A stretch of DNA of 64,000 nucleotides from Geothrix fuzhouensis. GTDB taxonomy: Bacteria; Acidobacteriota; Holophagae; Holophagales; Holophagaceae. Shown in pieces: positions 1-64,000 of the stretch. The translations under genes and the position numbers were made by a program. The stretch's first letter is position 1; each line of letters opens with the position of its first letter. The notes beneath the pieces were generated by a model. The model had not been told where the DNA came from. It ran no database searches and saw only the letters and a list, made by a program, of their open reading frames with translations. Where the stretch lies: NCBI RefSeq assembly GCF_024609325.1, contig NZ_JANHMQ010000002.1, positions 1-64,000 of the forward strand, read 5' to 3'.

Positions 1-29
1 CTCCGCAGGCTGCCCCGCAGCCTGCGGAG
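1..29. repeat. Perfect 12-bp hairpin at window edge
   Basis: CTCCGCAGGCTG at 1-12 is the exact reverse complement of CAGCCTGCGGAG at 18-29, with a 5-nt loop. No T-tract follows, so a classic intrinsic terminator is not supported. It may be a palindromic repeat or lie within the C-terminal codons of the upstream gene. Confidence 0.7.
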
Positions 30-80
30 TGGGGCCCCACAGGGAGCGAGGTCGAGGAACTTCTGGCGGCCGAGGAGTAA
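1..80 (+). CDS. 3' end of an upstream gene (partial)
   Basis: An open frame runs from the window edge to a TAA at 78-80 and would end in ...GSEVEELLAAEE. The visible 25 residues are Pro/Ala-rich and then acidic, and no family is recognisable. The first 29 bases are a perfect hairpin (see separate entry), so this could equally be non-coding sequence after a gene that ended before the window. The frame is open but nothing else supports it. Confidence 0.35.
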   Translation, partial: PQAAPQPAEWGPTGSEVEELLAAEE

Positions 81-170
81 GACGGTCCCGGGGGATTTGC
101 CTGCCAGGTCTTCGGCGGCTGGCCCGAGGGGGCAGTTCATGCCACCCTAAGAGGTTCTAGGGAGCCACCA

Positions 171-1214
171 GTGGCCAGCATTTTCTCCAGTCAGTTCTGG
201 TCCAATATCTTCAATTCGGACCTCGCCATCGATCTTGGCACCGCCTCGACCCTGATCCATACCAAGCAGGCTGGTCGCATCGTCATCTATGAGCCTTCCA
301 TCGTGGCCGTGAACACGGTCACCCATGACGTGGAGGCCGTCGGTGACGAGGCCAAGCAGCTGTTGGGCCGGGCCCCTCAGGGCGTTCGGACCATCCGGCC
401 CATGAAGGACGGCATGATCTTCGAGGTGGACGCCGCCGAGAAAATGCTGGCCCAGTTCATCTCCAAGGCCCGCCCCAACCGCGGCATCGCCCGCACCCGC
501 ATCGTGGTGAGTGTGCCGCCCCGGGCCCACCAGGTGGCCCGCCGCGCCGTGAAGCAGGTCTGCTATGACGCCAAGGCCGGAGAGGTCTTCATCGTGGACC
601 AGACCATGGTGGCCGCCATCGGCGCCGGGCTGGCCATCAACGAGAAGCGCGGCTGCATGATCGTGGACATCGGTGGCGGCACCACGGATGTGGCCGTCAT
701 CAGCTACAACGGCAAGGTGTTCTCCGACTCCATCCTCATCGCCGGTGACGAGATGGACGAGGCGGTGGTCAAGTACATCCGCGAGAAGTACAACGTTCTG
801 ATCTCCGAATCCTCGGCCGAGGAAGTGAAGTGGACGCTGGGCTCGGCCTTCCCCTCGGACCTGACGCGCACCATGGAGGTAAGCGGCCGGGACCAGTTCG
901 AGGGCCTGCCCAAGACGCTCACCCTCAACGATGCCGAAATCCGCGAAGCCCTGGCCGAGCCCATCAACGCCATCATCGACCTGGTGCGCAAGGCCCTGAA
1001 CGAGACGCCTCCCCAGCTGGCGGCCGACCTCATCGACCGGGGCATCTGCCTCACGGGCGGTGGTTCCCTGATCCAGGGCCTGGACGAGCGGCTGCGCAAG
1101 GAGACCCACTTGCCGGTCTTCCGAGCCGAGGATCCCCAGACCGCCGTGGTGCGCGGCACCGCGCTGCTGCTGGAGAACATCCCGCTCCTGCGCCGCATCC
1201 AGATCCTCGATTAG
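171..1214 (+). CDS. mreB: Rod shape-determining actin homologue MreB
   Basis: MreB is the cytoplasmic, membrane-associated actin-like filament protein that positions the lateral-wall elongasome. The 347-residue product has the family's usual length. It shows the ATP-binding phosphate-1 loop (DLGTASTLIH, about residues 21-30), the second phosphate loop (IVDIGGGTTDVAVI, about 164-177) and the adenosine motif GGGSLIQGL (about 297-305). The start is GTG at 171, preceded by AGGGAG at a suitable distance; no better in-frame start exists because the N-terminus MASIFSSQFWSNIFNSDLAIDLGT matches the family start. It is the first gene of a cell-shape operon, followed 18 bp later by mreC. Confidence 0.97.
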   Translation: MASIFSSQFWSNIFNSDLAIDLGTASTLIHTKQAGRIVIYEPSIVAVNTVTHDVEAVGDEAKQLLGRAPQGVRTIRPMKDGMIFEVDAAEKMLAQFISKARPNRGIARTRIVVSVPPRAHQVARRAVKQVCYDAKAGEVFIVDQTMVAAIGAGLAINEKRGCMIVDIGGGTTDVAVISYNGKVFSDSILIAGDEMDEAVVKYIREKYNVLISESSAEEVKWTLGSAFPSDLTRTMEVSGRDQFEGLPKTLTLNDAEIREALAEPINAIIDLVRKALNETPPQLAADLIDRGICLTGGGSLIQGLDERLRKETHLPVFRAEDPQTAVVRGTALLLENIPLLRRIQILD

Positions 1215-1232
1215 CCTCCGCCCGGAGGGGGC

Positions 1233-2120
1233 ATGGTCGTCCACAGGTCCAAATGGGGATGGAGTCGCGCGGGGTGGCAACGCCTCGTCTTGATCCTCCT
1301 TTGGCTGGGTCATGGCATCTGGGTGCTGCTCGGTCCCTACCCTGGCGGGCATTGGACGAGACTGGCGGACACCCTGGCGCGGCCGTCCCAGCACCTGGCC
1401 TCCCGCTGGGCCCAGTGGCGGACCACCCGCAAGGAGGCCGCCCGCGATTTCGTGGAAACCCGCGCCGAAAATGTGCGGCTGACTGCCGAACTCGCTCAGC
1501 TCCGCACGCAGGCTGCCCAGGAGGCCCCCCGGCTGGCGGAGGCGGATGAGGCCGTGCGGCTCCTGGGGCTGAAGCGGCAGATTCCCCTGGAGCTGAAGGC
1601 TGCACGGGTCATTTTCAGCACGCGGCCCGCCACATACGGGGGTCTCATCCTTGACCGGGGCCGGGACCTGGACCTGGTACCGGACCAGGGGGTGCTGGTG
1701 CCCGAGGGCATCGTGGGCCGGCTCTGGTCCGTGGGCCCCACCCAGGCCAAGGTGCTGCTCGCGGACGCGCCCAACGCTTCCGTGGCCGTGATGCTCATGC
1801 GGAGCCGCGCGACGGGCGTGCTGCAGGGCCTGGGCTCGGGGCGCGCCCTGATCCGCTACATCAGCAACCAGGAAGTGGTGCAGGTCGGCGAGGCCGTGCT
1901 GACCTCCGGCCTGGACCGGGTGTTTCCGCGCGGACTCCTGGTGGGGTATGTGGCTGAGGTGGTCCCCGGTGACCTGGAACTGCGCGTGCAGGTCAACCTG
2001 TCGGCCCCCCTGGACCGGATCTCCACGGTGCTTCTGCTACCTTTCCAACCCCCGCTGGAAGTGCAGCCGCCCTTCGTCGTGCAGGAACCGAAACCCCAGC
2101 GCAAAAAGGGGACGCCATGA
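1233..2120 (+). CDS. mreC: Rod shape-determining protein MreC
   Basis: MreC is a bitopic inner-membrane protein whose periplasmic beta-barrel domain links MreB to PBP2. The 295-residue product has a basic N-terminus, one membrane helix (about residues 12-32), a helical region likely to form the dimerising coiled coil (about 60-110), and then a beta-rich domain containing VLVPEGIVGRLWSVGPTQAKVLL. The extreme C-terminus is Pro/Lys-rich. The stop overlaps the mreD start by 4 nt (ATGA), indicating translational coupling. Confidence 0.95.
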   Translation: MVVHRSKWGWSRAGWQRLVLILLWLGHGIWVLLGPYPGGHWTRLADTLARPSQHLASRWAQWRTTRKEAARDFVETRAENVRLTAELAQLRTQAAQEAPRLAEADEAVRLLGLKRQIPLELKAARVIFSTRPATYGGLILDRGRDLDLVPDQGVLVPEGIVGRLWSVGPTQAKVLLADAPNASVAVMLMRSRATGVLQGLGSGRALIRYISNQEVVQVGEAVLTSGLDRVFPRGLLVGYVAEVVPGDLELRVQVNLSAPLDRISTVLLLPFQPPLEVQPPFVVQEPKPQRKKGTP

Positions 2121-2605
2121 GGATCGCGGCCCCCTCCGCCACTCGGCAGAACCTGCTGTGCGCCGTCACTCTGGGCCTTGTGTTTCTCACCGCCCCCTTC
2201 CCGCGGATCCAGTTCGTGGTCCACGTCCTGCTGGTGCTGGCCTTGGCGCCCCGAGCTGGGTCCCCCCTTGCTGGCGCGCTCTGGGCCGGGGCCGCGGGCT
2301 GGGCCCTGGAGGGCACCCTGCGGCTCTACCCCCACCTGGGGGGCACCGCCTGGGCTGACATGACCCTGGCCCTGCTGGCGGGCTGGATGGCCGGGCGCTG
2401 GCCCCTGGAGGGCGTGAAGGGCTGGTTCGCACGCCTGGCGGGGTTGCTGGCAGCGCATACCCTGCTGGTTCATTTGGCGGTGCGTCTGGCTTCAGGCCCG
2501 CATCCCTGGGGCTTCGGCTGGCTCTGGGCCCTGGTCAGCCTGCCGGTGTGGGGCTGGGCCGTCTGGCGCCTGATGTACACCGGGCCTTCGCCGCGGCTGG
2601 GCTGA
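2117..2605 (+). CDS. mreD: Rod shape-determining membrane protein MreD
   Basis: This small (162-residue) very hydrophobic integral membrane protein lies in the mreD position and has the family's size and about 5-6 predicted helices. MreD partners MreC in the elongasome. Sequence identity to MreD is low in general, so the call rests on position between mreC and mrdA, size and topology. It starts in the mreC stop (ATGA), and its stop overlaps the mrdA start as TGATG. Confidence 0.88.
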   Translation: MRIAAPSATRQNLLCAVTLGLVFLTAPFPRIQFVVHVLLVLALAPRAGSPLAGALWAGAAGWALEGTLRLYPHLGGTAWADMTLALLAGWMAGRWPLEGVKGWFARLAGLLAAHTLLVHLAVRLASGPHPWGFGWLWALVSLPVWGWAVWRLMYTGPSPRLG

Positions 2606-4472
2606 TGGACCCCCGGCAGCGCCCTCTCCTTCACCGCCGCCTTGGGGTGCTCAAGGCCCTGGCCTGGAGCCTGGTGGCCACGCTGATCCTGATCTATGCC
2701 TGGCTGCAGCTGGTGCGGCACGCCGAGTTCAAACAGCTGGCCATGCAACAGGCGGTGAAGATCCGACCCATCGCCGCGCCCCGGGGGCTGGTTCTGGACC
2801 GCAACGGCTTCCGCCTGGTGGACAATCGCCGGGCTTTGCATCTCGTCATCCAGCGGGAGGATCTGCCCACCCGCCCCGAGGTGATCCAGTCCCTGGCCTT
2901 GGCCCTGGAGCTGGAACCCGCCGCCCTGGCGCGGAAGATCCAGAGCTACCGCTTCGCCGGCAAGGGCCGGCCGCTGGTGCTCAAGGAGAACCTGGACGAC
3001 GCGGGCATCGCGTTGGCGGAGCGGGTTCGGGCCCGCTTTCCCTTTCTCAGCGTGGATGTGGCGCCCCGGCGGGTCTACCTCGGCGATGAGCTGGCGGGGC
3101 ATGTGCTGGGGTACGTGGGGGAAGTGGATGAAGAGCTGATGAAGGCCAAACCCGGCGTCTTCCATCTGGGCGAGACCATCGGCAAGGAGGGCTTCGAGGC
3201 CAGTGGCAACGACAAGCTCAAGGGCGTGGACGGGCAGAAGCGCATCCTGGTGGACCAGCTGGGCACGGAGGTCGCCAATTTCGGCCAGACCGACGCGACT
3301 CCGGGCCGCAGCCTCTACCTCACCCTGGACGCGGGCCTGCAGAAGGTGATGCAGGACGCCTACGGCGAGGAAGCTGGCGCGGCCGTGGTGCTGGACTTGA
3401 GGGATGGCGGGATTCTGGCCATGTACTCCAGCCCTTCGTACGATCCGAATTTGTTCCTCAACCGGCTCAGCCAGGAGATGGTGGACCGCTACCTGAACAA
3501 TCCGACGCGACCCATGTTGAACCGGGCCATCCAGGGCATCTACGCCCCGGGCTCCACCTTCAAGCTGCTGGTGGCGCTGACGGGCCTGGAGAAGGGCGTC
3601 ATCACGCCCCAGACGGTCATCTACTGTGCGGGCAAGAAAAATTTCTACGGCCGTGATTTCCGTTGCGACAAGCCCACGGGCCACGGCGGCCTGAACCTGG
3701 TGCAGGCCATTGCCCAGAGCTGCGACGTCTACTTCTACGAAGTCGCCTCGCGCTTGGATATTGATGATCTCTATGCCACGGCCGAGAAATACGGCTTCAC
3801 GGATCGCACCGGCGTGGACCTGCCCCAGGAGAAGCGCACCCGCATTCCCAGCCGAGCCTGGAAGCGCAAGGCCTCGCCCCGGGATCCCAAGTGGTACGCG
3901 GGCGAGACCATCAGCGTGGGCATCGGCCAGGGTGCCGTGGGGGTGACGCCCATTGGTCTGGCGCGCTTCTACGCCACCCTCGCCACGAAGGGGAAGGTGC
4001 TCACGCCCCATCTCTTCTACGGCTTCCGCGATGACCAGAGCAACCAGCTGACACCCGCCCCGCCCCCGCCGCCCAGGGACACGCCCCTGGATCCCAGGAT
4101 CTGGTCGGTGCTGGACGAAGGCCTCTATGAAGTGGTGAAGGACGGTACCGCCCGGGCCTCGGCCCTGACCGACATCACCATGGTCGGCAAGACGGGCACG
4201 GCCCAGGTGGCGACCTTCGTGGACAAGGCCCACTACGCGCGCCAGGCCAAGCACTTGAAGGATCATGCCCTGTTCGCCGGCTATGCCCCCCGGGAGCATC
4301 CCCAGATCGCCTTCGCGGTGGTGGTGGAGAACGCGGGCTTCGGCGCCGACATGGCGGCGCCGATCGCGAAAAAGCTGGTCCAGTACTGGTTCGTGGACCG
4401 CCTGAGGAATCCCCTGCCACCGCCGCGCGGCCGGATGGTCGATCCCTTCGCCCCGGCTCAAGAGGCGGAACA

Positions 4473-4476
<4 letters not shown>
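2605..4476 (+). CDS. mrdA: Penicillin-binding protein 2 (peptidoglycan transpeptidase)
   Basis: PBP2 is the elongasome-specific DD-transpeptidase that cross-links new lateral-wall peptidoglycan. The 623-residue protein has a signal-anchor helix (about residues 17-37), a pedestal/dimerisation domain, and a transpeptidase domain with the active-site S317-T-F-K320 motif and K529-T-G. I chose the ATG at 2605, which overlaps the mreD stop as TGATG, over the longer frame from 2548; that extension would lie inside mreD and only add residues before the anchor. The stop overlaps rodA by 4 nt. Confidence 0.96.
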
Positions 4477-7575
<3,099 letters not shown>

Positions 7576-7638
7576 CAAAGGCCTGGACGGGAACTCGGGA
7601 GGCATCCCATCATCAGGGCCGCATTCCTGGAAAGTCCC

Positions 7639-8994
7639 GTGCTGACGCGTCTTGGCAAGTTCGACATCATCCGGCTGCTGGCCCAGGGGAGCATGGGCGA
7701 TGTCTACGTGGGCCGGGATCCGATCCTCGGCCGGGAGGTGGCCATCAAGGTCATCCAGGCCTCGGCCGCCGCGGGGCCGGAGGCCCGGGAACGGTTCGCC
7801 CGGGAGGCCCGCGCCGCCGGGGCGTTGAACCATCCGAACATCGTGACCATCCACGAAATGGGCGAAGAGCAGGGCGTGCTCTACCTCGCCATGGAGCTGG
7901 TGAAGGGCGAGGATCTGGGCACGCTCATCCGGGCGGGCACCCTCACACCGCATGACATCCTCGAGGTGCTCGCGCAGGTCTGCGACGGTTTGGCTGTGGC
8001 CCACCGGCACCAGGTGCTGCACCGGGACATCAAGCCCTCCAACATCCGCGTCCTTTGGGATGGGAAATCCCTCCAGGCCAAGGTGCTGGATTTCGGTGTG
8101 GCCAAGATCTTCAACACTGATACGACGGACGAGGGCACGGTGTTCGGCACCGTGAACTACATGGCGCCGGAGTATCTCCAGAGCGGGCGCGCTGACGCCC
8201 GCAGTGATCTCTTCGCCGTGGGGGTGATTCTCTACGAAGCGCTGACGGGCAATCCTCCCTTCGATGGGCCGAGCCCGGGTTCCGTGATCTATCGCCTGTT
8301 GCACGAAGCGCCGCCGCCCCTGCTGCCGACCGCCTTCCTGGGCATCAGCCGCGATGTGCAGAGCCTGCTGAATTGCGCCCTGGCCAAGGAGCCGGCGAAC
8401 CGGTTCCAGGTCGCCGAGGAACTGGCCGCCGCGCTGCGGGCGGCCAAGGATCCACACTGGCGCTGGAGCCAGGTGGAGCTCACGCCAGCTTCCCCAGCCT
8501 CTCGCCCGGTACCGGGCCCACCCGTCATGGCCCCTGGGAACATGCCAGCCCGGCCGCCGAAGGAAGAGCCCACGGGAATCCCCGCAAGAGCCGTCCCGCC
8601 CGGGAAGCTGCTGCGTGAAACAGCCGAACCCAGTCGGGTGATGGGTAGTGGCCCCATCCACCCTCCGGTCCAGGAGATGCCTCCGCAGCCAAGCTCGGCG
8701 GGGCGGGCCGAGGTCCGCAAGGACGTTCTCGAAACCACCCGACGGCAGCTGCTGCAGGCCATCAAGAACGACCCCGCCAATGCCAGGGCCCATGCGTTGC
8801 TGCTGGTCACGCTCTACCGCTTGGGGTGGATGGACGCGGTGATGCAGAGCCTGCGCCGAGCCAGGAATGGCGGCATCCCCGCCTCAAACCTGCTGGCAGT
8901 GCCTCGCTGTGCCCAGCTCGTGGACGAGGAGGCGAGGAGTTGCCGCCTCCCCCTGGACCTGCACCAGGAGTTCATGGCGTACCTGGGGAGCTGA
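7639..8994 (+). CDS. Hanks-type serine/threonine protein kinase, cytosolic
   Basis: Residues about 7-265 form a eukaryotic-like kinase domain: glycine loop GSMGDVY, ATP-binding Lys37 in VAIK, catalytic D130 in HRDIKPSN, DFG at 151-153 and APE at 176-178. All key residues are present, so it should be active. A Pro-rich linker follows, and the C-terminal about 90 residues are helical and TPR-like (NARAHALLLVTLYRLGWMDAV). There is no membrane helix and no PASTA repeats, unlike the PknB-type wall-sensing kinases, despite its place behind the elongasome operon. The start is GTG at 7639, 63 bp after ligA. Confidence 0.92.
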   Translation: MLTRLGKFDIIRLLAQGSMGDVYVGRDPILGREVAIKVIQASAAAGPEARERFAREARAAGALNHPNIVTIHEMGEEQGVLYLAMELVKGEDLGTLIRAGTLTPHDILEVLAQVCDGLAVAHRHQVLHRDIKPSNIRVLWDGKSLQAKVLDFGVAKIFNTDTTDEGTVFGTVNYMAPEYLQSGRADARSDLFAVGVILYEALTGNPPFDGPSPGSVIYRLLHEAPPPLLPTAFLGISRDVQSLLNCALAKEPANRFQVAEELAAALRAAKDPHWRWSQVELTPASPASRPVPGPPVMAPGNMPARPPKEEPTGIPARAVPPGKLLRETAEPSRVMGSGPIHPPVQEMPPQPSSAGRAEVRKDVLETTRRQLLQAIKNDPANARAHALLLVTLYRLGWMDAVMQSLRRARNGGIPASNLLAVPRCAQLVDEEARSCRLPLDLHQEFMAYLGS

Positions 8995-9005
8995 GCGGCT
9001 TCGGT

Positions 9006-9419
9006 TCAGCGTTCCTGGAGCTCGAGGAGCCGCCAGTCGCCGCCGGCCTTCCGCCAACGCAGCCCGAAGGAGCGCCGGGAGGCGTCCTGGGGCAGGAGGC
9101 CGCCGCTGCGACCCGTGATGAGCAGGTCCACCTCCTGGAAGGCCTCGTTCCCGGTCACGGTGACCTCGTTGCGGACCACGGTCAGGCCCACCTTTTCCTG
9201 CCGGAAGATGCCCATGAGGAAGAGCCGTGCGGCGGGCTTGTCCATCCCCTCGGGCCCTCGGAAGCCGGCGTCCAGGGGCTCGGCGGCCGCGGCGGCGTCC
9301 CCGGCCTCCACCGCGGCCACGCAGGCGCCGAAGGCCTTCCGCACCTGGTCCTCGGGTTTGTCGGATCGGCAAGCCAGGAGGGTCAGAACCATAGACACCG
9401 AAGCGATGCTTTTCCTCAT
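9006..9419 (-). CDS. Small predicted lipoprotein, unknown function
   Basis: This 137-residue protein has a type II signal peptide ending in the lipobox LLAC (Cys17), so it is probably anchored in the outer or inner membrane. The mature part (an early helical region, then VGLTVVRNEVTVTGNEAFQEVDLLITG and a final RWRKAGGDWRLLELQ) resembles the NTF2/SnoaL-like alpha+beta fold, but this is only a shape impression. It is convergent with the kinase (11 bp gap) and divergent from the metB-like gene. Confidence 0.75.
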   Translation of the reverse strand: MRKSIASVSMVLTLLACRSDKPEDQVRKAFGACVAAVEAGDAAAAAEPLDAGFRGPEGMDKPAARLFLMGIFRQEKVGLTVVRNEVTVTGNEAFQEVDLLITGRSGGLLPQDASRRSFGLRWRKAGGDWRLLELQER

Positions 9420-9461
9420 GGCGGCTCCCCCTCACACTGATGGATCACGAAGGATGGTCCC

Positions 9462-10616
9462 ATGAACTCCGAAGGCCGTTTCGACACCCGCTGCATCCAC
9501 GCCGGCCAATCGCCGGATCCCACCAGCGGCGCCATCATGACGCCGGTCTTCTTCACCAGCACCTACGTGCAGGAGGGCCTGGGCCAGAACAAGGGCTTCG
9601 ACTACGCCCGCGTGCGCAACCCCACCCGCGATGCCCTGGAGGCCAACCTGGCGGCCCTCGAGGGCGGGGCCCACGGCATGGCCTTCGGGTCGGGCATGGC
9701 GGCGGTGCAGGCCATCTTCGAGCAGCTCTCCAGTGGCGACCACGTGGTGCTGGGCGACAACGTCTACGGCGGCACCTTCCGCCTGCTGGACAAGGTGATG
9801 ACGCGCTTCGGCCTCACCTACACCCAAGTGGACACGGGCGACCTGGCGGCCTTCAAGGCGGCGCTGCGGCCCAACACCAAGCTGGTGATGCTGGAGACGC
9901 CCACCAACCCCATGCTGGGGCTCACGGACATCCCCGGGGTGCGTCAGGTCATGACCCTGATGGGCTGCAAGGCCGTGCTGGCCGTGGACAACACCTTCGC
10001 CACGCCCTACAACCAGCGGCCCCTGGAGCTGGGCGCCGATCTGGTCTTCCACTCCACCACCAAGTACCTGAATGGCCACAGCGATTCCATCGGCGGCATC
10101 GCCATCACCAACCGCGAGGACCTCGCCGAGGGCCTGCGCTTCCACCAGAAGGCCGCCGGCGGCATCCTCTCGCCCATGGAATCCTGGCTCATCCTGCGGG
10201 GCACCAAGACGCTGCACCTCCGCATGGAACGCCATAACGCGAGTGCCCTCACCCTCGCCCGCTGGCTGGAAGCCCGGAAGGACCTCAAGGCTGTCTACTA
10301 TCCTGGCCTGGAGTCTCATCCCCAGCACGCCCTCGCGAAGCAGCAGATGAAGGGCTTCTCGGGCATCGTCAGCTTCGACACGGGCGACGCCGAGCGCACG
10401 CGGCGCATGGCGTCCTCGTTCAAGGTCTTCTCCCTGGCCGAAAGCCTAGGCGGCGTGGAGAGCCTCGTCTGCCACCCCGCCAGCATGACCCACGGCAGCG
10501 TGCCCGAGGCCGACCGCCAGCGCCTCGGCATCAACGACAACCTGCTGCGTCTCAGCGTGGGCGTGGAGGACGTCCAGGATCTGATCGAAGACCTGGAGCA
10601 GGTATTGAAGGTCTAA
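9462..10616 (+). CDS. metB: Cystathionine gamma-synthase/lyase family PLP enzyme
   Basis: This is a PLP-dependent trans-sulfuration enzyme of the Cys/Met metabolism family (384 residues, usual length). It shows the cofactor-phosphate region (FGSGMAAVQAIF), the PLP lysine K201 in STTKYLNGHSD, and the family C-terminal block ESLGGVESLVCHPASMTHGS. Whether it acts mainly as synthase (metB), lyase (mccB/metC) or O-acetylhomoserine sulfhydrylase cannot be settled from sequence alone. The ATG at 9462 lies 42 bp from the divergent lipoprotein gene. A repeat element follows its stop. Confidence 0.88.
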   Translation: MNSEGRFDTRCIHAGQSPDPTSGAIMTPVFFTSTYVQEGLGQNKGFDYARVRNPTRDALEANLAALEGGAHGMAFGSGMAAVQAIFEQLSSGDHVVLGDNVYGGTFRLLDKVMTRFGLTYTQVDTGDLAAFKAALRPNTKLVMLETPTNPMLGLTDIPGVRQVMTLMGCKAVLAVDNTFATPYNQRPLELGADLVFHSTTKYLNGHSDSIGGIAITNREDLAEGLRFHQKAAGGILSPMESWLILRGTKTLHLRMERHNASALTLARWLEARKDLKAVYYPGLESHPQHALAKQQMKGFSGIVSFDTGDAERTRRMASSFKVFSLAESLGGVESLVCHPASMTHGSVPEADRQRLGINDNLLRLSVGVEDVQDLIEDLEQVLKV

Positions 10617-10625
10617 AACAAAAGC

Positions 10626-10786
10626 GGAACACAGAGGACACAGAGTTTGCACAGAGGACGCAGAGAAGAACAAGAATGGCCTTTTTCTGTGTTTTCTGTG
10701 TTTTCTGTGTTTTCTGTGTTTTCTGTGTTTTCTGTGTTTTCTGTGTTTTCTGTGTTTTCTGTGTACCTCTGCGGCCTCTGTGTTCC
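10626..10786. repeat. Inverted-arm element, ACACAGAGG word (family B, copy 1)
   Basis: Between the convergent metB-like and CYTH genes, the left arm starts GGAACACAGAGG (10626-10637) and continues in 9-bp steps as ACACAGAG and CACAGAGG. The right arm ends with the exact reverse complement CCTCTGTGTTCC (10775-10786). The right arm also holds a pure 9-mer tandem array (separate entry). Transcription from either side would form a long imperfect hairpin at both mRNA 3' ends. Confidence 0.85.
10683..10763. repeat. Nine perfect tandem copies of a 9-bp unit
   Basis: TTTTCTGTG is repeated nine times without a mismatch (81 bp). The unit is the complement of CACAGAAAA, a relative of the ACACAGAGG word in the surrounding element, so the array probably arose by local amplification of one word in the right arm. 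It is open in several frames and creates spurious VFS-repeat ORFs, which are not genes. Confidence 0.97.
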
Positions 10787-10800
10787 AGCATCCTTGATGC

Positions 10801-11325
10801 TTAACCCAGGCCGTGCGCCTCGTACAGCTCGGGGTAGCTGCGGGGTTCGGCGCGGTCGGGGGCGAGCCCCAGGCCCTCCATGGCGGCGCGGATGGCCTGG
10901 GGGTCGCCCTCCAGCTCCAGATAGCAGCCGAAGGGGGTCTCGTCGAGACAGGCCTCCAGCTCATCCCGCTCCCACACAGCCCGGACCTTCTCCATGCGCA
11001 TGACGGGGACGTAGCCCAGGGCTCGGAGGATCGCCTCGATGGCTTCGCCGTCCTCGATGCCAGTCTCGTGCTCGGGGCGGATCTTCAGCATCGCGTCGGG
11101 GACCTTGGGGCCCTTCCAGGTCAGGCGTACGGTCCCAGCGAAGCGTCGGGTCCGCAGGGCCGAACTGGCGGCCCGCAGCTCGCCGTTCCGGTCCCACAGC
11201 ACGCTCACCTCCGCCTGGGCGGGGACGACCTCGCGGAAGCCGAGGGCCTCGAGCAGGGGCCGATAGGGCCCCGTGGCCGGGATGCGCAGCTTCAGCTCGG
11301 TTTCCACGGCGGGTTTGTGCTTCAT
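10801..11325 (-). CDS. CYTH domain protein (class IV adenylate cyclase / thiamine-triphosphatase-like)
   Basis: The 174-residue protein has the CYTH tunnel-fold signature ExExK near its N-terminus (ETELK), and later basic/acidic strands (VRLTWKGP, IRPEHETGIED, KVRAVWERDELEACLDE, CYLELEGD) expected to bind a triphosphate and metal. Family members are CyaB-type adenylate cyclases or inorganic/thiamine triphosphatases; substrate is not predictable here. I chose ATG at 11325, with GGAG 10 nt upstream and placing the ExExK motif early; ATG at 11349 or 11385 would only add an uncharacteristic tail. Confidence 0.85.
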   Translation of the reverse strand: MKHKPAVETELKLRIPATGPYRPLLEALGFREVVPAQAEVSVLWDRNGELRAASSALRTRRFAGTVRLTWKGPKVPDAMLKIRPEHETGIEDGEAIEAILRALGYVPVMRMEKVRAVWERDELEACLDETPFGCYLELEGDPQAIRAAMEGLGLAPDRAEPRSYPELYEAHGLG

Positions 11326-11375
11326 CGCGGCGCGTCTCCAATCAGTCATGATGGTTCTGTTTCCGCGGCCACCAC

Positions 11376-12680
11376 GTGATCCCACAACGGTACATCATCG
11401 CCACCCTCTTCATTGCCGCCATGCTGCTGCTCTTCGCGGTGGTGCAGGCGCCGCGTCCGGTCAGCTCGGGGGGGGTGTCCGCCGTGGAGATGCCGGCTGT
11501 CATGAGTCTCGGGAACTACGAGTCCCTGGCGGAGCTGCGGTTGGAGGACGGCTGGGCCCCTCGTTTTCAGGGAACCCTGGATCCGGATCAGTCCGACCCC
11601 TGGCCCTTTGAAGGGGGCTTCGGCACCCCCTGGGAGCCCGCCTCACCTTACCTTGGGGACCAGGGTCTGGCTCTGAACGGCCCCCAGGGACGCAGCGAGG
11701 TGGTGCTTTGGAAAGGGCTGGAGTGGCGCCGCTACCGCTTTGACGCCCCCCTTGCCTCGGCACGGCTCGATCCGGTCAAGGGCAACCGGCTGCTCGTGAC
11801 CCTGCAGATGGGGAATGGCCACTTCGAGACCCGGTTGCTGGAGGTGCCCGAGGGCCGGGTGCTCTGGTCCACGGAGTCTGGTCCCTGGAGCCGCTTCAGC
11901 TGGGATGGCAAGAGCGTGCTGTTGGGCTTCTTTGAAAAGGTGGAACCCAAGGGGGAATCCCGCCTGCTGGTCAGCGCCCTCCCCCTGGATGCGGATCTGG
12001 GTGAACCCACCCTCGCCGCTTGGGATGAGCCGGGCCTCCCGCCGCCACCCCGCGGCCTGGCCACGAAGGCGGAGGCCCTGTCCGACGATGGCCGGGACCT
12101 GCCGGGCGCCCGCCTCGAACTGCCCTGGCACGCCGGGGACCGGCTCTGGTTGCCGCGAGCGGACCGCCTCTGGTACGGCGGTGTCCAGGGTTGGGCGGCC
12201 TGGATTCTGCAGGGCGGTCGATGGCGTCGCGCCGCGGCGGGTCCGGGCCTGCTGACGGCCCAGCCACCCCAACGCATGGCCCTGGCGGCGCCCCTCCCGG
12301 TGGAAGGGATGCTGCGGAGCACCTGCCCGTTGAACGCGGTGGAATGGACGCCGGTGCCGGAGGGGTCGCTGCCCTGGCCGGCCTGGGACGCGGCCTGGGC
12401 CTGGCGGGAGAACGGTGCCTTTGATGCTTGGGATCAGCGGTGGAACGAAAGCGCGCTGCCGCCCGAGCGCCAGCGCCAAGCCCTGCTTGAGACCTATCGC
12501 CCAGAGTGGCGAACGGCCGTGAACCTGCGGGCTTCCGTGAAGGGCTGGCTGCCGGGTGGCCCCGAGGTCGCCCTGCGGGAACCCCTGGGCGTCGCGTGGA
12601 TCTGGGTGGGGGACCGGGTGCTGCTGGTCCGCCTGGTGGAGGCGGAACGGGTACGGGTCTTGAAGAAGCTGCTGCGCTAG
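11376..12680 (+). CDS. Membrane-anchored hypothetical protein
   Basis: The 434-residue product has one N-terminal signal-anchor (about residues 5-23: IIATLFIAAMLLLFAVVQA) and a large, probably periplasmic, part rich in Trp, Gly and Leu. Repeated strand-like segments (RLLVTLQMGNGHFETRLLEV, SWDGKSVLLGFFEK) suggest a beta-propeller-like fold, but no family is recognised. The start is GTG at 11376 without an obvious Shine-Dalgarno site. It is divergent from the CYTH gene (50 bp). Confidence 0.7.
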   Translation: MIPQRYIIATLFIAAMLLLFAVVQAPRPVSSGGVSAVEMPAVMSLGNYESLAELRLEDGWAPRFQGTLDPDQSDPWPFEGGFGTPWEPASPYLGDQGLALNGPQGRSEVVLWKGLEWRRYRFDAPLASARLDPVKGNRLLVTLQMGNGHFETRLLEVPEGRVLWSTESGPWSRFSWDGKSVLLGFFEKVEPKGESRLLVSALPLDADLGEPTLAAWDEPGLPPPPRGLATKAEALSDDGRDLPGARLELPWHAGDRLWLPRADRLWYGGVQGWAAWILQGGRWRRAAAGPGLLTAQPPQRMALAAPLPVEGMLRSTCPLNAVEWTPVPEGSLPWPAWDAAWAWRENGAFDAWDQRWNESALPPERQRQALLETYRPEWRTAVNLRASVKGWLPGGPEVALREPLGVAWIWVGDRVLLVRLVEAERVRVLKKLLR

Positions 12681-12791
12681 CGTCAGGTTTCAGACTGCCT
12701 GCCGATCCATTCGATTGCCATGGAAGTGCAGATTTCTGGTAGCGTTGTGCCCAGCCTCTCTTTCTTCCTTCAGGCCTCCCGAGGTAACCAG

Positions 12792-14201
12792 ATGCCCCGC
12801 CTCCTCCTCGTGGACGACAACCCCAGCATCCACCGCATCGCCGAATCCCTGCTGGCCCCCACGGATGTGGAACTGGTCTGCGTCGATTCCGCCGCGGAGG
12901 CCCTGGATCGGTTCGGCCGTGGGGAGCACTTCGACGTGGCCCTCGTGGATACGGCCATGCCCGGCATGGATGGCTGGGCTCTGCTGGCCCGCCTGAGGGA
13001 GATGGAAGCGACGGCCCACCTGCCCATCGCCCTTATGGCCGGGGTGCTGGATCCCGTGGATCCCGTCAGGCTGGCCAAGGCGCCGATCCAGGGTTTCCTG
13101 AAGAAGCCCATCGAGCTGCGTGAGCTGGGGGACCGCGTGAGGGCCCTGCTGGCCATGCCGGTTGTGGGTGCCGAGCCTCCAGCTGCCGAACCCCCGGCCT
13201 TTGTCCCTGCGCCGGCGGCCTTTGTCCCCGAACCACCAGCCTTGACCCTTGAGTCATTGGGCTTCGCCGCCGAGCCGCCGAGTTTCGCCGATCGGCCCGC
13301 CGCGGCGGCCCCGGAGCTGGCCAAGACGGCTGAAATGGCCTTGCCGGACCTCTCGCCGGACTTTTCCTTCGAAGGGATGGATGCCCTGTCTCCTCTGGCA
13401 TTGGCGTCGGAACCGGCGCGCCCAGCTCAGGAACCAGCCCAGGATGAGGATCTGCTGATTCTTACGGCCGAGGATCTCTGGCCCGAGGAAAGCGCTGCCG
13501 AGGCCATCCCAGTTCCCGCCGCAGAGCCTGTGGCGGTGGCGGAAGTGCACCTCGAGTTGGAAGAACTGGATCTGGAGAGCCTCCACGGCCTGACTTCGGC
13601 GCCCCTTCCCTCTGAACCGGCGCCCGCCCCACGAGGGCTTGAGGCCCCACCTGCTCCGCCGGTTGAAGCCGCGGCCCCCGTGGCCGAGGCCCTGGCTGAG
13701 GAAAGCCTGGTCTTCACCAATCTGGAATCCCTGGACGATCTGGGGGCCGGGCTGGAGTTGGCACCGCTGCCCGGGTCGCCCATGGGAGCCGTGGCCCCTG
13801 CGGCCCCTCCCATCATCGGTGGCGTGGCCTTTGCCGGCCTTGCGGCCGCGGCCGCCCCCCTGCTGGAGAAGGCCCAGGAAACCCACGAGGTGCCAGTGGC
13901 GGTAGCCCCGACGACCCCCGTTCCTGCGCCCCGTCAGGAGCTTGCCGAAGCCGCCTGGCCCATGCCGGTCCCTGAGCCCAAGCCGGTGCCCTTGGTGGAT
14001 TCGGCACCTGCCGTCCCTGGTCAGGTTCCTGCCGCGCCCGGTCAGGCCGCGCTCACACCCGGGCAGGTCCAGGCGCTTTTGGCGGATCCAGCCGTCATGG
14101 ATGTCCTCGTGAAGGCCGTGGTGGCGCGCATGGGCGATCAGGTGGTTCGGGAAATTGCCTGGGAAGTAATGCCGGAACTGGCGGGAAGATTGCAGAGGTA
14201 G
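12792..14201 (+). CDS. Response-regulator receiver domain with long Ala/Pro-rich tail
   Basis: Residues 1 to about 120 form a CheY-like receiver domain, with acidic DD near the start (LLLVDDNP), phospho-acceptor D53 in VDTAMPGMDGW and the conserved Lys region (FLKKPIELREL). There follows about 290 residues of low-complexity Ala/Pro/Glu-rich linker with scattered LESL-type helices. The last 45 residues (LTPGQVQALLADPAVMDVLV ... VREIAWEVMPELAGRLQR) are a helical module like those ending many myxobacterial and delta-proteobacterial-type regulators. There is no DNA-binding domain. ATG at 12792 has GAGGT upstream and starts exactly at the receiver fold. Confidence 0.88.
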   Translation: MPRLLLVDDNPSIHRIAESLLAPTDVELVCVDSAAEALDRFGRGEHFDVALVDTAMPGMDGWALLARLREMEATAHLPIALMAGVLDPVDPVRLAKAPIQGFLKKPIELRELGDRVRALLAMPVVGAEPPAAEPPAFVPAPAAFVPEPPALTLESLGFAAEPPSFADRPAAAAPELAKTAEMALPDLSPDFSFEGMDALSPLALASEPARPAQEPAQDEDLLILTAEDLWPEESAAEAIPVPAAEPVAVAEVHLELEELDLESLHGLTSAPLPSEPAPAPRGLEAPPAPPVEAAAPVAEALAEESLVFTNLESLDDLGAGLELAPLPGSPMGAVAPAAPPIIGGVAFAGLAAAAAPLLEKAQETHEVPVAVAPTTPVPAPRQELAEAAWPMPVPEPKPVPLVDSAPAVPGQVPAAPGQAALTPGQVQALLADPAVMDVLVKAVVARMGDQVVREIAWEVMPELAGRLQR

Positions 14202-14243
14202 GTCCATGACGCGTCCTGCCTCTCCGTCCTCCAGGCCTCTCCC

Positions 14244-14888
14244 ATGATCACCGGCTACAACACGGACGTCCGCCATGGGAACCGGGTCTACCACGTGCAG
14301 ACCGAGGATAAGGGCCTGTCGAACCCCAGGATCGAAACCCTCATTTATGTGGGCGGCGAGATCCTCGACAGCTACCGGTCCTCGTACGAGGATCTGCTGG
14401 CCGCTCCGCCCATAACTGATGGCGCCATCCAGGGCCGCATGGATGAGCAGCACCGGGCGGTGATCCGGGAAATCAAGAACGGCAAGTACGACCTGACACC
14501 GCCGGACCTGCTGGAAAAGCAGGCCTTCAACGACCGGCCCTTGGACCAGGCCATCCTGGAATTCCTCCAGTTGGAAGGCGATGTGGACACCCTGGAACTG
14601 GTGCTGGACCAGCCTCTGAAGCCCGCCTTCGGAGAGTCCTTTCAGGTGCGGGTGCGGGCACGCCTCTGCCAGAGCCAAAGCCCCGTGGCCGATGCCGAAG
14701 TGTCGGTCAAGCTGGTGTCCAGTCTGAAGAAGGCCACCAGCCTGCTGTCGGGGCGCACCGGAAGCGATGGCCACTTCACCGGGGAGGTCCAGCTCCCTCC
14801 CAGCCAGCCGGGCCAATGCGCGGTGGTGGTCAGCTGCACTTGCGAACAGGGCTTCGATGAACTGAAGGCGTTGGTGGTCGCGCTTTAG
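14244..14888 (+). CDS. Conserved hypothetical protein, possible beta-sandwich tail
   Basis: This 214-residue cytosolic-looking protein begins MITGYNTDVRHGNRVYHVQT, a start I associate with conserved hypothetical proteins of Acidobacteria and delta-proteobacteria. The second half (FQVRVRARLCQSQSPVADAE, then TGSDGHFTGEVQLPPSQPGQ) resembles a carboxypeptidase-regulatory/Ig-like beta-sandwich. It lies 42 bp behind the receiver-domain gene, so the two are probably co-transcribed. Function unknown. Confidence 0.75.
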   Translation: MITGYNTDVRHGNRVYHVQTEDKGLSNPRIETLIYVGGEILDSYRSSYEDLLAAPPITDGAIQGRMDEQHRAVIREIKNGKYDLTPPDLLEKQAFNDRPLDQAILEFLQLEGDVDTLELVLDQPLKPAFGESFQVRVRARLCQSQSPVADAEVSVKLVSSLKKATSLLSGRTGSDGHFTGEVQLPPSQPGQCAVVVSCTCEQGFDELKALVVAL

Positions 14889-14916
14889 ACGGCTGTCAGG
14901 CGTCGGCGAACAACAT

Positions 14917-15828
14917 TCAGCGGTCCGGAGTGGCTTGGTCGGGATCCCACTGGCGCCGGAGGCGATGCAGCAGCAGGCGCACTTCCAGCAGCAGGGGGCG
15001 GGCCGCGAGGAACCACAGGAAGCCGGCCAGGGGCACCGTGACCTTGAAGCCGATGTGCCGGAAGCCCAGCGCGCCGGTGACGCCGCCCGCCATGAAGGAG
15101 ACCAGGATCAGCAGCAGGAGGGTCAGCTTCTGGCGGTTGGCGACAATGCGTTCCCGACCCTGCCGGTGGTGGACGTTCACGTAGGTGAGGCGGCTCAGCT
15201 CGATGCCGATGTCCGTGACCGTGCCCGTGAGATGGGTGGTGCGCACGGCAGCGCCCGAGATGATGGAGGTGACCGTGTTGTGCATGCCCATGATGAAGCA
15301 GAGCAGCATCACGGTGCTGGGCAAGGTGAAGCGGATCTCCTGCTGAAGGCGGTTCCCCATGAAGCCGAAGACCATCATCAGCACGGCCTCGATCACCAAG
15401 GTCAGGGCGTAACGGCTGCGCATGCGTCGGCGCTGTCCGAAGCTGATCAGGGTGGTGCAGAAGAAGGCCCCGGCGAGGAAACTCAGCATCATGGCCAGGG
15501 CTGCGAGGGCGGTGACGAGGTCGCCGTCGGCCAGCTCGTCCGCCATGGCGGAAACCACACCGGTCACGTGGGACGTGTAGTGGCTGACAGCCAGGAAGCC
15601 GCCGGCATTCACCGCGCCGGCCACAAAGGCCATGGCCCAGGCCAGCTGCCGGTTGAGCGATTCCGAACGGAGCGCCCCTTCCCGCACCAGCAGCTTCTCC
15701 TGGATGGGCAGGGTGGCCAGCGCCGTCTCCACGGCCGCTTGCAATTGCTGACCCGATAGACGCTTCCTCAGCAGCCGCCGGAGGTAGCGGCCTGCAATCA
15801 TCTGGAAATAGCGGGGAATGCGGCGCAT
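14917..15828 (-). CDS. DUF1275 (YoaK-like) membrane protein
   Basis: The 303-residue protein has about 60 N-terminal cytosolic residues and then six or so hydrophobic helices. The family segments are clear: AFVAGAVNAGGFLAVSHYTSHVTG near the start of the membrane domain and GMHNTVTSIISGAAVRTTHLTGTVTDIG in the middle. The function of DUF1275 proteins is not established; transport has been suggested. It is convergent with the hypothetical gene ending at 14888. The N-terminal extension is longer than in typical members. Confidence 0.85.
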   Translation of the reverse strand: MRRIPRYFQMIAGRYLRRLLRKRLSGQQLQAAVETALATLPIQEKLLVREGALRSESLNRQLAWAMAFVAGAVNAGGFLAVSHYTSHVTGVVSAMADELADGDLVTALAALAMMLSFLAGAFFCTTLISFGQRRRMRSRYALTLVIEAVLMMVFGFMGNRLQQEIRFTLPSTVMLLCFIMGMHNTVTSIISGAAVRTTHLTGTVTDIGIELSRLTYVNVHHRQGRERIVANRQKLTLLLLILVSFMAGGVTGALGFRHIGFKVTVPLAGFLWFLAARPLLLEVRLLLHRLRRQWDPDQATPDR

Positions 15829-15900
15829 GCAGAGCGTTCAGTCTACCGGGCCGGAGCCGCCTGTGGCCTGCAACCAGGGTCCAGACGGTAGACTCCTCTC

Positions 15901-16908
15901 ATGCGCACGATCCTTCTCCTCCATACCGGCGGCACCCTGGGCATGATGCCCAGTGGCGATCCAGCGTCCCTAGCCCCCGGGCGGTTCCTGGACCACCTGC
16001 TGGAGCAGGTGCCGGAACTGGGCCAGATGGCCAAGCTGTCCGTGGAGGTACCCTTCAACCAGGATTCCTCCTGCCTGGAACCGTCGGACATCCTGGCGCT
16101 GGCCTCCCGGGTGCGCGCCGCAGCCCAGGATTTCGATGGCTTCGTCATTATCCACGGTACGGACACCATGGCCTTCACCGCCTCCTGCCTGGGCTTCCTC
16201 CTGGCGGACCTGGGGAAGCCGGTCGTCCTCACGGGCAGTCAGCGCCCACTCGCCTTCGTGCGCAGCGACGCCCGCAGCAACCTCGTCAATGCCGTGGACC
16301 TGGCGTGTCGGGGCCTCCCCGAGGTGGGTATCTGCTTCGGCACTCACTGGATCCGGGGCGTGGCAGCCGACAAGCTCAGCGTCCACCAGTTTGAGGCCTT
16401 CCAGAGCCCGAACCTGCCGCCCCTGGCCGAGATCGGGGCGGAGATCCGTCTGCATCCAGAGGTGGGCCAGTTCGTCCGCCAGGTGCCTGCGGGGCTGGGC
16501 GACGCCCTGGATCTGGCCGTCCACACCCTGACGCCCCATCCGGGCATGGCCTGGAGCTTGGCCCCGAAAGGGGCCCGGGCCCTGCTGATCCAGGCCTTCG
16601 GTGCCGGCAATCTGCCCATGGGCCGGGGGGACCTCCGGGCCACGCTGGAGGACGCCCAGCGGCGGCAGCTGCCGGTGGTGGTGATATCGCAGTGTCCCTA
16701 TGGCGGCGTGGACCTCTCGGCCTACGAACTGGGGCGGCAGATCGAAGACATGGGCGCCATCTCCGGCAGCCTGCACACCCGCTGGGCCGCTCTCGCCAAG
16801 CTGGGCCTGGTGTTGGGCGCCGGAGGCGGAATTGAAGAAGTCAGGGAGGCGTTCGGGGTCCGGTGGGCTGGTGAACCGATGCCCGAAGGGGCGTGGACTC
16901 AGGCCTGA
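15901..16908 (+). CDS. ansA: L-asparaginase, type I-like
   Basis: The enzyme hydrolyses L-asparagine to aspartate and ammonia. The 335-residue protein contains both threonine motifs: T12 in LLHTGGTLGM and T87-D88 in VIIHGTDTM, plus VLTGSQRPL. There is no signal peptide, so the enzyme is cytoplasmic (type I). The ATG at 15901 is divergent from the DUF1275 gene (72 bp). serS follows after 85 bp, a gap that contains a strong hairpin. Confidence 0.93.
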   Translation: MRTILLLHTGGTLGMMPSGDPASLAPGRFLDHLLEQVPELGQMAKLSVEVPFNQDSSCLEPSDILALASRVRAAAQDFDGFVIIHGTDTMAFTASCLGFLLADLGKPVVLTGSQRPLAFVRSDARSNLVNAVDLACRGLPEVGICFGTHWIRGVAADKLSVHQFEAFQSPNLPPLAEIGAEIRLHPEVGQFVRQVPAGLGDALDLAVHTLTPHPGMAWSLAPKGARALLIQAFGAGNLPMGRGDLRATLEDAQRRQLPVVVISQCPYGGVDLSAYELGRQIEDMGAISGSLHTRWAALAKLGLVLGAGGGIEEVREAFGVRWAGEPMPEGAWTQA

Positions 16909-16926
16909 GTTCCGGCCAGAGGCAAT

Positions 16927-16957
16927 CTCCAAAACACGCCCATGGCGCATTTTGGAG
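16927..16957 (+). promoter_or_regulatory. Hairpin between asparaginase and serS genes
   Basis: CTCCAAAA (16927-16934) pairs with TTTTGGAG (16950-16957), and inside it CGCC (16937-16940) pairs with GGCG (16944-16947) over a CAT loop, with symmetric CA/CA mismatches between the stems. No T-tract follows on the plus strand. It lies 36 nt upstream of the serS start and could be an asparaginase mRNA end or a serS leader structure; no T-box consensus was seen. Confidence 0.5.
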
Positions 16958-16993
16958 CCAGGTAAACTGATGGATCATTAGGAAAACCTCCCC

Positions 16994-18262
16994 ATGATTG
17001 ATGCCAACCTTCTGCGCAACGACCTCGATGCCGTGGCGGCGCGCCTGGCCGAACGGGGCTACTCGCTGGACCGGGCACGCTACCAGGAGCTGGACCAGCG
17101 CCGCCGAGTGGTGCTCCAGGAAGCCGAGGCCCTGAAGGCCGAACGCAACCGCGTGAGCGATGAGGTCGGCCGCCTCAAGCGGGCTAAGGAAAACGCAGAT
17201 CACCTCATCGCCCAGCAGCGAGAGGTGGGCGATCAGCTCAAGACGCTGGAGGCCGCCGAGCGGGAGATCGAGGCCGCCTTCAGGGATTTCCTGGCGGACA
17301 TCCCCAACCCGCCACATGCCAGCGTGCCCCCGGGCCGCGACGAGCACGCCAATGTGGAGATCAAGCGCTGGGGGCAAATTCCGGAGATCGCCACCCCCCG
17401 CGATCACGTGGACCTGGGCACGGCCCTTGGCATCCTGGACCTGGACCGCGCAGCCAAGCTCAGCGGTGCGCGCTTCGCCGTGCTGAAGGGCCTGGGGGCC
17501 AAGCTGGAGCGATCCCTCATCAGCTTCATGCTCGATCGCCAGACCGGCGCGGGCTACACCGAGGTGATCCCGCCCTATCTGGTGAACGCCGACAGCATGT
17601 ACGGCACGGGCCAGCTGCCCAAGTTCGAGCAGGACCTCTTCAAGACCTCGCGCGGGGACGGCGGCGCGCTGTACCTCATCCCCACGGCGGAAGTCCCCGT
17701 CACCAACCTCTACCGCGACGAGATCCTGCCCGCGGAAGCACTGCCCCTGCGCCACTGCGCCTTCACGCCCTGCTTCCGCAGCGAGGCCGGCAGCTACGGC
17801 AAGGACACCAAGGGGATCATCCGCCAGCACCAGTTCCACAAGGTGGAGCTGGTCACCTTCGCCGCCTCGGACCAGGCCGAAGCGGAACTGGAACGACTCA
17901 CGGAAAACGCCGAGGCCATCTTGGAAGCCCTGGGCCTGCCCTACCGCCGCGTGCTGCTCTGCACGGGCGACATGGGCTTCAGCAGCCAGAAGACCTACGA
18001 CCTGGAGGTGTGGCTGCCCTCGCAGAACACCTACCGCGAGATCAGCTCCTGCAGCTGGTTCGGGGACTTCCAGGCCCGCCGCGCCAACATCCGCATGAAG
18101 GGCAAGGAGGGCAAGCCCGCCTTCGTGAACACCCTGAACGGCAGCGGCCTGGCCGTGGGCCGCACCTGGGTGGCCATCCTGGAGAACTACCAGCAGCCGG
18201 ATGGCAGCGTGGTGGTGCCCGAGGTCCTGCGGCCCTACCTGGGGGTCGAGGTGATCCGCTGA
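16994..18262 (+). CDS. serS: Seryl-tRNA synthetase
   Basis: This class II aminoacyl-tRNA synthetase charges tRNA-Ser. The 422-residue protein has the N-terminal antiparallel coiled-coil arm (about residues 25-100) and the catalytic core with motif 2 (CFRSEAGSYGKDTKGIIRQH) and motif 3 (NGSGLAVGRTWVAILENYQ). Length is normal. The TGA stop at 18260-18262 overlaps the proposed start of the downstream ABC ATPase. Confidence 0.97.
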   Translation: MIDANLLRNDLDAVAARLAERGYSLDRARYQELDQRRRVVLQEAEALKAERNRVSDEVGRLKRAKENADHLIAQQREVGDQLKTLEAAEREIEAAFRDFLADIPNPPHASVPPGRDEHANVEIKRWGQIPEIATPRDHVDLGTALGILDLDRAAKLSGARFAVLKGLGAKLERSLISFMLDRQTGAGYTEVIPPYLVNADSMYGTGQLPKFEQDLFKTSRGDGGALYLIPTAEVPVTNLYRDEILPAEALPLRHCAFTPCFRSEAGSYGKDTKGIIRQHQFHKVELVTFAASDQAEAELERLTENAEAILEALGLPYRRVLLCTGDMGFSSQKTYDLEVWLPSQNTYREISSCSWFGDFQARRANIRMKGKEGKPAFVNTLNGSGLAVGRTWVAILENYQQPDGSVVVPEVLRPYLGVEVIR

Positions 18263-19032
18263 GGTCAGGGTCCGTCCTTTGCGCTGAAGGCCTGCGCCTT
18301 CAGCGCCTGGGAAAGGATGTGTTGAGGGATGTGTCCTTCTCTATCGCCCCAGGCGAAGCCTGGGGCGTGTTCGGCGCCAGCGGGGCGGGGAAGACCACCC
18401 TCCTGAACCTGGTGCTGGGACTCCTGGAACCCACCGAAGGCCGGATTCTGCTCGACGGCGTGCTCTGGTCGCCCCTTCCCGAAGGGGAGCGCCGGCACCG
18501 CCGCCCCCGGATCCAGGCCATATTCCAGGATCCCCTGGCCAGCCTGCCACCCCACCGCACGGGCTGGGAGATCCTCCAGGAGCCGCTGGAAATCTGGAAC
18601 CGTGGGACCTCGGCCTCCCGGCGCGAGGCCGCGGCGCGCGTGGCGGCCCAGGTGAGGTTCCCTGAGGCAGCTCTGGAACAGCGCCCTGCGGCCTGGTCCG
18701 GTGGCCTGGCCCAGCGGCTCTGCCTGGGTCGCGCCCTCATGCTGGAGCCGGCCCTGCTGGTGCTGGACGAGCCCTTCTCGGCCCTGGACCCCACCCTGAC
18801 CGGGCACTTGATGTCCCTGCTGCTGGACCTGAAGCGAGGAGGCACGGCCCTGCTCTTCGTGAGCCATGATCTGGCCTCGATCCAGGTCCTCTGCGACCAG
18901 ATACTCGTGCTGAGGGAGGGTCAGCCTCTCGGGCAGGGGGCTATTGGACAGTTGCTGTCCGATCAACCCCACTCGCATCTGGAACAGCTATCAGCTGCCA
19001 GCTATCGGCTACCAGGAACTGCTAGCCGATAG
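18259..19032 (+). CDS. Orphan ABC transporter ATPase, Opp/Dpp/Nik-like
   Basis: The protein has Walker A (GASGAGKTT), a Q-loop (AIFQDPLASLPPH), a signature (WSGGLAQRL), Walker B (LLVLDEPFSALDP) and an H-loop (LLFVSHDLASIQVL), so it should be a working ATPase most like the second ATPases of peptide/nickel importers. No permease or binding protein is adjacent. The reading frame has no ATG, GTG or TTG between the serS stop and the N-terminal strand; CTG at 18259 overlapping the serS TGA as CTGA, behind GAGGTGA, is the best candidate start (257 residues). An ATG inside serS at 18010 gives a longer, uncharacteristic N-terminus. Confidence 0.82.
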   Translation: MRSGSVLCAEGLRLQRLGKDVLRDVSFSIAPGEAWGVFGASGAGKTTLLNLVLGLLEPTEGRILLDGVLWSPLPEGERRHRRPRIQAIFQDPLASLPPHRTGWEILQEPLEIWNRGTSASRREAAARVAAQVRFPEAALEQRPAAWSGGLAQRLCLGRALMLEPALLVLDEPFSALDPTLTGHLMSLLLDLKRGGTALLFVSHDLASIQVLCDQILVLREGQPLGQGAIGQLLSDQPHSHLEQLSAASYRLPGTASR

Positions 19033-19033
19033 C
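19001..19033. repeat. Inverted repeat GCTATCGGCTA at convergent gene ends (family D)
   Basis: GCTATCGGCTA (19001-19011) and TAGCCGATAGC (19023-19033) are perfect 11-bp inverted arms with an 11-nt loop. They cover the last codons and stop of the ABC ATPase gene, with a further AGCTATCAGC just upstream. The convergent foldase gene ends 14 nt later. The element probably forms the 3' end hairpin of one or both mRNAs. Confidence 0.8.
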
Positions 19034-19046
19034 TGACAAGCGAGAG

Positions 19047-20951
19047 CTACTCCTCCACCGACACCTGCGCGGCGTCGGGGTTCACGTAGATGCCACCGAA
19101 ATGACCCCAGAAGCTGCTGAGGCCGGGGCGCAGGCGGCCCTGCTGGTCCAGGGACTGCAGCTCGGCGGAAAGAAGCTTCTGGGCCTCGGTGGTCTGGACC
19201 TCCTGGATGAGGGCCCGACGGCCTTCGAAATCCAGGGCCGGGGCCGGTTCCCGGGAGATGATGCGGGCCACCCAGAGTTTGCCGTCCTGGGCCCACAGCA
19301 AGGGCGTGGTCTGACCCACGGGGGTGTCCAGGAGGGCCTGGCGGATGCCGGGGTGGGCCACCAGATCCCGCAGCCCGCTCAGGGGGGCCGGAGCCTGGTC
19401 GGTGACGGGACCCACGGCCTGGAGGCCGCCGGTCTTCAGGGCCTGCTGGGCCTTGGCCAAGGCCTGCTTGCGGGATTCCTCCAGACGGTAGGCGGCCAGC
19501 ACCTTCGTGCGGATCTCCTTGAAGGGCGGCACGGCCTCCGGCAGCTGCTCCTGCACCCGGAAGAGGATGTGGCGGTCAGCGAACCGCATGGGCTTGGAGA
19601 CCTCGCCCACCTTCAGACGGAAGGCCTCGGCGGCGAGCTGGGGCAGCTCGGGCAGGCCTTCGGACTGGGCGCTCGGCTCGTTGCTGAACGGCTGGCTGAG
19701 CTGGGCCTGGCTGCCCAGGCTCTTGGCGGCGGCGGCGAGGTCGCCGCCATTGGCGCGCTTGCGGATCTGCTCCAGGCGCTCCTGGGCGCGCGAATTGAAG
19801 CGGTCGTCGGAGATCTCCTTGGCGAGCTGGTCCTTCACATCCTCGAACCGCTTCTCGCGGCGGCCCTCCAGCTGGATGAGGTGGATGCCGTAGATGGTCC
19901 GCACGGGCTGGCTGATCTCGCCGGGCTTGAGGGCCGCGGCAGCTTCCGAGAAGGGCTTCTGCATCTGGGGGAAGCGGAACCAGCCCAGGTCACCACCGTT
20001 GCCCTTGGCGCTGGGATCCTCGCTGAGCTCCTCGGCCGCCTTGGCGAAGCTCTGCCCCTTCAGCAGGCGCTCCCGCAGCAGCTGAGCCTTGGCCGTGGCC
20101 TCCTGGATCTGGGTGTCACCCTCGGCCTTGAAGAGGATGTGGCGGGCCTTGAATTCGACGAAGTCGTTCTTTCGGGCTTCGAAGGCAGCCTTGAGGGTGG
20201 CCTCGTCCACTTGGACATCCTTGCCCAGGGCAGCACGGTCCACGGCCACGAACTGGATCACGCGGCGGGGGGGCTGGAGGAACCGCTGACCACCGGCCTT
20301 GTAGAAAGCTTCCAGAGTCCCGTCCCCGGGATCCGCAACGGTGGTGGGGTCCACAGCGAGGGTGGCCTGCTGGAAGGCGACCTTCTCATTGCGCAGACGG
20401 TCCTCCACGGCCAGCCAGGTGGCGTCCACGGGCACCTGGAAGGCCGCCTGCTGGATCAGCTTGGTGCGCAGCAACTCGCTGCGCAGGTTCCGTTCCTGGA
20501 TGGCAGGGTTGAACCCGGTCTCCTGGAAGATCTGCTTCAGTTCCGCGGTGGATTTCAGGTTGCCCTGGGCGTCCAGGAGGACGGGGTACTGCTTCAGGAA
20601 GGCTCGCAGGCGCGCGCCGACTTCCTCGTCGGTGACCACCACGTGGTGGCGTTCCGCCAGCTCCTCCATGAGCTTCTGGTTGATGAGGTCACGCAGGGCC
20701 TGGGACTGGACGAAGGGCTTGAGAGCCTCGGGGCTGGCCTGCTTGCCATACCGCTGGTAAAGCTCCTGCATGTGCTCGGCCATGTCGCGCAGCAGTATTT
20801 CACGGCCATAGACCCGCGCTACCACCGTGTCTGGCGTGTCCACCCGCCCGGACGGGGCCAGGTAGGCCACCAGGCCCAGGAGGACCACGACCATGACCGC
20901 CGCCATGGGCGTGCGGTTGGATTTGAAGACTTGGCGAAAAGAACGCAGCAT
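19047..20951 (-). CDS. PpiD/SurA-type periplasmic foldase (parvulin PPIase)
   Basis: The 634-residue protein has an N-terminal signal-anchor (about residues 17-32), a SurA-N-like helical chaperone region, and a parvulin peptidyl-prolyl isomerase domain (KARHILFKAEGDTQIQEATA...GWFRFPQMQKPFSEAAAAL, about 250-350). A large C-terminal part contains a second, weaker parvulin-like half. PpiD-like proteins assist folding of outer-membrane and periplasmic proteins at the exit of the Sec translocon. ATG at 20951 has GGAG 6 nt upstream; the longer frame from 20987 adds an unlikely tail ahead of the anchor. Confidence 0.9.
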   Translation of the reverse strand: MLRSFRQVFKSNRTPMAAVMVVVLLGLVAYLAPSGRVDTPDTVVARVYGREILLRDMAEHMQELYQRYGKQASPEALKPFVQSQALRDLINQKLMEELAERHHVVVTDEEVGARLRAFLKQYPVLLDAQGNLKSTAELKQIFQETGFNPAIQERNLRSELLRTKLIQQAAFQVPVDATWLAVEDRLRNEKVAFQQATLAVDPTTVADPGDGTLEAFYKAGGQRFLQPPRRVIQFVAVDRAALGKDVQVDEATLKAAFEARKNDFVEFKARHILFKAEGDTQIQEATAKAQLLRERLLKGQSFAKAAEELSEDPSAKGNGGDLGWFRFPQMQKPFSEAAAALKPGEISQPVRTIYGIHLIQLEGRREKRFEDVKDQLAKEISDDRFNSRAQERLEQIRKRANGGDLAAAAKSLGSQAQLSQPFSNEPSAQSEGLPELPQLAAEAFRLKVGEVSKPMRFADRHILFRVQEQLPEAVPPFKEIRTKVLAAYRLEESRKQALAKAQQALKTGGLQAVGPVTDQAPAPLSGLRDLVAHPGIRQALLDTPVGQTTPLLWAQDGKLWVARIISREPAPALDFEGRRALIQEVQTTEAQKLLSAELQSLDQQGRLRPGLSSFWGHFGGIYVNPDAAQVSVEE

Positions 20952-21028
20952 GCGGGGCTCCGGTGGACGGACCTCCCAGATTACCAAGGGATGGGTGATG
21001 GATTACACTGGAATGCTGGAGTGTTTGC

Positions 21029-21532
21029 ATGGCCGTCCTGCCCGTACTGACCTGGGGCGATCCCCGCCTGAAGAAGAACAGCGAGGATGTGGGGGTTTGG
21101 ACCCCTGAGCTGGAACAGCTCGTGGCGGACATGTTCGAGACAACCCTCGACGAGGAGGGGGTGGGCCTGGCGGCACCCCAGATCGGCGTGAACCTGAACC
21201 TCGCGGTGATCGACTGCTCCTGCGGCGAGGATCCTTCCCAGCAGCTCGTCCTCATCAACCCGGAGATCATCCGGGAGGAGGGCAGCCAGGTGGGGCCAGA
21301 GGGCTGTTTGTCCATTCCCGGCATTCGCGAAGTGCTGGAGCGCCCCCAGAAGGTCGTCATCCGCAACCGGGCCAAAGACGGCACCTGGCACGAGCTGGAG
21401 GGCGAGGACCTGCTGGCCCGGGCCTTCTGCCACGAGATCGACCATTTACGGGGGCGCCTCTTCGTGGAGTACTTCGGACCCGTGAAGCGTCAGTTCCTCC
21501 AGAAGAAGTATCTGAAACAGGCCCGGGGATGA
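21029..21532 (+). CDS. def: Peptide deformylase
   Basis: The enzyme removes the N-formyl group from nascent proteins. The 167-residue protein has the three diagnostic motifs in order: GVGLAAPQIG, EGCLSIP (metal-binding Cys) and HEIDHL (metal-binding His pair and catalytic Glu). The ATG at 21029 is 77 bp from the divergent foldase gene. Its stop overlaps the fmt start by 4 nt (ATGA), the classical def-fmt pair. Confidence 0.97.
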   Translation: MAVLPVLTWGDPRLKKNSEDVGVWTPELEQLVADMFETTLDEEGVGLAAPQIGVNLNLAVIDCSCGEDPSQQLVLINPEIIREEGSQVGPEGCLSIPGIREVLERPQKVVIRNRAKDGTWHELEGEDLLARAFCHEIDHLRGRLFVEYFGPVKRQFLQKKYLKQARG

Positions 21533-22449
21533 CGCGCATCGCGTTTCTCGGCACTCCCCGCGCGGCCGTCCCGGCCCTGCGGGCCCTGGCCGAGGAAGGT
21601 ATCGCGGCGGTGTTCTGCAATCCGGACCGCCCCGCGGGCCGGGGGCGCCACCTGGAGGCCCCGCCGGTGAAGGTGGCGGCGTTGGCCCTGGGCCTGCCCG
21701 TCCACCAGCCCCTGAGTTGGAAGGCACCCGAGGTCCGCGAGCTGTGGGAATCCCTGCAGATTGATCTGGCGATCGTGGTGGCATATGGCCACCTGCTGCC
21801 CCGGTGGATGCTGGACGCCTGCCCCAGCGGCGTCTGGAATCTGCATTTTTCCCTGCTGCCCCGGTGGCGCGGTGCCGCCCCCGTGAACCACGCCCTCCTG
21901 GCGGGGGACGAAGAGACGGGCGTGAGCCTCATGAAACTCACGGAAGGGTTGGATGAGGGCCCCGTCCTCGCCCAGTCCCGCCGCTGGATCGGCCACGGGG
22001 ATACGGCCGAAAGCCTGCTGGCGGCCCTTTCTGCGGATGCCGCGGAGCTGCTCATGGACCAGCTGCCCCTGCTGCTCTGCGGCTGCGGAAAACCGGTGGA
22101 GCAGCCCCTCGGCCAGGCCACCTACGCCACCAAGCTCCGCAAGGACATGGGACGCCTGGACTGGCGGCGCCCCGCGGCGGAGCTGCACCGCCAGGTCCGC
22201 GCCCTCTGGCCCTGGCCTGGCTCCGAATTGCAGATGGAGGGCCAGCCGCTGAAGGTCTGCGGCGTGGGCGCTCTCCGGACGTGCTACCGCGATCCCGGCC
22301 AGCTGGTCTGGGGCAAGGAAGGCGCCTGGCTCACCACGCCCGATGGCGCCCTGGAACTCACGCAGCTCCAGCGCCCCGGCAAGCCCGTCCAACCCGCGCT
22401 CCAGGCCCTCCAGCCCTGGGGAGCCAGCGGGAGCCGCGCGCTGAACTGA
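21529..22449 (+). CDS. fmt: Methionyl-tRNA formyltransferase
   Basis: The enzyme formylates Met-tRNA(fMet) with 10-formyl-THF for translation initiation. The 306-residue product shows the catalytic region NLHFSLLPRWRGAAPVNHA and the LTEGLDEGPVL segment, plus the C-terminal OB-like domain. It is translationally coupled to def (ATGA overlap). An intergenic repeat element starts about 9 nt after the stop. Confidence 0.96.
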   Translation: MTRIAFLGTPRAAVPALRALAEEGIAAVFCNPDRPAGRGRHLEAPPVKVAALALGLPVHQPLSWKAPEVRELWESLQIDLAIVVAYGHLLPRWMLDACPSGVWNLHFSLLPRWRGAAPVNHALLAGDEETGVSLMKLTEGLDEGPVLAQSRRWIGHGDTAESLLAALSADAAELLMDQLPLLLCGCGKPVEQPLGQATYATKLRKDMGRLDWRRPAAELHRQVRALWPWPGSELQMEGQPLKVCGVGALRTCYRDPGQLVWGKEGAWLTTPDGALELTQLQRPGKPVQPALQALQPWGASGSRALN

Positions 22450-22457
22450 AGAAAAAT

Positions 22458-22547
22458 GGAAACAGGATTAACAGGATGAAATGCTGGATTAACAGGACCA
22501 AAGCTTTATTTTTTGGTATCTGAATCCTGTTAAGCCTGTCTCCGCCT
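22458..22547. repeat. Inverted-arm element, AACAGGATT word (family A, copy 1)
   Basis: After fmt, AACAGGATT (22461-22469), AACAGGATG (22470-22478) and ATTAACAGG run in 9-bp steps. The complementary arm has AATCCTGTT (22523-22531) followed by AAGCCTGTC. The central part is T-rich (ATTTTTTGG). It lies between convergent fmt and the TPR gene, whose stop is at 22556, and could terminate both transcripts. Confidence 0.88.
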
Positions 22548-22555
22548 TCCTTCGG

Positions 22556-25378
22556 CTACGCCAATCGCGCTGCGACGTCGCGGTAGTCGGGATCCATGTC
22601 GCGAACGGCCTTGAACTCACTGGCGGCCTGGGCAGTCTGGCCCTGCTGGAGGTAGATCTCGGCCAGGTCGTAGCGAAGGCCGATGCTGTCCTCGGGGGGG
22701 AAGCCGGGGGCTTCGATGCCCTGGCGCAGCCACGCCACCGCGGCGTCGAGATCGCCCCGGTCCTGTTCGCAGATGCTGAGCATGGAGCAGCATTCGAGGG
22801 TGCGCTCGGGATCGCCCATGGCGATCTTGAATTCCTCGATGGCGGGTTCGATGAGCGCCATCTCCTTGTAGGCGATGCCCAGGTTGTAGTGGGTGTCGTA
22901 GTCGTCGCCCTTGACCTGCTTCTCCACGCCCTCGCGGAAGGCGCTGAACAGTTCGTCGACGCTCTGGATCTTCTCCACCACATGGGTGGCGTCGTGCATC
23001 TCCTCGTCCTCACCCTCGTCCATGAGGGCGGTACCCAGCACGTCCGTGAGGTCGAAGAAGGAGTTGGCGAAGTCGCCTTCGTCAAGGGCGCTGGCCTTGG
23101 CGGCGAGGCCCAGCTTCTGGAGGGCGCTGACCGAGCGTTCCAGGCGGGCTTCCAGTTCCGGGTGGCCCGGAAACTGTTTGAGGGCGACGTCGATTTCGGC
23201 CTTGGCTTCCTCGGGGCTGCCGTAGTCAAGCTGGAAGTCGATGTCGCCGAGGAGGCTGGCCAGTTCCTCTGGGATGGCTGGGGGTTCAACGGCCGCTGAG
23301 AGGGGTGGCAGGGCCTCGACCACCTCCGGTGACAGGATGCCGGTGGGCATGGGGGGGAGCTGCGCGGTGGGGGCGGAGAAGGAGGCCGGCTCGGGCGCCA
23401 GATCCGCCAGGGTGTCGTCCATCCAGCTCAGGTCGGAAGCGTCCAGGGCGGCGGGCTCGGACGGAAGCGGCAACCGGTTGGCCGCCGAGGCGAAAGGGTC
23501 CGCCAGGGCGGGCAGGCCCTCGCCCATGGGAATCGCCTCCCGGACCGGCGGGGCTGGAGCCTGGGCCGGCGGGGCCGGAGCCTGGACCAGCGGGGCCGGA
23601 ACCTGGGCCGGCGGGGGTGGCTCGAAGCCGGAAAGGTCAAGCCCAATGAGCTCCTCCATCTCCGGGGGAGGCGCAGGCAGGGCGATGGGCGCGGCGGCCG
23701 CCGCTGGGGGAGGCAAGGCCGCCTTTGGGGCCGGTGCCGGGGCGGGGGCCGGTGGTGGGGGCGGCATGGGGACGGGCATCGGCGCCGGCATGGAGACCGG
23801 CGCGACGGACTCGGGCAGACGGGCTCCGGGTTCGGGCAGGCCCATGGTCCGACGGTGGATCCGGGTGGAGCCCGGGAAGAGCTGCTCCGCCATGTCCAGG
23901 AGCTGGGCGGCCTCGCGCTTCCTGCCGAGCTGGATCAGAGCCTGCGCGCTCTGCACATACTGCATCTGCACCTTGGTGAGGTGCCCGGTGGTGCGATGCA
24001 CGGCGACGATGGCTTCGATGAGGGTCAGGTCCGACGGGTCCAGTTCCAGGGCCTTCTTGAAGGTCTCCACGGCGCGCTCGGTGCTGCCGCTCCTGAGCAG
24101 GGCCTCGGCTTCCCGGGTGAACTGCTCCATCCGGAGCCTTCGGACGGGGTCCAGCTCGGACTCCCCGCCATGCACGGTTTCCAGGGCCGCCGGGGACTGG
24201 AGGGTGCCCGCAAAGCCGGGTTGGGGCGCGCTCGCGGGGGGTGGTGCTGAGGCGTCGGGGACCGCACCCAGGGCCCGCAACTGACCGGAGAGATGCCCGA
24301 TCAAGGCCTGGTCATGGCCCTGGTGGGCCAGCCCATAGGCGCTTTGGAGGGCATGGATCTGGTCGGCCCGGTTGCCGCTTTGATGGGCGATCTCCGCGAG
24401 GAGCGTCCAGGCCTCGATGCCCATGTGATTCTGCATGGCCGCCCGCAGGCTCCGGCCGACGGTGTCACCGGAACCCCGACGGGCCAGCTCGCGGGCGATG
24501 GGCGTAAACAGCCGGAGGCCTTCCTCCGCCCGGTCGGCATTCACCAGGTTGCGAAGGGCTTTTTCAGCAAGGGGAAGGGACTTCTCGGGGATCTGCGCGA
24601 TCTCGGTCAGCGCCTCCAGCGCACGATCGGGATGGCCACTGCGCAGCTCGATCTCCGCCAGAGCCTCCAGCAGGTCCGTGTCTCTCGGGTTGCTTGCCAG
24701 GCCTTCCCGCAGGTGCTGGGCCGCGTTGGCGTAGTCTCCCTGGATCACCCCCAGCCGGCTCTGGGTGAGAAAGACCTGGGGCGTGGAGATCATCGCCTTG
24801 GCGCGCTCGAGGATCTGGTTCGCTTCGCCGTGCATCTGCTCCATGGCCAGGGACTCGGCCACTTCGAGGTAAATGCCTGCGGCGCGGTCCTTCATGCCCT
24901 CCTTGTTGTAGAGGTCCGCGAGCTTGACCTTCATCTTCAGGTTCTTGGGATCCAGGTCGACGACCTTGTTGAACTCCTCCAGGGCCCGCTTGATGAGGCC
25001 CTTCTTCTGGAAGTGCTCGGCCACCTGCAGGTGGACCTTCACCGCGTCGGTGACCTTGTTCATCTGGCGGTAGAGGTCCGCCAGGCGCTGGGCCGCGTCG
25101 ATGTCCTCCGGCGCGTTGCGCACGACCTTCTGGAAAATGGCGGCCGCCCGGGCGTGGAACCCATCCCGTTCATAGGCGGTGCCCAGGCGCTTGTGGATCT
25201 CCACACCTTCCCGGGACCGGCCGATCTGCACGTAGAGATCGCCGATCTGGTTCAGGGTGGAGTAGTCCTTGGGGTTGTCGTCGACGAGCTTGTGGAATTC
25301 CTCGATGGCCCGATCGACCTTCCCCGCCGTCAAGAGCTTGTCGGCTTCCTTCTTGACTTTGATGCGATCAATGGCCAT
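22556..25378 (-). CDS. Large TPR-repeat protein
   Basis: The 940-residue cytosolic protein has an N-terminal TPR solenoid (about residues 1-350, e.g. RAIEEFHKLVDDNPKDYSTL), another TPR block at about 415-510 and a C-terminal set (about 720-935). These are separated by an Ala/Pro-rich low-complexity linker (about 525-620). It carries no catalytic motif. TPR scaffolds with this layout are frequent in Acidobacteria and Myxococcota-type genomes and often serve motility, secretion or stress assemblies; no partner is indicated here. The ATG at 25378 has GAGG 7 nt upstream. Confidence 0.85.
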   Translation of the reverse strand: MAIDRIKVKKEADKLLTAGKVDRAIEEFHKLVDDNPKDYSTLNQIGDLYVQIGRSREGVEIHKRLGTAYERDGFHARAAAIFQKVVRNAPEDIDAAQRLADLYRQMNKVTDAVKVHLQVAEHFQKKGLIKRALEEFNKVVDLDPKNLKMKVKLADLYNKEGMKDRAAGIYLEVAESLAMEQMHGEANQILERAKAMISTPQVFLTQSRLGVIQGDYANAAQHLREGLASNPRDTDLLEALAEIELRSGHPDRALEALTEIAQIPEKSLPLAEKALRNLVNADRAEEGLRLFTPIARELARRGSGDTVGRSLRAAMQNHMGIEAWTLLAEIAHQSGNRADQIHALQSAYGLAHQGHDQALIGHLSGQLRALGAVPDASAPPPASAPQPGFAGTLQSPAALETVHGGESELDPVRRLRMEQFTREAEALLRSGSTERAVETFKKALELDPSDLTLIEAIVAVHRTTGHLTKVQMQYVQSAQALIQLGRKREAAQLLDMAEQLFPGSTRIHRRTMGLPEPGARLPESVAPVSMPAPMPVPMPPPPPAPAPAPAPKAALPPPAAAAAPIALPAPPPEMEELIGLDLSGFEPPPPAQVPAPLVQAPAPPAQAPAPPVREAIPMGEGLPALADPFASAANRLPLPSEPAALDASDLSWMDDTLADLAPEPASFSAPTAQLPPMPTGILSPEVVEALPPLSAAVEPPAIPEELASLLGDIDFQLDYGSPEEAKAEIDVALKQFPGHPELEARLERSVSALQKLGLAAKASALDEGDFANSFFDLTDVLGTALMDEGEDEEMHDATHVVEKIQSVDELFSAFREGVEKQVKGDDYDTHYNLGIAYKEMALIEPAIEEFKIAMGDPERTLECCSMLSICEQDRGDLDAAVAWLRQGIEAPGFPPEDSIGLRYDLAEIYLQQGQTAQAASEFKAVRDMDPDYRDVAARLA

Positions 25379-25475
25379 TCACTGCCTCGGGATGCCAGCT
25401 GGGTTCGGAAAGTGTAGGCGGGGGGGGACGCCTTGGATAGATCCAGAGAACTAGGGCCTGTGTTCAAGATAGGCC

Positions 25476-25892
25476 CTAGCTGAAGTTGCGACCCGTGAAG
25501 CTGTGGGGCAGCAGATCCTCCAGGCGGTGGAGCTCGCGGGAGTTGCGGTTGGCAAGCAGGACCGGCAGGGCCTCGGCAAATTCGGCCAGTGCCTGGCGAC
25601 AGGCCCCACACGGTGGGGTGAGCGCCGCGACGTCAGTGACCACCACGGCTGCCACCAGGCCGTCGGGACGCAGGCCGGCGGCCACGGCCGCGCTGAGGGC
25701 GCCCCGTTCGGCGCAGAGGGTGACGGGATAGGCGGCGTTCTCCACATTGCAGCCCGCCACAATGTGGCCCGACGCGGTCAGCAGGGCCGCCCCGACCTGA
25801 AAGTGGGAATAGGGGGCGTGGGCGTGGGCCCGGGCTTTCCAGGCCGCCTCCAGCAGGGGCGTCCAGGCGGGGGATTGGGGATCGTCGAACAC
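25476..25892 (-). CDS. cdd: Cytidine deaminase
   Basis: The enzyme deaminates (deoxy)cytidine to (deoxy)uridine in pyrimidine salvage. The 138-residue protein carries the zinc site C60-A-E62 (TLCAERGAL) and PCGAC (C95, C98). I chose GTG at 25892: a perfect AGGAGG lies 6 nt upstream and the resulting length matches the family. The longer open frame to 26030 overlaps the DUF58 gene and is unlikely. The gene sits 25 bp downstream of DUF58 on the same strand. Confidence 0.94.
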   Translation of the reverse strand: MFDDPQSPAWTPLLEAAWKARAHAHAPYSHFQVGAALLTASGHIVAGCNVENAAYPVTLCAERGALSAAVAAGLRPDGLVAAVVVTDVAALTPPCGACRQALAEFAEALPVLLANRNSRELHRLEDLLPHSFTGRNFS

Positions 25893-25917
25893 CGGCGCCT
25901 CCTGCGTGGCCTTCAGC

Positions 25918-26856
25918 TTAACGGAGGTTCCCCGCCCCAGGCCGATCCCCGGAGCCCTCAGCCTGGGCCAGGGCCAGGGCCCGCCAGCAAGGGGTGTGCC
26001 CCCGCACCGCGCGGACTGCCATGGATCCATGAACCTCCAGGCTGACCTCCCGCTTCTGGAGGCGGGCCTGGAGCACGGCGCCGGAGAGGCGTTCCAGCTC
26101 CCGCTCGAAGGGCCGGCCTGGGGCCCAGGCGCTGAGGTCGAGCCTCAGGTGCAGGCCCTGGGGCCGTTCCTCCTGGAAGGTGCGGACCCAGAGCTGGTTG
26201 CGCTGGGCCGTGCGCTTCCAGTGGACCCGGCCGGGAGGATCCCCCTCCCGCCAGGGCCGCGCCCCTTCCGGGCTGCTGGTCCCTTCCTGGGCCACGGTGC
26301 GATGGCCCTCGCCCCGCCAGCCGGCGGGCGGGGCCGGGGGCGTGCGGGGATGGGGCAGGACCAGCAGCTCCTGGTCCAGGTCGATGAAGCGGGCCTTCTC
26401 CACCAGGCCGAAGGGAAACCGCGTGCGAAGCTCGAGGCGCCGGACCCGGGCCCAGCCGCGGTGCCCGGGCCGGGCGTGGAGGACCACCAGGGTTTCGCCG
26501 GTGCGGGCGGCCCGGCCCAGGAACCCGGGCTCCACCTGGCCATCGTCTAGCGAGAGGTGGAGTTCCAGGCCCCGAAGTCGGCCCCGCCCCCCGTCCTGGA
26601 GCCGGAGCCGGAGCCCCCCTCGCACTCGGGCGAAGAGGTTGCCTTCCTCCAGACCCAGCACCGTCAGACCCTGAAGGGCCCGGCGGCTCAGGACGCCGGA
26701 CACCAGGAACAGGCCCAGCATCAGGGAGAACACCAGGTAGAGCAGGTTGTTGCCCGTGTTCACAGAAAAGGCGCCCACCGCCAGCAGGACCAGCAGGCAC
26801 TGCACGCCCAGGCCCGTGAGGGACAGGCGCAGGCGGCGGTCGCTCCACAGTCTCAT
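25918..26856 (-). CDS. DUF58 membrane-anchored protein
   Basis: The 312-residue protein has two N-terminal membrane helices (about residues 11-55: LSLTGLGVQCLLVLLAVGAF and LLYLVFSLMLGLFLVSGVL) and a cytosolic or periplasmic domain containing the DUF58 block TSSPEGARPWREGDPPGRVHWKRTAQRNQLWVRTF. DUF58 proteins usually lie beside MoxR ATPases; none is adjacent here. ATG at 26856 is close to GGAGG. The much longer open frame reaching 28725 is an artefact of GC-rich sequence antisense to the permease. Confidence 0.85.
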   Translation of the reverse strand: MRLWSDRRLRLSLTGLGVQCLLVLLAVGAFSVNTGNNLLYLVFSLMLGLFLVSGVLSRRALQGLTVLGLEEGNLFARVRGGLRLRLQDGGRGRLRGLELHLSLDDGQVEPGFLGRAARTGETLVVLHARPGHRGWARVRRLELRTRFPFGLVEKARFIDLDQELLVLPHPRTPPAPPAGWRGEGHRTVAQEGTSSPEGARPWREGDPPGRVHWKRTAQRNQLWVRTFQEERPQGLHLRLDLSAWAPGRPFERELERLSGAVLQARLQKREVSLEVHGSMAVRAVRGHTPCWRALALAQAEGSGDRPGAGNLR

Positions 26857-26916
26857 GGCCTCCAGCCTATCCGGCCGGGCCTGCCTGCTAGCATGGTCCT
26901 TCTCCCCAAGGCCCCC

Positions 26917-28491
26917 ATGTCGACCCGCCTCTTCCGCACGAAGTCTCTGGAACAGCTGCGCGCCAGCGCCGATGAGCCGGAGCACCAGCTCAAGAAGAAC
27001 CTCACGGCCTTCGACCTCACCATGTTCGGCATCGGGGCCATCATCGGCGCGGGCATCTTCTCCAGCATCGGTACGGCGGCGGCGGGGAACATGGCCGACG
27101 GGCGGCTGCCCGCCGGGCCGGGCCTGGTGCTCAGCATCCTCATCGTGGCCCTCATCTGCGGGTTCACGGCGCTGGCCTATGCCGAGCTGGCGTCCATGAT
27201 TCCCGTGTCTGGCAGCGCCTACACCTACGCCTACGCCACCCTGGGCGAACTCATGGCCTGGATCATCGGCTGGGATCTCCTGCTCGAATACGCCATCTCC
27301 AACGTGGCCGTGGCGATCTCCTGGGGCGACTATGCCCGCAGCTTCCTGTCCACGGTGCTGCACGTGGACATCCCCGGCTGGCTGGGCATGGATCCCCGGT
27401 CCGCCTTGAAGCTTGTGGAGGGCGTTCCCGCCATGGAGCTCGGCGCCAAGCTGCACGCCCTGGCCCAGGCCAAGGCTGGCCTCGTCAACGGCGCCACCAC
27501 CTTCCTCAACTGGGAGGTGGTGAAGACCGCCCCCACCGTGGCCGGCTTCCCCATCACCATCAATCTCCTCGCGGTGATCATCACGATCCTGATCACCTGG
27601 CTCTGCTACATCGGCATCAAGGAGAGCGCCCGGGTGAACAGCGTCATGGTGGTGATCAAGGTGATCATCCTGCTGGCCGTGGTGGGCCTCGGCATCCGGT
27701 TCATCAGCCCCGGCAACTGGCATCCCTTCGTGCCCCACGGCTGGAAGGGCATCCAGGCGGGTGCCGCCATCATCTTCTTCGCCTTCATCGGCTTCGATGC
27801 CGTGAGCACCACGGCCGAGGAATGCCGCAATCCGGGCCGCGACCTGCCCCGGGGCATCCTGGGCTCCCTGGTCATCTGCACCGTCATCTACGCCGCCGTG
27901 GCCCTGGTGGTGACGGGCATGCTGCACTACACGAAGCTGGGGGGCATCGCCGATCCCCTGGCCTACATCTTCACCCAGCACAAGATGGCCGGCATCGCGG
28001 GGGTCATCAGCTTCGGGGCCGTCATCGCCACCACCGCCGCCCTCCTCGTCTACCAGGTGGGCCAGCCCCGCATCTTCATGAGCATGAGCCGGGACGGCCT
28101 CCTGGGCCCCTGGTTCGGCAAGGTCCATGACCGCTTCAAGACACCTTCCAACGCCACCGTGCTCACGGGTTTCCTGGTGGCCATCCCGGCGGCCCTGCTC
28201 AACATCGACGAGGTGGTGGAGCTGGCCAACATCGGCACCCTCTTCGCCTTCGTCATCGTCTGCGTGGCCGTGCTGATCCTGCGGAAGCGCCGGCCCGAGG
28301 CACCCCGGAAATTCGTCATGCCCTTCGCGTGGATCGTGGCGCCCCTGGGCATCCTGGGCTGCTTCTGGATCGCCAAGGGCCTGCCGGCCCTCACCTGGTA
28401 CCGCTTCTTCGTCTGGCTGGGCATCGGGCTGGTGATCTACTTCTTCTTCGGTGCACGGAACAGCAAGCTGGAGACGCCAGCTGCGCGATGA
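26917..28491 (+). CDS. Amino-acid permease, APC superfamily (cationic/YfnA-like)
   Basis: The 524-residue protein begins MSTRLFRTKSLEQL, then LTAFDLTMFGIGAIIGAGIFSSIG, the first discontinuous membrane helix of APC transporters (GAIIGAGIF). About 12-14 helices are apparent, with the conserved FIGFDAVSTTAEECRNPGRDLP loop. The family imports amino acids with protons. ATG at 26917 fits the family N-terminus better than ATG at 26893 or the open frame from 26557. Confidence 0.92.
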   Translation: MSTRLFRTKSLEQLRASADEPEHQLKKNLTAFDLTMFGIGAIIGAGIFSSIGTAAAGNMADGRLPAGPGLVLSILIVALICGFTALAYAELASMIPVSGSAYTYAYATLGELMAWIIGWDLLLEYAISNVAVAISWGDYARSFLSTVLHVDIPGWLGMDPRSALKLVEGVPAMELGAKLHALAQAKAGLVNGATTFLNWEVVKTAPTVAGFPITINLLAVIITILITWLCYIGIKESARVNSVMVVIKVIILLAVVGLGIRFISPGNWHPFVPHGWKGIQAGAAIIFFAFIGFDAVSTTAEECRNPGRDLPRGILGSLVICTVIYAAVALVVTGMLHYTKLGGIADPLAYIFTQHKMAGIAGVISFGAVIATTAALLVYQVGQPRIFMSMSRDGLLGPWFGKVHDRFKTPSNATVLTGFLVAIPAALLNIDEVVELANIGTLFAFVIVCVAVLILRKRRPEAPRKFVMPFAWIVAPLGILGCFWIAKGLPALTWYRFFVWLGIGLVIYFFFGARNSKLETPAAR

Positions 28492-28510
28492 TGGACCTGG
28501 AGTTGCCCCC

Positions 28511-29161
28511 ATGTTCACCGGACTGATTCGACACCTCGGCACGCTTGAATCGCGCACCTCCCGACCGGGCGGGGCCCGGCTGCGCATTGCCGCGCCGGCG
28601 GAGCTGCTGGCCCGCGCCGAGCAGGGGGCCAGCATCGCCGTGAATGGCGCCTGCCTCACCAGTGTGGCCGTGGACGGCCGCGCCTGGGAGGCGGACCTCA
28701 GCGAGGAAACCCTCGACAAGACCACCCTGGGTCGCCTGGCCCTGGGCGCGATCCTGCACCTGGAGCCGGCCCTGCGGGTGGGCGATCCCCTGGACGGTCA
28801 CCTGGTCTCGGGCCACGTGGATGGGGTCGGACAACTGCTGTCGCGGCCCCAGACTCAGGGTGGCCTGGACGAGGGCATCTGGCGCTTCGCCATGCCTGCA
28901 GCCCTGGCGCCCATGACGGCCGCCAAAGGCTCAGTGGCCGTGGACGGCATCTCGCTGACGGTGGTGGACTGCGGGATCGACTGGTTCACCGTGGCCCTCA
29001 TCCCCGAGACAGTGACACGCACGGCCCTGGCCACCCTGCGCCCCGGCGACCCGGTGAACCTGGAGGCAGACCCCGTCGGCCGCTTCGTGGCCCGCGCCCT
29101 GGCCCTCCGTGGCAGAGAGGAGAAGCTCGCCAGGTTCGCCCAGGGCGGGTGGAGCGGCTGA
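28511..29161 (+). CDS. ribE: Riboflavin synthase, alpha subunit
   Basis: The enzyme dismutates two 6,7-dimethyl-8-ribityllumazine molecules to riboflavin. The 216-residue protein has the expected tandem lumazine-binding repeats: MFTGLI start, VNGACLT, GDPLDGHLVSGHVDG in repeat 1 and VDGISLTV, FTVALIPETVTRT, VNLEADPVGRFV in repeat 2. It stands alone, without ribD/ribBA/ribH and without an FMN riboswitch. The ATG is 19 bp after the permease stop, so co-transcription with it is possible. Confidence 0.95.
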   Translation: MFTGLIRHLGTLESRTSRPGGARLRIAAPAELLARAEQGASIAVNGACLTSVAVDGRAWEADLSEETLDKTTLGRLALGAILHLEPALRVGDPLDGHLVSGHVDGVGQLLSRPQTQGGLDEGIWRFAMPAALAPMTAAKGSVAVDGISLTVVDCGIDWFTVALIPETVTRTALATLRPGDPVNLEADPVGRFVARALALRGREEKLARFAQGGWSG

Positions 29162-29203
29162 TCCGAAGTGGCATCTCCGGCTCGACCGCCGGCCAGGCCT
29201 CTT

Positions 29204-29232
29204 TTGACGGAGACCGCCCTGCGCGATACATT
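29204..29232 (+). promoter_or_regulatory. Sigma-70-like promoter for the lipoprotein triplet
   Basis: TTGACG (29204-29209) and TACATT (29227-29232) are separated by exactly 17 nt, about 34 nt upstream of the GTG start at 29267. The match to TTGACA/TATAAT is 5/6 and 4/6. This is motif-based only. Confidence 0.55.
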
Positions 29233-29266
29233 GACCGCGACACGCCCATCCCCTCTCCGAGGCCCT

Positions 29267-29677
29267 GTGCTCCCTCGAGCTCTCCTCCTGATGCTCTCCA
29301 TGGCCTTGGCTCTCGGGGTCGCCTGTGTCAGTCCAAGCGCGAGACAGGAGAAGGCGCGGACCTTCGAGGCCGGGCTGCTGGGACCCATTCAGGACGGGCG
29401 GACCACCCGCCAGGAGGTTCTGCTGCGGCTCGGCACCCCGACCTCGGCCTTCGAGGGAGGCCGGATCCTCACGTACGATTTCGTGGTGGACCTGAATGGG
29501 GAGTGGCGCCGGGCTGGGGGCGGCGGGGCGAGCGATTGGACCTATCCCCATCCGCGCACCTCAAGTCTGGTGCTGGTGTTCGGACCGGATGACCGCCTGG
29601 TTCGGCACAGTCTGGTGAAGGATCCGCGTCAATCCGATCCTTCTCCTCAGGATGTGGCGGCCTCATCGCCCCAGTAG
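29267..29677 (+). CDS. Lipoprotein, first of three paralogues
   Basis: The 136-residue product starts at GTG 29267 (GAGG 5 nt upstream) and has a type II signal peptide ending near LGVAC. The mature part carries DGRTTRQEVLLRLGTPTSAFEGGRIL, a helix-turn-strand pattern like the SmpA/BamE-type fold (T-R-x-E/D-V-L-x-x-L-G-x-P). It ends with SSLVLVFGPDDRLVRHSLV. The same pattern recurs in the two following genes, so this is a tandem duplication. Function unknown. Confidence 0.78.
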   Translation: MLPRALLLMLSMALALGVACVSPSARQEKARTFEAGLLGPIQDGRTTRQEVLLRLGTPTSAFEGGRILTYDFVVDLNGEWRRAGGGGASDWTYPHPRTSSLVLVFGPDDRLVRHSLVKDPRQSDPSPQDVAASSPQ

Positions 29678-29695
29678 GTTCTGAAGGAGTCCACC

Positions 29696-30064
29696 TTGGG
29701 CCAGCCTCTTCCTCTCGGTCTCCTCCTGGGCATGGCTCTCCTGGTGGGCTGCACTCCTCCGCAGCTGAGGCAGGCGGCGCCAGCGGAGAGCGAGCTGGAG
29801 TGGTTCGCCTTCCTGAGCGATGGGAAGACCACGCGGGAGGACGTGCTGCTCCGGCTCGGGACGCCCAGCGCGCGCCTCGAGGGGGAGCGGATCCTCACCT
29901 ATGCCTTCTCGCGGAACGCGGCGGGAGCCTGGGGTCCCGTGGGACGGCGCTGGGACCGGGCGCTGAAGACACCTGTCTTCTCCGATCACCATGTGCACAG
30001 CCTGGTGTTGGTCTTCGCGGTGGATGGAAGGCTGGTCCGCCATAGCCTCGTGGTATCCGGATGA
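29696..30064 (+). CDS. Lipoprotein, second of three paralogues
   Basis: The 122-residue product starts at TTG 29696 behind AAGGAG and has signal peptide and lipobox LLVGC. It shares with its neighbours the blocks DGKTTREDVLLRLGTPSARLEGERILTY and SLVLVFAVDGRLVRHSLV. It lies 18 bp after the first copy, and its stop overlaps the third copy's ATG (ATGA). Probably co-expressed; function unknown. Confidence 0.78.
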   Translation: MGQPLPLGLLLGMALLVGCTPPQLRQAAPAESELEWFAFLSDGKTTREDVLLRLGTPSARLEGERILTYAFSRNAAGAWGPVGRRWDRALKTPVFSDHHVHSLVLVFAVDGRLVRHSLVVSG

Positions 30065-30468
30065 AGCGCTCCCGCGGGTTGCTTCTGGGCTTCCTGGCCC
30101 TGTCCCTCCAGACCGGATGTCTGATCTGGCCCTTCCCCACGGGAGACCTGCTCGCTGGGCGAGGCCGGATCACCCCGCAGTACGTCTCCTCCCTTCGGGT
30201 GGGCGCGTCCACCCGGGAGGACGTGTTGCTCCATCTGGGGGAACCAGACGAGGTGGTGGACGGCGGGAAGATCCTCGTCTACCGCTGGACCGAAGCGCGG
30301 GGATTCATCGCCGTCGCGGGCAGCTATGGCGGAGGCGTGGTGGCACCCTTTCCCGGCCACCGGGCGCTGAGGCTTGAGTTCGGGCCCGACGCGCGCCTGG
30401 TCCGCCTCGCCTTCGAGCGCGGAACACCTCGGCCGCCGGCCGGGCCGGTTCCCAGGGGGGAGTCCTGA
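30061..30468 (+). CDS. Lipoprotein, third of three paralogues
   Basis: The 135-residue product has signal peptide and lipobox LQTGC, then the shared block GASTREDVLLHLGEPDEVVDGGKILVY and a final LRLEFGPDARLVRLAF. It is the most divergent of the three, with a Gly-rich insert (VAGSYGGGVVAPF). The start ATG overlaps the previous stop by 4 nt. It is convergent with smpB (18 bp). Confidence 0.78.
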   Translation: MKRSRGLLLGFLALSLQTGCLIWPFPTGDLLAGRGRITPQYVSSLRVGASTREDVLLHLGEPDEVVDGGKILVYRWTEARGFIAVAGSYGGGVVAPFPGHRALRLEFGPDARLVRLAFERGTPRPPAGPVPRGES

Positions 30469-30486
30469 GGCTCCGCCGGGAGCAGC

Positions 30487-30942
30487 TTACTCCCGCGCGC
30501 CCTTGCGGATGCGGTCCATCTCGCGCTTCTGCTCGCGCTGCTTGAGGGCCTCACGCTTGTCGCCCACGGCCTTGCCTTCGGCCAGGGCGACCTTGACCTT
30601 GATCATGCCCTTGTCGTTCAGGTAGATGGCGAGGGGGATGATGGTGAGGCCCTTGCGCACCACTTTGGCGGTCATCTTGGTGATCTCGGCCTTGTGCAGC
30701 AGCAGCTTGCGGGGCCGCAGCGGGTCGTGGTTGGCGTAGGTGCCGAACTCGTAGGGGGAGATGTGGGCCTGTTTCAGCCACAGCTCGCCGGCCACCGCAT
30801 CCACATAGGCGTCCTGCAGCTGGCCCAGGCCCGCCCGCAGGGCCTTCACTTCGGTGCCTTGCAGGGCGATCCCCGCCTCCCAGGTCTCCAGGACGTGGTA
30901 GTTGTGGAAGGCCTTGCGGTTGCGGACGAGATCCTCGGACAT
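30487..30942 (-). CDS. smpB: SsrA-binding protein SmpB
   Basis: SmpB delivers tmRNA to stalled ribosomes. The 151-residue protein has the full beta-barrel (RKAFHNYHVLETWEAGIALQGTEVKALRAG, then the ANHDPLRPRKLLLHK block and GLTIIPLAIYLNDKG) and the basic helical tail (KREALKQREQKREMDRIRK). ATG at 30942 gives the canonical length; the open frame continuing to 31620 is antisense to the DedA gene. No ssrA gene was seen nearby. Confidence 0.96.
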   Translation of the reverse strand: MSEDLVRNRKAFHNYHVLETWEAGIALQGTEVKALRAGLGQLQDAYVDAVAGELWLKQAHISPYEFGTYANHDPLRPRKLLLHKAEITKMTAKVVRKGLTIIPLAIYLNDKGMIKVKVALAEGKAVGDKREALKQREQKREMDRIRKGARE

Positions 30943-30987
30943 ACGGACAGTGTAGCGTCCCGCTAGACTCGTCCTTTTGGGACACCC

Positions 30988-31644
30988 ATGCTGCAGAAGA
31001 TCCTCGCCCCTGTCATCGCCTGGATGCTGATGGTCATGGCCGCCATGGGGCCCCTGGGCGTCATGCTGCTCATGGCCATCGAAAGCGCCTGCATTCCGCT
31101 GCCCAGCGAGGTCATCATGCCCTTCGCGGGGTATCTGGCCTACAAGGGGCAGATGACCCTGTTCGGCCTGGGCGCTGGCCATCCCGTGGCCCAGATCTGG
31201 ATCGCGGGCGTGTTCGGAGCCCTGGGCTGCAACCTGGGCAGCCTCCCCGCCTACGAGGTGGGCGCTTGGGGCGGCCGCCGCGCCATCGAGAAGTATGGCC
31301 GCTATATCTGGCTGCACACGGGCCACCTGGACCAGGCCCACCGCTTCTTCGAACGCTTCGGTTCCGAAGCCATCATCATCGGCCGCCTGCTCCCCGTGGT
31401 GCGCACCTTCATCGCCCTGCCCGCCGGCATCGCCCGCATGAACCGCACCCGCTTCCACCTCTACACCTTCGCCGGGAGCCTGCCCTGGTGCCTGGGCCTC
31501 GCCTGGATCGGCTACAAGCTCGGCGAACGGTGGAACACCCTGGGCCAGTACTTCCACAAGCTGGACGCCGTCATCGGCGTGCTCATCGTGGCCGGCGCCG
31601 CGTGGTTCGTGTACGACCACGTCAAGAACAGGGCGAAGGGCTGA
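30988..31644 (+). CDS. DedA family membrane protein
   Basis: The 218-residue polytopic protein has the DedA/VTT layout: an early re-entrant ESACIPLPSEVIMPFAGYLA segment, a central charged stretch with RFFERFGSEAIIIGRLLPVVRTFIALPAGIARM, and C-terminal helices. DedA proteins are implicated in undecaprenyl-phosphate/phospholipid flipping and proton-dependent membrane homeostasis. It is divergent from smpB (45 bp). A repeat element directly abuts its stop. Confidence 0.9.
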   Translation: MLQKILAPVIAWMLMVMAAMGPLGVMLLMAIESACIPLPSEVIMPFAGYLAYKGQMTLFGLGAGHPVAQIWIAGVFGALGCNLGSLPAYEVGAWGGRRAIEKYGRYIWLHTGHLDQAHRFFERFGSEAIIIGRLLPVVRTFIALPAGIARMNRTRFHLYTFAGSLPWCLGLAWIGYKLGERWNTLGQYFHKLDAVIGVLIVAGAAWFVYDHVKNRAKG

Positions 31645-31763
31645 AAAGCGGGGACAGGATTAACAGGATTCGGAAGGATTAACAGGATTAGAAAAGCCAT
31701 GCAGTTAATGCTTTAATCCTGTTAATCCAGCATTTCATCCTGTTAATCCTGTCTCCGCTTTTT
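31644..31763. repeat. Near-perfect long hairpin, AACAGGATT word (family A, copy 2)
   Basis: Left arm 31644-31690 and right arm 31715-31762 align almost end to end: both read AGCGG-GACAGGATTAACAGGAT and then GGATTAACAGGATT in the same orientation after reverse complementing one. The arms are built from 9-bp AACAGGATT steps, and a loop of about 24 nt joins them. The element fills the gap between convergent DedA and prolyl iminopeptidase genes to the base, touching both stops. Confidence 0.93.
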
Positions 31764-32725
31764 CATTGGGCAAATCGATCCGTGGCCGCCACGAGCGCCC
31801 GCGAGATGCCGGGCTCGTAGGCGCTGTGGCCGGCGTCGGGGACGATGATGAGGTCGGCGTCGGGCCAGGCTTTCGATAGGGCCCAGGCGCTCTCGATGGG
31901 GCAGACCATGTCGTAGCGGCCCTGGATGATGGCGCCGGGGATGCCCTTCAGCTTGTGCGCGTCGCGCAGCAGCTGGGCCTCGTCCAGCCAGCCCTTGTGG
32001 AGGAAGTAGTGGCACTCGATGCGGGCGAAGGCCAGCGTGGTGGCCTCGTCGCCATAGGAGGCGATGAAGTCGGGATCGGGGATGAGCTTGCTGGTGGCGC
32101 CTTCCCAGATGCTCCAGGCCTTGGCGGCGGGCAGGTTCACGGCCGGGTCCTCGCTCAGCAACCTTTTGGCATAGGCCCGCAGGAAGTCGCCGCGTTCGGC
32201 CTCGGGGATGGCGTCGCGGTAGGGCTCCCAGGCGTCGGGGAAGACGCGGCTGGCGCCCTCCTGGTAGAGCCAGTCCACTTCGCGCTGGCGCAGCAGGAAG
32301 ATGCCGCGGAGGATCAGCTCCGTCACACGCTCCGGGTGCTTTTCCGTGTAAGCCAGGCCCAGCGTCGCGCCCCAGGAGCCGCCGAAGACCATCCAGCGGT
32401 CGATGCCCAGGTGTTCGCGGATGCGCTCCATGTCGGTCACCAGGTCCCAGGTGCCGTTCTCCCGGACCTCGGCGTAGGGCGTGCTCTGGCCGCAGCCCCG
32501 CTGGTCGAAGAGGATGACGCGGTACGTCTCCGGGTCGAAGTAGCGCCGGTGCTTGGGGCTGGTGCCGCCGCCGGGTCCTCCGTGGAGGAAGATGACGGGC
32601 TTGCCGTTCGGGTTGCCACTCTCCTCTACGTACAGCTCGTGCAGGTCCGACACCTTCAGGCGCTGTGTTTTGTTGGGCTCAATGGCGGGGTAGAGCCAGC
32701 TGACGGGATCCTTGCGCAGCGACAT
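31763..32725 (-). CDS. pip: Prolyl iminopeptidase
   Basis: This alpha/beta-hydrolase cleaves N-terminal proline from peptides. The 320-residue protein has the oxyanion-region HGGPGGG, the nucleophile elbow GGSWGATL (Ser), DQRGCGQS, and the late Asp and His (QGRYDMVCP, DAGHSAYE). No signal peptide, so it is cytoplasmic. Length matches the S33 family. Confidence 0.95.
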   Translation of the reverse strand: MSLRKDPVSWLYPAIEPNKTQRLKVSDLHELYVEESGNPNGKPVIFLHGGPGGGTSPKHRRYFDPETYRVILFDQRGCGQSTPYAEVRENGTWDLVTDMERIREHLGIDRWMVFGGSWGATLGLAYTEKHPERVTELILRGIFLLRQREVDWLYQEGASRVFPDAWEPYRDAIPEAERGDFLRAYAKRLLSEDPAVNLPAAKAWSIWEGATSKLIPDPDFIASYGDEATTLAFARIECHYFLHKGWLDEAQLLRDAHKLKGIPGAIIQGRYDMVCPIESAWALSKAWPDADLIIVPDAGHSAYEPGISRALVAATDRFAQ

Positions 32726-32798
32726 CGGAACTCCTTTTCGGCTATCTCAACATGAATGTGGATAGAGGCATGCCCGACTTTTCAAACCCAAGAATTGA

Positions 32799-32985
32799 AA
32801 CCGCAGATGACGCAGATGGCCGCAGATGGATGAGCCAGGATTCGCACTATCCCAGGCGCACACTGGCTCAAGGCCTGAAAGCCTATCCTTGGCGTGAAAG
32901 CCCTGAACGACAAGGCACAAAACCCATGCGGAGGGAGGCCCGTCGGGGAGGCGGTGCATCTGCGCCATCGGTGTCATCTGCGGTT
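32799..32985. repeat. Inverted-arm element, ACGCAGATG word (family C)
   Basis: The left arm 32799-32829 starts AACCGCAGATGACGCAGATG, that is 9-bp steps of CGCAGATG. The right arm 32956-32985 is its imperfect reverse complement, ending GTCATCTGCGGTT. The interior of about 125 bp includes imperfect inverted copies of AAGCC/GGC words and nothing gene-like. It fills the 303-bp gap between pip (5' end) and the 3' end of the EamA gene on the same strand. Confidence 0.85.
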
Positions 32986-33028
32986 GGCTGTTTTCTTGTC
33001 AAAGGTGGCGCCCATGCTTGAAGCAGAC

Positions 33029-33916
33029 CTAGACGAAAAACAGCGCCGCGGCGCCCGCGAGGGCCAGCAGGGTGCCCAGGATCGCATGGCCGCCGACCTT
33101 CTCCTTGAAGACGAAGTGGGCCACGGGCAGCAGGATGACCGGCGACAGGGACATCAGCGTGGCCGCCACACCCATGGGTGCCTTGGCGATGGCCACGAGA
33201 GACAGCACCACGCCCAGCACGGGGCCCGTGACGGCGCCGAGGCCGATGAAGGCTGCGGCACGACCATCGTGCAAGCCGCCTAGGGTCCTGCGCAGCCGGT
33301 CCGTGGCCCCGAAGTAGAGCAGCAGGGCCGCCAGGCCCGCGGTCACGCGGATGAGGTTGGCGGAGATGGGCGGGAAGCCTCCTGCTAGACCTTTCATGCT
33401 GAACACAAGGCCTACCGATTGGCCCAGGGCGCCCCCCACGCCCAGCAGGATGCCGCGCCACAGGTGCGGGTGGGCCTCGTGCTCGCCATCGCCCCACACC
33501 ACCCAGGCGATGCCGCCGAGGGTGACCACCATGGCCAGGAGTTTTGGCAGGCTCAGGCCCTGGCCCAGGAACAGCCAGGCCAGGAGGGCGCTGAAGATGG
33601 GCGAGAGGGTCATCAGCAGCATGGCCAGCCGCGGGCCGATGAGCAGGAACGACTCGAACAACACGGCATCCGCCAGGGCAAAGCCGATCAGCCCCGAAAC
33701 ACCCAGCCAGCCAAGACGGGCGGTTCCGGCTTGCAGGGGGAAGGGGCTGCCGTAGAGGGCCAGGTGCAACAGGACCAGTACGCCCCAGGCCATGAGCAGC
33801 CGCACCAGGTTCACGCTGGCCGAACCCACCCGTCGGCCGGCCACCGTGAAGCACACGGAATTGAGCGCCCAGCAGGCAGAGGTGAGCAGGGCGGCGCTTT
33901 CGCCGAGGTACGTCAT
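33029..33916 (-). CDS. EamA-family drug/metabolite transporter
   Basis: This 295-residue protein has ten predicted helices in two EamA repeats (SACWALNSVCFTVAGRRVG...; second half from about residue 150), with SPIFSALLAWLFLGQ and SPVILLPVAHFVFKEKV closing each repeat, as in DMT exporters. The substrate is unknown. ATG at 33916 overlaps the hemW stop (ATGA), so it is translationally coupled to hemW. The longer open frame through 34732 is antisense-type noise over hemW. Confidence 0.88.
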   Translation of the reverse strand: MTYLGESAALLTSACWALNSVCFTVAGRRVGSASVNLVRLLMAWGVLVLLHLALYGSPFPLQAGTARLGWLGVSGLIGFALADAVLFESFLLIGPRLAMLLMTLSPIFSALLAWLFLGQGLSLPKLLAMVVTLGGIAWVVWGDGEHEAHPHLWRGILLGVGGALGQSVGLVFSMKGLAGGFPPISANLIRVTAGLAALLLYFGATDRLRRTLGGLHDGRAAAFIGLGAVTGPVLGVVLSLVAIAKAPMGVAATLMSLSPVILLPVAHFVFKEKVGGHAILGTLLALAGAAALFFV

Positions 33917-35103
33917 ACGAACATCTGCAGGATCCCGTTGCTCATGAGCATGCCCCGGGGGCTGAGGCGCACCTGATCGCCCTCCCAGATCGTGAGCCCT
34001 TCCTTCGCAAGGGCGCGGAGCCGGGCCTCCCACCCATCCGTCAGGGGCCGCAGGTTCCGGTCCTCCGCCTGTTGCCGCAGGGCGTCCCAGGCCACGCCAC
34101 GGTGCAGGCGCAGGCCCAGGAGGGGGATTTCGCCTAACGCTTCGGCCGCGTCCAGCTCCTGAAAATCCACCTCGCCGCGCCCTTCGATCCAGGCGGGGAT
34201 GACGGAGGTCTCTGTCCAGCGGAAGTCGCCCAGCTGCGAGGCGGCGCTGGGGCCCAGGCCCAGATAAGGGCGGCGCTCCCAGTAGCGGGTGTTGTGGATG
34301 GATTCGCCGCCGGGCCGGGCGTAGTTGCTGATCTCGTAGGGCGCCAGACCGAGCCGCGGCAGCTCCGCCTGAAGGGCCTCGAAGACGTCGGCCACCTCGT
34401 CTTCGGAGGGCAGCGCCAGGCGGCCCGCGTCGATCTCGGCGCGCAGGGGGCAGGCCTTGTCCAGGTCCAGGAGGTAGATGCTGAGGTGATCGATGCCGGT
34501 AGCCGCCAGAGTCCGGGCATCTTCGACAACTTTGGACAAGGATTGTCCAGGAATGCCCACCATGAGGTCGGCGCTGCGGCGGCGGAAACCCGCCTGCTGC
34601 GCCAGATCGAGGGCCTCCATAGCTTGGGCGGCGCCGTGGATGCGGCCCAGGCGCCCCAGCAGGGCATCGTCCAGGGCCTGCACGCCGAGGCTGACGCGGT
34701 CCCAGCCCAGATTGCGCGCACCCTGCAGCCACGCCAGGTCCACGGTGCCCGGGTTGGCCTCGAAGGTGGCCTCCACCAGGGGGCCAAGCTCGAAGGCTTC
34801 ATGCAGGGCCCCGGTGAGATCCGCCAGTTCCTGGGCGGACAGCAGGGAGGGCGTGCCGCCACCCAGATAGAGCGTGTCCACCGCGGGCCGGTCCAGGGCA
34901 GCGCCCCAGGCGCGCACCTGGGTGATGAGGCGGGCTGTGGTGTCCGGCTGCAGGCTCCGGTCCCGGGTGGTGGCGAAGGAGCAGTAGGTGCAACGGTCCA
35001 GGCAGAAGGGGATATGCAGGTAGAGCCCGAGGGGTTCCGCGTGGGCGGCGGTCCTGAGCGCCGGCAGCCGCACCGCCAGGGGCGGAGGAAGGTCAGGGGT
35101 CAA
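33913..35103 (-). CDS. hemW: HemW-like radical SAM protein (heme chaperone family)
   Basis: The 396-residue protein has the radical-SAM cluster motif CxxxCxxC at C34, C38 and C41 (FCLDRCTYCSF), the SAM-binding LYLGGGTPSLL and a C-terminal HemW domain. HemW binds haem and is thought to insert it into respiratory proteins; older annotations call it oxygen-independent coproporphyrinogen oxidase. The start is TTG at 35103, overlapping the DUF4124 gene by 11 nt. This suits a haem-rich organism with several c-type cytochromes in this window. Confidence 0.92.
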   Translation of the reverse strand: MTPDLPPPLAVRLPALRTAAHAEPLGLYLHIPFCLDRCTYCSFATTRDRSLQPDTTARLITQVRAWGAALDRPAVDTLYLGGGTPSLLSAQELADLTGALHEAFELGPLVEATFEANPGTVDLAWLQGARNLGWDRVSLGVQALDDALLGRLGRIHGAAQAMEALDLAQQAGFRRRSADLMVGIPGQSLSKVVEDARTLAATGIDHLSIYLLDLDKACPLRAEIDAGRLALPSEDEVADVFEALQAELPRLGLAPYEISNYARPGGESIHNTRYWERRPYLGLGPSAASQLGDFRWTETSVIPAWIEGRGEVDFQELDAAEALGEIPLLGLRLHRGVAWDALRQQAEDRNLRPLTDGWEARLRALAKEGLTIWEGDQVRLSPRGMLMSNGILQMFV

Positions 35104-35824
35104 CCATCACCTGCTTCACGGTCTCGCGCAGGGCGCGGACCTCTTCCGGGAAATGCCACGGGGCCCGGGTGGGCTGGGCGGCCCGCTCCAGGGCCTGATA
35201 GCGCTGCTGCATCAGGGCGTGGCGCTCGGGACGGGGGATTCGACCGCCCATGTGCAGTTCGAGCAGTTCGAGGTTCTGCTCCAGGCGGGCCGCCTGGGGA
35301 TGGTAGAGGAAGACGTTCAGGAGCAGATGCCCGAAGGTCAGTCCGAGGAGCAGGAACCCCCCGACCAGGGGGAGGCGGAGACCGGCGTTCAGCCCCAAGG
35401 CCAGCCACCAGCCCATGAGGCCCATGAGCGCCAGGGCAAGGATGGGGACCAGGGGCATGGCCCACAGGCCGTTGCCCCACAGGCAGTCGTGGATGAGGGA
35501 ATCGGCTACGGCCTCCAGGGTGCGCTGGTCCTTGGCGACCCGGGCCTTGAGCAGGTGCTGGTCCAGGGCGTCCCAGGCCTGCTTCTGGACGGGATTGAGC
35601 ACCACCTGGCGATCCCCGAGATTCCCGCTCGGGCGGAGGGGCTCAATGCGGTGAGGCCGGCCCGGCTCCACGGCCGGTGGGGGCGGGGGGTCCAGAAGCT
35701 CCGCATCAGATGGCGGAGGTGTGTTGGTGACGTGCGTCTGCCCGCCGGAGTCGCGCCAGTAGTAGGTCCGCGACGGCGGACCGAGCAAGGCGAGGATCAG
35801 CAGCCCAGCGGCGACGGTCACCAT
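35093..35824 (-). CDS. DUF4124-like membrane protein, unknown function
   Basis: The 243-residue protein has an N-terminal signal-like helix followed by YYWRDSGGQTHVTNTPPP, the short DUF4124 strand pattern. A Pro-rich segment follows, then two or three membrane helices (about 122-175), and a helical C-terminus rich in Gln/Arg (LLELHMGGRIPRPERHALMQ). Its stop overlaps hemW. Function unknown. Confidence 0.72.
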   Translation of the reverse strand: MVTVAAGLLILALLGPPSRTYYWRDSGGQTHVTNTPPPSDAELLDPPPPPAVEPGRPHRIEPLRPSGNLGDRQVVLNPVQKQAWDALDQHLLKARVAKDQRTLEAVADSLIHDCLWGNGLWAMPLVPILALALMGLMGWWLALGLNAGLRLPLVGGFLLLGLTFGHLLLNVFLYHPQAARLEQNLELLELHMGGRIPRPERHALMQQRYQALERAAQPTRAPWHFPEEVRALRETVKQVMVDP

Positions 35825-35830
35825 GCACTC

Positions 35831-36394
35831 TCAGAACTGGGCATCGAGGGCCTCGCACCAGAAGTGGTAGATCATCTGGTGAATCTCCTGGATGCGCGCG
35901 GTGACGGTGGAGGGCACCACGAGGGCGTCATCCATCAGGCCCACCAGCTTGCCGCCATCACGGCCCAGGAGGCCCAGGGTGCGCACGCCCAGCCCCTTCG
36001 CGGAGGCTACGGCCCGGATGACGTTGGGGCTGTTGCCGCTGGTGCTGATGCCGATGAGGAGATCCCCCGGCCGGCCCAGGGCCTCCACCTGCCTGGAGAA
36101 AACCTGGTCGAACCCGTAGTCGTTGCCGATGGCCGTCAGCGCCGAGGTATCCGTGGTGAGGGCGATGCCCGCGAGGGCCCGCCGCTCCTTCAGGTAGCGG
36201 CCGCTCAACTCGGCGGCCAGGTGCTGGGCGTCCGCGGCGCTGCCGCCATTGCCACAGACGAGGACACGCCCTCCGCGCTTCAGCCGCTCGGCCATGTCGT
36301 CCGCCTGGGCAAGGATGTGCTCCAGCTCCTGGGCCAAGAAGGCCTGCTTGAGCTGGACGGACTCCTGGAGGTGCTGAAGGAGGATCTGCTTCAT
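35831..36394 (-). CDS. gmhA: Phosphoheptose isomerase
   Basis: This SIS-domain enzyme converts sedoheptulose 7-phosphate to D-glycero-D-manno-heptose 7-phosphate, the first step to LPS-core heptose. The 187-residue protein has [20 protein letters not shown] (substrate-binding), [26 protein letters not shown] and a C-terminal [13 protein letters not shown] with the catalytic-region His. It is 6 bp upstream of the DUF4124 gene. It indicates an LPS-bearing outer membrane. Confidence 0.94.
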
Positions 36395-36483
36395 GCCGCC
36401 GATTGTGACAGGAATTCCATTCCCAGGATCCGCCGTGCCCTGGCAGACTGCGGTGAGTCTTGCCCCTTCCGAGCGTGGGTCCC

Positions 36484-37446
36484 ATGGAATGGATTGCCCT
36501 TAAACACGCCCTGCTGGCCCACCTACCGGTGGCGACCGGACTGCTGCTGCCCTGGGCCCTGTTCGCTTCCCAGCGGGCCGGGCGCGGCATCCGTCCCTGG
36601 TGGACCGTGTGCCGCTACCTCGGGTGGGTGGGGCTCCTGGGCCTGCTCGCCGCACTTGTCAGCGGCGCTGGGGCGGGACGGTTGCTTGCCTTGATCCCCG
36701 CTGGACGGATCTTCCCCCTGCCGGCTTCCGGCCTCGGGGCGGATGCCCAGTTGTTCCGACATGCCTTGATCGCCACTACGGCCGGAATCTTGGCGGTGCC
36801 GGCGCTCTGGTCCATGAACCGGGCCCGGAAGGATCACCAGAGCCTGGGCCTCCTGGCGCTGCTCTTCGGGCTCCTCTGGTCGGGGGCCCTCCTGGCGACC
36901 GGCTATTCCGGTTATGGGCTGGCCCACCCGCGTCGTCCCGTCATTGTCCTGCCCACATCGGCCAAGGTTGCTGAAGTCCCCCCCACCCCGGTGGACCCAG
37001 AGGCGCAGGCTCCCCTGCGGGCCCTGGACTACGCCGCGCTGGAGGCGCTCCACGCCGAGCCCGTGAAGTCACCTGCCCACGGCGGTCGCTGGATCCGCGC
37101 CTGGGCCAATGCCACCGCGGCCTCCGCCTACCGGGCGGGCCGGGCGCTGCCGCCGGGCGCGCTGGTGGTGTTGAGCAGCGTGGAAGACCGCTGGGGCCGA
37201 CCTGGCACCGAGCCCGGCCCCTTGTACGCCCTGGAGATGAAAGGGGAGACCCCCACGCTCACCTTCTACTGGCCCCAGGTTCCCGTGGATCGTCGCCGGG
37301 AGACCGGGGGCGAGGCGCGGGCCTATTGGCGGGGCGAGAACGCCCATCTGGACGCCTGCCGCGCGTGTCACGCCAGCGGCATGGCCGACCCCGCCCAGCG
37401 CAGCCGGTGGCGCGTGCCGCGGGTCCGAGCTATTCCAGCGAATTAA
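36484..37446 (+). CDS. Membrane protein with C-terminal cytochrome P460-like domain
   Basis: The 320-residue protein has four or five N-terminal helices (about residues 1-145; DUF2231-like appearance with His residues in the helices) and then a soluble domain of about 150 residues. That domain resembles cytochrome P460: [31 protein letters not shown] and a C-terminal haem c site CRACH at about residue 294-298. The soluble part should face the periplasm for haem attachment. Substrate unknown. ATG at 36484 is preferred to the open frame from 36460. Confidence 0.72.
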
Positions 37447-37862
37447 GCCCGTTCCACCAAGGGGAACAGCCGGGCCTTTTCCTGATCGATGCGTTGCCGG
37501 AGGGTTTGGAGCAGATCCTTCGAGGTCTGGACGAAAGCCTCCGGCGCCAGCCGGATGGTTTCCGCGCTGGTCCAGTGGTGGCTGAACTGGCCCAGCCGGG
37601 CCTTCAGCTCACCCAGGTCGGCTTCCAGGCCCTTGGCGGCCAGCTGGATATCGGCATCCACGGCGCCGAACAGGGCCGGGTACAAGATCGTGTTTTCCAT
37701 GGACAGATGGGCCTTCACCGAGGCGACGAGGCGCTGCGCAACGACGAGGCACAGATCCGGATGGCTCCGCACCAGCGCGGGGGCCAGACGGGCCTCATGC
37801 TCACGGGCCAGACGGAGCAGCTCAAGGTGGTGGTCGTGGTAAGGCGTGAGACTGGCGTCCAT
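37443..37862 (-). CDS. Hemerythrin-like domain protein
   Basis: The 139-residue four-helix protein has HHE-type motifs H11/H12, H22-E23 and H52-x3-E56 (KAHLSMENTILYP). The last motif is degenerate (DQEKARLFP instead of HEEExLFP), so the di-iron site may be incomplete. Hemerythrins bind O2 or NO at a non-haem di-iron centre. ATG at 37862 gives the natural start; it is convergent with the P460-like gene (overlap of 4 nt at the stops). Confidence 0.8.
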   Translation of the reverse strand: MDASLTPYHDHHLELLRLAREHEARLAPALVRSHPDLCLVVAQRLVASVKAHLSMENTILYPALFGAVDADIQLAAKGLEADLGELKARLGQFSHHWTSAETIRLAPEAFVQTSKDLLQTLRQRIDQEKARLFPLVERA

Positions 37863-37920
37863 GACAGGGCCTCGTGTACAGGATATCGGCATCGACGCCG
37901 CACACTTGAATGGTGATGGC

Positions 37921-37948
37921 AAAAAAAAGGCCGACCTGAGGGCCGGCC
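37921..37948 (-). terminator. Intrinsic terminator after the rhodanese cytochrome gene
   Basis: On the minus strand GGCCGGCC pairs with GGTCGGCC over a CTCA loop (one G-T wobble), followed immediately by eight T residues. It lies 21 nt past the stop of the rhodanese gene and isolates it from the downstream hemerythrin gene. It is the clearest intrinsic terminator in the window. Confidence 0.88.
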
Positions 37949-37969
37949 CTTGCATTTGCAACCCAGCCC

Positions 37970-39346
37970 CTAATCGATGGTGAACTCGCCACTGTCGATG
38001 ATGGTGATCTCCGTGGGCAGGAAGCGGGCGTCGAAGCCCTTCTCCTTCAGCAGGTGGTAGGCCAGCTCGGCGCGGATCCCGGTGGAGCAGTGGCAGAGGA
38101 TCTTCGCATCCTTCGGCAGCTCGGCCAGGCGGGCCAGGAGCTGCGGTTCGGGGATCGTGAGGGCGCCCTTGATGGTGCCGTTCTTCGTCTCGTCCGGATT
38201 CCGCACATCCAGAATCACCACGCCGCGCTGGGCGGGGGTCAGCTCCGCGACCTTCGTGAACTCCGCTGAGGAGATGGAACCCGGCCGGGGCTTGGGCACG
38301 AAGGTGGCCTTGGCGGCCAGGGCGCCGGTTTCGAGGGGCAGCGCCGCGGCCTGCCAGGCCCTGAAGCCGCCGGACAGAATGTTCACGCCCACATACCCGG
38401 CCTTGACGAGCTCCGTGGCCACGGCCTTCGCGGCGTCGCCACCCGTGGCATCCACCACCACCACAGGAGGCTTCAGCCGGGCCTCGGGGAAGGTCTTGAG
38501 CAGGTCGGCCACCTTCGCGGGATCGGCCGCCACGGCGCCCTTGATGAAGCCCTTGGCAGCTTCGGCGGCGGGCCGCGCGTCGAGGATCACCAGCGGGGTG
38601 TTGGGATCGAGGTAGGCGGCCTTCAGGGAGGCGGGGCTCAGCACACCGTAGTGCTTCCGGGTCCAGGCGGGCATGCCCTCCACGAACACCTTGGCGTGCG
38701 TGTAGCCCAGCTTCTTGGCCTTGGCGAGCGAGCCGGGGCTCATGTTGCAGGTCTTCCCGCTGCAGTAGAAGATCACCAGCGCGCCCTTGTCGGCGGGCAG
38801 CTTGTCGAGGTTCTTGTCGAAGGCGGGGAAGGGCAGGTTCACGGCCGTGGGGATGGCGCCCTCCATAAAGCGCGGCGCGGGCCGGGAATCAAAGAGGAAG
38901 TACTTCCCCTGCTCAGGGCCCATGGCCACCAGCTTCTGGACCTCGTCCAGGGTGGCGATCTCCTCCGCCGCCAACTTGACGGGCGGCTTGGCGAACACCG
39001 CCACGGCGGTCTTGACGCCATCCTGCTCGGTGTATTCGACCCGCACCTCGTGGCCCTTGGCGATGGTTTTCAGCGCCGCCTCGGCGTTCGCCGCGGGCTC
39101 AGGCGTGACGACCTTCACCTGGTTCTTGTCGAAGCGCAGCACTTCCGTGCGCTCGTCGATCTTCATCTGGAACGAGTTGTTCTTCAGCACCAGGTTGTCG
39201 AAGTGGCCACGCAGGTTGTTGGCGGCGGTGGTGTGGCAGGTGGTGCAGAGCTTTGCGGACGCCGGCTTCGGGGCCGGCGCGTCGGTGGCGGACACCAGAG
39301 CGCAGGCGGCGGCCAGCGGCAGGATGAGGCGAGCGCGGAATGCCAT
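37970..39346 (-). CDS. Periplasmic triple-rhodanese c-type cytochrome
   Basis: The 458-residue exported protein has a signal peptide (1-22), a haem c site C34-T-T-C37-H38, and then three rhodanese-like domains. The first (about 130-235) has C195 in FYCSGKTC, the second (about 240-340) has lost the cysteine (DATGGD at 299-304), and the third (about 358-455) has C420 in CHCSTGIR. This combination suggests sulfur/sulfane transfer coupled to an electron carrier in the periplasm. ATG at 39346 follows GGGAG; the longer frame to 39418 adds no sensible signal peptide. An intrinsic terminator follows. Confidence 0.85.
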   Translation of the reverse strand: MAFRARLILPLAAACALVSATDAPAPKPASAKLCTTCHTTAANNLRGHFDNLVLKNNSFQMKIDERTEVLRFDKNQVKVVTPEPAANAEAALKTIAKGHEVRVEYTEQDGVKTAVAVFAKPPVKLAAEEIATLDEVQKLVAMGPEQGKYFLFDSRPAPRFMEGAIPTAVNLPFPAFDKNLDKLPADKGALVIFYCSGKTCNMSPGSLAKAKKLGYTHAKVFVEGMPAWTRKHYGVLSPASLKAAYLDPNTPLVILDARPAAEAAKGFIKGAVAADPAKVADLLKTFPEARLKPPVVVVDATGGDAAKAVATELVKAGYVGVNILSGGFRAWQAAALPLETGALAAKATFVPKPRPGSISSAEFTKVAELTPAQRGVVILDVRNPDETKNGTIKGALTIPEPQLLARLAELPKDAKILCHCSTGIRAELAYHLLKEKGFDARFLPTEITIIDSGEFTID

Positions 39347-39501
39347 AGAATCTCCCTTGGTCGTGTACGCTTGGAGTCTAGGGTTGATTGGCCGCACATG
39401 CCGACAGGTTGTGACCACGGTCTACGGACACCAGGGTGGAAGCTTCAGCCCACCTCGCGAGGGAATGAAAAACCAGGCCTACCCGATCACTCACCCTGGG
39501 A

Positions 39502-41139
39502 TCAGTTTTCGTTCGTGAATAGGTTGGGCGTTTCCGCGGCCATGCCCAGGTTTTCCTTCTTCGCCTTTTTGAAGGTGTACGAGCCCATGGACAGATCCGG
39601 GAACTCGGCCCGCTTGCGGCCCTCCAGCAGCTCGGCCACGGTGAGGATCTGCAGGCGCGGATAATCCTTGCCGTTGCCACCCTTGTAGAAGCCCGCCGAG
39701 GCCGCTTCCACGCGCATGGGTTTGGTGGGTTCCTCCAGCGTCACGAAGAGGCCGATGGGCGCCTTCTCGCGGTCCAGCACGCCCTTGAGGTCCCGCACCT
39801 GGGCCACGTTCACGCTGCCGCCCTTCACGCTCACCACGAGGCGCTGCGTGACGGCCTTGCCGCCCACGGCGTCGGCGAAGTAGATCACGCCGTCGATGCC
39901 GCCGTCGGCGCCCTTCTTCTTGCCCTGGAAGGGCTGGGCGTCCACCAGCGAGCAGGCCCACCATTGGAACTGGTACTTGTCGCGCTCCGCCAGATCCCGC
40001 GCGCCCTCCAGATCCTTGGGCGTGCCGTGCACCTCGAAGCTGATGCCCGGGAAGGCGTCCTTCAGGCGCTTCTCGATGAGGCTGATGGCCAGGTGCGTGA
40101 TGTCGATGCCGATCCACGACCGCCCCAGCTTCTGCGCCGCATGGACCGCCGTGCCGCAGCCGCAGAAGGGATCGAGGATCACATCGCCGGGGTTAGAGCT
40201 GGCGTTGAGGATGCGTTCGAGGAGGGCGATGGGTTTTTGCGTGGGGTAGCCCAGGCGTTCCTGGGCTTGGGAGTTGATGGGAGGAATGTCGTCCCAAATA
40301 TCTTGAACCGCGGTTCCTTGCATCTCATCAAGGTACCGTTTGTATTGTGGAACGGTGCCTTTCGGAGGCCAATAAATACGGCCATTTGCGTCGTGTTCTT
40401 CTAGATTTTCGATCGTGTACTTCCAGTGGCATCCCTTGGCGGTGACATCGATGCCGTGCCAAGGTTTCCCAGAAGATCCATGGCGAACTCCAGCGGCAGT
40501 CAAATCGCTCAATCGGTACCTCCGACCGTCCTTGTCGGTGTATCGATATTTTGTTTCTAGATAGGCCTCGTCATGATCTGTGTACTGCTGGTTCCATAGG
40601 ACTGGCTTGGCTTTCCCGTAGTACAGGATGGTGTCATGGATAGGTCCATATCTATTTGCGGAACTGTGAGCCGTCGTTCGTTTCCATATCACTTCGTTTA
40701 GAAAATTCTCAGGTCCGAACACGCCATCCAGCACCAACTTTAGATAGTGACTCGCCGCCGGATCACAGTGCAGATACAGGCTCCCCGTGGGTTTGAGGAC
40801 GCGGTGCAGCTCCAGCAGGCGGTTGGCCATCATCACCAGGTAGGCCATGACATCGTTCTCGCCCAGGAAGCTGCGGAAGGCGCTGATGAGGTCGGCCATG
40901 CGCGTGTGGCCGCTCTGCAGGATCTCGCCGTACTCGCGCTCGGCCTGCTCGCCCCAGTGCCAGCTGTCCTCGAAGGCCGTGATCTGCGCGTGGCTCTCGC
41001 CGCCCTCCGGCGACTTGAACAGCAGGTTGTAGTCGCGTTTCGAATTGAACGGCGGATCCAGATACACCAGATCCACCGAGGCATCGGCAAGGCTCTCCCG
41101 CAGCACATGCAGGTTGTCGCCGAAAAAGAGCTGGTTCAC
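39502..41139 (-). CDS. Beta-class DNA methyltransferase fused to a PD-(D/E)XK nuclease domain
   Basis: The 545-residue protein has motif IV (D28-PPF in YLDPPFNSKRDYN) before motif I (LDPFCGCGTA, about residue 323), the beta-class N6-adenine/N4-cytosine order, with the target-recognition region between. The C-terminal about 160 residues carry GADGGIDGVIYF (about 410-421) and LVVSVKGG (about 433-440), an Mrr-like D...D...VxVK nuclease pattern. It looks like a one-gene restriction-modification enzyme. GTG at 41139 (GGAG 6 nt upstream) is chosen; ATG at 41166 or 41223 are alternatives. The recognition region (40290-40740) is visibly AT-richer. Confidence 0.85.
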   Translation of the reverse strand: MNQLFFGDNLHVLRESLADASVDLVYLDPPFNSKRDYNLLFKSPEGGESHAQITAFEDSWHWGEQAEREYGEILQSGHTRMADLISAFRSFLGENDVMAYLVMMANRLLELHRVLKPTGSLYLHCDPAASHYLKLVLDGVFGPENFLNEVIWKRTTAHSSANRYGPIHDTILYYGKAKPVLWNQQYTDHDEAYLETKYRYTDKDGRRYRLSDLTAAGVRHGSSGKPWHGIDVTAKGCHWKYTIENLEEHDANGRIYWPPKGTVPQYKRYLDEMQGTAVQDIWDDIPPINSQAQERLGYPTQKPIALLERILNASSNPGDVILDPFCGCGTAVHAAQKLGRSWIGIDITHLAISLIEKRLKDAFPGISFEVHGTPKDLEGARDLAERDKYQFQWWACSLVDAQPFQGKKKGADGGIDGVIYFADAVGGKAVTQRLVVSVKGGSVNVAQVRDLKGVLDREKAPIGLFVTLEEPTKPMRVEAASAGFYKGGNGKDYPRLQILTVAELLEGRKRAEFPDLSMGSYTFKKAKKENLGMAAETPNLFTNEN

Positions 41140-41231
41140 GGAAGCTCCGGGGAGTGAACTCAGCATAGCGGAGCCGCGCCCATCCCGCGCTTCGGCCAAA
41201 CCCAGCTTCAAAAGCCAAGGCAACCGGTGAT

Positions 41232-41840
41232 GAACGGTGATGAAAGATAAACCTGCTTATCGGCGAGCCTCAGCCATAAAAGCAGGAACACAGAAGGCAC
41301 AGAAGCGCCCGTTGGGCGCACACAGAGGGCGCAGAAGGGGCCCGGCCCACTGCGGACATCCCTTCGCGGGCGGCGGCCATGGCGGCCCCTGGAAGCCGCC
41401 CGGAGCCGCCGCCCGCGAAGCAGGCCGCGCGAAGCGCGACCTGGGGCCGTAGGCCCGGATGTCCTGGCTGGAGCCCCAGGTGCATGTTCCTTTCCTCCGC
41501 TTTCCTCAGCTCCTCCGCAAACCTCCGCTTATGGATGCCCTTTCTGCGACCTCTGCGGTTTCCGGCTTTCAGGCTGAGGCTCGCCGATCAGCAGGAAGAA
41601 GAATTCAGCCACCGATTCCAGTGATTCCGCTGATGGCGCCCCGGAAGCTTCCCCCATGAACCCATGCTGCCCCGGGACAGGGCCCTATCCTTCTCATCAC
41701 TGAAATCACTGCAATCGGTGGCAAAAAGACTTGGTTCTTTGGCAAGGGGGTGAGGATCTGTTTTTCTGCGCCCTCTGTGCTTCTCCGTGTGCTCTGTGTT
41801 CCAGCTCTTTGGCGCTGGAAGCAGAGCCCACACGCACGGT
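41232..41840. repeat. Composite repeat island with several nested inverted arms
   Basis: No gene is seen in these about 600 bases. They contain ATCGGCGAGCCTCAGCC (41259-41275) with its exact complement at 41572-41588; ACACAGAGG-type words at 41285-41340 with a complementary arm at 41761-41802; and a GGACATCC/GGATGTCC pair (41354-41361, 41457-41464). They also contain TCCTCCGC words in about 9-10-bp steps (41492-41528) and CCGATT/AGTGATT arms (41609-41636 and 41694-41721). The island lies between ftsK (3' end) and the methyltransferase gene (5' end). Confidence 0.85.
41362..41420. repeat. GC-rich palindrome with 16-bp perfect arms
   Basis: CTTCGCGGGCGGCGGC (41362-41377) and GCCGCCGCCCGCGAAG (41405-41420) are exact reverse complements around a 27-nt loop. 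They are enclosed by the 8-bp GGACATCC/GGATGTCC pair. The palindrome resembles a REP-type extragenic element and is unrelated to the 9-bp-word families around it. Confidence 0.9.
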
Positions 41841-41841
41841 C

Positions 41842-44412
41842 TTACTCCGCCTCGACCAGCACTTCCCGCGGCTTTCCTGCGCCCCGGTCCGGCCCCACGA
41901 TGCCCTCTTCCTCCATGCGGTCGATGAGCCGCGCCGCCCGGCCGTAGCCGAGGTTCAGCTTGCGCTGGAGCAGGCTGGTGCTCGCCTTCCGTTCGCGGCG
42001 CACCACGGCGAGGGCGCGCACGTAGATGTCGTCGCCGCCGCCCATCTCCGCCTCGTCGAAGAGGGCGGTCTCCTCCTCGGTCTCCATGGCGCTGATGAGG
42101 GCCTGGTTGTAGTCGGGCCGGCCCCGCTCGCGCAGCCAGGTGACGAGGCGCAGGGTTTCCTCCTCCGTGAGGAAGGGGGCATGGATGCGCTTGGGATGGC
42201 TGGCGCCGTTGGGCAGGAAGAGCGCGTCGCCCGCGCCCAGCAGCTGCTCGCCGCCGCCGGAATCCAGGATGGTGCGGCTGTCGATCTTGGTGCGCACGCG
42301 GTAGCTGAGGCGGCTGGGCAGGTTTGCCTTGATGACGCCCGTCACCACGTCCACGCTGGGACGCTGGGTGGCCAGGATCAGGTGGATGCCCACCGCACGC
42401 GCCTTCTGGGCGATGCGGGCGATGCTGTCCTCCACCTCGCTGCGGGCCACCATCATGAGATCGGCCAGCTCGTCGATGACCACCACCACATGGGGCATGG
42501 GCTCTAGCACCGCGGGGCGGTCGGGCCAGCGCGGGTTGGGCGTGCGCTCGGAGATGTCCAGCGAGCCGCCGGCGTCGGCGACCTTGGTGTTGAAGCCCTT
42601 CACGTCGCGCACGCTGAGCAGGGCCAGGCGGCGGTAGCGGTCCTCCATCTGGGCCACCACCCACTTGAGCACGCGGCCCGCCTCCTTCATGTCCGTGACC
42701 ACCGGCGCCCACAGGTGCGGGATGTCCTCGTAGACGCCCAGCTCCACCATCTTGGGATCCACGAGAATGAGCTTCACCTCGTCGGGCTGGGCGCGCACGA
42801 GGCAGGAGCAGATCATGGCGTTGACGCCCACGCTCTTGCCGCTGCCGGTGCTGCCACCGATGAGCAGGTGGGGCATCTTGTTGAGGTCGGCCACCACGGG
42901 CTTCCCGGAGATGTCCTTGCCGAGGGCCAGTTGCAGCAGGCCCGGCGCGTCGCGGAAGGCGGGGCTGTCGATGACCTCGCGGAAGGTGATGATCTCGCGC
43001 TTGGGATTGGGCACCTCGATGCCCACCAGGTTCTTGCCGGGGATGCGGTCCATGCGCACGGCCTCGGCCTGCAGGGCCAGGGCCAGGTCTTCCTCCATGC
43101 CCAGGATGCGCGACAGCGGGATGCCGGGATCGGGCTGGAACTCGAAGACCGTGACCACGGGGCCGGGCTGCATGCCGGTGACGGCGCCCTTGATCTTGAA
43201 TTCGGACAGTTTCTGTCCAATCACATCCTTGATGAGTTCCAGGGCCGCCAGGTCAGCCTTGGCGTGCTGGCCCGGGGGATCGAAGAGGCGGCGGGGCGGC
43301 AGGGTTTCGCGCGACGCGGGGCCCGGCTGCGGGTCCGGCGGAAGGGCGGGCAGGGGCCGCGACGGGGTGGGTTCCAGGAGGGGCAGGGGCGGCTGAACGC
43401 TCTCGCGGCCGTAGCGGTCCTTCGCCACCTGGGGCTTGGCGACGGTGGGCCTGGGTTTGGCGGGCACTGGCGCTTCGGCCAGCAGCTTGGCCCGGTAGGG
43501 GGCGTCCGCGGCCAAGGCCGCGGTGGGCGCGGAAGTGACCGGAAGGGGCTGGGCTTCGATGAGGGTCGGGTCGGCGTCGAGGTTGACGGACAGGATGGGC
43601 GGCAGCAGGTCCTCGGTCCGGATGAGGGGCTTCCTCTTTCGGACTTCGGCCGTTTCCAACTCGGCCTTCAAGAGGGACTCGCGCTGGGATTCCAGGGCCT
43701 GCTGGCGATGGGCCAGGGCCAGCAGGGCCGCGCCGTCCGAAGCATCGAGGTCCGGCTGGTCAGGGTTGCGGCCGCGCAGGAAGGGCCGCTTCACCATGCT
43801 GAGGAAGCCCTGGAACCCTTTGGCTGGCATGGGCTTCACCCAGGGCCAGGCGGTTTCGCCCAGCCAGCGGTGGAGGAGTCTGCCCAGGGCCCGGGTCAGG
43901 GACGGGGCCAGCACCAGGGCGCAGATGAGGGCCACCAGGGCCAGCAGCAGGGGCAGTCCCACGGGGCCGAGGAAGCGGCGCTGGGCGGGCCAGAGGGCGC
44001 TGCCCAGCCAGCCGCCCCAGCGGAATTCCACGGTGCCGCCGCCTTCCAGGCCGGTCCAGGTCCGGCTGCCGAAGGCGCCCAGGGAGGTCCACAGGGCCAG
44101 GGCCAAGCCCAGCCAAGCCAGGCGGCCGGGCCAGCGGTGGCCGTCCTTGGGCCAGGCCTCCCAGAGCAGGTAGGGCGGCGCGAGCCACGCGCCCATGCCC
44201 ATGAGGGTCTGCAGGAGGCCCGCCACCGTGGCGCCCACGACGCCGCACAGGTTCTGCACACCCGCCACCGCGGTGCCCTGGGTGAAGGGGTTCGGATCCA
44301 GCGGATGGAAGCTGGCCAGAGAGAGCAGCAGCACGAGGGCCACGAAGCCCAGCACCGCCCGCAGCATCCAACGGCCAATCCCCTGCAACACGCCTCCATG
44401 GTATCTGGGCAT
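41842..44412 (-). CDS. ftsK: DNA translocase FtsK/SpoIIIE
   Basis: FtsK couples cell division to chromosome dimer resolution. The 856-residue protein has an N-terminal membrane domain of four helices (about residues 14-175), a Pro-rich linker, the alpha/beta motor (Walker A GSTGSGKSVGVN at about 518; Walker B KLILVDPKMVEL) and a C-terminal winged-helix gamma domain that reads polar KOPS-type sites. ATG at 44412 is used. The gene precedes the repeat island on its 3' side. Confidence 0.96.
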   Translation of the reverse strand: MPRYHGGVLQGIGRWMLRAVLGFVALVLLLSLASFHPLDPNPFTQGTAVAGVQNLCGVVGATVAGLLQTLMGMGAWLAPPYLLWEAWPKDGHRWPGRLAWLGLALALWTSLGAFGSRTWTGLEGGGTVEFRWGGWLGSALWPAQRRFLGPVGLPLLLALVALICALVLAPSLTRALGRLLHRWLGETAWPWVKPMPAKGFQGFLSMVKRPFLRGRNPDQPDLDASDGAALLALAHRQQALESQRESLLKAELETAEVRKRKPLIRTEDLLPPILSVNLDADPTLIEAQPLPVTSAPTAALAADAPYRAKLLAEAPVPAKPRPTVAKPQVAKDRYGRESVQPPLPLLEPTPSRPLPALPPDPQPGPASRETLPPRRLFDPPGQHAKADLAALELIKDVIGQKLSEFKIKGAVTGMQPGPVVTVFEFQPDPGIPLSRILGMEEDLALALQAEAVRMDRIPGKNLVGIEVPNPKREIITFREVIDSPAFRDAPGLLQLALGKDISGKPVVADLNKMPHLLIGGSTGSGKSVGVNAMICSCLVRAQPDEVKLILVDPKMVELGVYEDIPHLWAPVVTDMKEAGRVLKWVVAQMEDRYRRLALLSVRDVKGFNTKVADAGGSLDISERTPNPRWPDRPAVLEPMPHVVVVIDELADLMMVARSEVEDSIARIAQKARAVGIHLILATQRPSVDVVTGVIKANLPSRLSYRVRTKIDSRTILDSGGGEQLLGAGDALFLPNGASHPKRIHAPFLTEEETLRLVTWLRERGRPDYNQALISAMETEEETALFDEAEMGGGDDIYVRALAVVRRERKASTSLLQRKLNLGYGRAARLIDRMEEEGIVGPDRGAGKPREVLVEAE

Positions 44413-44436
44413 CAGTGTAGCCCAGCGACGGGGGCG

Positions 44437-45801
44437 TCAGCGGGACGGTGCGACGGAGCCGGAAGGTGGCAGCAGCGCGAGGCGCAGCTGGGGGTTCCAG
44501 GTCGGCTTCCCCAGATCGTGGAGGAAGGTGCCCGCTCGGACGAAGGTCCATCCCTCCTGGCTGGCCCGGTCCATGAAGGCTCCGAGACCGGCCGAGGGGC
44601 GGTCCTTCTCGACCCGCTCCGAGCCCAGGTGCATGAGCACGATGAGGCCATCGCCGTCGCGGTTCAGGCGCTGCCGCAGGCGCTGGAGAATGGCGTCGCC
44701 ACTGCGATAGAGGCGACGCTCCTTCGGGGTGGCCCAGTCGAGGGTGTCCGCCCCCTCGCTCCAGCCCACATGCCGGTAGCCCAGCTCCTCGGCCCAGCGG
44801 CGGATCTCCGGCGTCTGCTCGCCGTAGGGCGCGCGCCAGTAGGGATCCATGGGGCGACCGAGGAGCTTCACCAGGGCCGCGTCGGCGTCCAGCAGTTCCC
44901 GCTGCACCCGCTCCCGGGTCCACTTGGGGTCGCGCTTCATGCCCGGCGCGAAGTGGGGATGGTTCATGGTGTGGTTGCCCAGCTCGTGCCCCTCGGCGGC
45001 CATGCGCTTCACCAGGGCCGGATAGCGCTGGATGAAGGCCCCCGTCAGGAAGATCGTGGTGTGCACTCCCCGGGCTTGGAGCGTATCCAGGATTTCGGTG
45101 GCGACCTCGGCGCTGGATCCCCCGTCAAAGCTGAGCAGCAGGCGCTTCGCCCCGCCGGGGCCGCGGGTGAGGTTGAGCGCTTCGCCCATACCGGGCCAAG
45201 GGGCCGCGCCCGGAGCCGCGGCGGCGGCGCGAAGGAGGAATGGGGAAGGGTCCGGAACGTGCGGGGTGGCCCGGTCTGGGACCGCGGTGGGCGATCCGGG
45301 CAGGGCTTGCGGAACCCGGGCCGCCAGGAGGGTCGGACCCCCTCCGGCCCGGATCTGTGGGCTGGTGTGCCAGCCCTTGGGCGGGATCGTGGAAGCGGAG
45401 CGGACACTGGGTTTCAGGGGAGGTGCGACCTTGGCTGGCGGCGGCAGCGTGAACTCGAAGCGGGCCAGGATCTGGCCAGAGCTGGTGCGCAGCAGGGCGG
45501 TCTCGCCCACGGGGGGCCGGAACAGCTCCCAGCGCACTGGACCAGCCTCGGCAAAGCGGGCTTCCCGGATCGAGCGCCCCTCCAGCACCAGCTCCGCAGG
45601 CGTGGCCAGCTCGCCCTCCAGGATGGCCAGCCCCCCCACGGGGCGCCAGGACCAGTCCTTCCGGGCCGAGGGGGCGGCCTCGGGCGGGGGGATGGACCGC
45701 GCGCCCGTGTTCTGGGCCGCCTGGCGCCCGCAGCCCGCGAAGGTGAGGGCCAGCGCCAGGCACACGCCTGATCCCAAGCCCGGCTTGCGGGGGGACCTCA
45801 T
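44437..45801 (-). CDS. Polysaccharide deacetylase lipoprotein (NodB domain)
   Basis: The 454-residue protein has a lipoprotein signal (lipobox TFAGC, Cys24), about 200 residues of Pro/Ala-rich or beta-rich spacer, and a C-terminal NodB homology domain (about 230-440). Motif 1 reads SFDGG instead of TFDDG, so the first Asp is kept and the second metal-binding Asp is Gly; motif 2 H-x3-H is intact (NHTMNHPHF). It may deacetylate peptidoglycan or another envelope glycan. Its start overlaps the stop of the QueD-like gene (ATGA) and ftsK follows 24 bp downstream. Confidence 0.87.
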   Translation of the reverse strand: MRSPRKPGLGSGVCLALALTFAGCGRQAAQNTGARSIPPPEAAPSARKDWSWRPVGGLAILEGELATPAELVLEGRSIREARFAEAGPVRWELFRPPVGETALLRTSSGQILARFEFTLPPPAKVAPPLKPSVRSASTIPPKGWHTSPQIRAGGGPTLLAARVPQALPGSPTAVPDRATPHVPDPSPFLLRAAAAAPGAAPWPGMGEALNLTRGPGGAKRLLLSFDGGSSAEVATEILDTLQARGVHTTIFLTGAFIQRYPALVKRMAAEGHELGNHTMNHPHFAPGMKRDPKWTRERVQRELLDADAALVKLLGRPMDPYWRAPYGEQTPEIRRWAEELGYRHVGWSEGADTLDWATPKERRLYRSGDAILQRLRQRLNRDGDGLIVLMHLGSERVEKDRPSAGLGAFMDRASQEGWTFVRAGTFLHDLGKPTWNPQLRLALLPPSGSVAPSR

Positions 45802-46148
45802 GAGGTGGCGTCTCCCCGGCAGAGCGCCCAGTAGTTGGCCTTTTCCCGGATCTTAACGCTCTGCGGCTGCAGATCCGCCTCCCGCAGGTAATTGAAGGCC
45901 CATTCGGCCAGGACCTCGGCGGTGGGGTTCCGCCCCTCCAGCGCAGGAAGGGTGTTCAGCAGGTGGTAGTCCAGGACTGCCAGCCAGGTATCCAGGGCCT
46001 TGCCGAAGGCGACCTCGTCGGCTTCGGAGGCCAGTTCCGCCGTGGCCTCCACCTCCCAGTTATGCCCGTGGCGATCCTCCTGGAAGCCAGGAAGGTCATG
46101 GAAATGATCGGCCACGAAGGGGCGCTTGAGGGAGAGGGTGAAGGGCAT
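45798..46148 (-). CDS. 6-pyruvoyl-tetrahydropterin synthase/QueD family protein lacking the usual Cys
   Basis: The 116-residue protein keeps the three zinc histidines H15, H27 and H29 (ADHFHDLPG...DRHGHN) and the PTAE block. The catalytic Cys expected four residues before the HGH motif (CxxxHGH) is replaced (Q23), so canonical QueD or PTPS chemistry is doubtful. It could be a variant PTPS acting on another pterin. It is translationally coupled to the deacetylase gene (ATGA). Confidence 0.82.
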   Translation of the reverse strand: MPFTLSLKRPFVADHFHDLPGFQEDRHGHNWEVEATAELASEADEVAFGKALDTWLAVLDYHLLNTLPALEGRNPTAEVLAEWAFNYLREADLQPQSVKIREKANYWALCRGDATS

Positions 46149-46159
46149 GGCTGAGTATA

Positions 46160-46219
46160 GCTATCGGCCAGCGGACTGCGGGCATGAGGAACGGCGGATT
46201 CCCTGCCGGCTATCGGCCA
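46160..46219. repeat. Direct repeat GCTATCGGCCA (family D words)
   Basis: GCTATCGGCCA occurs at 46160-46170 and again at 46209-46219, the second copy covering the stop codon of the HD-domain gene. The word is related to the GCTATCGGCTA inverted arms at 19001-19033. It lies between two same-strand genes at a 3' end. Confidence 0.65.
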
Positions 46220-46878
46220 TCGGGATCCAGTTCCTCCCGAAGTGCGTCAAGGTAGGCGGTCATGGTCCGCTGGCGGCTCTCGGCCCGGCGGCGGCCGGCG
46301 GCGGTGGTCATGCCGGCGGCCAGCTTGAGGAGCTTCCGCTCGAAGTGATCGAGGCTCCAGGCCTTGTCGTCCAGGTCGCGGGCTTCGCCCCAGGGATCCT
46401 CCGGGTGCCAGAGGCCCGCGCCGAAGCTGGCGCCGGTGGCGAAGACCCGGGCGATGCCAATGGCGCCCAGGGCCTCCAGGCGGTCGGCGTCCTGGAGCAC
46501 GGCGGCTTCGAGGCTGCCGGGCGCCTGGCCCCCGCTCCAACTGTGGGTGGCGACGGCGGCGGCGATGGCGTCGGCCTTGTCCGCCAGGCCCAGCGTCTCC
46601 CGGCACCACTGGGGTACCAGGTCCGCGGCCAGGCGGGCGGTCAGGGGCGATTCCGGGTGGTTCTTGGGGCGGTAGACCAGGTCATGGAGGAGGGCCGCGG
46701 CCACACAGACCTCGACGGAGGCGGCCTCCTCGGCGGCCAGTTCCCGCGCCAGCCGCGCCACCCGCAGGATGTGGCCCAGGTCGTGGGCTGCGTCCCGGAC
46801 AAAGGGCTCGCTGGCCAGGTGGGCGCGGAGCTTGGCCAGCAGCGGGTCGAACCAGGGAAAGGGGGAGTCCGGCGTCAT
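46210..46878 (-). CDS. HD-domain metal-dependent phosphohydrolase
   Basis: The 222-residue protein has the HD motif set: HDLGHILRVARLARELA (first His), then AALLHDLVYRPKN (HD pair) and a later ATHSWSG/DADRLEALGAIGIARVF region, like YedJ/YpgQ-type predicted phosphohydrolases acting on nucleotides or similar. No membrane segment. The ATG is at 46878. A direct repeat overlaps its stop. Substrate unknown. Confidence 0.88.
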   Translation of the reverse strand: MTPDSPFPWFDPLLAKLRAHLASEPFVRDAAHDLGHILRVARLARELAAEEAASVEVCVAAALLHDLVYRPKNHPESPLTARLAADLVPQWCRETLGLADKADAIAAAVATHSWSGGQAPGSLEAAVLQDADRLEALGAIGIARVFATGASFGAGLWHPEDPWGEARDLDDKAWSLDHFERKLLKLAAGMTTAAGRRRAESRQRTMTAYLDALREELDPDGR

Positions 46879-46908
46879 GGCTCCAGGCTACCGGTTGTGC
46901 CGAGGATC

Positions 46909-46936
46909 ACGATATTTAATATTGAGACTCGATCTC
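46909..46936 (+). promoter_or_regulatory. Possible Fur-type operator upstream of bfd
   Basis: An AT-rich island in GC-rich DNA contains GAGACTCGATCTC (46924-46936), GAGA and TCTC half-sites spaced five apart as in the core of GAGAATCATTCTC-type Fur boxes, next to the palindromic ATATTTAATAT. It lies 30 nt upstream of the bfd ATG. The half-site match is good but the centre is not. Confidence 0.35.
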
Positions 46937-46966
46937 TTTTGGTTAAACTGGGGCTTGAGGTCGGGC

Positions 46967-47239
46967 ATGTTCCTCTGCGTCTGCAACGCCATCACCGATG
47001 ATCAGGTCGTCTGGGCCGTGCGGGAGCGCGGGGCGGAGTCGGTGGCGGCGGTCTTCGAGGCCCTGGAGGCGCGGCCGGACTGTGGCCGCTGCCAGGACGC
47101 CATGGCGGAGGCGGTGCTCGCCATCCGGTCCGGCGAGCCCGTGCGCGTGGGCCACGATCCCATGGCCACGCCCTGGGGCTGCCGCGGCCGATGCCGGCCG
47201 GCCTGGGGTCAGGCTGCTGACGTGGCCAGGGCGAGCTGA
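46967..47239 (+). CDS. bfd: Bacterioferritin-associated ferredoxin-like [2Fe-2S] protein
   Basis: Bfd reduces the bacterioferritin core to release iron. The 90-residue protein has the BFD-like cluster cysteines C4, C6 (FLCVCNAITDDQV) and C39, C42 (PDCGRCQD). The C-terminal 25 residues, with two more Cys (WGCRGRCRP), are an extension beyond the typical about 64-residue Bfd. ATG at 46967 has GAGG upstream. bfr follows 60 bp later. Confidence 0.9.
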   Translation: MFLCVCNAITDDQVVWAVRERGAESVAAVFEALEARPDCGRCQDAMAEAVLAIRSGEPVRVGHDPMATPWGCRGRCRPAWGQAADVARAS

Positions 47240-47299
47240 AAGGGGTTGTGAAGAACCGGCAAAAGTCGCTATCGTGAGCCCCTTTCCAGAGGAGGCTCC

Positions 47300-47776
47300 A
47301 TGCAAGGCGACGCCACCCTCATCCAGCACCTGAACCGGCTGCTCCGCAATGAGCTCACAGCCATCAACCAGTACTTCCTGCACGCCCGCATGTGCCGCAA
47401 CTGGGGGCTCAAGGAGCTGGGCGAGCACGAGTACCGGGAATCCATCGACGAGATGAAGCATGCCGATCGTCTGCTGGAGCGGATCCTCTTCCTGGAGGGC
47501 CTGCCGAACATGCAGGACCTGCACAAGCTCCGCATCGGCCAGAACCCCAAGGAGGTCCTGGAGGGCGATCTGGCGCTGGAGATGGATGCCATGAAAGACC
47601 TGCGCGAGACCATCGCCTACGCCGAGGGCATCCGGGACTACGTGAGCCGGGACCTCGCCCGGGACATCCTCGCCAGCGAAGAGGAACATGTGGATTGGCT
47701 GGAGACCCAGCTCGACCTCATCGGTCAGATGGGCCTGCCGAACTTCGTCCAGCGGGCCGCCGGCGGGATCTCCTGA
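47300..47776 (+). CDS. bfr: Bacterioferritin
   Basis: The 158-residue protein forms a 24-subunit haem-containing iron store. All ferroxidase ligands are in canonical positions: E18, Y25, E51, H54, E94, E127 and H130; the haem ligand M52 is present. The start ATG has a strong AGAGGAGG site. It is paired with bfd upstream. A perfect 8-bp hairpin (CTCCACCA 47797-47804 / TGGTGGAG 47812-47819) follows the stop, without a T-tract. Confidence 0.97.
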
Positions 47777-47796
47777 CGGGAGCCCAACACAGGGGT

Positions 47797-47819
47797 CTCC
47801 ACCAGGATGGTTGGTGGAG
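47797..47819 (+). terminator. Hairpin downstream of bfr
   Basis: CTCCACCA pairs perfectly with TGGTGGAG across a 7-nt loop, 20 nt after the bfr stop. No U-run follows, so it may stabilise the bfr mRNA or be a weak terminator before the dsbD gene. Confidence 0.45.
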
Positions 47820-47863
47820 CCGCATGGATGCAGCCATGTAAGATGGGCCTTCCTGGAGGACCC

Positions 47864-49615
47864 ATGCGGAGCCTGACCACGCTGCTGTTGAGCCTGTTGC
47901 TGACGGCGGTTGCCTGGGCCCAGAGGGCGGATGCCTCCTTCGACGCCGTGAAGAGCGTGAACGTCGCCTTCCAGAAGGGTGTCGTGGTCTTGACGGTGCC
48001 CGCCGGAGCCCACCTGAAGGCCTCCTTCATGGAGGTGACCAAGAAGGGTGGCCCCGGAAGGCTGAAGGTGGGTCCCCTGCCCGCCACGGACGCCAAGGAT
48101 GAGATCGGGGATGGCATCTGGCACGGCACAGTGCGCATCCCCCTGCGAGGCGAGGGCCTCAGCGGCACCGTAAAGCTCGACGTCACCTATCAGCCCTGCA
48201 CCGAGGGCGAAGGCGGCGTCTGCTTCCCACCCACCACGCGGACGTTGGAGGTGAAGGCGTCTGAGATTCCGGCTGCCGCGCCCACTGCCGTGGTGGCGGA
48301 GAAACCTGCGGTTTCTCCGGTGGAAAAAGCGGCAGAGCCCGCCGTCCCTGCGGCCTCATCTTCTCCCACGGCGCAGGCGGCTGCGCCTGCGCCTGCACCG
48401 ACCTCGACGCATGATGGCCTGATCTGGTCCCTCCTCGTGGTCTTCCTGGCGGGTATGGGGGCTTCGCTCACGCCCTGCGTCTACCCGATGATCCCCATCA
48501 CCATGGCCATCGTGGGGGCGAAGGGGGGCGGCAAGGCTCGGGGTTTCGCTTTGTCGGCGGTGCTGGTGCTGGGCATGGCGGTGACCTACACCACCCTCGG
48601 CGTGCTGGCGGCCAAGAGTGGCGCGGCCTTCGGTGCCTTCGCGCAGAAGCCGGCCTTCCTCATCCCGGTCTCGCTGCTCTTCGCGGCCTTCGCGCTGTCC
48701 CTGTTCGGGGCCTTCGAGATCGCCCTGCCACAGGGCCTCGCCCAGAAGCTGCAGGGCGACGGCACCCGCAAGGGCTTCGGCGGCGCCTTCCTCATGGGCC
48801 TGGTGCTGGGGCCGCTCTCAGCCCCTTGTGTCGGGCCTGTCATCGGCGCGGTCCTGGTGGGCATCGCCCAGCGGGGGGACGTCTTCATGGGTGGCCTCCA
48901 GCTCTTCGTCTTCGCCCTGGGCATGGGGGTGCTGTTCCTGGCCGTGGGCACCTTCTCGGCGGCGCTGCCCAAGAGCGGCGACTGGCTCACGCGGTTCAAG
49001 CAGGGCATGGGCCTGGTGGTGCTCGGCTTCGCAGCCTGGAATGTGCGCCTCGTCGTGCCGGATTGGGCGAACTTCGCCATGTGGACGGTGGTGATGCTGG
49101 CGGGCGCGGCGGTGTTCGGCGCCTTCGAGGCGGGTGAGGGCTTGGTGGGCCAGCTGCGGAAGGGCTTTGCCCTGCTGATGCTAGCGCTGGCTCTCCTGCT
49201 GGGCGTGCGGACCGTGGAGACCTATCTGAAGGTGGAGCTGCTGCCCAAGGGTGGCGCGGCAGCTGTGGCGGACGAACACGCCGGCTGGATGGAACAGGAC
49301 CTCGAAGGGGCCCTCGTCAAGGCCAAGGCCGAGCACAAGGTCGTGCTGGTGGACATCTACGCGGATTGGTGCGCCCAGTGCAAGGAGCTGGATGAGAGGA
49401 CCTGGCCCGATGCCGCCCTGAAACAGTGGATCGCCCAGAACGCCATCCCCATCCGCATCGACACCGACGCCACGCGCAAGGACCTGGCCGGGAAGCTCCA
49501 GATCCGCAGCTACCCCACGGTGCTGTTGCTGGATGCCGAGGGCCGAGAATTGCGCCGCATCCTGGGTTTCCAGAAACCCGAGACGATGAAGACCTGGCTG
49601 GAGGGGAAAAGCTGA
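47864..49615 (+). CDS. dsbD: Thiol:disulfide interchange protein DsbD
   Basis: DsbD passes electrons from cytosolic thioredoxin to periplasmic thiols. The 583-residue protein has a signal peptide, an N-terminal DsbD-alpha domain with cysteines in YQPCTEGEGGVCFPP (about residues 109-123), an Ala/Pro-rich spacer, an eight-helix core with ASLTPCVYPMIPI and LSAPCVGPV cysteines, and a C-terminal thioredoxin domain with DWCAQC. ATG at 47864 behind GGAGG is chosen over the frame from 47807. Two exported thioredoxin-like proteins are encoded just beyond, on the other strand. Confidence 0.93.
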   Translation: MRSLTTLLLSLLLTAVAWAQRADASFDAVKSVNVAFQKGVVVLTVPAGAHLKASFMEVTKKGGPGRLKVGPLPATDAKDEIGDGIWHGTVRIPLRGEGLSGTVKLDVTYQPCTEGEGGVCFPPTTRTLEVKASEIPAAAPTAVVAEKPAVSPVEKAAEPAVPAASSSPTAQAAAPAPAPTSTHDGLIWSLLVVFLAGMGASLTPCVYPMIPITMAIVGAKGGGKARGFALSAVLVLGMAVTYTTLGVLAAKSGAAFGAFAQKPAFLIPVSLLFAAFALSLFGAFEIALPQGLAQKLQGDGTRKGFGGAFLMGLVLGPLSAPCVGPVIGAVLVGIAQRGDVFMGGLQLFVFALGMGVLFLAVGTFSAALPKSGDWLTRFKQGMGLVVLGFAAWNVRLVVPDWANFAMWTVVMLAGAAVFGAFEAGEGLVGQLRKGFALLMLALALLLGVRTVETYLKVELLPKGGAAAVADEHAGWMEQDLEGALVKAKAEHKVVLVDIYADWCAQCKELDERTWPDAALKQWIAQNAIPIRIDTDATRKDLAGKLQIRSYPTVLLLDAEGRELRRILGFQKPETMKTWLEGKS

Positions 49616-49691
49616 AACAGGATGAACAGGATGAAAAGCTGGATGAACAGGATTTAATCCTTTGCTTCTGAATCCTGTTCACCCTGTCCTG
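49616..49691. repeat. Inverted-arm element, AACAGGATG word (family A, copy 3)
   Basis: The element starts within 5 nt of the dsbD stop. AACAGGATG occurs in tandem, followed by AAAAGCTGG and ATGAACAGG in 9-bp steps. The opposite arm contains AATCCTGTT followed by CACCCTGTC. It fills the gap between the convergent dsbD and tlpA-like genes (stop at 49696) and would form the 3' hairpin of both transcripts. Confidence 0.88.
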
Positions 49692-49695
49692 CATT

Positions 49696-50736
49696 TTATT
49701 TCCCGAGGAACCGCTCCAGCGTCTTCGCCAGGTTCTCGCCGCGCAGCTGCGTGCCGCTGGCCACGATCTTGCCGTCGGGACCGATGAGGAGGGGCTTGGG
49801 GATGCCCTTCACGCCGTAGGCCTCGGCCACCGGGTTTTGGAAGCCGCCTACGATGAAGGCGTGTTTCCAGGGCATGGGCGAGCCGGGCAGCTGCCGGTAG
49901 GGCGCGATGTGTTCGATGCGGCGATCGAAGGAGAGGGACAGGATCTCGAAGGGCTTGTCCTTGAACTTCGCCCAGGCCGCATGCATGAGGGGCATCTCGG
50001 CGCGGCAGGGCGGGCACCAGGTGGCCCAGAAATCGAGAAGCAGGTACTTCCCCTTGAAGCTGTCGAGCGTGTAGGTCGTCATCGGGTCGCCCAGGGCCTT
50101 GAGGTTGAAGGCGGGAGCGGGATGACCGATGGCCGTCTTGAGTTCGCTGTCGAGGAGTTCCTTCGCCTGCTTGGTCTGCCGCGAATCCGCGAACTCGGAC
50201 TGGAGCGTGGCATAGGCGGCTTTCCAGGCGGCCTCGTCCTTGGCGTCGAGACGGTCCCAGAAATGCTCGAACAGCAGATGCCGGCGCACGGCCGGGTCGG
50301 GATGCTTCTCCCGGGCCTGGGTCACGTAGGGCCCCCAGCCGGGCGTCGTTTCATCGGCGAGCTGGAGGACCAAGGCCGGGTCCAGGCTCCAGGCCGGAGC
50401 GGTGGGAGGCACCTCCTTCTGGATCTGGGCCAGGAAGGCGGGTGAGGGTTGGGTCTTGGCCAGCTGCAGGTGGAACAGCTTGCTGACGAGAAGGGCCTGA
50501 TGAACCTCGGGGCGCTTTTCAAGGGCGAGGCGGGCGTCGAGGTCCGTGATCTCCTTCGCGCAGTCGCCCCTGAAGTCCTTGGTGTTGCCGCCCGCCTTCA
50601 TGAAAGCGGCGCGGGCTTCCATCACGGACTTGGCCTTCGCACGGGCGGCGTCGAGCACGGCCTGCGCGTCATTCACCGGGGCCTGGGCCTGGAAAGCAGG
50701 CAAGGCCGTCATTAGGCAGATCAAGGGCAGCGACAT
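49696..50736 (-). CDS. Exported TlpA/ResA-like thioredoxin-fold protein
   Basis: The 346-residue protein has an N-terminal signal peptide (to about residue 18), about 180 helical residues, and a C-terminal thioredoxin-like domain with the redox motif WATWCPPCRAEMP (about 241-253). Such proteins reduce or isomerise disulfides in periplasmic proteins, including apocytochromes. It is convergent with dsbD, a plausible electron donor, across a family A repeat element. Confidence 0.88.
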   Translation of the reverse strand: MSLPLICLMTALPAFQAQAPVNDAQAVLDAARAKAKSVMEARAAFMKAGGNTKDFRGDCAKEITDLDARLALEKRPEVHQALLVSKLFHLQLAKTQPSPAFLAQIQKEVPPTAPAWSLDPALVLQLADETTPGWGPYVTQAREKHPDPAVRRHLLFEHFWDRLDAKDEAAWKAAYATLQSEFADSRQTKQAKELLDSELKTAIGHPAPAFNLKALGDPMTTYTLDSFKGKYLLLDFWATWCPPCRAEMPLMHAAWAKFKDKPFEILSLSFDRRIEHIAPYRQLPGSPMPWKHAFIVGGFQNPVAEAYGVKGIPKPLLIGPDGKIVASGTQLRGENLAKTLERFLGK

Positions 50737-50791
50737 GCATCCTCCGGCGAGTGGTTCGACTTCGCCGCCTAGGATACCTCGGGTGGTGAGG

Positions 50792-51556
50792 TTACGGCTG
50801 ACTGGGCTTGGCGGGTTCCGGTGCGGGCGCTGATGCCGGAGCTGTTGCGGGGGCCGGTGCGGGGACTCGCTCCCTGAGGGCCCGCATCAAAGCCTGGCCC
50901 ACGAAACCATCCTTGTAGCCGATGTGAAGTTCGGCCAGCTTCCCCTGCCGGTCCACCACGAAGAGCACGGGTACGGAATACACCATGTCCATGAAGTTCG
51001 AGGGGCCCTCCTTGCCGAGGCCCGGCGTGTAGATGGGCATCTTGCTGGTCTCGAAGAATTGCCGGTTCTTGATGCGGAACTTGCTGATGGCCCGCCAGCC
51101 GCCTTCAAGGCCGCCGCCATCCTGCTGGTTCTCGTCGAAGTTGACCGCCAGGATCTCAAAACCGTACTGGCCCCGCTTGGGATAGAGGCTGGCGAATTCC
51201 ATGAGCATCTTGGCAGAGGGGTCGCAATGGGTGCTCCACAACCCCACCAGCACCACCTTGCCCTTGAGGTTGGCGATGGAGGTGCCCTTGGCCTTCTCGT
51301 CATAGGCCGCAAAAGGGGAGACATCCTTGCGTTCCGCCAGGGGGAAGAACTGGTCACCCCACTGGGAATAACGGACCGCGGAGGCGTCCGCCCCGTTGCG
51401 GCCGTACTGGCTCTTGTAGTTCAGCTCGGTCTTCTCCTGCATGACTCTTGGGCAAGTCGCGTCGGTTGGACTGTTGGCATTGGTGAAGACCCCCTGGGCA
51501 CTCAAGGCGAGGCCAGAGCTCACGAGAATCAGGCTGCTCAGCAGACGATGCGACAT
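50792..51556 (-). CDS. Exported thioredoxin-like protein with a single active-site Cys
   Basis: The 254-residue protein has a signal peptide (to about residue 20), an AhpC/TSA-TlpA-like domain and an Ala/Pro tail. The region where TlpA has WCxxC reads WSTHCDPS, so the second cysteine is Ser and only one redox Cys remains. It could act as a peroxiredoxin-like or bacilliredoxin-like protein. It lies 55 bp upstream of the TlpA-like gene on the same strand; probably one unit. Confidence 0.8.
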   Translation of the reverse strand: MSHRLLSSLILVSSGLALSAQGVFTNANSPTDATCPRVMQEKTELNYKSQYGRNGADASAVRYSQWGDQFFPLAERKDVSPFAAYDEKAKGTSIANLKGKVVLVGLWSTHCDPSAKMLMEFASLYPKRGQYGFEILAVNFDENQQDGGGLEGGWRAISKFRIKNRQFFETSKMPIYTPGLGKEGPSNFMDMVYSVPVLFVVDRQGKLAELHIGYKDGFVGQALMRALRERVPAPAPATAPASAPAPEPAKPSQP

Positions 51557-51588
51557 GGAACACCTCTCGGCGGGGATTGCCCACCACC

Positions 51589-53124
51589 TTATCGGAAGTT
51601 CCGCACCAGATCGAGCCCGGTTTCCGTCCGGCTGAGGTACCAGGTGAGGGCCTGGCCGTCGACCAGGTGCACGGCGGCCTCTGGAAACCGCTTCTGCAGC
51701 TCGCCCTGGTGGCGGCGGTTGAAGCGGTAGGGTTCCGTGGGAAGCAGGATCACCTCGGGGGCCAAGGCCGCCAGATCTTCGTCAGATAGCACCGGGTAGC
51801 GGTCGGGGCCGATGGGCGTGAAGCCGCCCTGGCGGAGCAGGTCGCCCAGGTAGGTGTCGGGCCCGGCGCTCATCCAGGGCTCCTTCCAGATGAGCACTAT
51901 GGCCCGGGGGCCCTTGCGGCGGCGGCCCTTCAGGGAGGCTTCCAGGGCGGTGGCGCGGGCCTCGCCGGCCTCGGGCACGCCCAGGCGGAGGCCGAGCTCC
52001 CGCAGGGCGACGACGCAGTCTTGCACCGTACGGATCTCCAGGGCCAACCAGGGGATGCCGAGGGCCGTGAGGGCGTCGGCCACGTCTTTCGGGTTCTCGT
52101 CCCGTTCGAGGATCACGAGATCCGGCGCCAGGTCCCGGATGCGGTCCAGGTCGGGGTTCTTGGTGCCGCCCACGGCCGGCACGGTGTTGCGGATCCACCT
52201 CGGCTCGATGCAGTAGCGCGTGCGCCCCGCCAGCCGCGCCGCCAACCCCCACTGCACCAGCAGCTCCGTGACCGAGGGCACCAGGCTGACGATGCGCTGG
52301 GGGCCCGACAGGATCCGGGGGGACCGCCTGCTCGCTTCGCGCGCGAGGTCCCCCCTGGCCCCCACAGGATCTTCAGGCAAAGCCTGATGATCCTGCCTGA
52401 CAGCTCCTGGTCGGGAAGGGGACGCCGCAGGGCGAGGCGCGCTCTGCCCGGGATCTGCGGTCAGCCTCACCCCCAGGTGCGGGTCCCTCATCTGCCCGAG
52501 CCCGGTGGGGCAGAGATCGAGCAGGGGGCAGGCCGCGCAGTCCGGGCGGCGCGCGGCGCAGATGCGACGGCCATGGAAGATGAGCTGGTGGTGCAGCTCG
52601 ATCCAGTCCTCGCGGGGGAAGAGGCGGCAGAGGTCGGCTTCCACCTTTTCGGGCGTGGTGGCCTTCGATAGGCCCAGGCGGCGCGCCACGCGGAAGATGT
52701 GGGTGTCCACGGCGAGGGCGGGCACGGCGAAGGCGTTGGCCAGCACCACATTGGCGGTCTTCTGCCCCACGCCGGGCAGAGCCCCCAGCTCGGCGGGGTC
52801 CGAAGGCACCCGGCCGCCATGCCGCGCCATCAGGGCCTGCCCGAGTCCGATGAGATTCTTGGCCTTGTTGCGGAAGAAGCCCGTGGATCTGATGAGGGCT
52901 TCGACATCCTCCGGGCGGGCCTCCGCCAGGCTGGCCGCATCGGGGTAGCGGGCGAAGAGGGCCGGGGTGGTGAGGTTCACCCGCGCGTCCGTGCACTGGG
53001 CGCTGAGGATGGTGGCCACCACCAGCTGGAAGGGATCCCTATGGTCCAGCGCGCACTGCGCGTCGGGATAAGCGGCGCGAAGCCGGACCTGGAGCTCGCG
53101 GGGCTGGGGCTTGGGCGGGCGCAT
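51589..53124 (-). CDS. nth: Endonuclease III fused to a BtuF-like metal-receptor domain
   Basis: Residues 1-210 are a complete endonuclease III: HhH with K122 (GVGQKTANVVLANAF), catalytic D140 (VDTHIFRVARRLG) and the [4Fe-4S] cysteines C189, C196, C199, C205. Residues about 271-511 are a helical-backbone receptor domain as in cobalamin/iron-siderophore binding proteins (RIVSLVPSVTELL, DLVILERDENPKDV), without a signal peptide. The linker (206-271) is encoded by palindromic DNA. ATG at 53124 starts the Nth domain; the frame to 53217 adds junk. No start codon is obvious for a separate second gene. Confidence 0.85.
   Translation of the reverse strand: MRPPKPQPRELQVRLRAAYPDAQCALDHRDPFQLVVATILSAQCTDARVNLTTPALFARYPDAASLAEARPEDVEALIRSTGFFRNKAKNLIGLGQALMARHGGRVPSDPAELGALPGVGQKTANVVLANAFAVPALAVDTHIFRVARRLGLSKATTPEKVEADLCRLFPREDWIELHHQLIFHGRRICAARRPDCAACPLLDLCPTGLGQMRDPHLGVRLTADPGQSAPRPAASPSRPGAVRQDHQALPEDPVGARGDLAREASRRSPRILSGPQRIVSLVPSVTELLVQWGLAARLAGRTRYCIEPRWIRNTVPAVGGTKNPDLDRIRDLAPDLVILERDENPKDVADALTALGIPWLALEIRTVQDCVVALRELGLRLGVPEAGEARATALEASLKGRRRKGPRAIVLIWKEPWMSAGPDTYLGDLLRQGGFTPIGPDRYPVLSDEDLAALAPEVILLPTEPYRFNRRHQGELQKRFPEAAVHLVDGQALTWYLSRTETGLDLVRNFR
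52317..52394. repeat. Two palindromes inside the Nth-receptor linker
   Basis: GGGGGGACC (52317-52325) pairs with GGTCCCCCC (52347-52355), and AGGATCTTCAGGC (52366-52378) pairs with GCCTGATGATCCT (52382-52394) over an AAA loop with one mismatch. ACAGGATC occurs on both sides of the first palindrome. They encode residues about 244-270 of the fusion protein. Confidence 0.85.
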
Positions 53125-53200
53125 GGGATCAGGATACGGGGAGAAGGGCTCGGACCGCCGCATGGACGCCGGATGGCTAAACTGAAAGGTGAGGTGCCGC

Positions 53201-54061
53201 ATGCCCACCACGCTCACGGGGAAGCTCGACTGCCAGGAAACCGCCCGGCACTACCTGGATCTGGTGCGCTTGAACGTGAAGAAGCTGGGTTTCTCGCCTG
53301 GCCTGGGCGTCATCCTCGGCAGCCACGACCCCGGCAGCGTCACCTACCAGCGTTGGCTCATGAAGGACTGCGAGAACCTGGGCATCAACGCCGCGGACCT
53401 GCGCGTGGAGAACGGCATGCAGCTGGTGAAGCTCATCGCCCGACTCAACCAGGACGAGAAAACCCACGGCCTGTTCATCTTCTATCCCCTGCGCTACCCG
53501 GAAATCAAGGACGACGAGGTGATGGACTTGGTGGATCCCGGCAAGGATATCGAAGGCCTGCATTCCATCAACATCGGCTACCTGAACAAGTACCGGAAGC
53601 GCATGGACGATGGCACCCAGCACCGCTGCATGACGCCCTGCACGGCGCGGGCCATCGTGAAGACCCTCAAGCGCGGCTTCGGGGAGGGGTGGCTGACGGG
53701 CAAAACGGTGCTCGTGATCAACGACAGCCTGCGCATCGGCCGGCCGCTCACGGCCATGGTGGCCAACCTGAAGGGCACCCCCATCCTCTGCCACGCCGCC
53801 ACCAACCAGGCGCACCTCGAAGGCTTCATCCGCATGGCCGACGTCATCGTGAGCGCCGTGCCCGCGCCCGGCTACGGAATCAACACCGACTGGATCAAGG
53901 ACGGGGCCCTTTGCTTCGACCTCAGTGGCGACGGCAACTTCGACTACGAGGCCCTGGACCGCCGCGGGATCCCCTACACCGACACCACCAAGAACAGCGT
54001 GGGCAAGGTGACTCGGGCCATGGCCCTGCTGAACCTCACCTACGCGGCGGGGCTGGAGTAG
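53201..54061 (+). CDS. folD: Methylenetetrahydrofolate dehydrogenase/cyclohydrolase, divergent FolD
   Basis: FolD interconverts methylene-, methenyl- and formyl-THF. The 286-residue protein keeps the overall fold and the KDIEGLHSINIGYL block (canonical KDVDGFH.xN.G.L), the TPCTARAI segment and a Rossmann region KTVLVINDSLRIGRPLTAM. Motifs are divergent: the usual GRSxxVGxP is DSLRIGRP and the usual PLPxH is PLRYP. Activity or cofactor use may differ. ATG at 53201 has GAGG upstream; it is divergent from the nth fusion (76 bp). Confidence 0.85.
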   Translation: MPTTLTGKLDCQETARHYLDLVRLNVKKLGFSPGLGVILGSHDPGSVTYQRWLMKDCENLGINAADLRVENGMQLVKLIARLNQDEKTHGLFIFYPLRYPEIKDDEVMDLVDPGKDIEGLHSINIGYLNKYRKRMDDGTQHRCMTPCTARAIVKTLKRGFGEGWLTGKTVLVINDSLRIGRPLTAMVANLKGTPILCHAATNQAHLEGFIRMADVIVSAVPAPGYGINTDWIKDGALCFDLSGDGNFDYEALDRRGIPYTDTTKNSVGKVTRAMALLNLTYAAGLE

Positions 54062-54214
54062 GGACGCGGCGGGGCTGTCGTTGGGGCCGGGCGGAGCCCC
54101 CTGCTTCTGACGGCCATCGGCTATGCGTTGGACTGGAAGTTCCAGCCTGCTCTCCTCGACGGCGTGCCCCAATACGCCCGGTTCCGGCTGACGATGCCCT
54201 TCCGGTTGCGCTAA
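54062..54214 (+). pseudogene. Remnant of a TonB C-terminal domain
   Basis: Directly after the folD stop and in the same frame, 50 codons end at TAA 54212-54214. The last 35 codons read ...LTAIGYALDWKFQPALLDG, then VPQYARFRLTMPFRLR, the end of a TonB C-terminal domain (W-x-F-x-P-A...DG.P......F.LR). No start and no upstream part remain. It looks like the 3' stub of a lost tonB-like gene. Confidence 0.6.
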
Positions 54215-54482
54215 GAGTGTGTTTTAGAATTCGCACGGGCCGCGCTGGGAGCGCCGGGCGAGCATGGCTAGGACGGAGCCCGCAGGCATGGTGGTTCCAT
54301 GTCAAGGGTTCCGGTCGACGCCAGGCGACGCCCGCCGCCCCAGCCCGGAGGGACGGTGGTCAGCCGCGCGCCCAGCTGCGTCACCGCGCTTAGGCGATGT
54401 CCCGCATCGCCCTGCACGCGCCTCCTTCCTGGATCACACGGCTGGCCGCCGTCGCGGCTCGCGGGAATTCTAAAACACACTC
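54215..54482. mobile_element. MITE-like element with 18-bp perfect terminal inverted repeats
   Basis: GAGTGTGTTTTAGAATTC (54215-54232) is exactly complementary to the right end (54465-54482), and TAA is duplicated on both flanks (54212-54214 and 54483-54485). The 268-bp interior encodes no recognisable transposase. TIR start and TNA target duplication are like IS5-related elements, so it may be a non-autonomous derivative. The insertion lies exactly between the stop of the TonB stub and the stop of the GNAT gene. Confidence 0.85.
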
Positions 54483-55027
54483 TAAGGCCGCCACTCCTCG
54501 GCCAGCATCCCGTAGACGGCGTGGTCCACATAGCGGTCCGCAAGGCGTTCCGCCTGCCGCAGGGTGCCCTCATGGCGGAACCCCAGGCGCTCGGGGATGG
54601 CGCGGCTGCGGCGATTGCGAACGCCGGCCCGGATCTCGATGCGGTTGAGCTGCAGGGTGTGGAACCCGTGGCGCGCCAAGGCCGACACTGCGGCGGTCAT
54701 CAGGCCATGCCCCTCGACCTCCTGGGCCAGCCAATAGCCGATGGCGGCGCTCCGATTCGCGGGATCGATCCACACGAAGCCCACCACGCCAACCAGGCTT
54801 CCCTTCCACCAGAGCCCGAAGGGGAGTGCCGCGCCCAGCCGCGTCTGGGCGCGCACGTGCAGGATGTAGGCGCGGGAATCCAGCACGGTGAGATTGGTGT
54901 CGGGCCAGGGCAGCCAATGCCGAAGCCGGCTGCGGTTCGAGTCCACCAGGGCGAACAGGGCTCTGGCATCACGCAGACACAGAGGACGCAGTTCCAGGGC
55001 ACGCCCGGCCTTGATCGCCTCCGTCAC
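54482..55027 (-). CDS. GNAT acetyltransferase, RimJ/RimL-like
   Basis: The 181-residue protein is a full GNAT fold with the RimL layout: LRPLCLRDARALFALVDSNRSRLRHWLPW at the N-terminus, ...GYWLAQEVEGHGLMTAAV (acetyl-CoA loop, motif A, in divergent form) and NRIEIRAGVRNRRSRAIPERLGFRHEGTLR. Such enzymes acetylate protein N-termini or small amines. GTG at 55027 is preceded by GAGGAGG; the open frame to 55174 enters kdsA. kdsA ends 10 nt upstream. The last base of its stop codon touches the MITE-like element. Confidence 0.88.
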   Translation of the reverse strand: MTEAIKAGRALELRPLCLRDARALFALVDSNRSRLRHWLPWPDTNLTVLDSRAYILHVRAQTRLGAALPFGLWWKGSLVGVVGFVWIDPANRSAAIGYWLAQEVEGHGLMTAAVSALARHGFHTLQLNRIEIRAGVRNRRSRAIPERLGFRHEGTLRQAERLADRYVDHAVYGMLAEEWRP

Positions 55028-55037
55028 CTCAACCTCC

Positions 55038-55886
55038 TCACTTCCCGGCGGGGTCCAACTGCGCTGCGGCCCGGCCGGCCCGCCACAGGACCAGCAGCTC
55101 GTCCAGGAGGGCGCCGAACTGCTCCAGGCGCATCGCATTGGGACCGTCACTCCAGGCCTTCTCCGGGCAGTCATGCACCTCGAAGAAGAAGCCGTCCACG
55201 GCGGTGGCCGCGGCGCGGGCCAGGGTGGGGATCATCTCCCGGGCCCCGCCCGTGGTGCTGCCGAGGGCGCCGGGCTTCTGCACGCTGTGGGTGGCGTCGA
55301 AGACCACGGGGCAGCCGGTCTTGCGCAGGTGCGGGAAGCTCTGGAAGTCCACCACCAGGTTCCCGTAGCCGAAGCTGGAGCCGCGCTCGGTCACCCACAC
55401 GGGCCCATGGCCGGGGACGGACTGGAGTTTCTCGACGCCGTGCTTGAGGTCCCAGGGGGCCAGGAACTGGCCCTTCTTCAGGTTCACCGTGCGGCCCGTG
55501 GCGGCGGCCGCCACCAGCAGGTCCGTCTGGCGGCAGAGGAACGCCGGGATCTGGAGCACGTCCACGGCCTGGGCCGCGGGGGCGCACTGGTCGCTCTCGT
55601 GCACGTCCGTGAGCACCGGCACACCGTAGCGGCTGCGGACTTCCGCCAGGATGTCGAGGCCCTCGTCCATGCCCGGTCCCCGATGGCTGTCGCGGCTGGT
55701 TCGATTGGCCTTGTCGAAGCTGGATTTGTAGATGAAGGGGATGCCTCGGGCCTCCGCCAGATCCCGCAGGCTGGACGCCATCTGGTGGGCGTGATCCCGG
55801 CTTTCGATGACGCAAGGCCCCGCGATCAGGAAGAAGCTCTGGCCGGTGAAGGGTCGGGCAAAGTCCATGTGCACCTCTGCCTGCAT
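55038..55886 (-). CDS. kdsA: 3-deoxy-D-manno-octulosonate 8-phosphate synthase
   Basis: The enzyme condenses PEP with arabinose 5-phosphate to Kdo-8-P for LPS. The 282-residue TIM barrel shows [54 protein letters not shown] and FDATHSVQ, all typical. ATG at 55886 is preceded by GAGG; ATG at 55868 is an alternative. The gene is followed closely by the acetyltransferase. Confidence 0.96.
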
Positions 55887-55987
55887 TTTACCTCTACCTG
55901 AGTCATTTACGGGTTGTCATCCGTATTGATGGGTAGTCTTGCACAGTGTTCAATGGATCCATCCAACCCCATTTTCCGGAGTCCAGC

Positions 55988-56491
55988 ATGGTGAAGACGT
56001 TGATGGACGACGACCTTAACCGGCGTCTGGTGGCCCTGCTCCAGCAGGAAGGGCGCATGAGCCACGCCGAACTCGCGGAGCGGCTCGGCGTGAGCCGTCC
56101 CACCATCATCGACCGCGTGAAGCGCCTGGAGGCCGACGGCATCCTGGCGGGCTACGCGGCCCGCGTGGCGCCCGCGGCCGTGAACAAGCCCAACGTGGCC
56201 TTCGTGGCGGTGCGCTACAAGGACAACAACGAGGCCATCGAGCAGCGCTTCATCAAGGCGCTGGAGGACGAGCCCGACATCCTGGAGGCCCACACGGTGG
56301 CGGGCGAGGACGCCCTCATGCTGAAGGTGGTGGCGGACACCCCCGCGGGCATTGCCGAGCGTCTGCGCCGCATCCGGGCCCTGGGACCCATGGTCACCAC
56401 CCGCACCACCATCGTGCTGGAGACCCACTGGGAGAAGGCCGGCCCCAGCCCCTTCCCCGCCGACGGCCAGGGGAAAAAGGCCAAGAAGTGA
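55988..56491 (+). CDS. Lrp/AsnC family transcriptional regulator
   Basis: The 167-residue protein has an N-terminal winged HTH (DLNRRLVALLQQEGRMSHAELAERLGVSRPTIIDRVKRLEADGIL) and a C-terminal RAM ligand-binding domain (about 65-150). Family members sense amino acids. ATG at 55988 has GGAG 8 nt upstream; the open frame from 55946 is not needed. It is divergent from kdsA and heads a three-gene coupled unit with the monooxygenase and EamA genes (GTGA and TGATG overlaps), so it may regulate that unit. Confidence 0.92.
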   Translation: MVKTLMDDDLNRRLVALLQQEGRMSHAELAERLGVSRPTIIDRVKRLEADGILAGYAARVAPAAVNKPNVAFVAVRYKDNNEAIEQRFIKALEDEPDILEAHTVAGEDALMLKVVADTPAGIAERLRRIRALGPMVTTRTTIVLETHWEKAGPSPFPADGQGKKAKK

Positions 56492-56826
56492 TCGCGCAAA
56501 CCCCTGAGCCGCCCTACCTCGCCGTCATCTTCAGCAGCCAGCGCACCCCGGGCGACCAGGGCTATGCGGCCATGGCCGAGCGCATGGTGGAACTCGCCAG
56601 CGCGCAGCCAGGCTTCCTCGGCGTGGAGAGTGCCCGCGACACCGACGGCTTCGGCATCACCGTGTCGTACTGGAAGGATGAGGCCTCCATCGCGGCCTGG
56701 AAGGCCCACGCGGAGCATGCGGTGGCCCAGCGCCTGGGGCGGGAGCGGTGGTATGGCGCCTTCCACCTGCGGGTCTGCCGTGTGGAGCGTGCGTCCGGCG
56801 TTGGAGCCAAGCCGGGATTGTCCTGA
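56488..56826 (+). CDS. Antibiotic biosynthesis monooxygenase (ABM) family protein
   Basis: The 112-residue alpha+beta-barrel protein has the ABM pattern YLAVIFSSQRTPGDQGYAAM, AQPGFLGVESARDTDGFGITVSYWKDEASIAAWKAHAEH. Similar proteins, including YdhR/HmoA-like ones, oxidise quinols or are of unknown use. It starts at GTG overlapping the regulator stop (GTGA) and ends in the next gene's start (TGATG), so all three are coupled. Confidence 0.86.
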   Translation: MIAQTPEPPYLAVIFSSQRTPGDQGYAAMAERMVELASAQPGFLGVESARDTDGFGITVSYWKDEASIAAWKAHAEHAVAQRLGRERWYGAFHLRVCRVERASGVGAKPGLS

Positions 56827-57692
56827 TGCTCGCTTGGCTCGCCTACCTCACCGTGGCGGTGGTGTGGGGCTCGACCTACTTCGCCATCGCCCTGGGCCTG
56901 GAGTCCTTCACGCCCTACGGCATGGTGGCGGCGCGGTTCTCCGTGGCCTCACTGCTGGCGCTGGGCCTGGGGCGACTGCGCCGGGAGTCCTGGCCCTCCG
57001 CGAAGGAGGTGGGCCACCTCATGATCGTGGGGGCCCTGCTGCTGGGTTGTTCCAACGCCCTGATCTCCTGGGCCGAGTTGCACGTCTCCTCGGGCCTGGC
57101 GGCGGTGCTGGCGGCTCTGGTGCCCCTGTGGCTGGCCGTGTTCTCCATGGCGAAGCAGCCGCTGGGGACCAAAGGCTGGTTGGGGCTCCTCCTGGGCCTG
57201 GCTGGCGTCTGCGTGCTGGTATGGCCCGCCGGTGGCGTGCGGGTCCACGGGGGAAGCCTGATCGCGCTGATCGTCGCGCCCATCCTCTGGTCCTGGGGCA
57301 CGCTCCACGGCAAGCACTTCGTCCACGGCGGCGGACTGCTGACCAACGTCGGCATCCAGATGGCCACGGCCGCCGTCATCGGCCTCGCCGCCGCGCCGCT
57401 CCTGGGCGGGTTCCTGCGCGGCCCGCTCACGCACAAGGCGCTCGCGGCCGTCGCCTACCTGGCCCTGTTCGGCTCCATGCTCGCCTTCTCCGCCTACATC
57501 TACCTGGCCAAGGCTTGGCCCCCCGCCAAGATGGGCACCTATGCCTACCTGAACCCGTTGGTGGCCGTCCTGCTGGGCAGCCTCGTGCTGCACGAAGCTT
57601 TCGGCCTGCGCCAGGTGGTCGGCATGGCCATCATCCTCGGCGCGGTGGCCCTGGTGCAGGTGCGGGCGAGAAGAGCGGATGGGGCGGCCTGA
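56826..57692 (+). CDS. EamA-family transporter
   Basis: The 288-residue ten-helix DMT protein starts LAWLAYLTVAVVWGSTYFAIALGLESF and contains two EamA repeats. It is probably an exporter of amino acids or metabolites, which would fit control by the Lrp-type gene two places upstream. The start overlaps the monooxygenase stop. Substrate unknown. Confidence 0.88.
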   Translation: MLAWLAYLTVAVVWGSTYFAIALGLESFTPYGMVAARFSVASLLALGLGRLRRESWPSAKEVGHLMIVGALLLGCSNALISWAELHVSSGLAAVLAALVPLWLAVFSMAKQPLGTKGWLGLLLGLAGVCVLVWPAGGVRVHGGSLIALIVAPILWSWGTLHGKHFVHGGGLLTNVGIQMATAAVIGLAAAPLLGGFLRGPLTHKALAAVAYLALFGSMLAFSAYIYLAKAWPPAKMGTYAYLNPLVAVLLGSLVLHEAFGLRQVVGMAIILGAVALVQVRARRADGAA

Positions 57693-57905
57693 GCCACCTT
57701 TCCTTCAGCTGAGAGCACTACATCTGGGCCTTCAAATTGAAGGGACCGATAACTCATCTTGATAGAAAGTGGTGCTAAACCAGTTGATGTTTTGTTATTT
57801 AAATATTGGTAATAAAAAGTTTATAAATCGGATCGAATATTGCCCAAGGACCCGTTGATGTGATTGGACCGTTGTGCCCGTCAACAACAAATCCGAGGGG
57901 ACTTC
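57693..57905 (+). promoter_or_regulatory. AT-rich leader of the encapsulin operon
   Basis: The 213-bp gap contains an abrupt AT-rich stretch (57771-57845: TTGATG, TTATTTAAATATTGG, TAATAAAAAG, TATAAA) in otherwise GC-rich sequence. It is probably the promoter and regulatory region; TTATT/AATAA words would suit Fur/PerR-type binding, but no clear consensus is seen. A GAGGGG site precedes the first ATG. Confidence 0.5.
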
Positions 57906-58133
57906 ATGGCCTACGAGCCGAAGAACTATGAGCACTTGAAGGGCGGAGTCATGAAGGGGTTCAGCGACAGCCAGCTGGACCTGCTCCTGGTGTTGGATAG
58001 CTGGGAGCACGCCTTCATGGTGGACTACGGCATCAAGCGGCCCGAGTACATCAACGCCTTCATGGACAACATCAAGTGGAGTGAAGTGTCCCGGCGTTTC
58101 GATGAAGTGAGCGCCGGAGGAAGGAGACCGTAG
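57906..58133 (+). CDS. Internally shortened Fe/Mn superoxide dismutase-like protein
   Basis: The 75-residue protein starts MAYEPKNYEHLKGG...GFSDSQLDL, like the N-terminus of a Fe-SOD subfamily, and then passes directly into the SOD C-terminal signature LDSWEHAFMVDYGIKRPEYI and NIKWSEVSRRF (canonical D-x-WEHA-Y...DY...R..Y...F...NW). About 120 central residues of a normal SOD, including two iron-ligand His, are absent; the D and H of DxWEH remain. It is intact, with strong GAGGGG, and lies 2 bp upstream of the encapsulated ferritin gene. Confidence 0.8.
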   Translation: MAYEPKNYEHLKGGVMKGFSDSQLDLLLVLDSWEHAFMVDYGIKRPEYINAFMDNIKWSEVSRRFDEVSAGGRRP

Positions 58134-58135
58134 CC

Positions 58136-58477
58136 ATGAGCAGCGGATCCATTGAAACGGGACTGTCCAGCGAGGCCCTCAACATCCATCGGGCCCTCGC
58201 CAGCCTGCAGGAGGAGCTGGAAGCCATCGACTACTACCACCAGCGGGTGGATGTGGCCGAGGACGAGGCCCTTAAGGCCGTGCTGGCCCACAACCGGGAC
58301 GACGAGATGGAACACGCGGCCATGTTGCTGGAATGGCTGCGGCGCGCCCTGCCCGGGTTCGACCTCCAGCTGAAGACGTTCCTGTTCACCTCGGAGTCCA
58401 TCCCGGCCCTGGCGGGGGGGAGTAAAGCACCAGCAGCCAACAACGGCACGGGGTTGGGCTTGGGGCCGTTGAAATGA
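58136..58477 (+). CDS. Encapsulated ferritin-like protein (EncFtn)
   Basis: The 113-residue two-helix protein carries the EncFtn ferroxidase motifs EELEAIDYY (about residues 26-34) and DDEMEHAAMLLEW (55-67). A flexible Ala/Gly linker ends in GLGLGPLK, a typical encapsulin-targeting peptide. EncFtn forms decameric rings that oxidise Fe(II) inside the shell. The gene sits between the SOD-like gene (2 bp) and the shell gene (29 bp). Confidence 0.95.
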   Translation: MSSGSIETGLSSEALNIHRALASLQEELEAIDYYHQRVDVAEDEALKAVLAHNRDDEMEHAAMLLEWLRRALPGFDLQLKTFLFTSESIPALAGGSKAPAANNGTGLGLGPLK

Positions 58478-60075
58478 GCGGGCGTTAAGGCCCAGGAGGA
58501 GCGGTCATGGTCGACATACTCAGGCGTGAGATGGCACCCATCGTGGACGAGGCCTGGCAGGAGATCGAATTGCAGAGTTCGCGTCTCCTGAAAGGGAATC
58601 TCTCCGGCCGGAAGCTGGTGGATTTCAGGGGCCCCCATGGCTGGTCGTTCGCAGCCGTGAACCTCGGAAGGCTGGAGGTGGGCGCTGAAGATGCGGCGAC
58701 CGGCGTGGCCTGGGGCCTGCACAAGGTGCTCCCGCTGGTGGAGATCCGGGTGCCCTTCACCTTGAAGGTCTGGGAACTGGATGACGTGGCCCGGGGCGCC
58801 AAGAACCCGGACCTGAGACCCATGATCGAAGCCGCACGGAAGGTGGCGGTCTTCGAGGAGACGGCCCTCTACCGCGGGTTTGGTGGGGCCAGCATCCAGG
58901 GCATGCTCGAAGTCTCCAGCCATGCGCCGGTGCCTCTGAGCTCCGATCGAAGCAAGCTGACAGAATCGGTGGAACTGGCCCTGCTCGCCATCCAGGAGGC
59001 GGAAATCGGTGGGCCCTTCGCGCTGGTGCTGGGCACCGAGCCGTACAAGTGGTTGATGGCGGGGGAGCCCAGTGCCTACCCCTTGCGCGAGCGCATCAAG
59101 GCCCTGGTCACCGGCGGCATCCACTGGAGTCCGGTCCTGGATGGCGGCGCCGTGCTGTCGCGCCGGGGCGGCGATTTCGAGATGACCGTGGGCCAGGACG
59201 TGGCCATCGGCTACAAGATGCACACCGCCCGGGAGGTGGAGCTGTACTTCACCGAATCCTTCACGTTCAGGGTGCTGGACCCCGCAGCCGCTGTGGAGCT
59301 GAAATTGAAAGCAGCCGCTCGTTCTAAGTGAACGCGATCCAACCGGCCGTTCCGGCAGGGACTGGGGAAGGCTGATCTTCCGGGGGAACGCCGGGATGGC
59401 TTCCAGATCGTGGAACAGCTTGCCCATCACCTTGTGGAGGGACGCCTGGAGCTGGCGGTTGCGCCGATTTTGTTCCGCAGGCGGAAAGGCGGCCAGCTCC
59501 CGGCGGGCCCACAGCACGTAGTAGGTCTCCTGCCAGAGCGGCTTCTCCTCGCCGGCACGGATGACCCGCGCCTCCACCACGGCCGGGCTGGACCACCGGC
59601 CCACGAGGACCGAGCCGCCGATCCAGAAGGCGCTCTCCTCCACCAGCTCGTAGGCCCCGAGGCCCACGGCCAGTCGCGGGTCGTGGGCCAGCAGGCCCAC
59701 CCCCACGCCCCAGCCGACGCCGCTGGCGATGCCCCAGGCGATGTACTTGGCTCGCACTTCGCCCAGGCTGGTGATGGTGAGGTCCAGGCGCAGGTCCGCG
59801 GCCGGATCCAGGCGCAGGCCCCGGGCGGCGGCTTCTCCGCGCAGGTCCGCCTCGAAGGCCGCGCGCTGGCCCTCCAGGGCGGCCCGGCGCGTGGTGGGCG
59901 TGTCCACCTCCCCTTCAGGATCCTTCAGGCGGGCCAGCTTCCGGCTGTGGTCCTCGAGACGGACGGTCAGGGCTAGGGAAGGTGGGCCGTGCTCGAGTTT
60001 CAGGTCCGCCAGCGGCGATCGGCAGGCAAGACCCACCAGCCCGAGGGCCGCAAGCAGGAGGGCGCGGCCCCTCAT
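58234..60075 (-). CDS. Lipoprotein, unknown function, with anomalous C-terminal overrun
   Basis: ATG at 60075 gives a signal peptide with lipobox VGLAC and about 245 plausible residues (a Gly-rich helix pair GIASGVGWGVGVGLLAH, then ETYYVLWARREL...HKVMGKLFHDLEAIPAF). The frame then meets no stop and runs to 58234 through the antisense strand of the encapsulin gene (613 residues). Another frame stops at 59324, where such a gene would naturally end, so a frameshift near 59330-59400 is suspected. It starts in the stop of the DUF3999 gene (ATGA). Confidence 0.6.
   Translation of the reverse strand: MRGRALLLAALGLVGLACRSPLADLKLEHGPPSLALTVRLEDHSRKLARLKDPEGEVDTPTTRRAALEGQRAAFEADLRGEAAARGLRLDPAADLRLDLTITSLGEVRAKYIAWGIASGVGWGVGVGLLAHDPRLAVGLGAYELVEESAFWIGGSVLVGRWSSPAVVEARVIRAGEEKPLWQETYYVLWARRELAAFPPAEQNRRNRQLQASLHKVMGKLFHDLEAIPAFPRKISLPQSLPERPVGSRSLRTSGCFQFQLHSGCGVQHPEREGFGEVQLHLPGGVHLVADGHVLAHGHLEIAAPARQHGAAIQDRTPVDAAGDQGLDALAQGVGTGLPRHQPLVRLGAQHQREGPTDFRLLDGEQGQFHRFCQLASIGAQRHRRMAGDFEHALDAGPTKPAVEGRLLEDRHLPCGFDHGSQVRVLGAPGHVIQFPDLQGEGHPDLHQREHLVQAPGHAGRRIFSAHLQPSEVHGCERPAMGAPEIHQLPAGEIPFQETRTLQFDLLPGLVHDGCHLTPEYVDHDRSSWALTPAHFNGPKPNPVPLLAAGALLPPARAGMDSEVNRNVFSWRSNPGRARRSHSSNMAACSISSSRLWASTALRASSSATSTRWW
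58507..59331 (+). CDS. Encapsulin shell protein, family 1
   Basis: The 274-residue HK97-fold protein starts with MVDILRREMAPIVDEAWQEIE and continues LSGRKLVDFRGPHGWSFAAVNLGRL, as in T=1/T=3 encapsulins, and ends YFTESFTFRVLDPAAAVELK. It assembles into a protein cage that loads the ferritin-like cargo through its C-terminal peptide. AGGAGGAG precedes the ATG. On the opposite strand a long open frame of the next operon overlaps it. Confidence 0.95.
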   Translation: MVDILRREMAPIVDEAWQEIELQSSRLLKGNLSGRKLVDFRGPHGWSFAAVNLGRLEVGAEDAATGVAWGLHKVLPLVEIRVPFTLKVWELDDVARGAKNPDLRPMIEAARKVAVFEETALYRGFGGASIQGMLEVSSHAPVPLSSDRSKLTESVELALLAIQEAEIGGPFALVLGTEPYKWLMAGEPSAYPLRERIKALVTGGIHWSPVLDGGAVLSRRGGDFEMTVGQDVAIGYKMHTAREVELYFTESFTFRVLDPAAAVELKLKAAARSK

Positions 60076-61289
60076 GCGGCGGGGCTTCCCTTCAGCAGCC
60101 TCCAGGCCACGGCCGCCAGGGCCAGCACAACGATTCCGGCCACCCATGGCATCCAGGGCCGGGCGCGCTCATCGGCGCCGATGCGGTGGGGGATGCCCTG
60201 CGGATCCGGCTCGCTGGGACCGAGCGTCAGGGGCGCGGCCGAGGCGAGGGTGCGCAGGGAGGGGAGGGCGCCCAGGTTCCCGGGGGCGGGTTTGGGCTCA
60301 CCGCCGAGGTGCAGCGAGTAGGACTGCCCGGCCTCCACGGGAAGGATCAAGGTCTGCCTCCGGATCAGGACCCGCAGGCTTTGCGGGGTGGCGCCTTCGG
60401 GCAGGCTGAGGGTGATCGTCTTCGCGAGCCTGGGGGCGAGGGCGATCCGGGTGGAGCGGGTGCGAAGGGCCGGGAGGTTCCACACCAGGTCGCCGCAGGC
60501 CCAGGTTTGCTCGGTCTCCGGGCTTTCGCCCAGGTGGATATCCGGGGCCAGGGGCGCGGCGGGCGGCGCCAGCACCAGCTCCAGGCCCACCACGCGCTCG
60601 GTATCCGGCAGCGTCAGCCGCCAGGTGCGGGGTCGGCCGGGCTCGGGTGCCAGCGTTCCGTCCAGGGCCAGTTCCGTTTCCAGGGCCTCAGGCCGTGTTT
60701 CGGCGCGGGCGGAAAGGCCGCGGATCCGCGGAGCCTCCCCTTGGGATGCCAACAGCGTCAGCCGGTAGCGCTGGCCGTCCCAGGGCAGATCCAGCGTGTG
60801 GCGACTGCCCGAAGGCGACAGATCGTAGAGATGAAACGGCGACACCGGATCGTAGGCGATGAAGGCGCCGCCATCGCCTCCATCCTCGCGTCGCCGCTCG
60901 GCCTTCACCTGGGCCACCCATGGCGCGTGTCCGTCGAGCTCGAAATCCAGCTTCAGTGTTTCCCGTTCGCCCACTTGCCAGCCTTTGGGGAGCTTCAGGG
61001 AGAACTCCACTGTGGGTCGGCCGTCGCCGTCCTTGCCGGTCAGCAGATGTTTCAGTGGCAGGGTGCGGGCTTCCCACAGACCTTCCCGCGCCTCCAGGAA
61101 GGGGATGCTGCGCCCGGCGGAGTCGCCGATCCAGGCGCCCTGCAGCTGGCGCTGGGCGTCCGCGTCCAGGGGCAGGCGCGCCCACCCGCTGGCGGCGGTC
61201 GGCGGGATGGGGCGGCGATGCAGGGCGGCGGTGTCTTCGCGGGCGCAGGCGAGGCAGAGCAGGGAGGCGAGGAGGAGGGCCGGTTTCAT
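60072..61289 (-). CDS. DUF3999 family membrane-anchored protein
   Basis: The 405-residue protein has a signal peptide with a lipobox-like LLCLAC, a large beta-rich part (about 20-370), and a C-terminal helix (WVAGIVVLALAAVAWRLLKG). It follows a DUF2339 gene with an ATGA overlap, a known gene pairing of unknown role. The ATG at 61289 is chosen; the frame extending to 61598 is antisense-like noise in the DUF2339 gene. Confidence 0.8.
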   Translation of the reverse strand: MKPALLLASLLCLACAREDTAALHRRPIPPTAASGWARLPLDADAQRQLQGAWIGDSAGRSIPFLEAREGLWEARTLPLKHLLTGKDGDGRPTVEFSLKLPKGWQVGERETLKLDFELDGHAPWVAQVKAERRREDGGDGGAFIAYDPVSPFHLYDLSPSGSRHTLDLPWDGQRYRLTLLASQGEAPRIRGLSARAETRPEALETELALDGTLAPEPGRPRTWRLTLPDTERVVGLELVLAPPAAPLAPDIHLGESPETEQTWACGDLVWNLPALRTRSTRIALAPRLAKTITLSLPEGATPQSLRVLIRRQTLILPVEAGQSYSLHLGGEPKPAPGNLGALPSLRTLASAAPLTLGPSEPDPQGIPHRIGADERARPWMPWVAGIVVLALAAVAWRLLKGSPAA

Positions 61290-63013
61290 GCGTTCTCCCC
61301 GGGATGACGCCGATGCGCGAGGATGGCGGCCGCCATGCCGATGGCGCCCACACCCAGGAAGGCCAGGGCGCGCAGCGGCGTGTCCGCGCGGTCCAGGTCC
61401 GAGACGATGAGCTTGAAGCTGGCCAGGCCCATCCAGGCGTAGCCGGCGGCGAGCAGGGCCCGGCGGGCTGCCTCGCGCTGCCCCAAGCCGCGCATCCACT
61501 GCCAGGCCCCGGACAGGGCCCAGACCAATGTCATAGCGATGGAGGCAGCCCGGGAGGGACCCCAGCCCCAGCGCTGGGGGCCAGGGGCCTGCAGCCAATG
61601 GACCAAGCGCGCGGCCTCGAAGGCCAGGGTCACGTTGGCGGTCAGCTCCAGGGCGAGGAAGGCGATCAGGCCGAGCGGACCACCCCTTCGCGTGAGCAGG
61701 AACCAGGCGACGGAGGCCAGGGCCCCTTCCGCAAAGGCCGCATTGAAGAAGGGCGTCAGTCCGCCGCCCTGGAAGAACAGGCCGTCCAGGCCATGGACCG
61801 CCCAGCGCACCGTGGTCAGCAAGGCCATGCCGGCCGCCAGCCAGCGCAGGGCAGTGGCTTCCTGGGCGAAATCACCGGCCTCGGCCTTCAAGGAGGCCCA
61901 GGCCAGGCCCAGCGCGAAGGCCCCCCAGAGCGGGCCCACCCAGCGCCAGGCCAGGGCCACAGGCACCGCCAGGGCCAGGTGCCCTGTGGCCAGGGCCAGG
62001 AGGCCCCAGTCCGCCTGACGGCTCCCCAGGCGGCCCCGCAGCGGCTTCACCAGGGCCAGGTTCAGCGCGGCGAGGACAAGCACCGGCAGGGCGAAGGCTT
62101 CCGGGGCGAGGTCCAGGCGCTTCCACAGCAGCCATCCGTACGAGGTGGCCAGGATCGAGGCGATGAGCCAGAGCACCGTGGGCGTACCGGGTTTCTCCTC
62201 CCGCCCCGGCAGCCAGGCCCAGCAACCGGCCAGGGCCAGGTGGAGCACCAGCAGGCCCGCCAGCAGCGGGGCGTCGGCCTTCAGCACCTCGGCGCAAGCA
62301 GAGAGTAACAAGAGCCAGGTGCCGATGAGCGCCGTCCAGCGGGCGCCATGCCAGGCGCCACCGACTCCTGCGAGGTAGGGCACCGCCAGGGTGGCGGCCA
62401 TGAGCACGGCGAGGTAGATGGTCAGGGCCACTTCGTGGTGGCCCCCCTGGCTGAAGACCAGGGGCGCGACCAGGCCTGAGATCAGGGCCACCGTCAGGGC
62501 GCCGCCGCTGCGACCGCGGGCCGCCAGTCCGCCCGCCACCAGCGTGACCAGCGCCGCCGCAGCCAGGCCAAGGGCGGCGGGGTAGAAGTGGTAGGCTATG
62601 GCCCCGGCGCGGAAGGTGAACTGGAGAGTGCCGAGGCCCGCCAGCAGCAGGGCCACGCCCAAGCGCCGGTTGTCTCCGAGAATCAGCTTCGCGGCCATGG
62701 CGGCGATGGCCCCTCCGGCCAGCAGGCCGAGGAGGAAGCGCAGCTCGGCGCCAAGCCAGCCCTGCTGGATGGCCCAGCGGAAGAAGAAGATCGCGCCCAC
62801 GAGGAAGATGGCCGCCCCGGCACCGGCGATCCAGACCACCGGGGACAGCTCTTTCCGGGGAGGGGCGGCAGGCGCAGGCCGCGGCCGCGCCGGGGCCGGC
62901 AACGGCGCGGGTGCCTGCTGCCGCTGAAGGAGCCAGGCCACCTGGGCCTCCAACTGCGACACCCGGTCAGCAAGGTCCTGCGGTCCGGCTTGATCCTGCG
63001 GAAGGTCGGCCAT
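61286..63013 (-). CDS. DUF2339 polytopic membrane protein
   Basis: The 575-residue protein begins with a short coiled-coil (LADRVSQLEAQVAWLLQRQQ), a Pro/Ala-rich stretch and then about 15-18 hydrophobic segments, the DUF2339 layout. Members vary widely and have no assigned role; envelope functions are assumed from co-occurrence with DUF3999. Length is shorter than many (700-1000 residues). It heads the three-gene unit ending in the lipoprotein. Confidence 0.82.
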   Translation of the reverse strand: MADLPQDQAGPQDLADRVSQLEAQVAWLLQRQQAPAPLPAPARPRPAPAAPPRKELSPVVWIAGAGAAIFLVGAIFFFRWAIQQGWLGAELRFLLGLLAGGAIAAMAAKLILGDNRRLGVALLLAGLGTLQFTFRAGAIAYHFYPAALGLAAAALVTLVAGGLAARGRSGGALTVALISGLVAPLVFSQGGHHEVALTIYLAVLMAATLAVPYLAGVGGAWHGARWTALIGTWLLLLSACAEVLKADAPLLAGLLVLHLALAGCWAWLPGREEKPGTPTVLWLIASILATSYGWLLWKRLDLAPEAFALPVLVLAALNLALVKPLRGRLGSRQADWGLLALATGHLALAVPVALAWRWVGPLWGAFALGLAWASLKAEAGDFAQEATALRWLAAGMALLTTVRWAVHGLDGLFFQGGGLTPFFNAAFAEGALASVAWFLLTRRGGPLGLIAFLALELTANVTLAFEAARLVHWLQAPGPQRWGWGPSRAASIAMTLVWALSGAWQWMRGLGQREAARRALLAAGYAWMGLASFKLIVSDLDRADTPLRALAFLGVGAIGMAAAILAHRRHPGENA

Positions 63014-63092
63014 GCTGTCTCCATACGGAAGCGTATGGAATCATGCAATGGGGGTCCGGCCCTTGTCAATCGGCCCGAGGAGTCCCGAACAA

Positions 63093-64000
63093 TCAGCCGA
63101 TGACGCGGTCCCGGCCCTCGGCCTTCGCCTGGTAGAGGGCCTTATCCGCCCGGTCGAGCATCCGCTCCATCGTGTCCGCAGAGCCCTCCCAGGTGGCGAT
63201 GCCGATGCTCAGGGTCACGCGGTCGTTCTGGGGGAGGCCGGGCAGGGGTTCCAGGGCGACATGCTCGCAAAGCCGTTCGGCCAGCGCCCGGATGCCCTCC
63301 AGGTCCGTCTGGGGGCCGTAGGCCAGGAACTCCTCGCCGCCGATGCGGCCCAGTTGATCCACCTTCCGCAAACCGAAGGACATGCGTTGCGCCATGACGC
63401 TGAGCACCTGGTCGCCGATGGCGTGGCCGAAACGGTCGTTCACGGCTTTGAAGTGGTCGAGGTCGATCAGCATCAGGGACAGGCTTTGCCCGAAGCGCGC
63501 GCACTGATCCACCTCGATCTTCAGCATGTCTAGGATGTGGCGCCGGTTGAACAGGCCCGTCAGAGGATCGCGGATGGCCTGGTGGTACAGGCGGAGCCGC
63601 GAATCCTCCAGCGTGAGGAGGCGCCCCAGTTCCTCGTTGGCGATCTCGAACAGGCGTTCGTACTCTTCGACGGAGCGGCGCTCGGCGAAGAAGCCGAGGG
63701 CACCCACCGCCGGGTAGCCGGGCAGGAGGGCGGGCACCACCCGCATCACCGGGTCCCGAAGGGTACGGCGGCGCTCCTCGCCATCATCGACTGGATGCCA
63801 ATGGCACTCCGCGTGAACCCCGACCGGGCCGAACTCGAGGGCGGCGGTTTCTAGTGCCTTCCGGTCCTCGTCGCTGGCGGAGGCGCCATGGACACCGTGG
63901 CAGACGGTCCCCTCCTCGCCCATGTAAGCCACCAGGAGCGCGCCGGGCAATATGAGCTCCTGGAGGATCTCGATGAAGCCCCGAATCAACCGCAGCGTGT
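63093..64000 (-). CDS. Diguanylate cyclase (GGDEF) protein, 5' end outside the window
   Basis: The C-terminal half has a GGDEF domain (RDPLTGLFNRRHILDML...GRIGGEEFLAYG) whose active-site signature is GGEEF, so it should make c-di-GMP from GTP. The visible N-terminal part (about 140 residues) looks like a GAF-type sensor with helical linker (SVEEYERLFEIANEELGRLL). The frame is open to the window edge; TTG at 63989 is unlikely to be the true start. No RxxD I-site is obvious (MSFGLRKVDQ precedes the signature). Confidence 0.9.
   Translation of the reverse strand, partial: TLRLIRGFIEILQELILPGALLVAYMGEEGTVCHGVHGASASDEDRKALETAALEFGPVGVHAECHWHPVDDGEERRRTLRDPVMRVVPALLPGYPAVGALGFFAERRSVEEYERLFEIANEELGRLLTLEDSRLRLYHQAIRDPLTGLFNRRHILDMLKIEVDQCARFGQSLSLMLIDLDHFKAVNDRFGHAIGDQVLSVMAQRMSFGLRKVDQLGRIGGEEFLAYGPQTDLEGIRALAERLCEHVALEPLPGLPQNDRVTLSIGIATWEGSADTMERMLDRADKALYQAKAEGRDRVIG

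What the first reader, a model, noticed from the sequence alone, without database searches (positions are those of the whole stretch)
57906..59331. Encapsulin iron-storage operon with a SOD-like third gene
Three intact, tightly spaced genes (2 and 29 bp gaps, strong ribosome sites) encode a shortened SOD-like protein, EncFtn with a C-terminal targeting peptide (GLGLGPLK), and a family 1 shell. Shell plus EncFtn is known; the SOD-like gene as leader suggests superoxide/peroxide handling tied to iron loading. The operon has its own AT-rich promoter region.
Basis: partly seen in the sequence, partly recalled or inferred. Interest (0 to 1): 0.75.

Follow-up and report, generated by a model that had tools for sequence, protein, structure and literature searches.

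The report
Truncated SOD leading an encapsulin operon
A bacterium related to Geothrix carries a normal ferritin-in-a-shell iron-storage operon whose first gene is the leftover of a full superoxide dismutase that lost its middle 125 codons; relatives keep the complete enzyme there, so the three-gene operon is the real find and the small gene is damage.

Summary
In detail: three same-strand genes at 57906-59331 with 2- and 29-bp gaps encode a 75-aa SOD-like protein, EncFtn with a C-terminal targeting peptide, and a family 1 encapsulin shell. The interpretation changes. The 75-aa gene is not a special short SOD. It is a full-length operon SOD with an exact 375-bp in-frame internal deletion between two GGACCTG repeats, both still present in the closest relative (G015). 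All other SOD-bearing copies of the operon in the family encode a full-length SOD of about 200 aa (9 Geothrix genomes, one of them without the shell gene, plus three other genera). The window copy keeps 2 of 4 metal ligands and cannot be an SOD. The window branch shows 7 synonymous and at most 1 replacement change in the retained codons, so the deletion is recent, or the peptide is still constrained. The genome has two other full-length SODs. The conserved SOD-EncFtn-shell operon, with its own SOD clade and a paired upstream motif, appears unreported in the papers I could search. No operon SOD carries a targeting peptide, so SOD most likely works beside the shell rather than inside it. The remnant is ordinary; the operon type is a modest new variant.

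The parts
57731..57765 (+). Paired upstream motif TTCAAATTGAAGG-N10-TCATCTTGATAG, candidate operator
   Evidence: Found at about -175 in 8 of 10 Geothrix operons with 2-5 mismatches to the consensus, 0 of 300 shuffles as good in each; absent in G009 and G307.
57785..57845 (+). AT-rich stretch upstream of the operon, probable promoter region
   Evidence: Sequence; partly conserved with G015. No sigma-70 consensus match.
57906..58133 (+). Remnant of the operon SOD gene, 75 aa, with an internal in-frame deletion of 125 codons
   Evidence: Sod_Fe_C hit; alignment with full-length relatives.
57977..57983 (+). Deletion junction: single copy of GGACCTG, present twice in G015, 375 bp further apart
   Evidence: DNA alignment with G015.
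58136..58477 (+). EncFtn (encapsulated ferritin-like ferroxidase), 113 aa
   Evidence: PF22277 122.1 bits; solved homologues 3k6c, 5da5, 7oe2.
58451..58474 (+). C-terminal targeting peptide GLGLGPLK of EncFtn
   Evidence: Aligned tails of 12 relatives, mostly GLGLGNLK.
58507..59331 (+). Family 1 encapsulin shell protein, 274 aa
   Evidence: PF04454 267.9 bits, NF041155 275.7 bits; closest solved shell 7odw/7oe2, H. ochraceum.

Best explanation
This is a Holophagaceae-type SOD-EncFtn-encapsulin operon whose leader gene, a full-length Fe/Mn-type SOD, has lost its middle 125 codons in this genome by deletion between short direct repeats. The EncFtn and shell genes are intact and should still make an iron-storing nanocompartment: EncFtn oxidises Fe2+, the mineral is held in the shell, and EncFtn is loaded through its C-terminal peptide. 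In relatives the intact SOD is encoded in overlap with EncFtn and most likely acts in the cytosol, removing superoxide formed when Fe2+ meets oxygen and so limiting superoxide-driven iron release. In the window organism that role is lost or taken over by the other two SOD genes. Shown by sequence: the deletion, the ligand loss, conservation of the operon, absence of a targeting peptide on SOD. Inferred: mechanism of the deletion, activity of the parts, cytosolic role of SOD, take-over by the other SODs.
For: Exact 375-bp deletion relative to syntenic G015, flanked there by two GGACCTG copies. Full-length SOD with all four aligned ligands in every other SOD-bearing copy. Ligands H27 and H77 lost. 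A further early stop (CAG to TAG) near the end of the remnant. Low-confidence structure model for the remnant, pLDDT 69, pTM 0.45, no SOD-like strands. Two other SOD genes in the genome. EncFtn and shell intact with dN/dS of 0.30 and 0.09 against G015.
Against: The retained codons show few replacement changes (7 synonymous, at most 1 replacement on the window branch), which would also fit a constrained peptide. No reads or second strain were available to exclude an assembly error. The cytosolic role of SOD is inferred only.
Confidence: 0.8

Rival explanations
1. The 75-aa protein is a functional, selected mini-protein derived from SOD, for example a metal-binding or shell-associated helper of EncFtn.
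For: Open frame with a ribosome site kept; retained codons show at most 1 replacement against 7 synonymous changes on the window branch.
Against: Seen in one genome only; two of four ligands missing; low-confidence model; no targeting peptide; an extra early stop and replacements in the tail. A recent deletion explains the low replacement count equally well.
Confidence: 0.08
2. The deletion is an assembly or sequencing artefact and the organism has a full-length operon SOD like G015.
For: Unique to this genome; the retained codons look like those of a living gene.
Against: The junction has 7 bp of identity only, too little to mislead most assemblers; it is an exact multiple of three and the stop codon nearby also differs from G015. 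The other SOD genes are too different in sequence to have been merged with it easily.
Confidence: 0.1
3. In relatives the operon SOD is a second cargo of the shell or is bound to it, so that superoxide removal and iron storage share one compartment.
For: Tight linkage with EncFtn, overlaps of 4-20 bp; the operon-clade SOD of Geothrix was found only beside EncFtn, apart from G034 where it ends at a contig edge.
Against: SOD tails are not conserved and hold no targeting peptide while EncFtn in the same operons does; the tail overlaps the EncFtn ribosome site. G331, G378, G435 and G436 have EncFtn and shell without SOD, and G009 has SOD-EncFtn without shell.
Confidence: 0.15

Closest known systems
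EncFtn family 1 encapsulin systems (Rhodospirillum rubrum, Haliangium ochraceum)
   Same: EncFtn with a C-terminal targeting peptide followed by a family 1 shell; aligned ferroxidase residues E27, E57, H60
   Different: Those papers describe no SOD as leader gene as far as searched
Fe/Mn superoxide dismutase, Aquifex pyrophilus type (PDB 1coj)
   Same: The intact operon SOD of relatives aligns over 189 residues (E 5.7e-33) with all four metal ligands
   Different: The window copy lacks 125 residues including two ligands
IMEF encapsulin operons with a co-encoded 2Fe-2S ferredoxin
   Same: An accessory redox protein encoded with an iron-storage encapsulin (described in PMC11202242)
   Different: The ferredoxin carries a targeting-like motif and co-purified with shells; the SOD here carries none

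Membership tests
Fe/Mn superoxide dismutase (window gene 57906-58133) | Both N- and C-terminal SOD domains | tested here: not met
   Only Sod_Fe_C positions 64-102 matched; no N-domain hit.
Fe/Mn superoxide dismutase (window gene 57906-58133) | Four metal ligands (three His, one Asp) | tested here: not met
   D31 and H35 remain; counterparts of H27 and H77 of the G015 SOD are deleted.
Fe/Mn superoxide dismutase (operon gene of relatives) | Full length with four metal ligands | tested here: met
   About 200 aa; H27, H77, D156, H160 in G015 align with 1coj. Activity not testable here.
EncFtn | EncFtn-like profile | tested here: met
   PF22277 122.1 bits over cut-off 27; TIGR04535 120.3 bits, just under its cut-off of 125.
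EncFtn | Ferroxidase residues equivalent to Glu32, Glu62, His65 | tested here: met
   E27, E57, H60 by alignment; roles in PMC5012862.
Family 1 encapsulin system | Shell protein of the HK97-like encapsulin family | tested here: met
   NF041155 275.7 bits over cut-off 100.
Family 1 encapsulin system | Neighbouring cargo with terminal targeting peptide | tested here: met
   GLGLGPLK at the EncFtn C-terminus, conserved in relatives.
Encapsulin cargo (SOD or its remnant) | Conserved terminal targeting peptide | tested here: not met
   Tails of ten operon SODs and of the window copy vary and lack the motif.
Encapsulin cargo (SOD or its remnant) | Physical presence in or on shells | not testable with these tools
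   Needs purified shells.

The most novel reading that the evidence does not exclude
In Holophagaceae a dedicated, operon-specific SOD is a working part of the EncFtn nanocompartment (attached to or loaded with the shell), giving a combined superoxide-removal and iron-storage compartment; the window strain is a natural SOD-deleted version of it.
Probability: 0.15. Interest if true: 0.65.

Novelty: new variant of a known kind. Interest (0 to 1): 0.4.

Why it matters
EncFtn encapsulins store iron, but how the superoxide and peroxide made around iron oxidation are handled is little known. A bacterial family whose EncFtn-shell operon is often led by its own SOD lineage offers a direct test, with natural versions that have the enzyme (G015), lost it (window strain), lack it (G331, G378, G435, G436), or lack the shell gene (G009).

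Tried and rejected
(1) A conserved short SOD: rejected, no relative has one. (2) SOD as classical cargo: no targeting peptide. (3) Recent recruitment of the stand-alone SOD into the operon: rejected, operon and stand-alone SODs separate on a supported branch. (4) Regulon of the paired upstream motif in the own genome: three further matches with 3 mismatches, no convincing iron or oxygen gene behind them. (5) Sigma-70 promoter and terminator scans: none found. (6) SOD beside EncFtn outside Holophagaceae: none within about 1.5 kb at the 16 strong EncFtn loci of other families examined in the phylum sample, nor at two records of the plasmid collection; other phyla could not be sampled as genomes. 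(7) Papers: none with encapsulin and Geothrix; 12 with encapsulin, cargo and superoxide dismutase, of which only the iron-detoxification review was opened, where SOD appears apart from encapsulins.

Full report
Observation. Three + strand genes lie at 57906-58133, 58136-58477 and 58507-59331. Pfam and NCBIfam identify the C-terminal part of an Fe/Mn SOD, EncFtn, and a family 1 encapsulin. EncFtn ends in GLGLGPLK and carries residues (E27, E57, H60) that align with Glu32, Glu62 and His65 of the R. rubrum ferroxidase centre (roles in PMC5012862).

What the small gene is. I fetched the same operon from other members of the genus and family. The genus is Geothrix or very near it, judged from the named records among the relatives. 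In the nearest relative, G015, the operon sits between the same neighbours, but the first gene is a 202-aa SOD. Aligning the DNA shows that the window has lost exactly 375 bp. Both flanks of the loss carry GGACCTG in G015 and one copy remains in the window at 57977-57983. The protein is therefore residues 1-25 of the SOD joined to most of its last 52. Two of the four metal ligands (H27, H77) are in the lost part. A structure model of the remnant, with its relatives as alignment, is low-confidence and all-helical (pLDDT 69, pTM 0.45). A C-to-T change also ends the frame two codons early: G015 overlaps EncFtn by 4 bp, the window has a 2-bp gap. I conclude that it cannot be a working SOD.

How old is the loss. 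Over the 65 retained codons compared, the window and G015 differ by 12 synonymous and 3 replacement changes. Polarised with nine relatives, 7 synonymous and at most 1 replacement change fall on the window branch. With about 37.5 synonymous and 157.5 replacement sites, neutral drift along the whole branch would give about 29 replacements (my arithmetic). So either the deletion arose late on that branch (roughly its last sixth or less), or the peptide is still constrained, or the deletion is not real. A recent loss is the simplest reading.

The operon in relatives. Eight Geothrix genomes have complete SOD-EncFtn-shell operons (G001, G011, G012, G015, G017, G029, G249, G307), and G009 has SOD-EncFtn without a shell gene. 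Three genomes of other genera of the family (G427, G430, G438) also have SOD-EncFtn followed by a shell gene; in G427 the shell match is split between two frames, and in G430 the contig ends within the shell gene. G331 and G378 (same genus as G427), G435 and G436 have EncFtn and shell without SOD. SOD overlaps the EncFtn start by 4 bp in most copies compared (8 or 20 bp in two). Operon SODs and the near-universal stand-alone SODs of the genus fall on opposite sides of one branch (97/99), so the operon SOD is an old lineage of its own; in Geothrix it was found only beside EncFtn, except in G034 where it ends at a contig edge. Apart from G015, the genes around the operon do not match those of the window, so the operon has moved as a unit or its surroundings have turned over. 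About 175 bp upstream, 8 of 10 Geothrix operons (window included) share a paired motif, TTCRAAYTGAAGG-N10-TCAYTTTGATGG, which shuffled sequences never match as well; in the window it is at 57731-57765. The consensus was drawn from these same sequences, so the test shows conservation rather than function. It is a candidate operator; its regulator is unknown.

Function. Shown by sequence: an EncFtn-shell pair of the known iron-storage kind and, in relatives, a complete SOD encoded with it. Inferred: the SOD removes superoxide made when Fe2+ meets oxygen and so protects the store and the cell; that superoxide can release ferritin iron is established knowledge, not tested here. The tails of the operon SODs vary and lack a targeting peptide, while EncFtn in the same operons keeps one, so I place SOD in the cytosol beside the shell (about 85%) rather than in or on it (about 15%). 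In the window organism EncFtn and shell should still work, and two other SOD genes remain (C4, 79% identical to the G015 operon SOD over 190 residues; C1, 30% identical).

What is known. EncFtn encapsulins are well described (PMC5012862, PMC8346489, PMC11202242). The main text of the large survey PMC8346489 and of the EncFtn review PMC11202242 contains neither 'superoxide' nor 'dismutase', and no paper in the held library names encapsulin and Geothrix together. Subscription papers and supplements were not searched, so the operon may have been listed somewhere. I rate the operon a new variant of a known kind and the window's small gene an ordinary deletion remnant.

Noticed in passing
L004 1158-1917 (own genome, contig C4, beside the stand-alone SOD at L004 1819-2397): The 3' end of the stand-alone SOD gene is followed by 261-bp tandem units that each carry a copy of that 3' end (one 169-nt copy is 96% identical). 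Similar extra 3' ends lie beside the stand-alone SOD in several other Geothrix genomes (G133, G025, G034, G017, G016, G249, G292)..
   Followed up: partly
L053 (G009 contig C40, 10000-28000): The contig is a perfect inverted repeat with 8363-bp arms and no spacer, probably an assembly artefact; its SOD-EncFtn pair has no shell gene behind it, and no shell gene was found elsewhere in G009..
   Followed up: partly
window 57731-57765: Paired motif with a 15-bp near-palindrome CCTTCAAATTGAAGG at 57729-57743; conserved upstream of most Geothrix copies of the operon, regulator unknown..
   Followed up: partly
L118 4728-5530 (G427) and L107 (G435): Shell gene match split into two frames in G427, and an in-frame stop counted in the match in G435 (which may lie at the gene's end): possible decay or sequencing error..
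   Followed up: no
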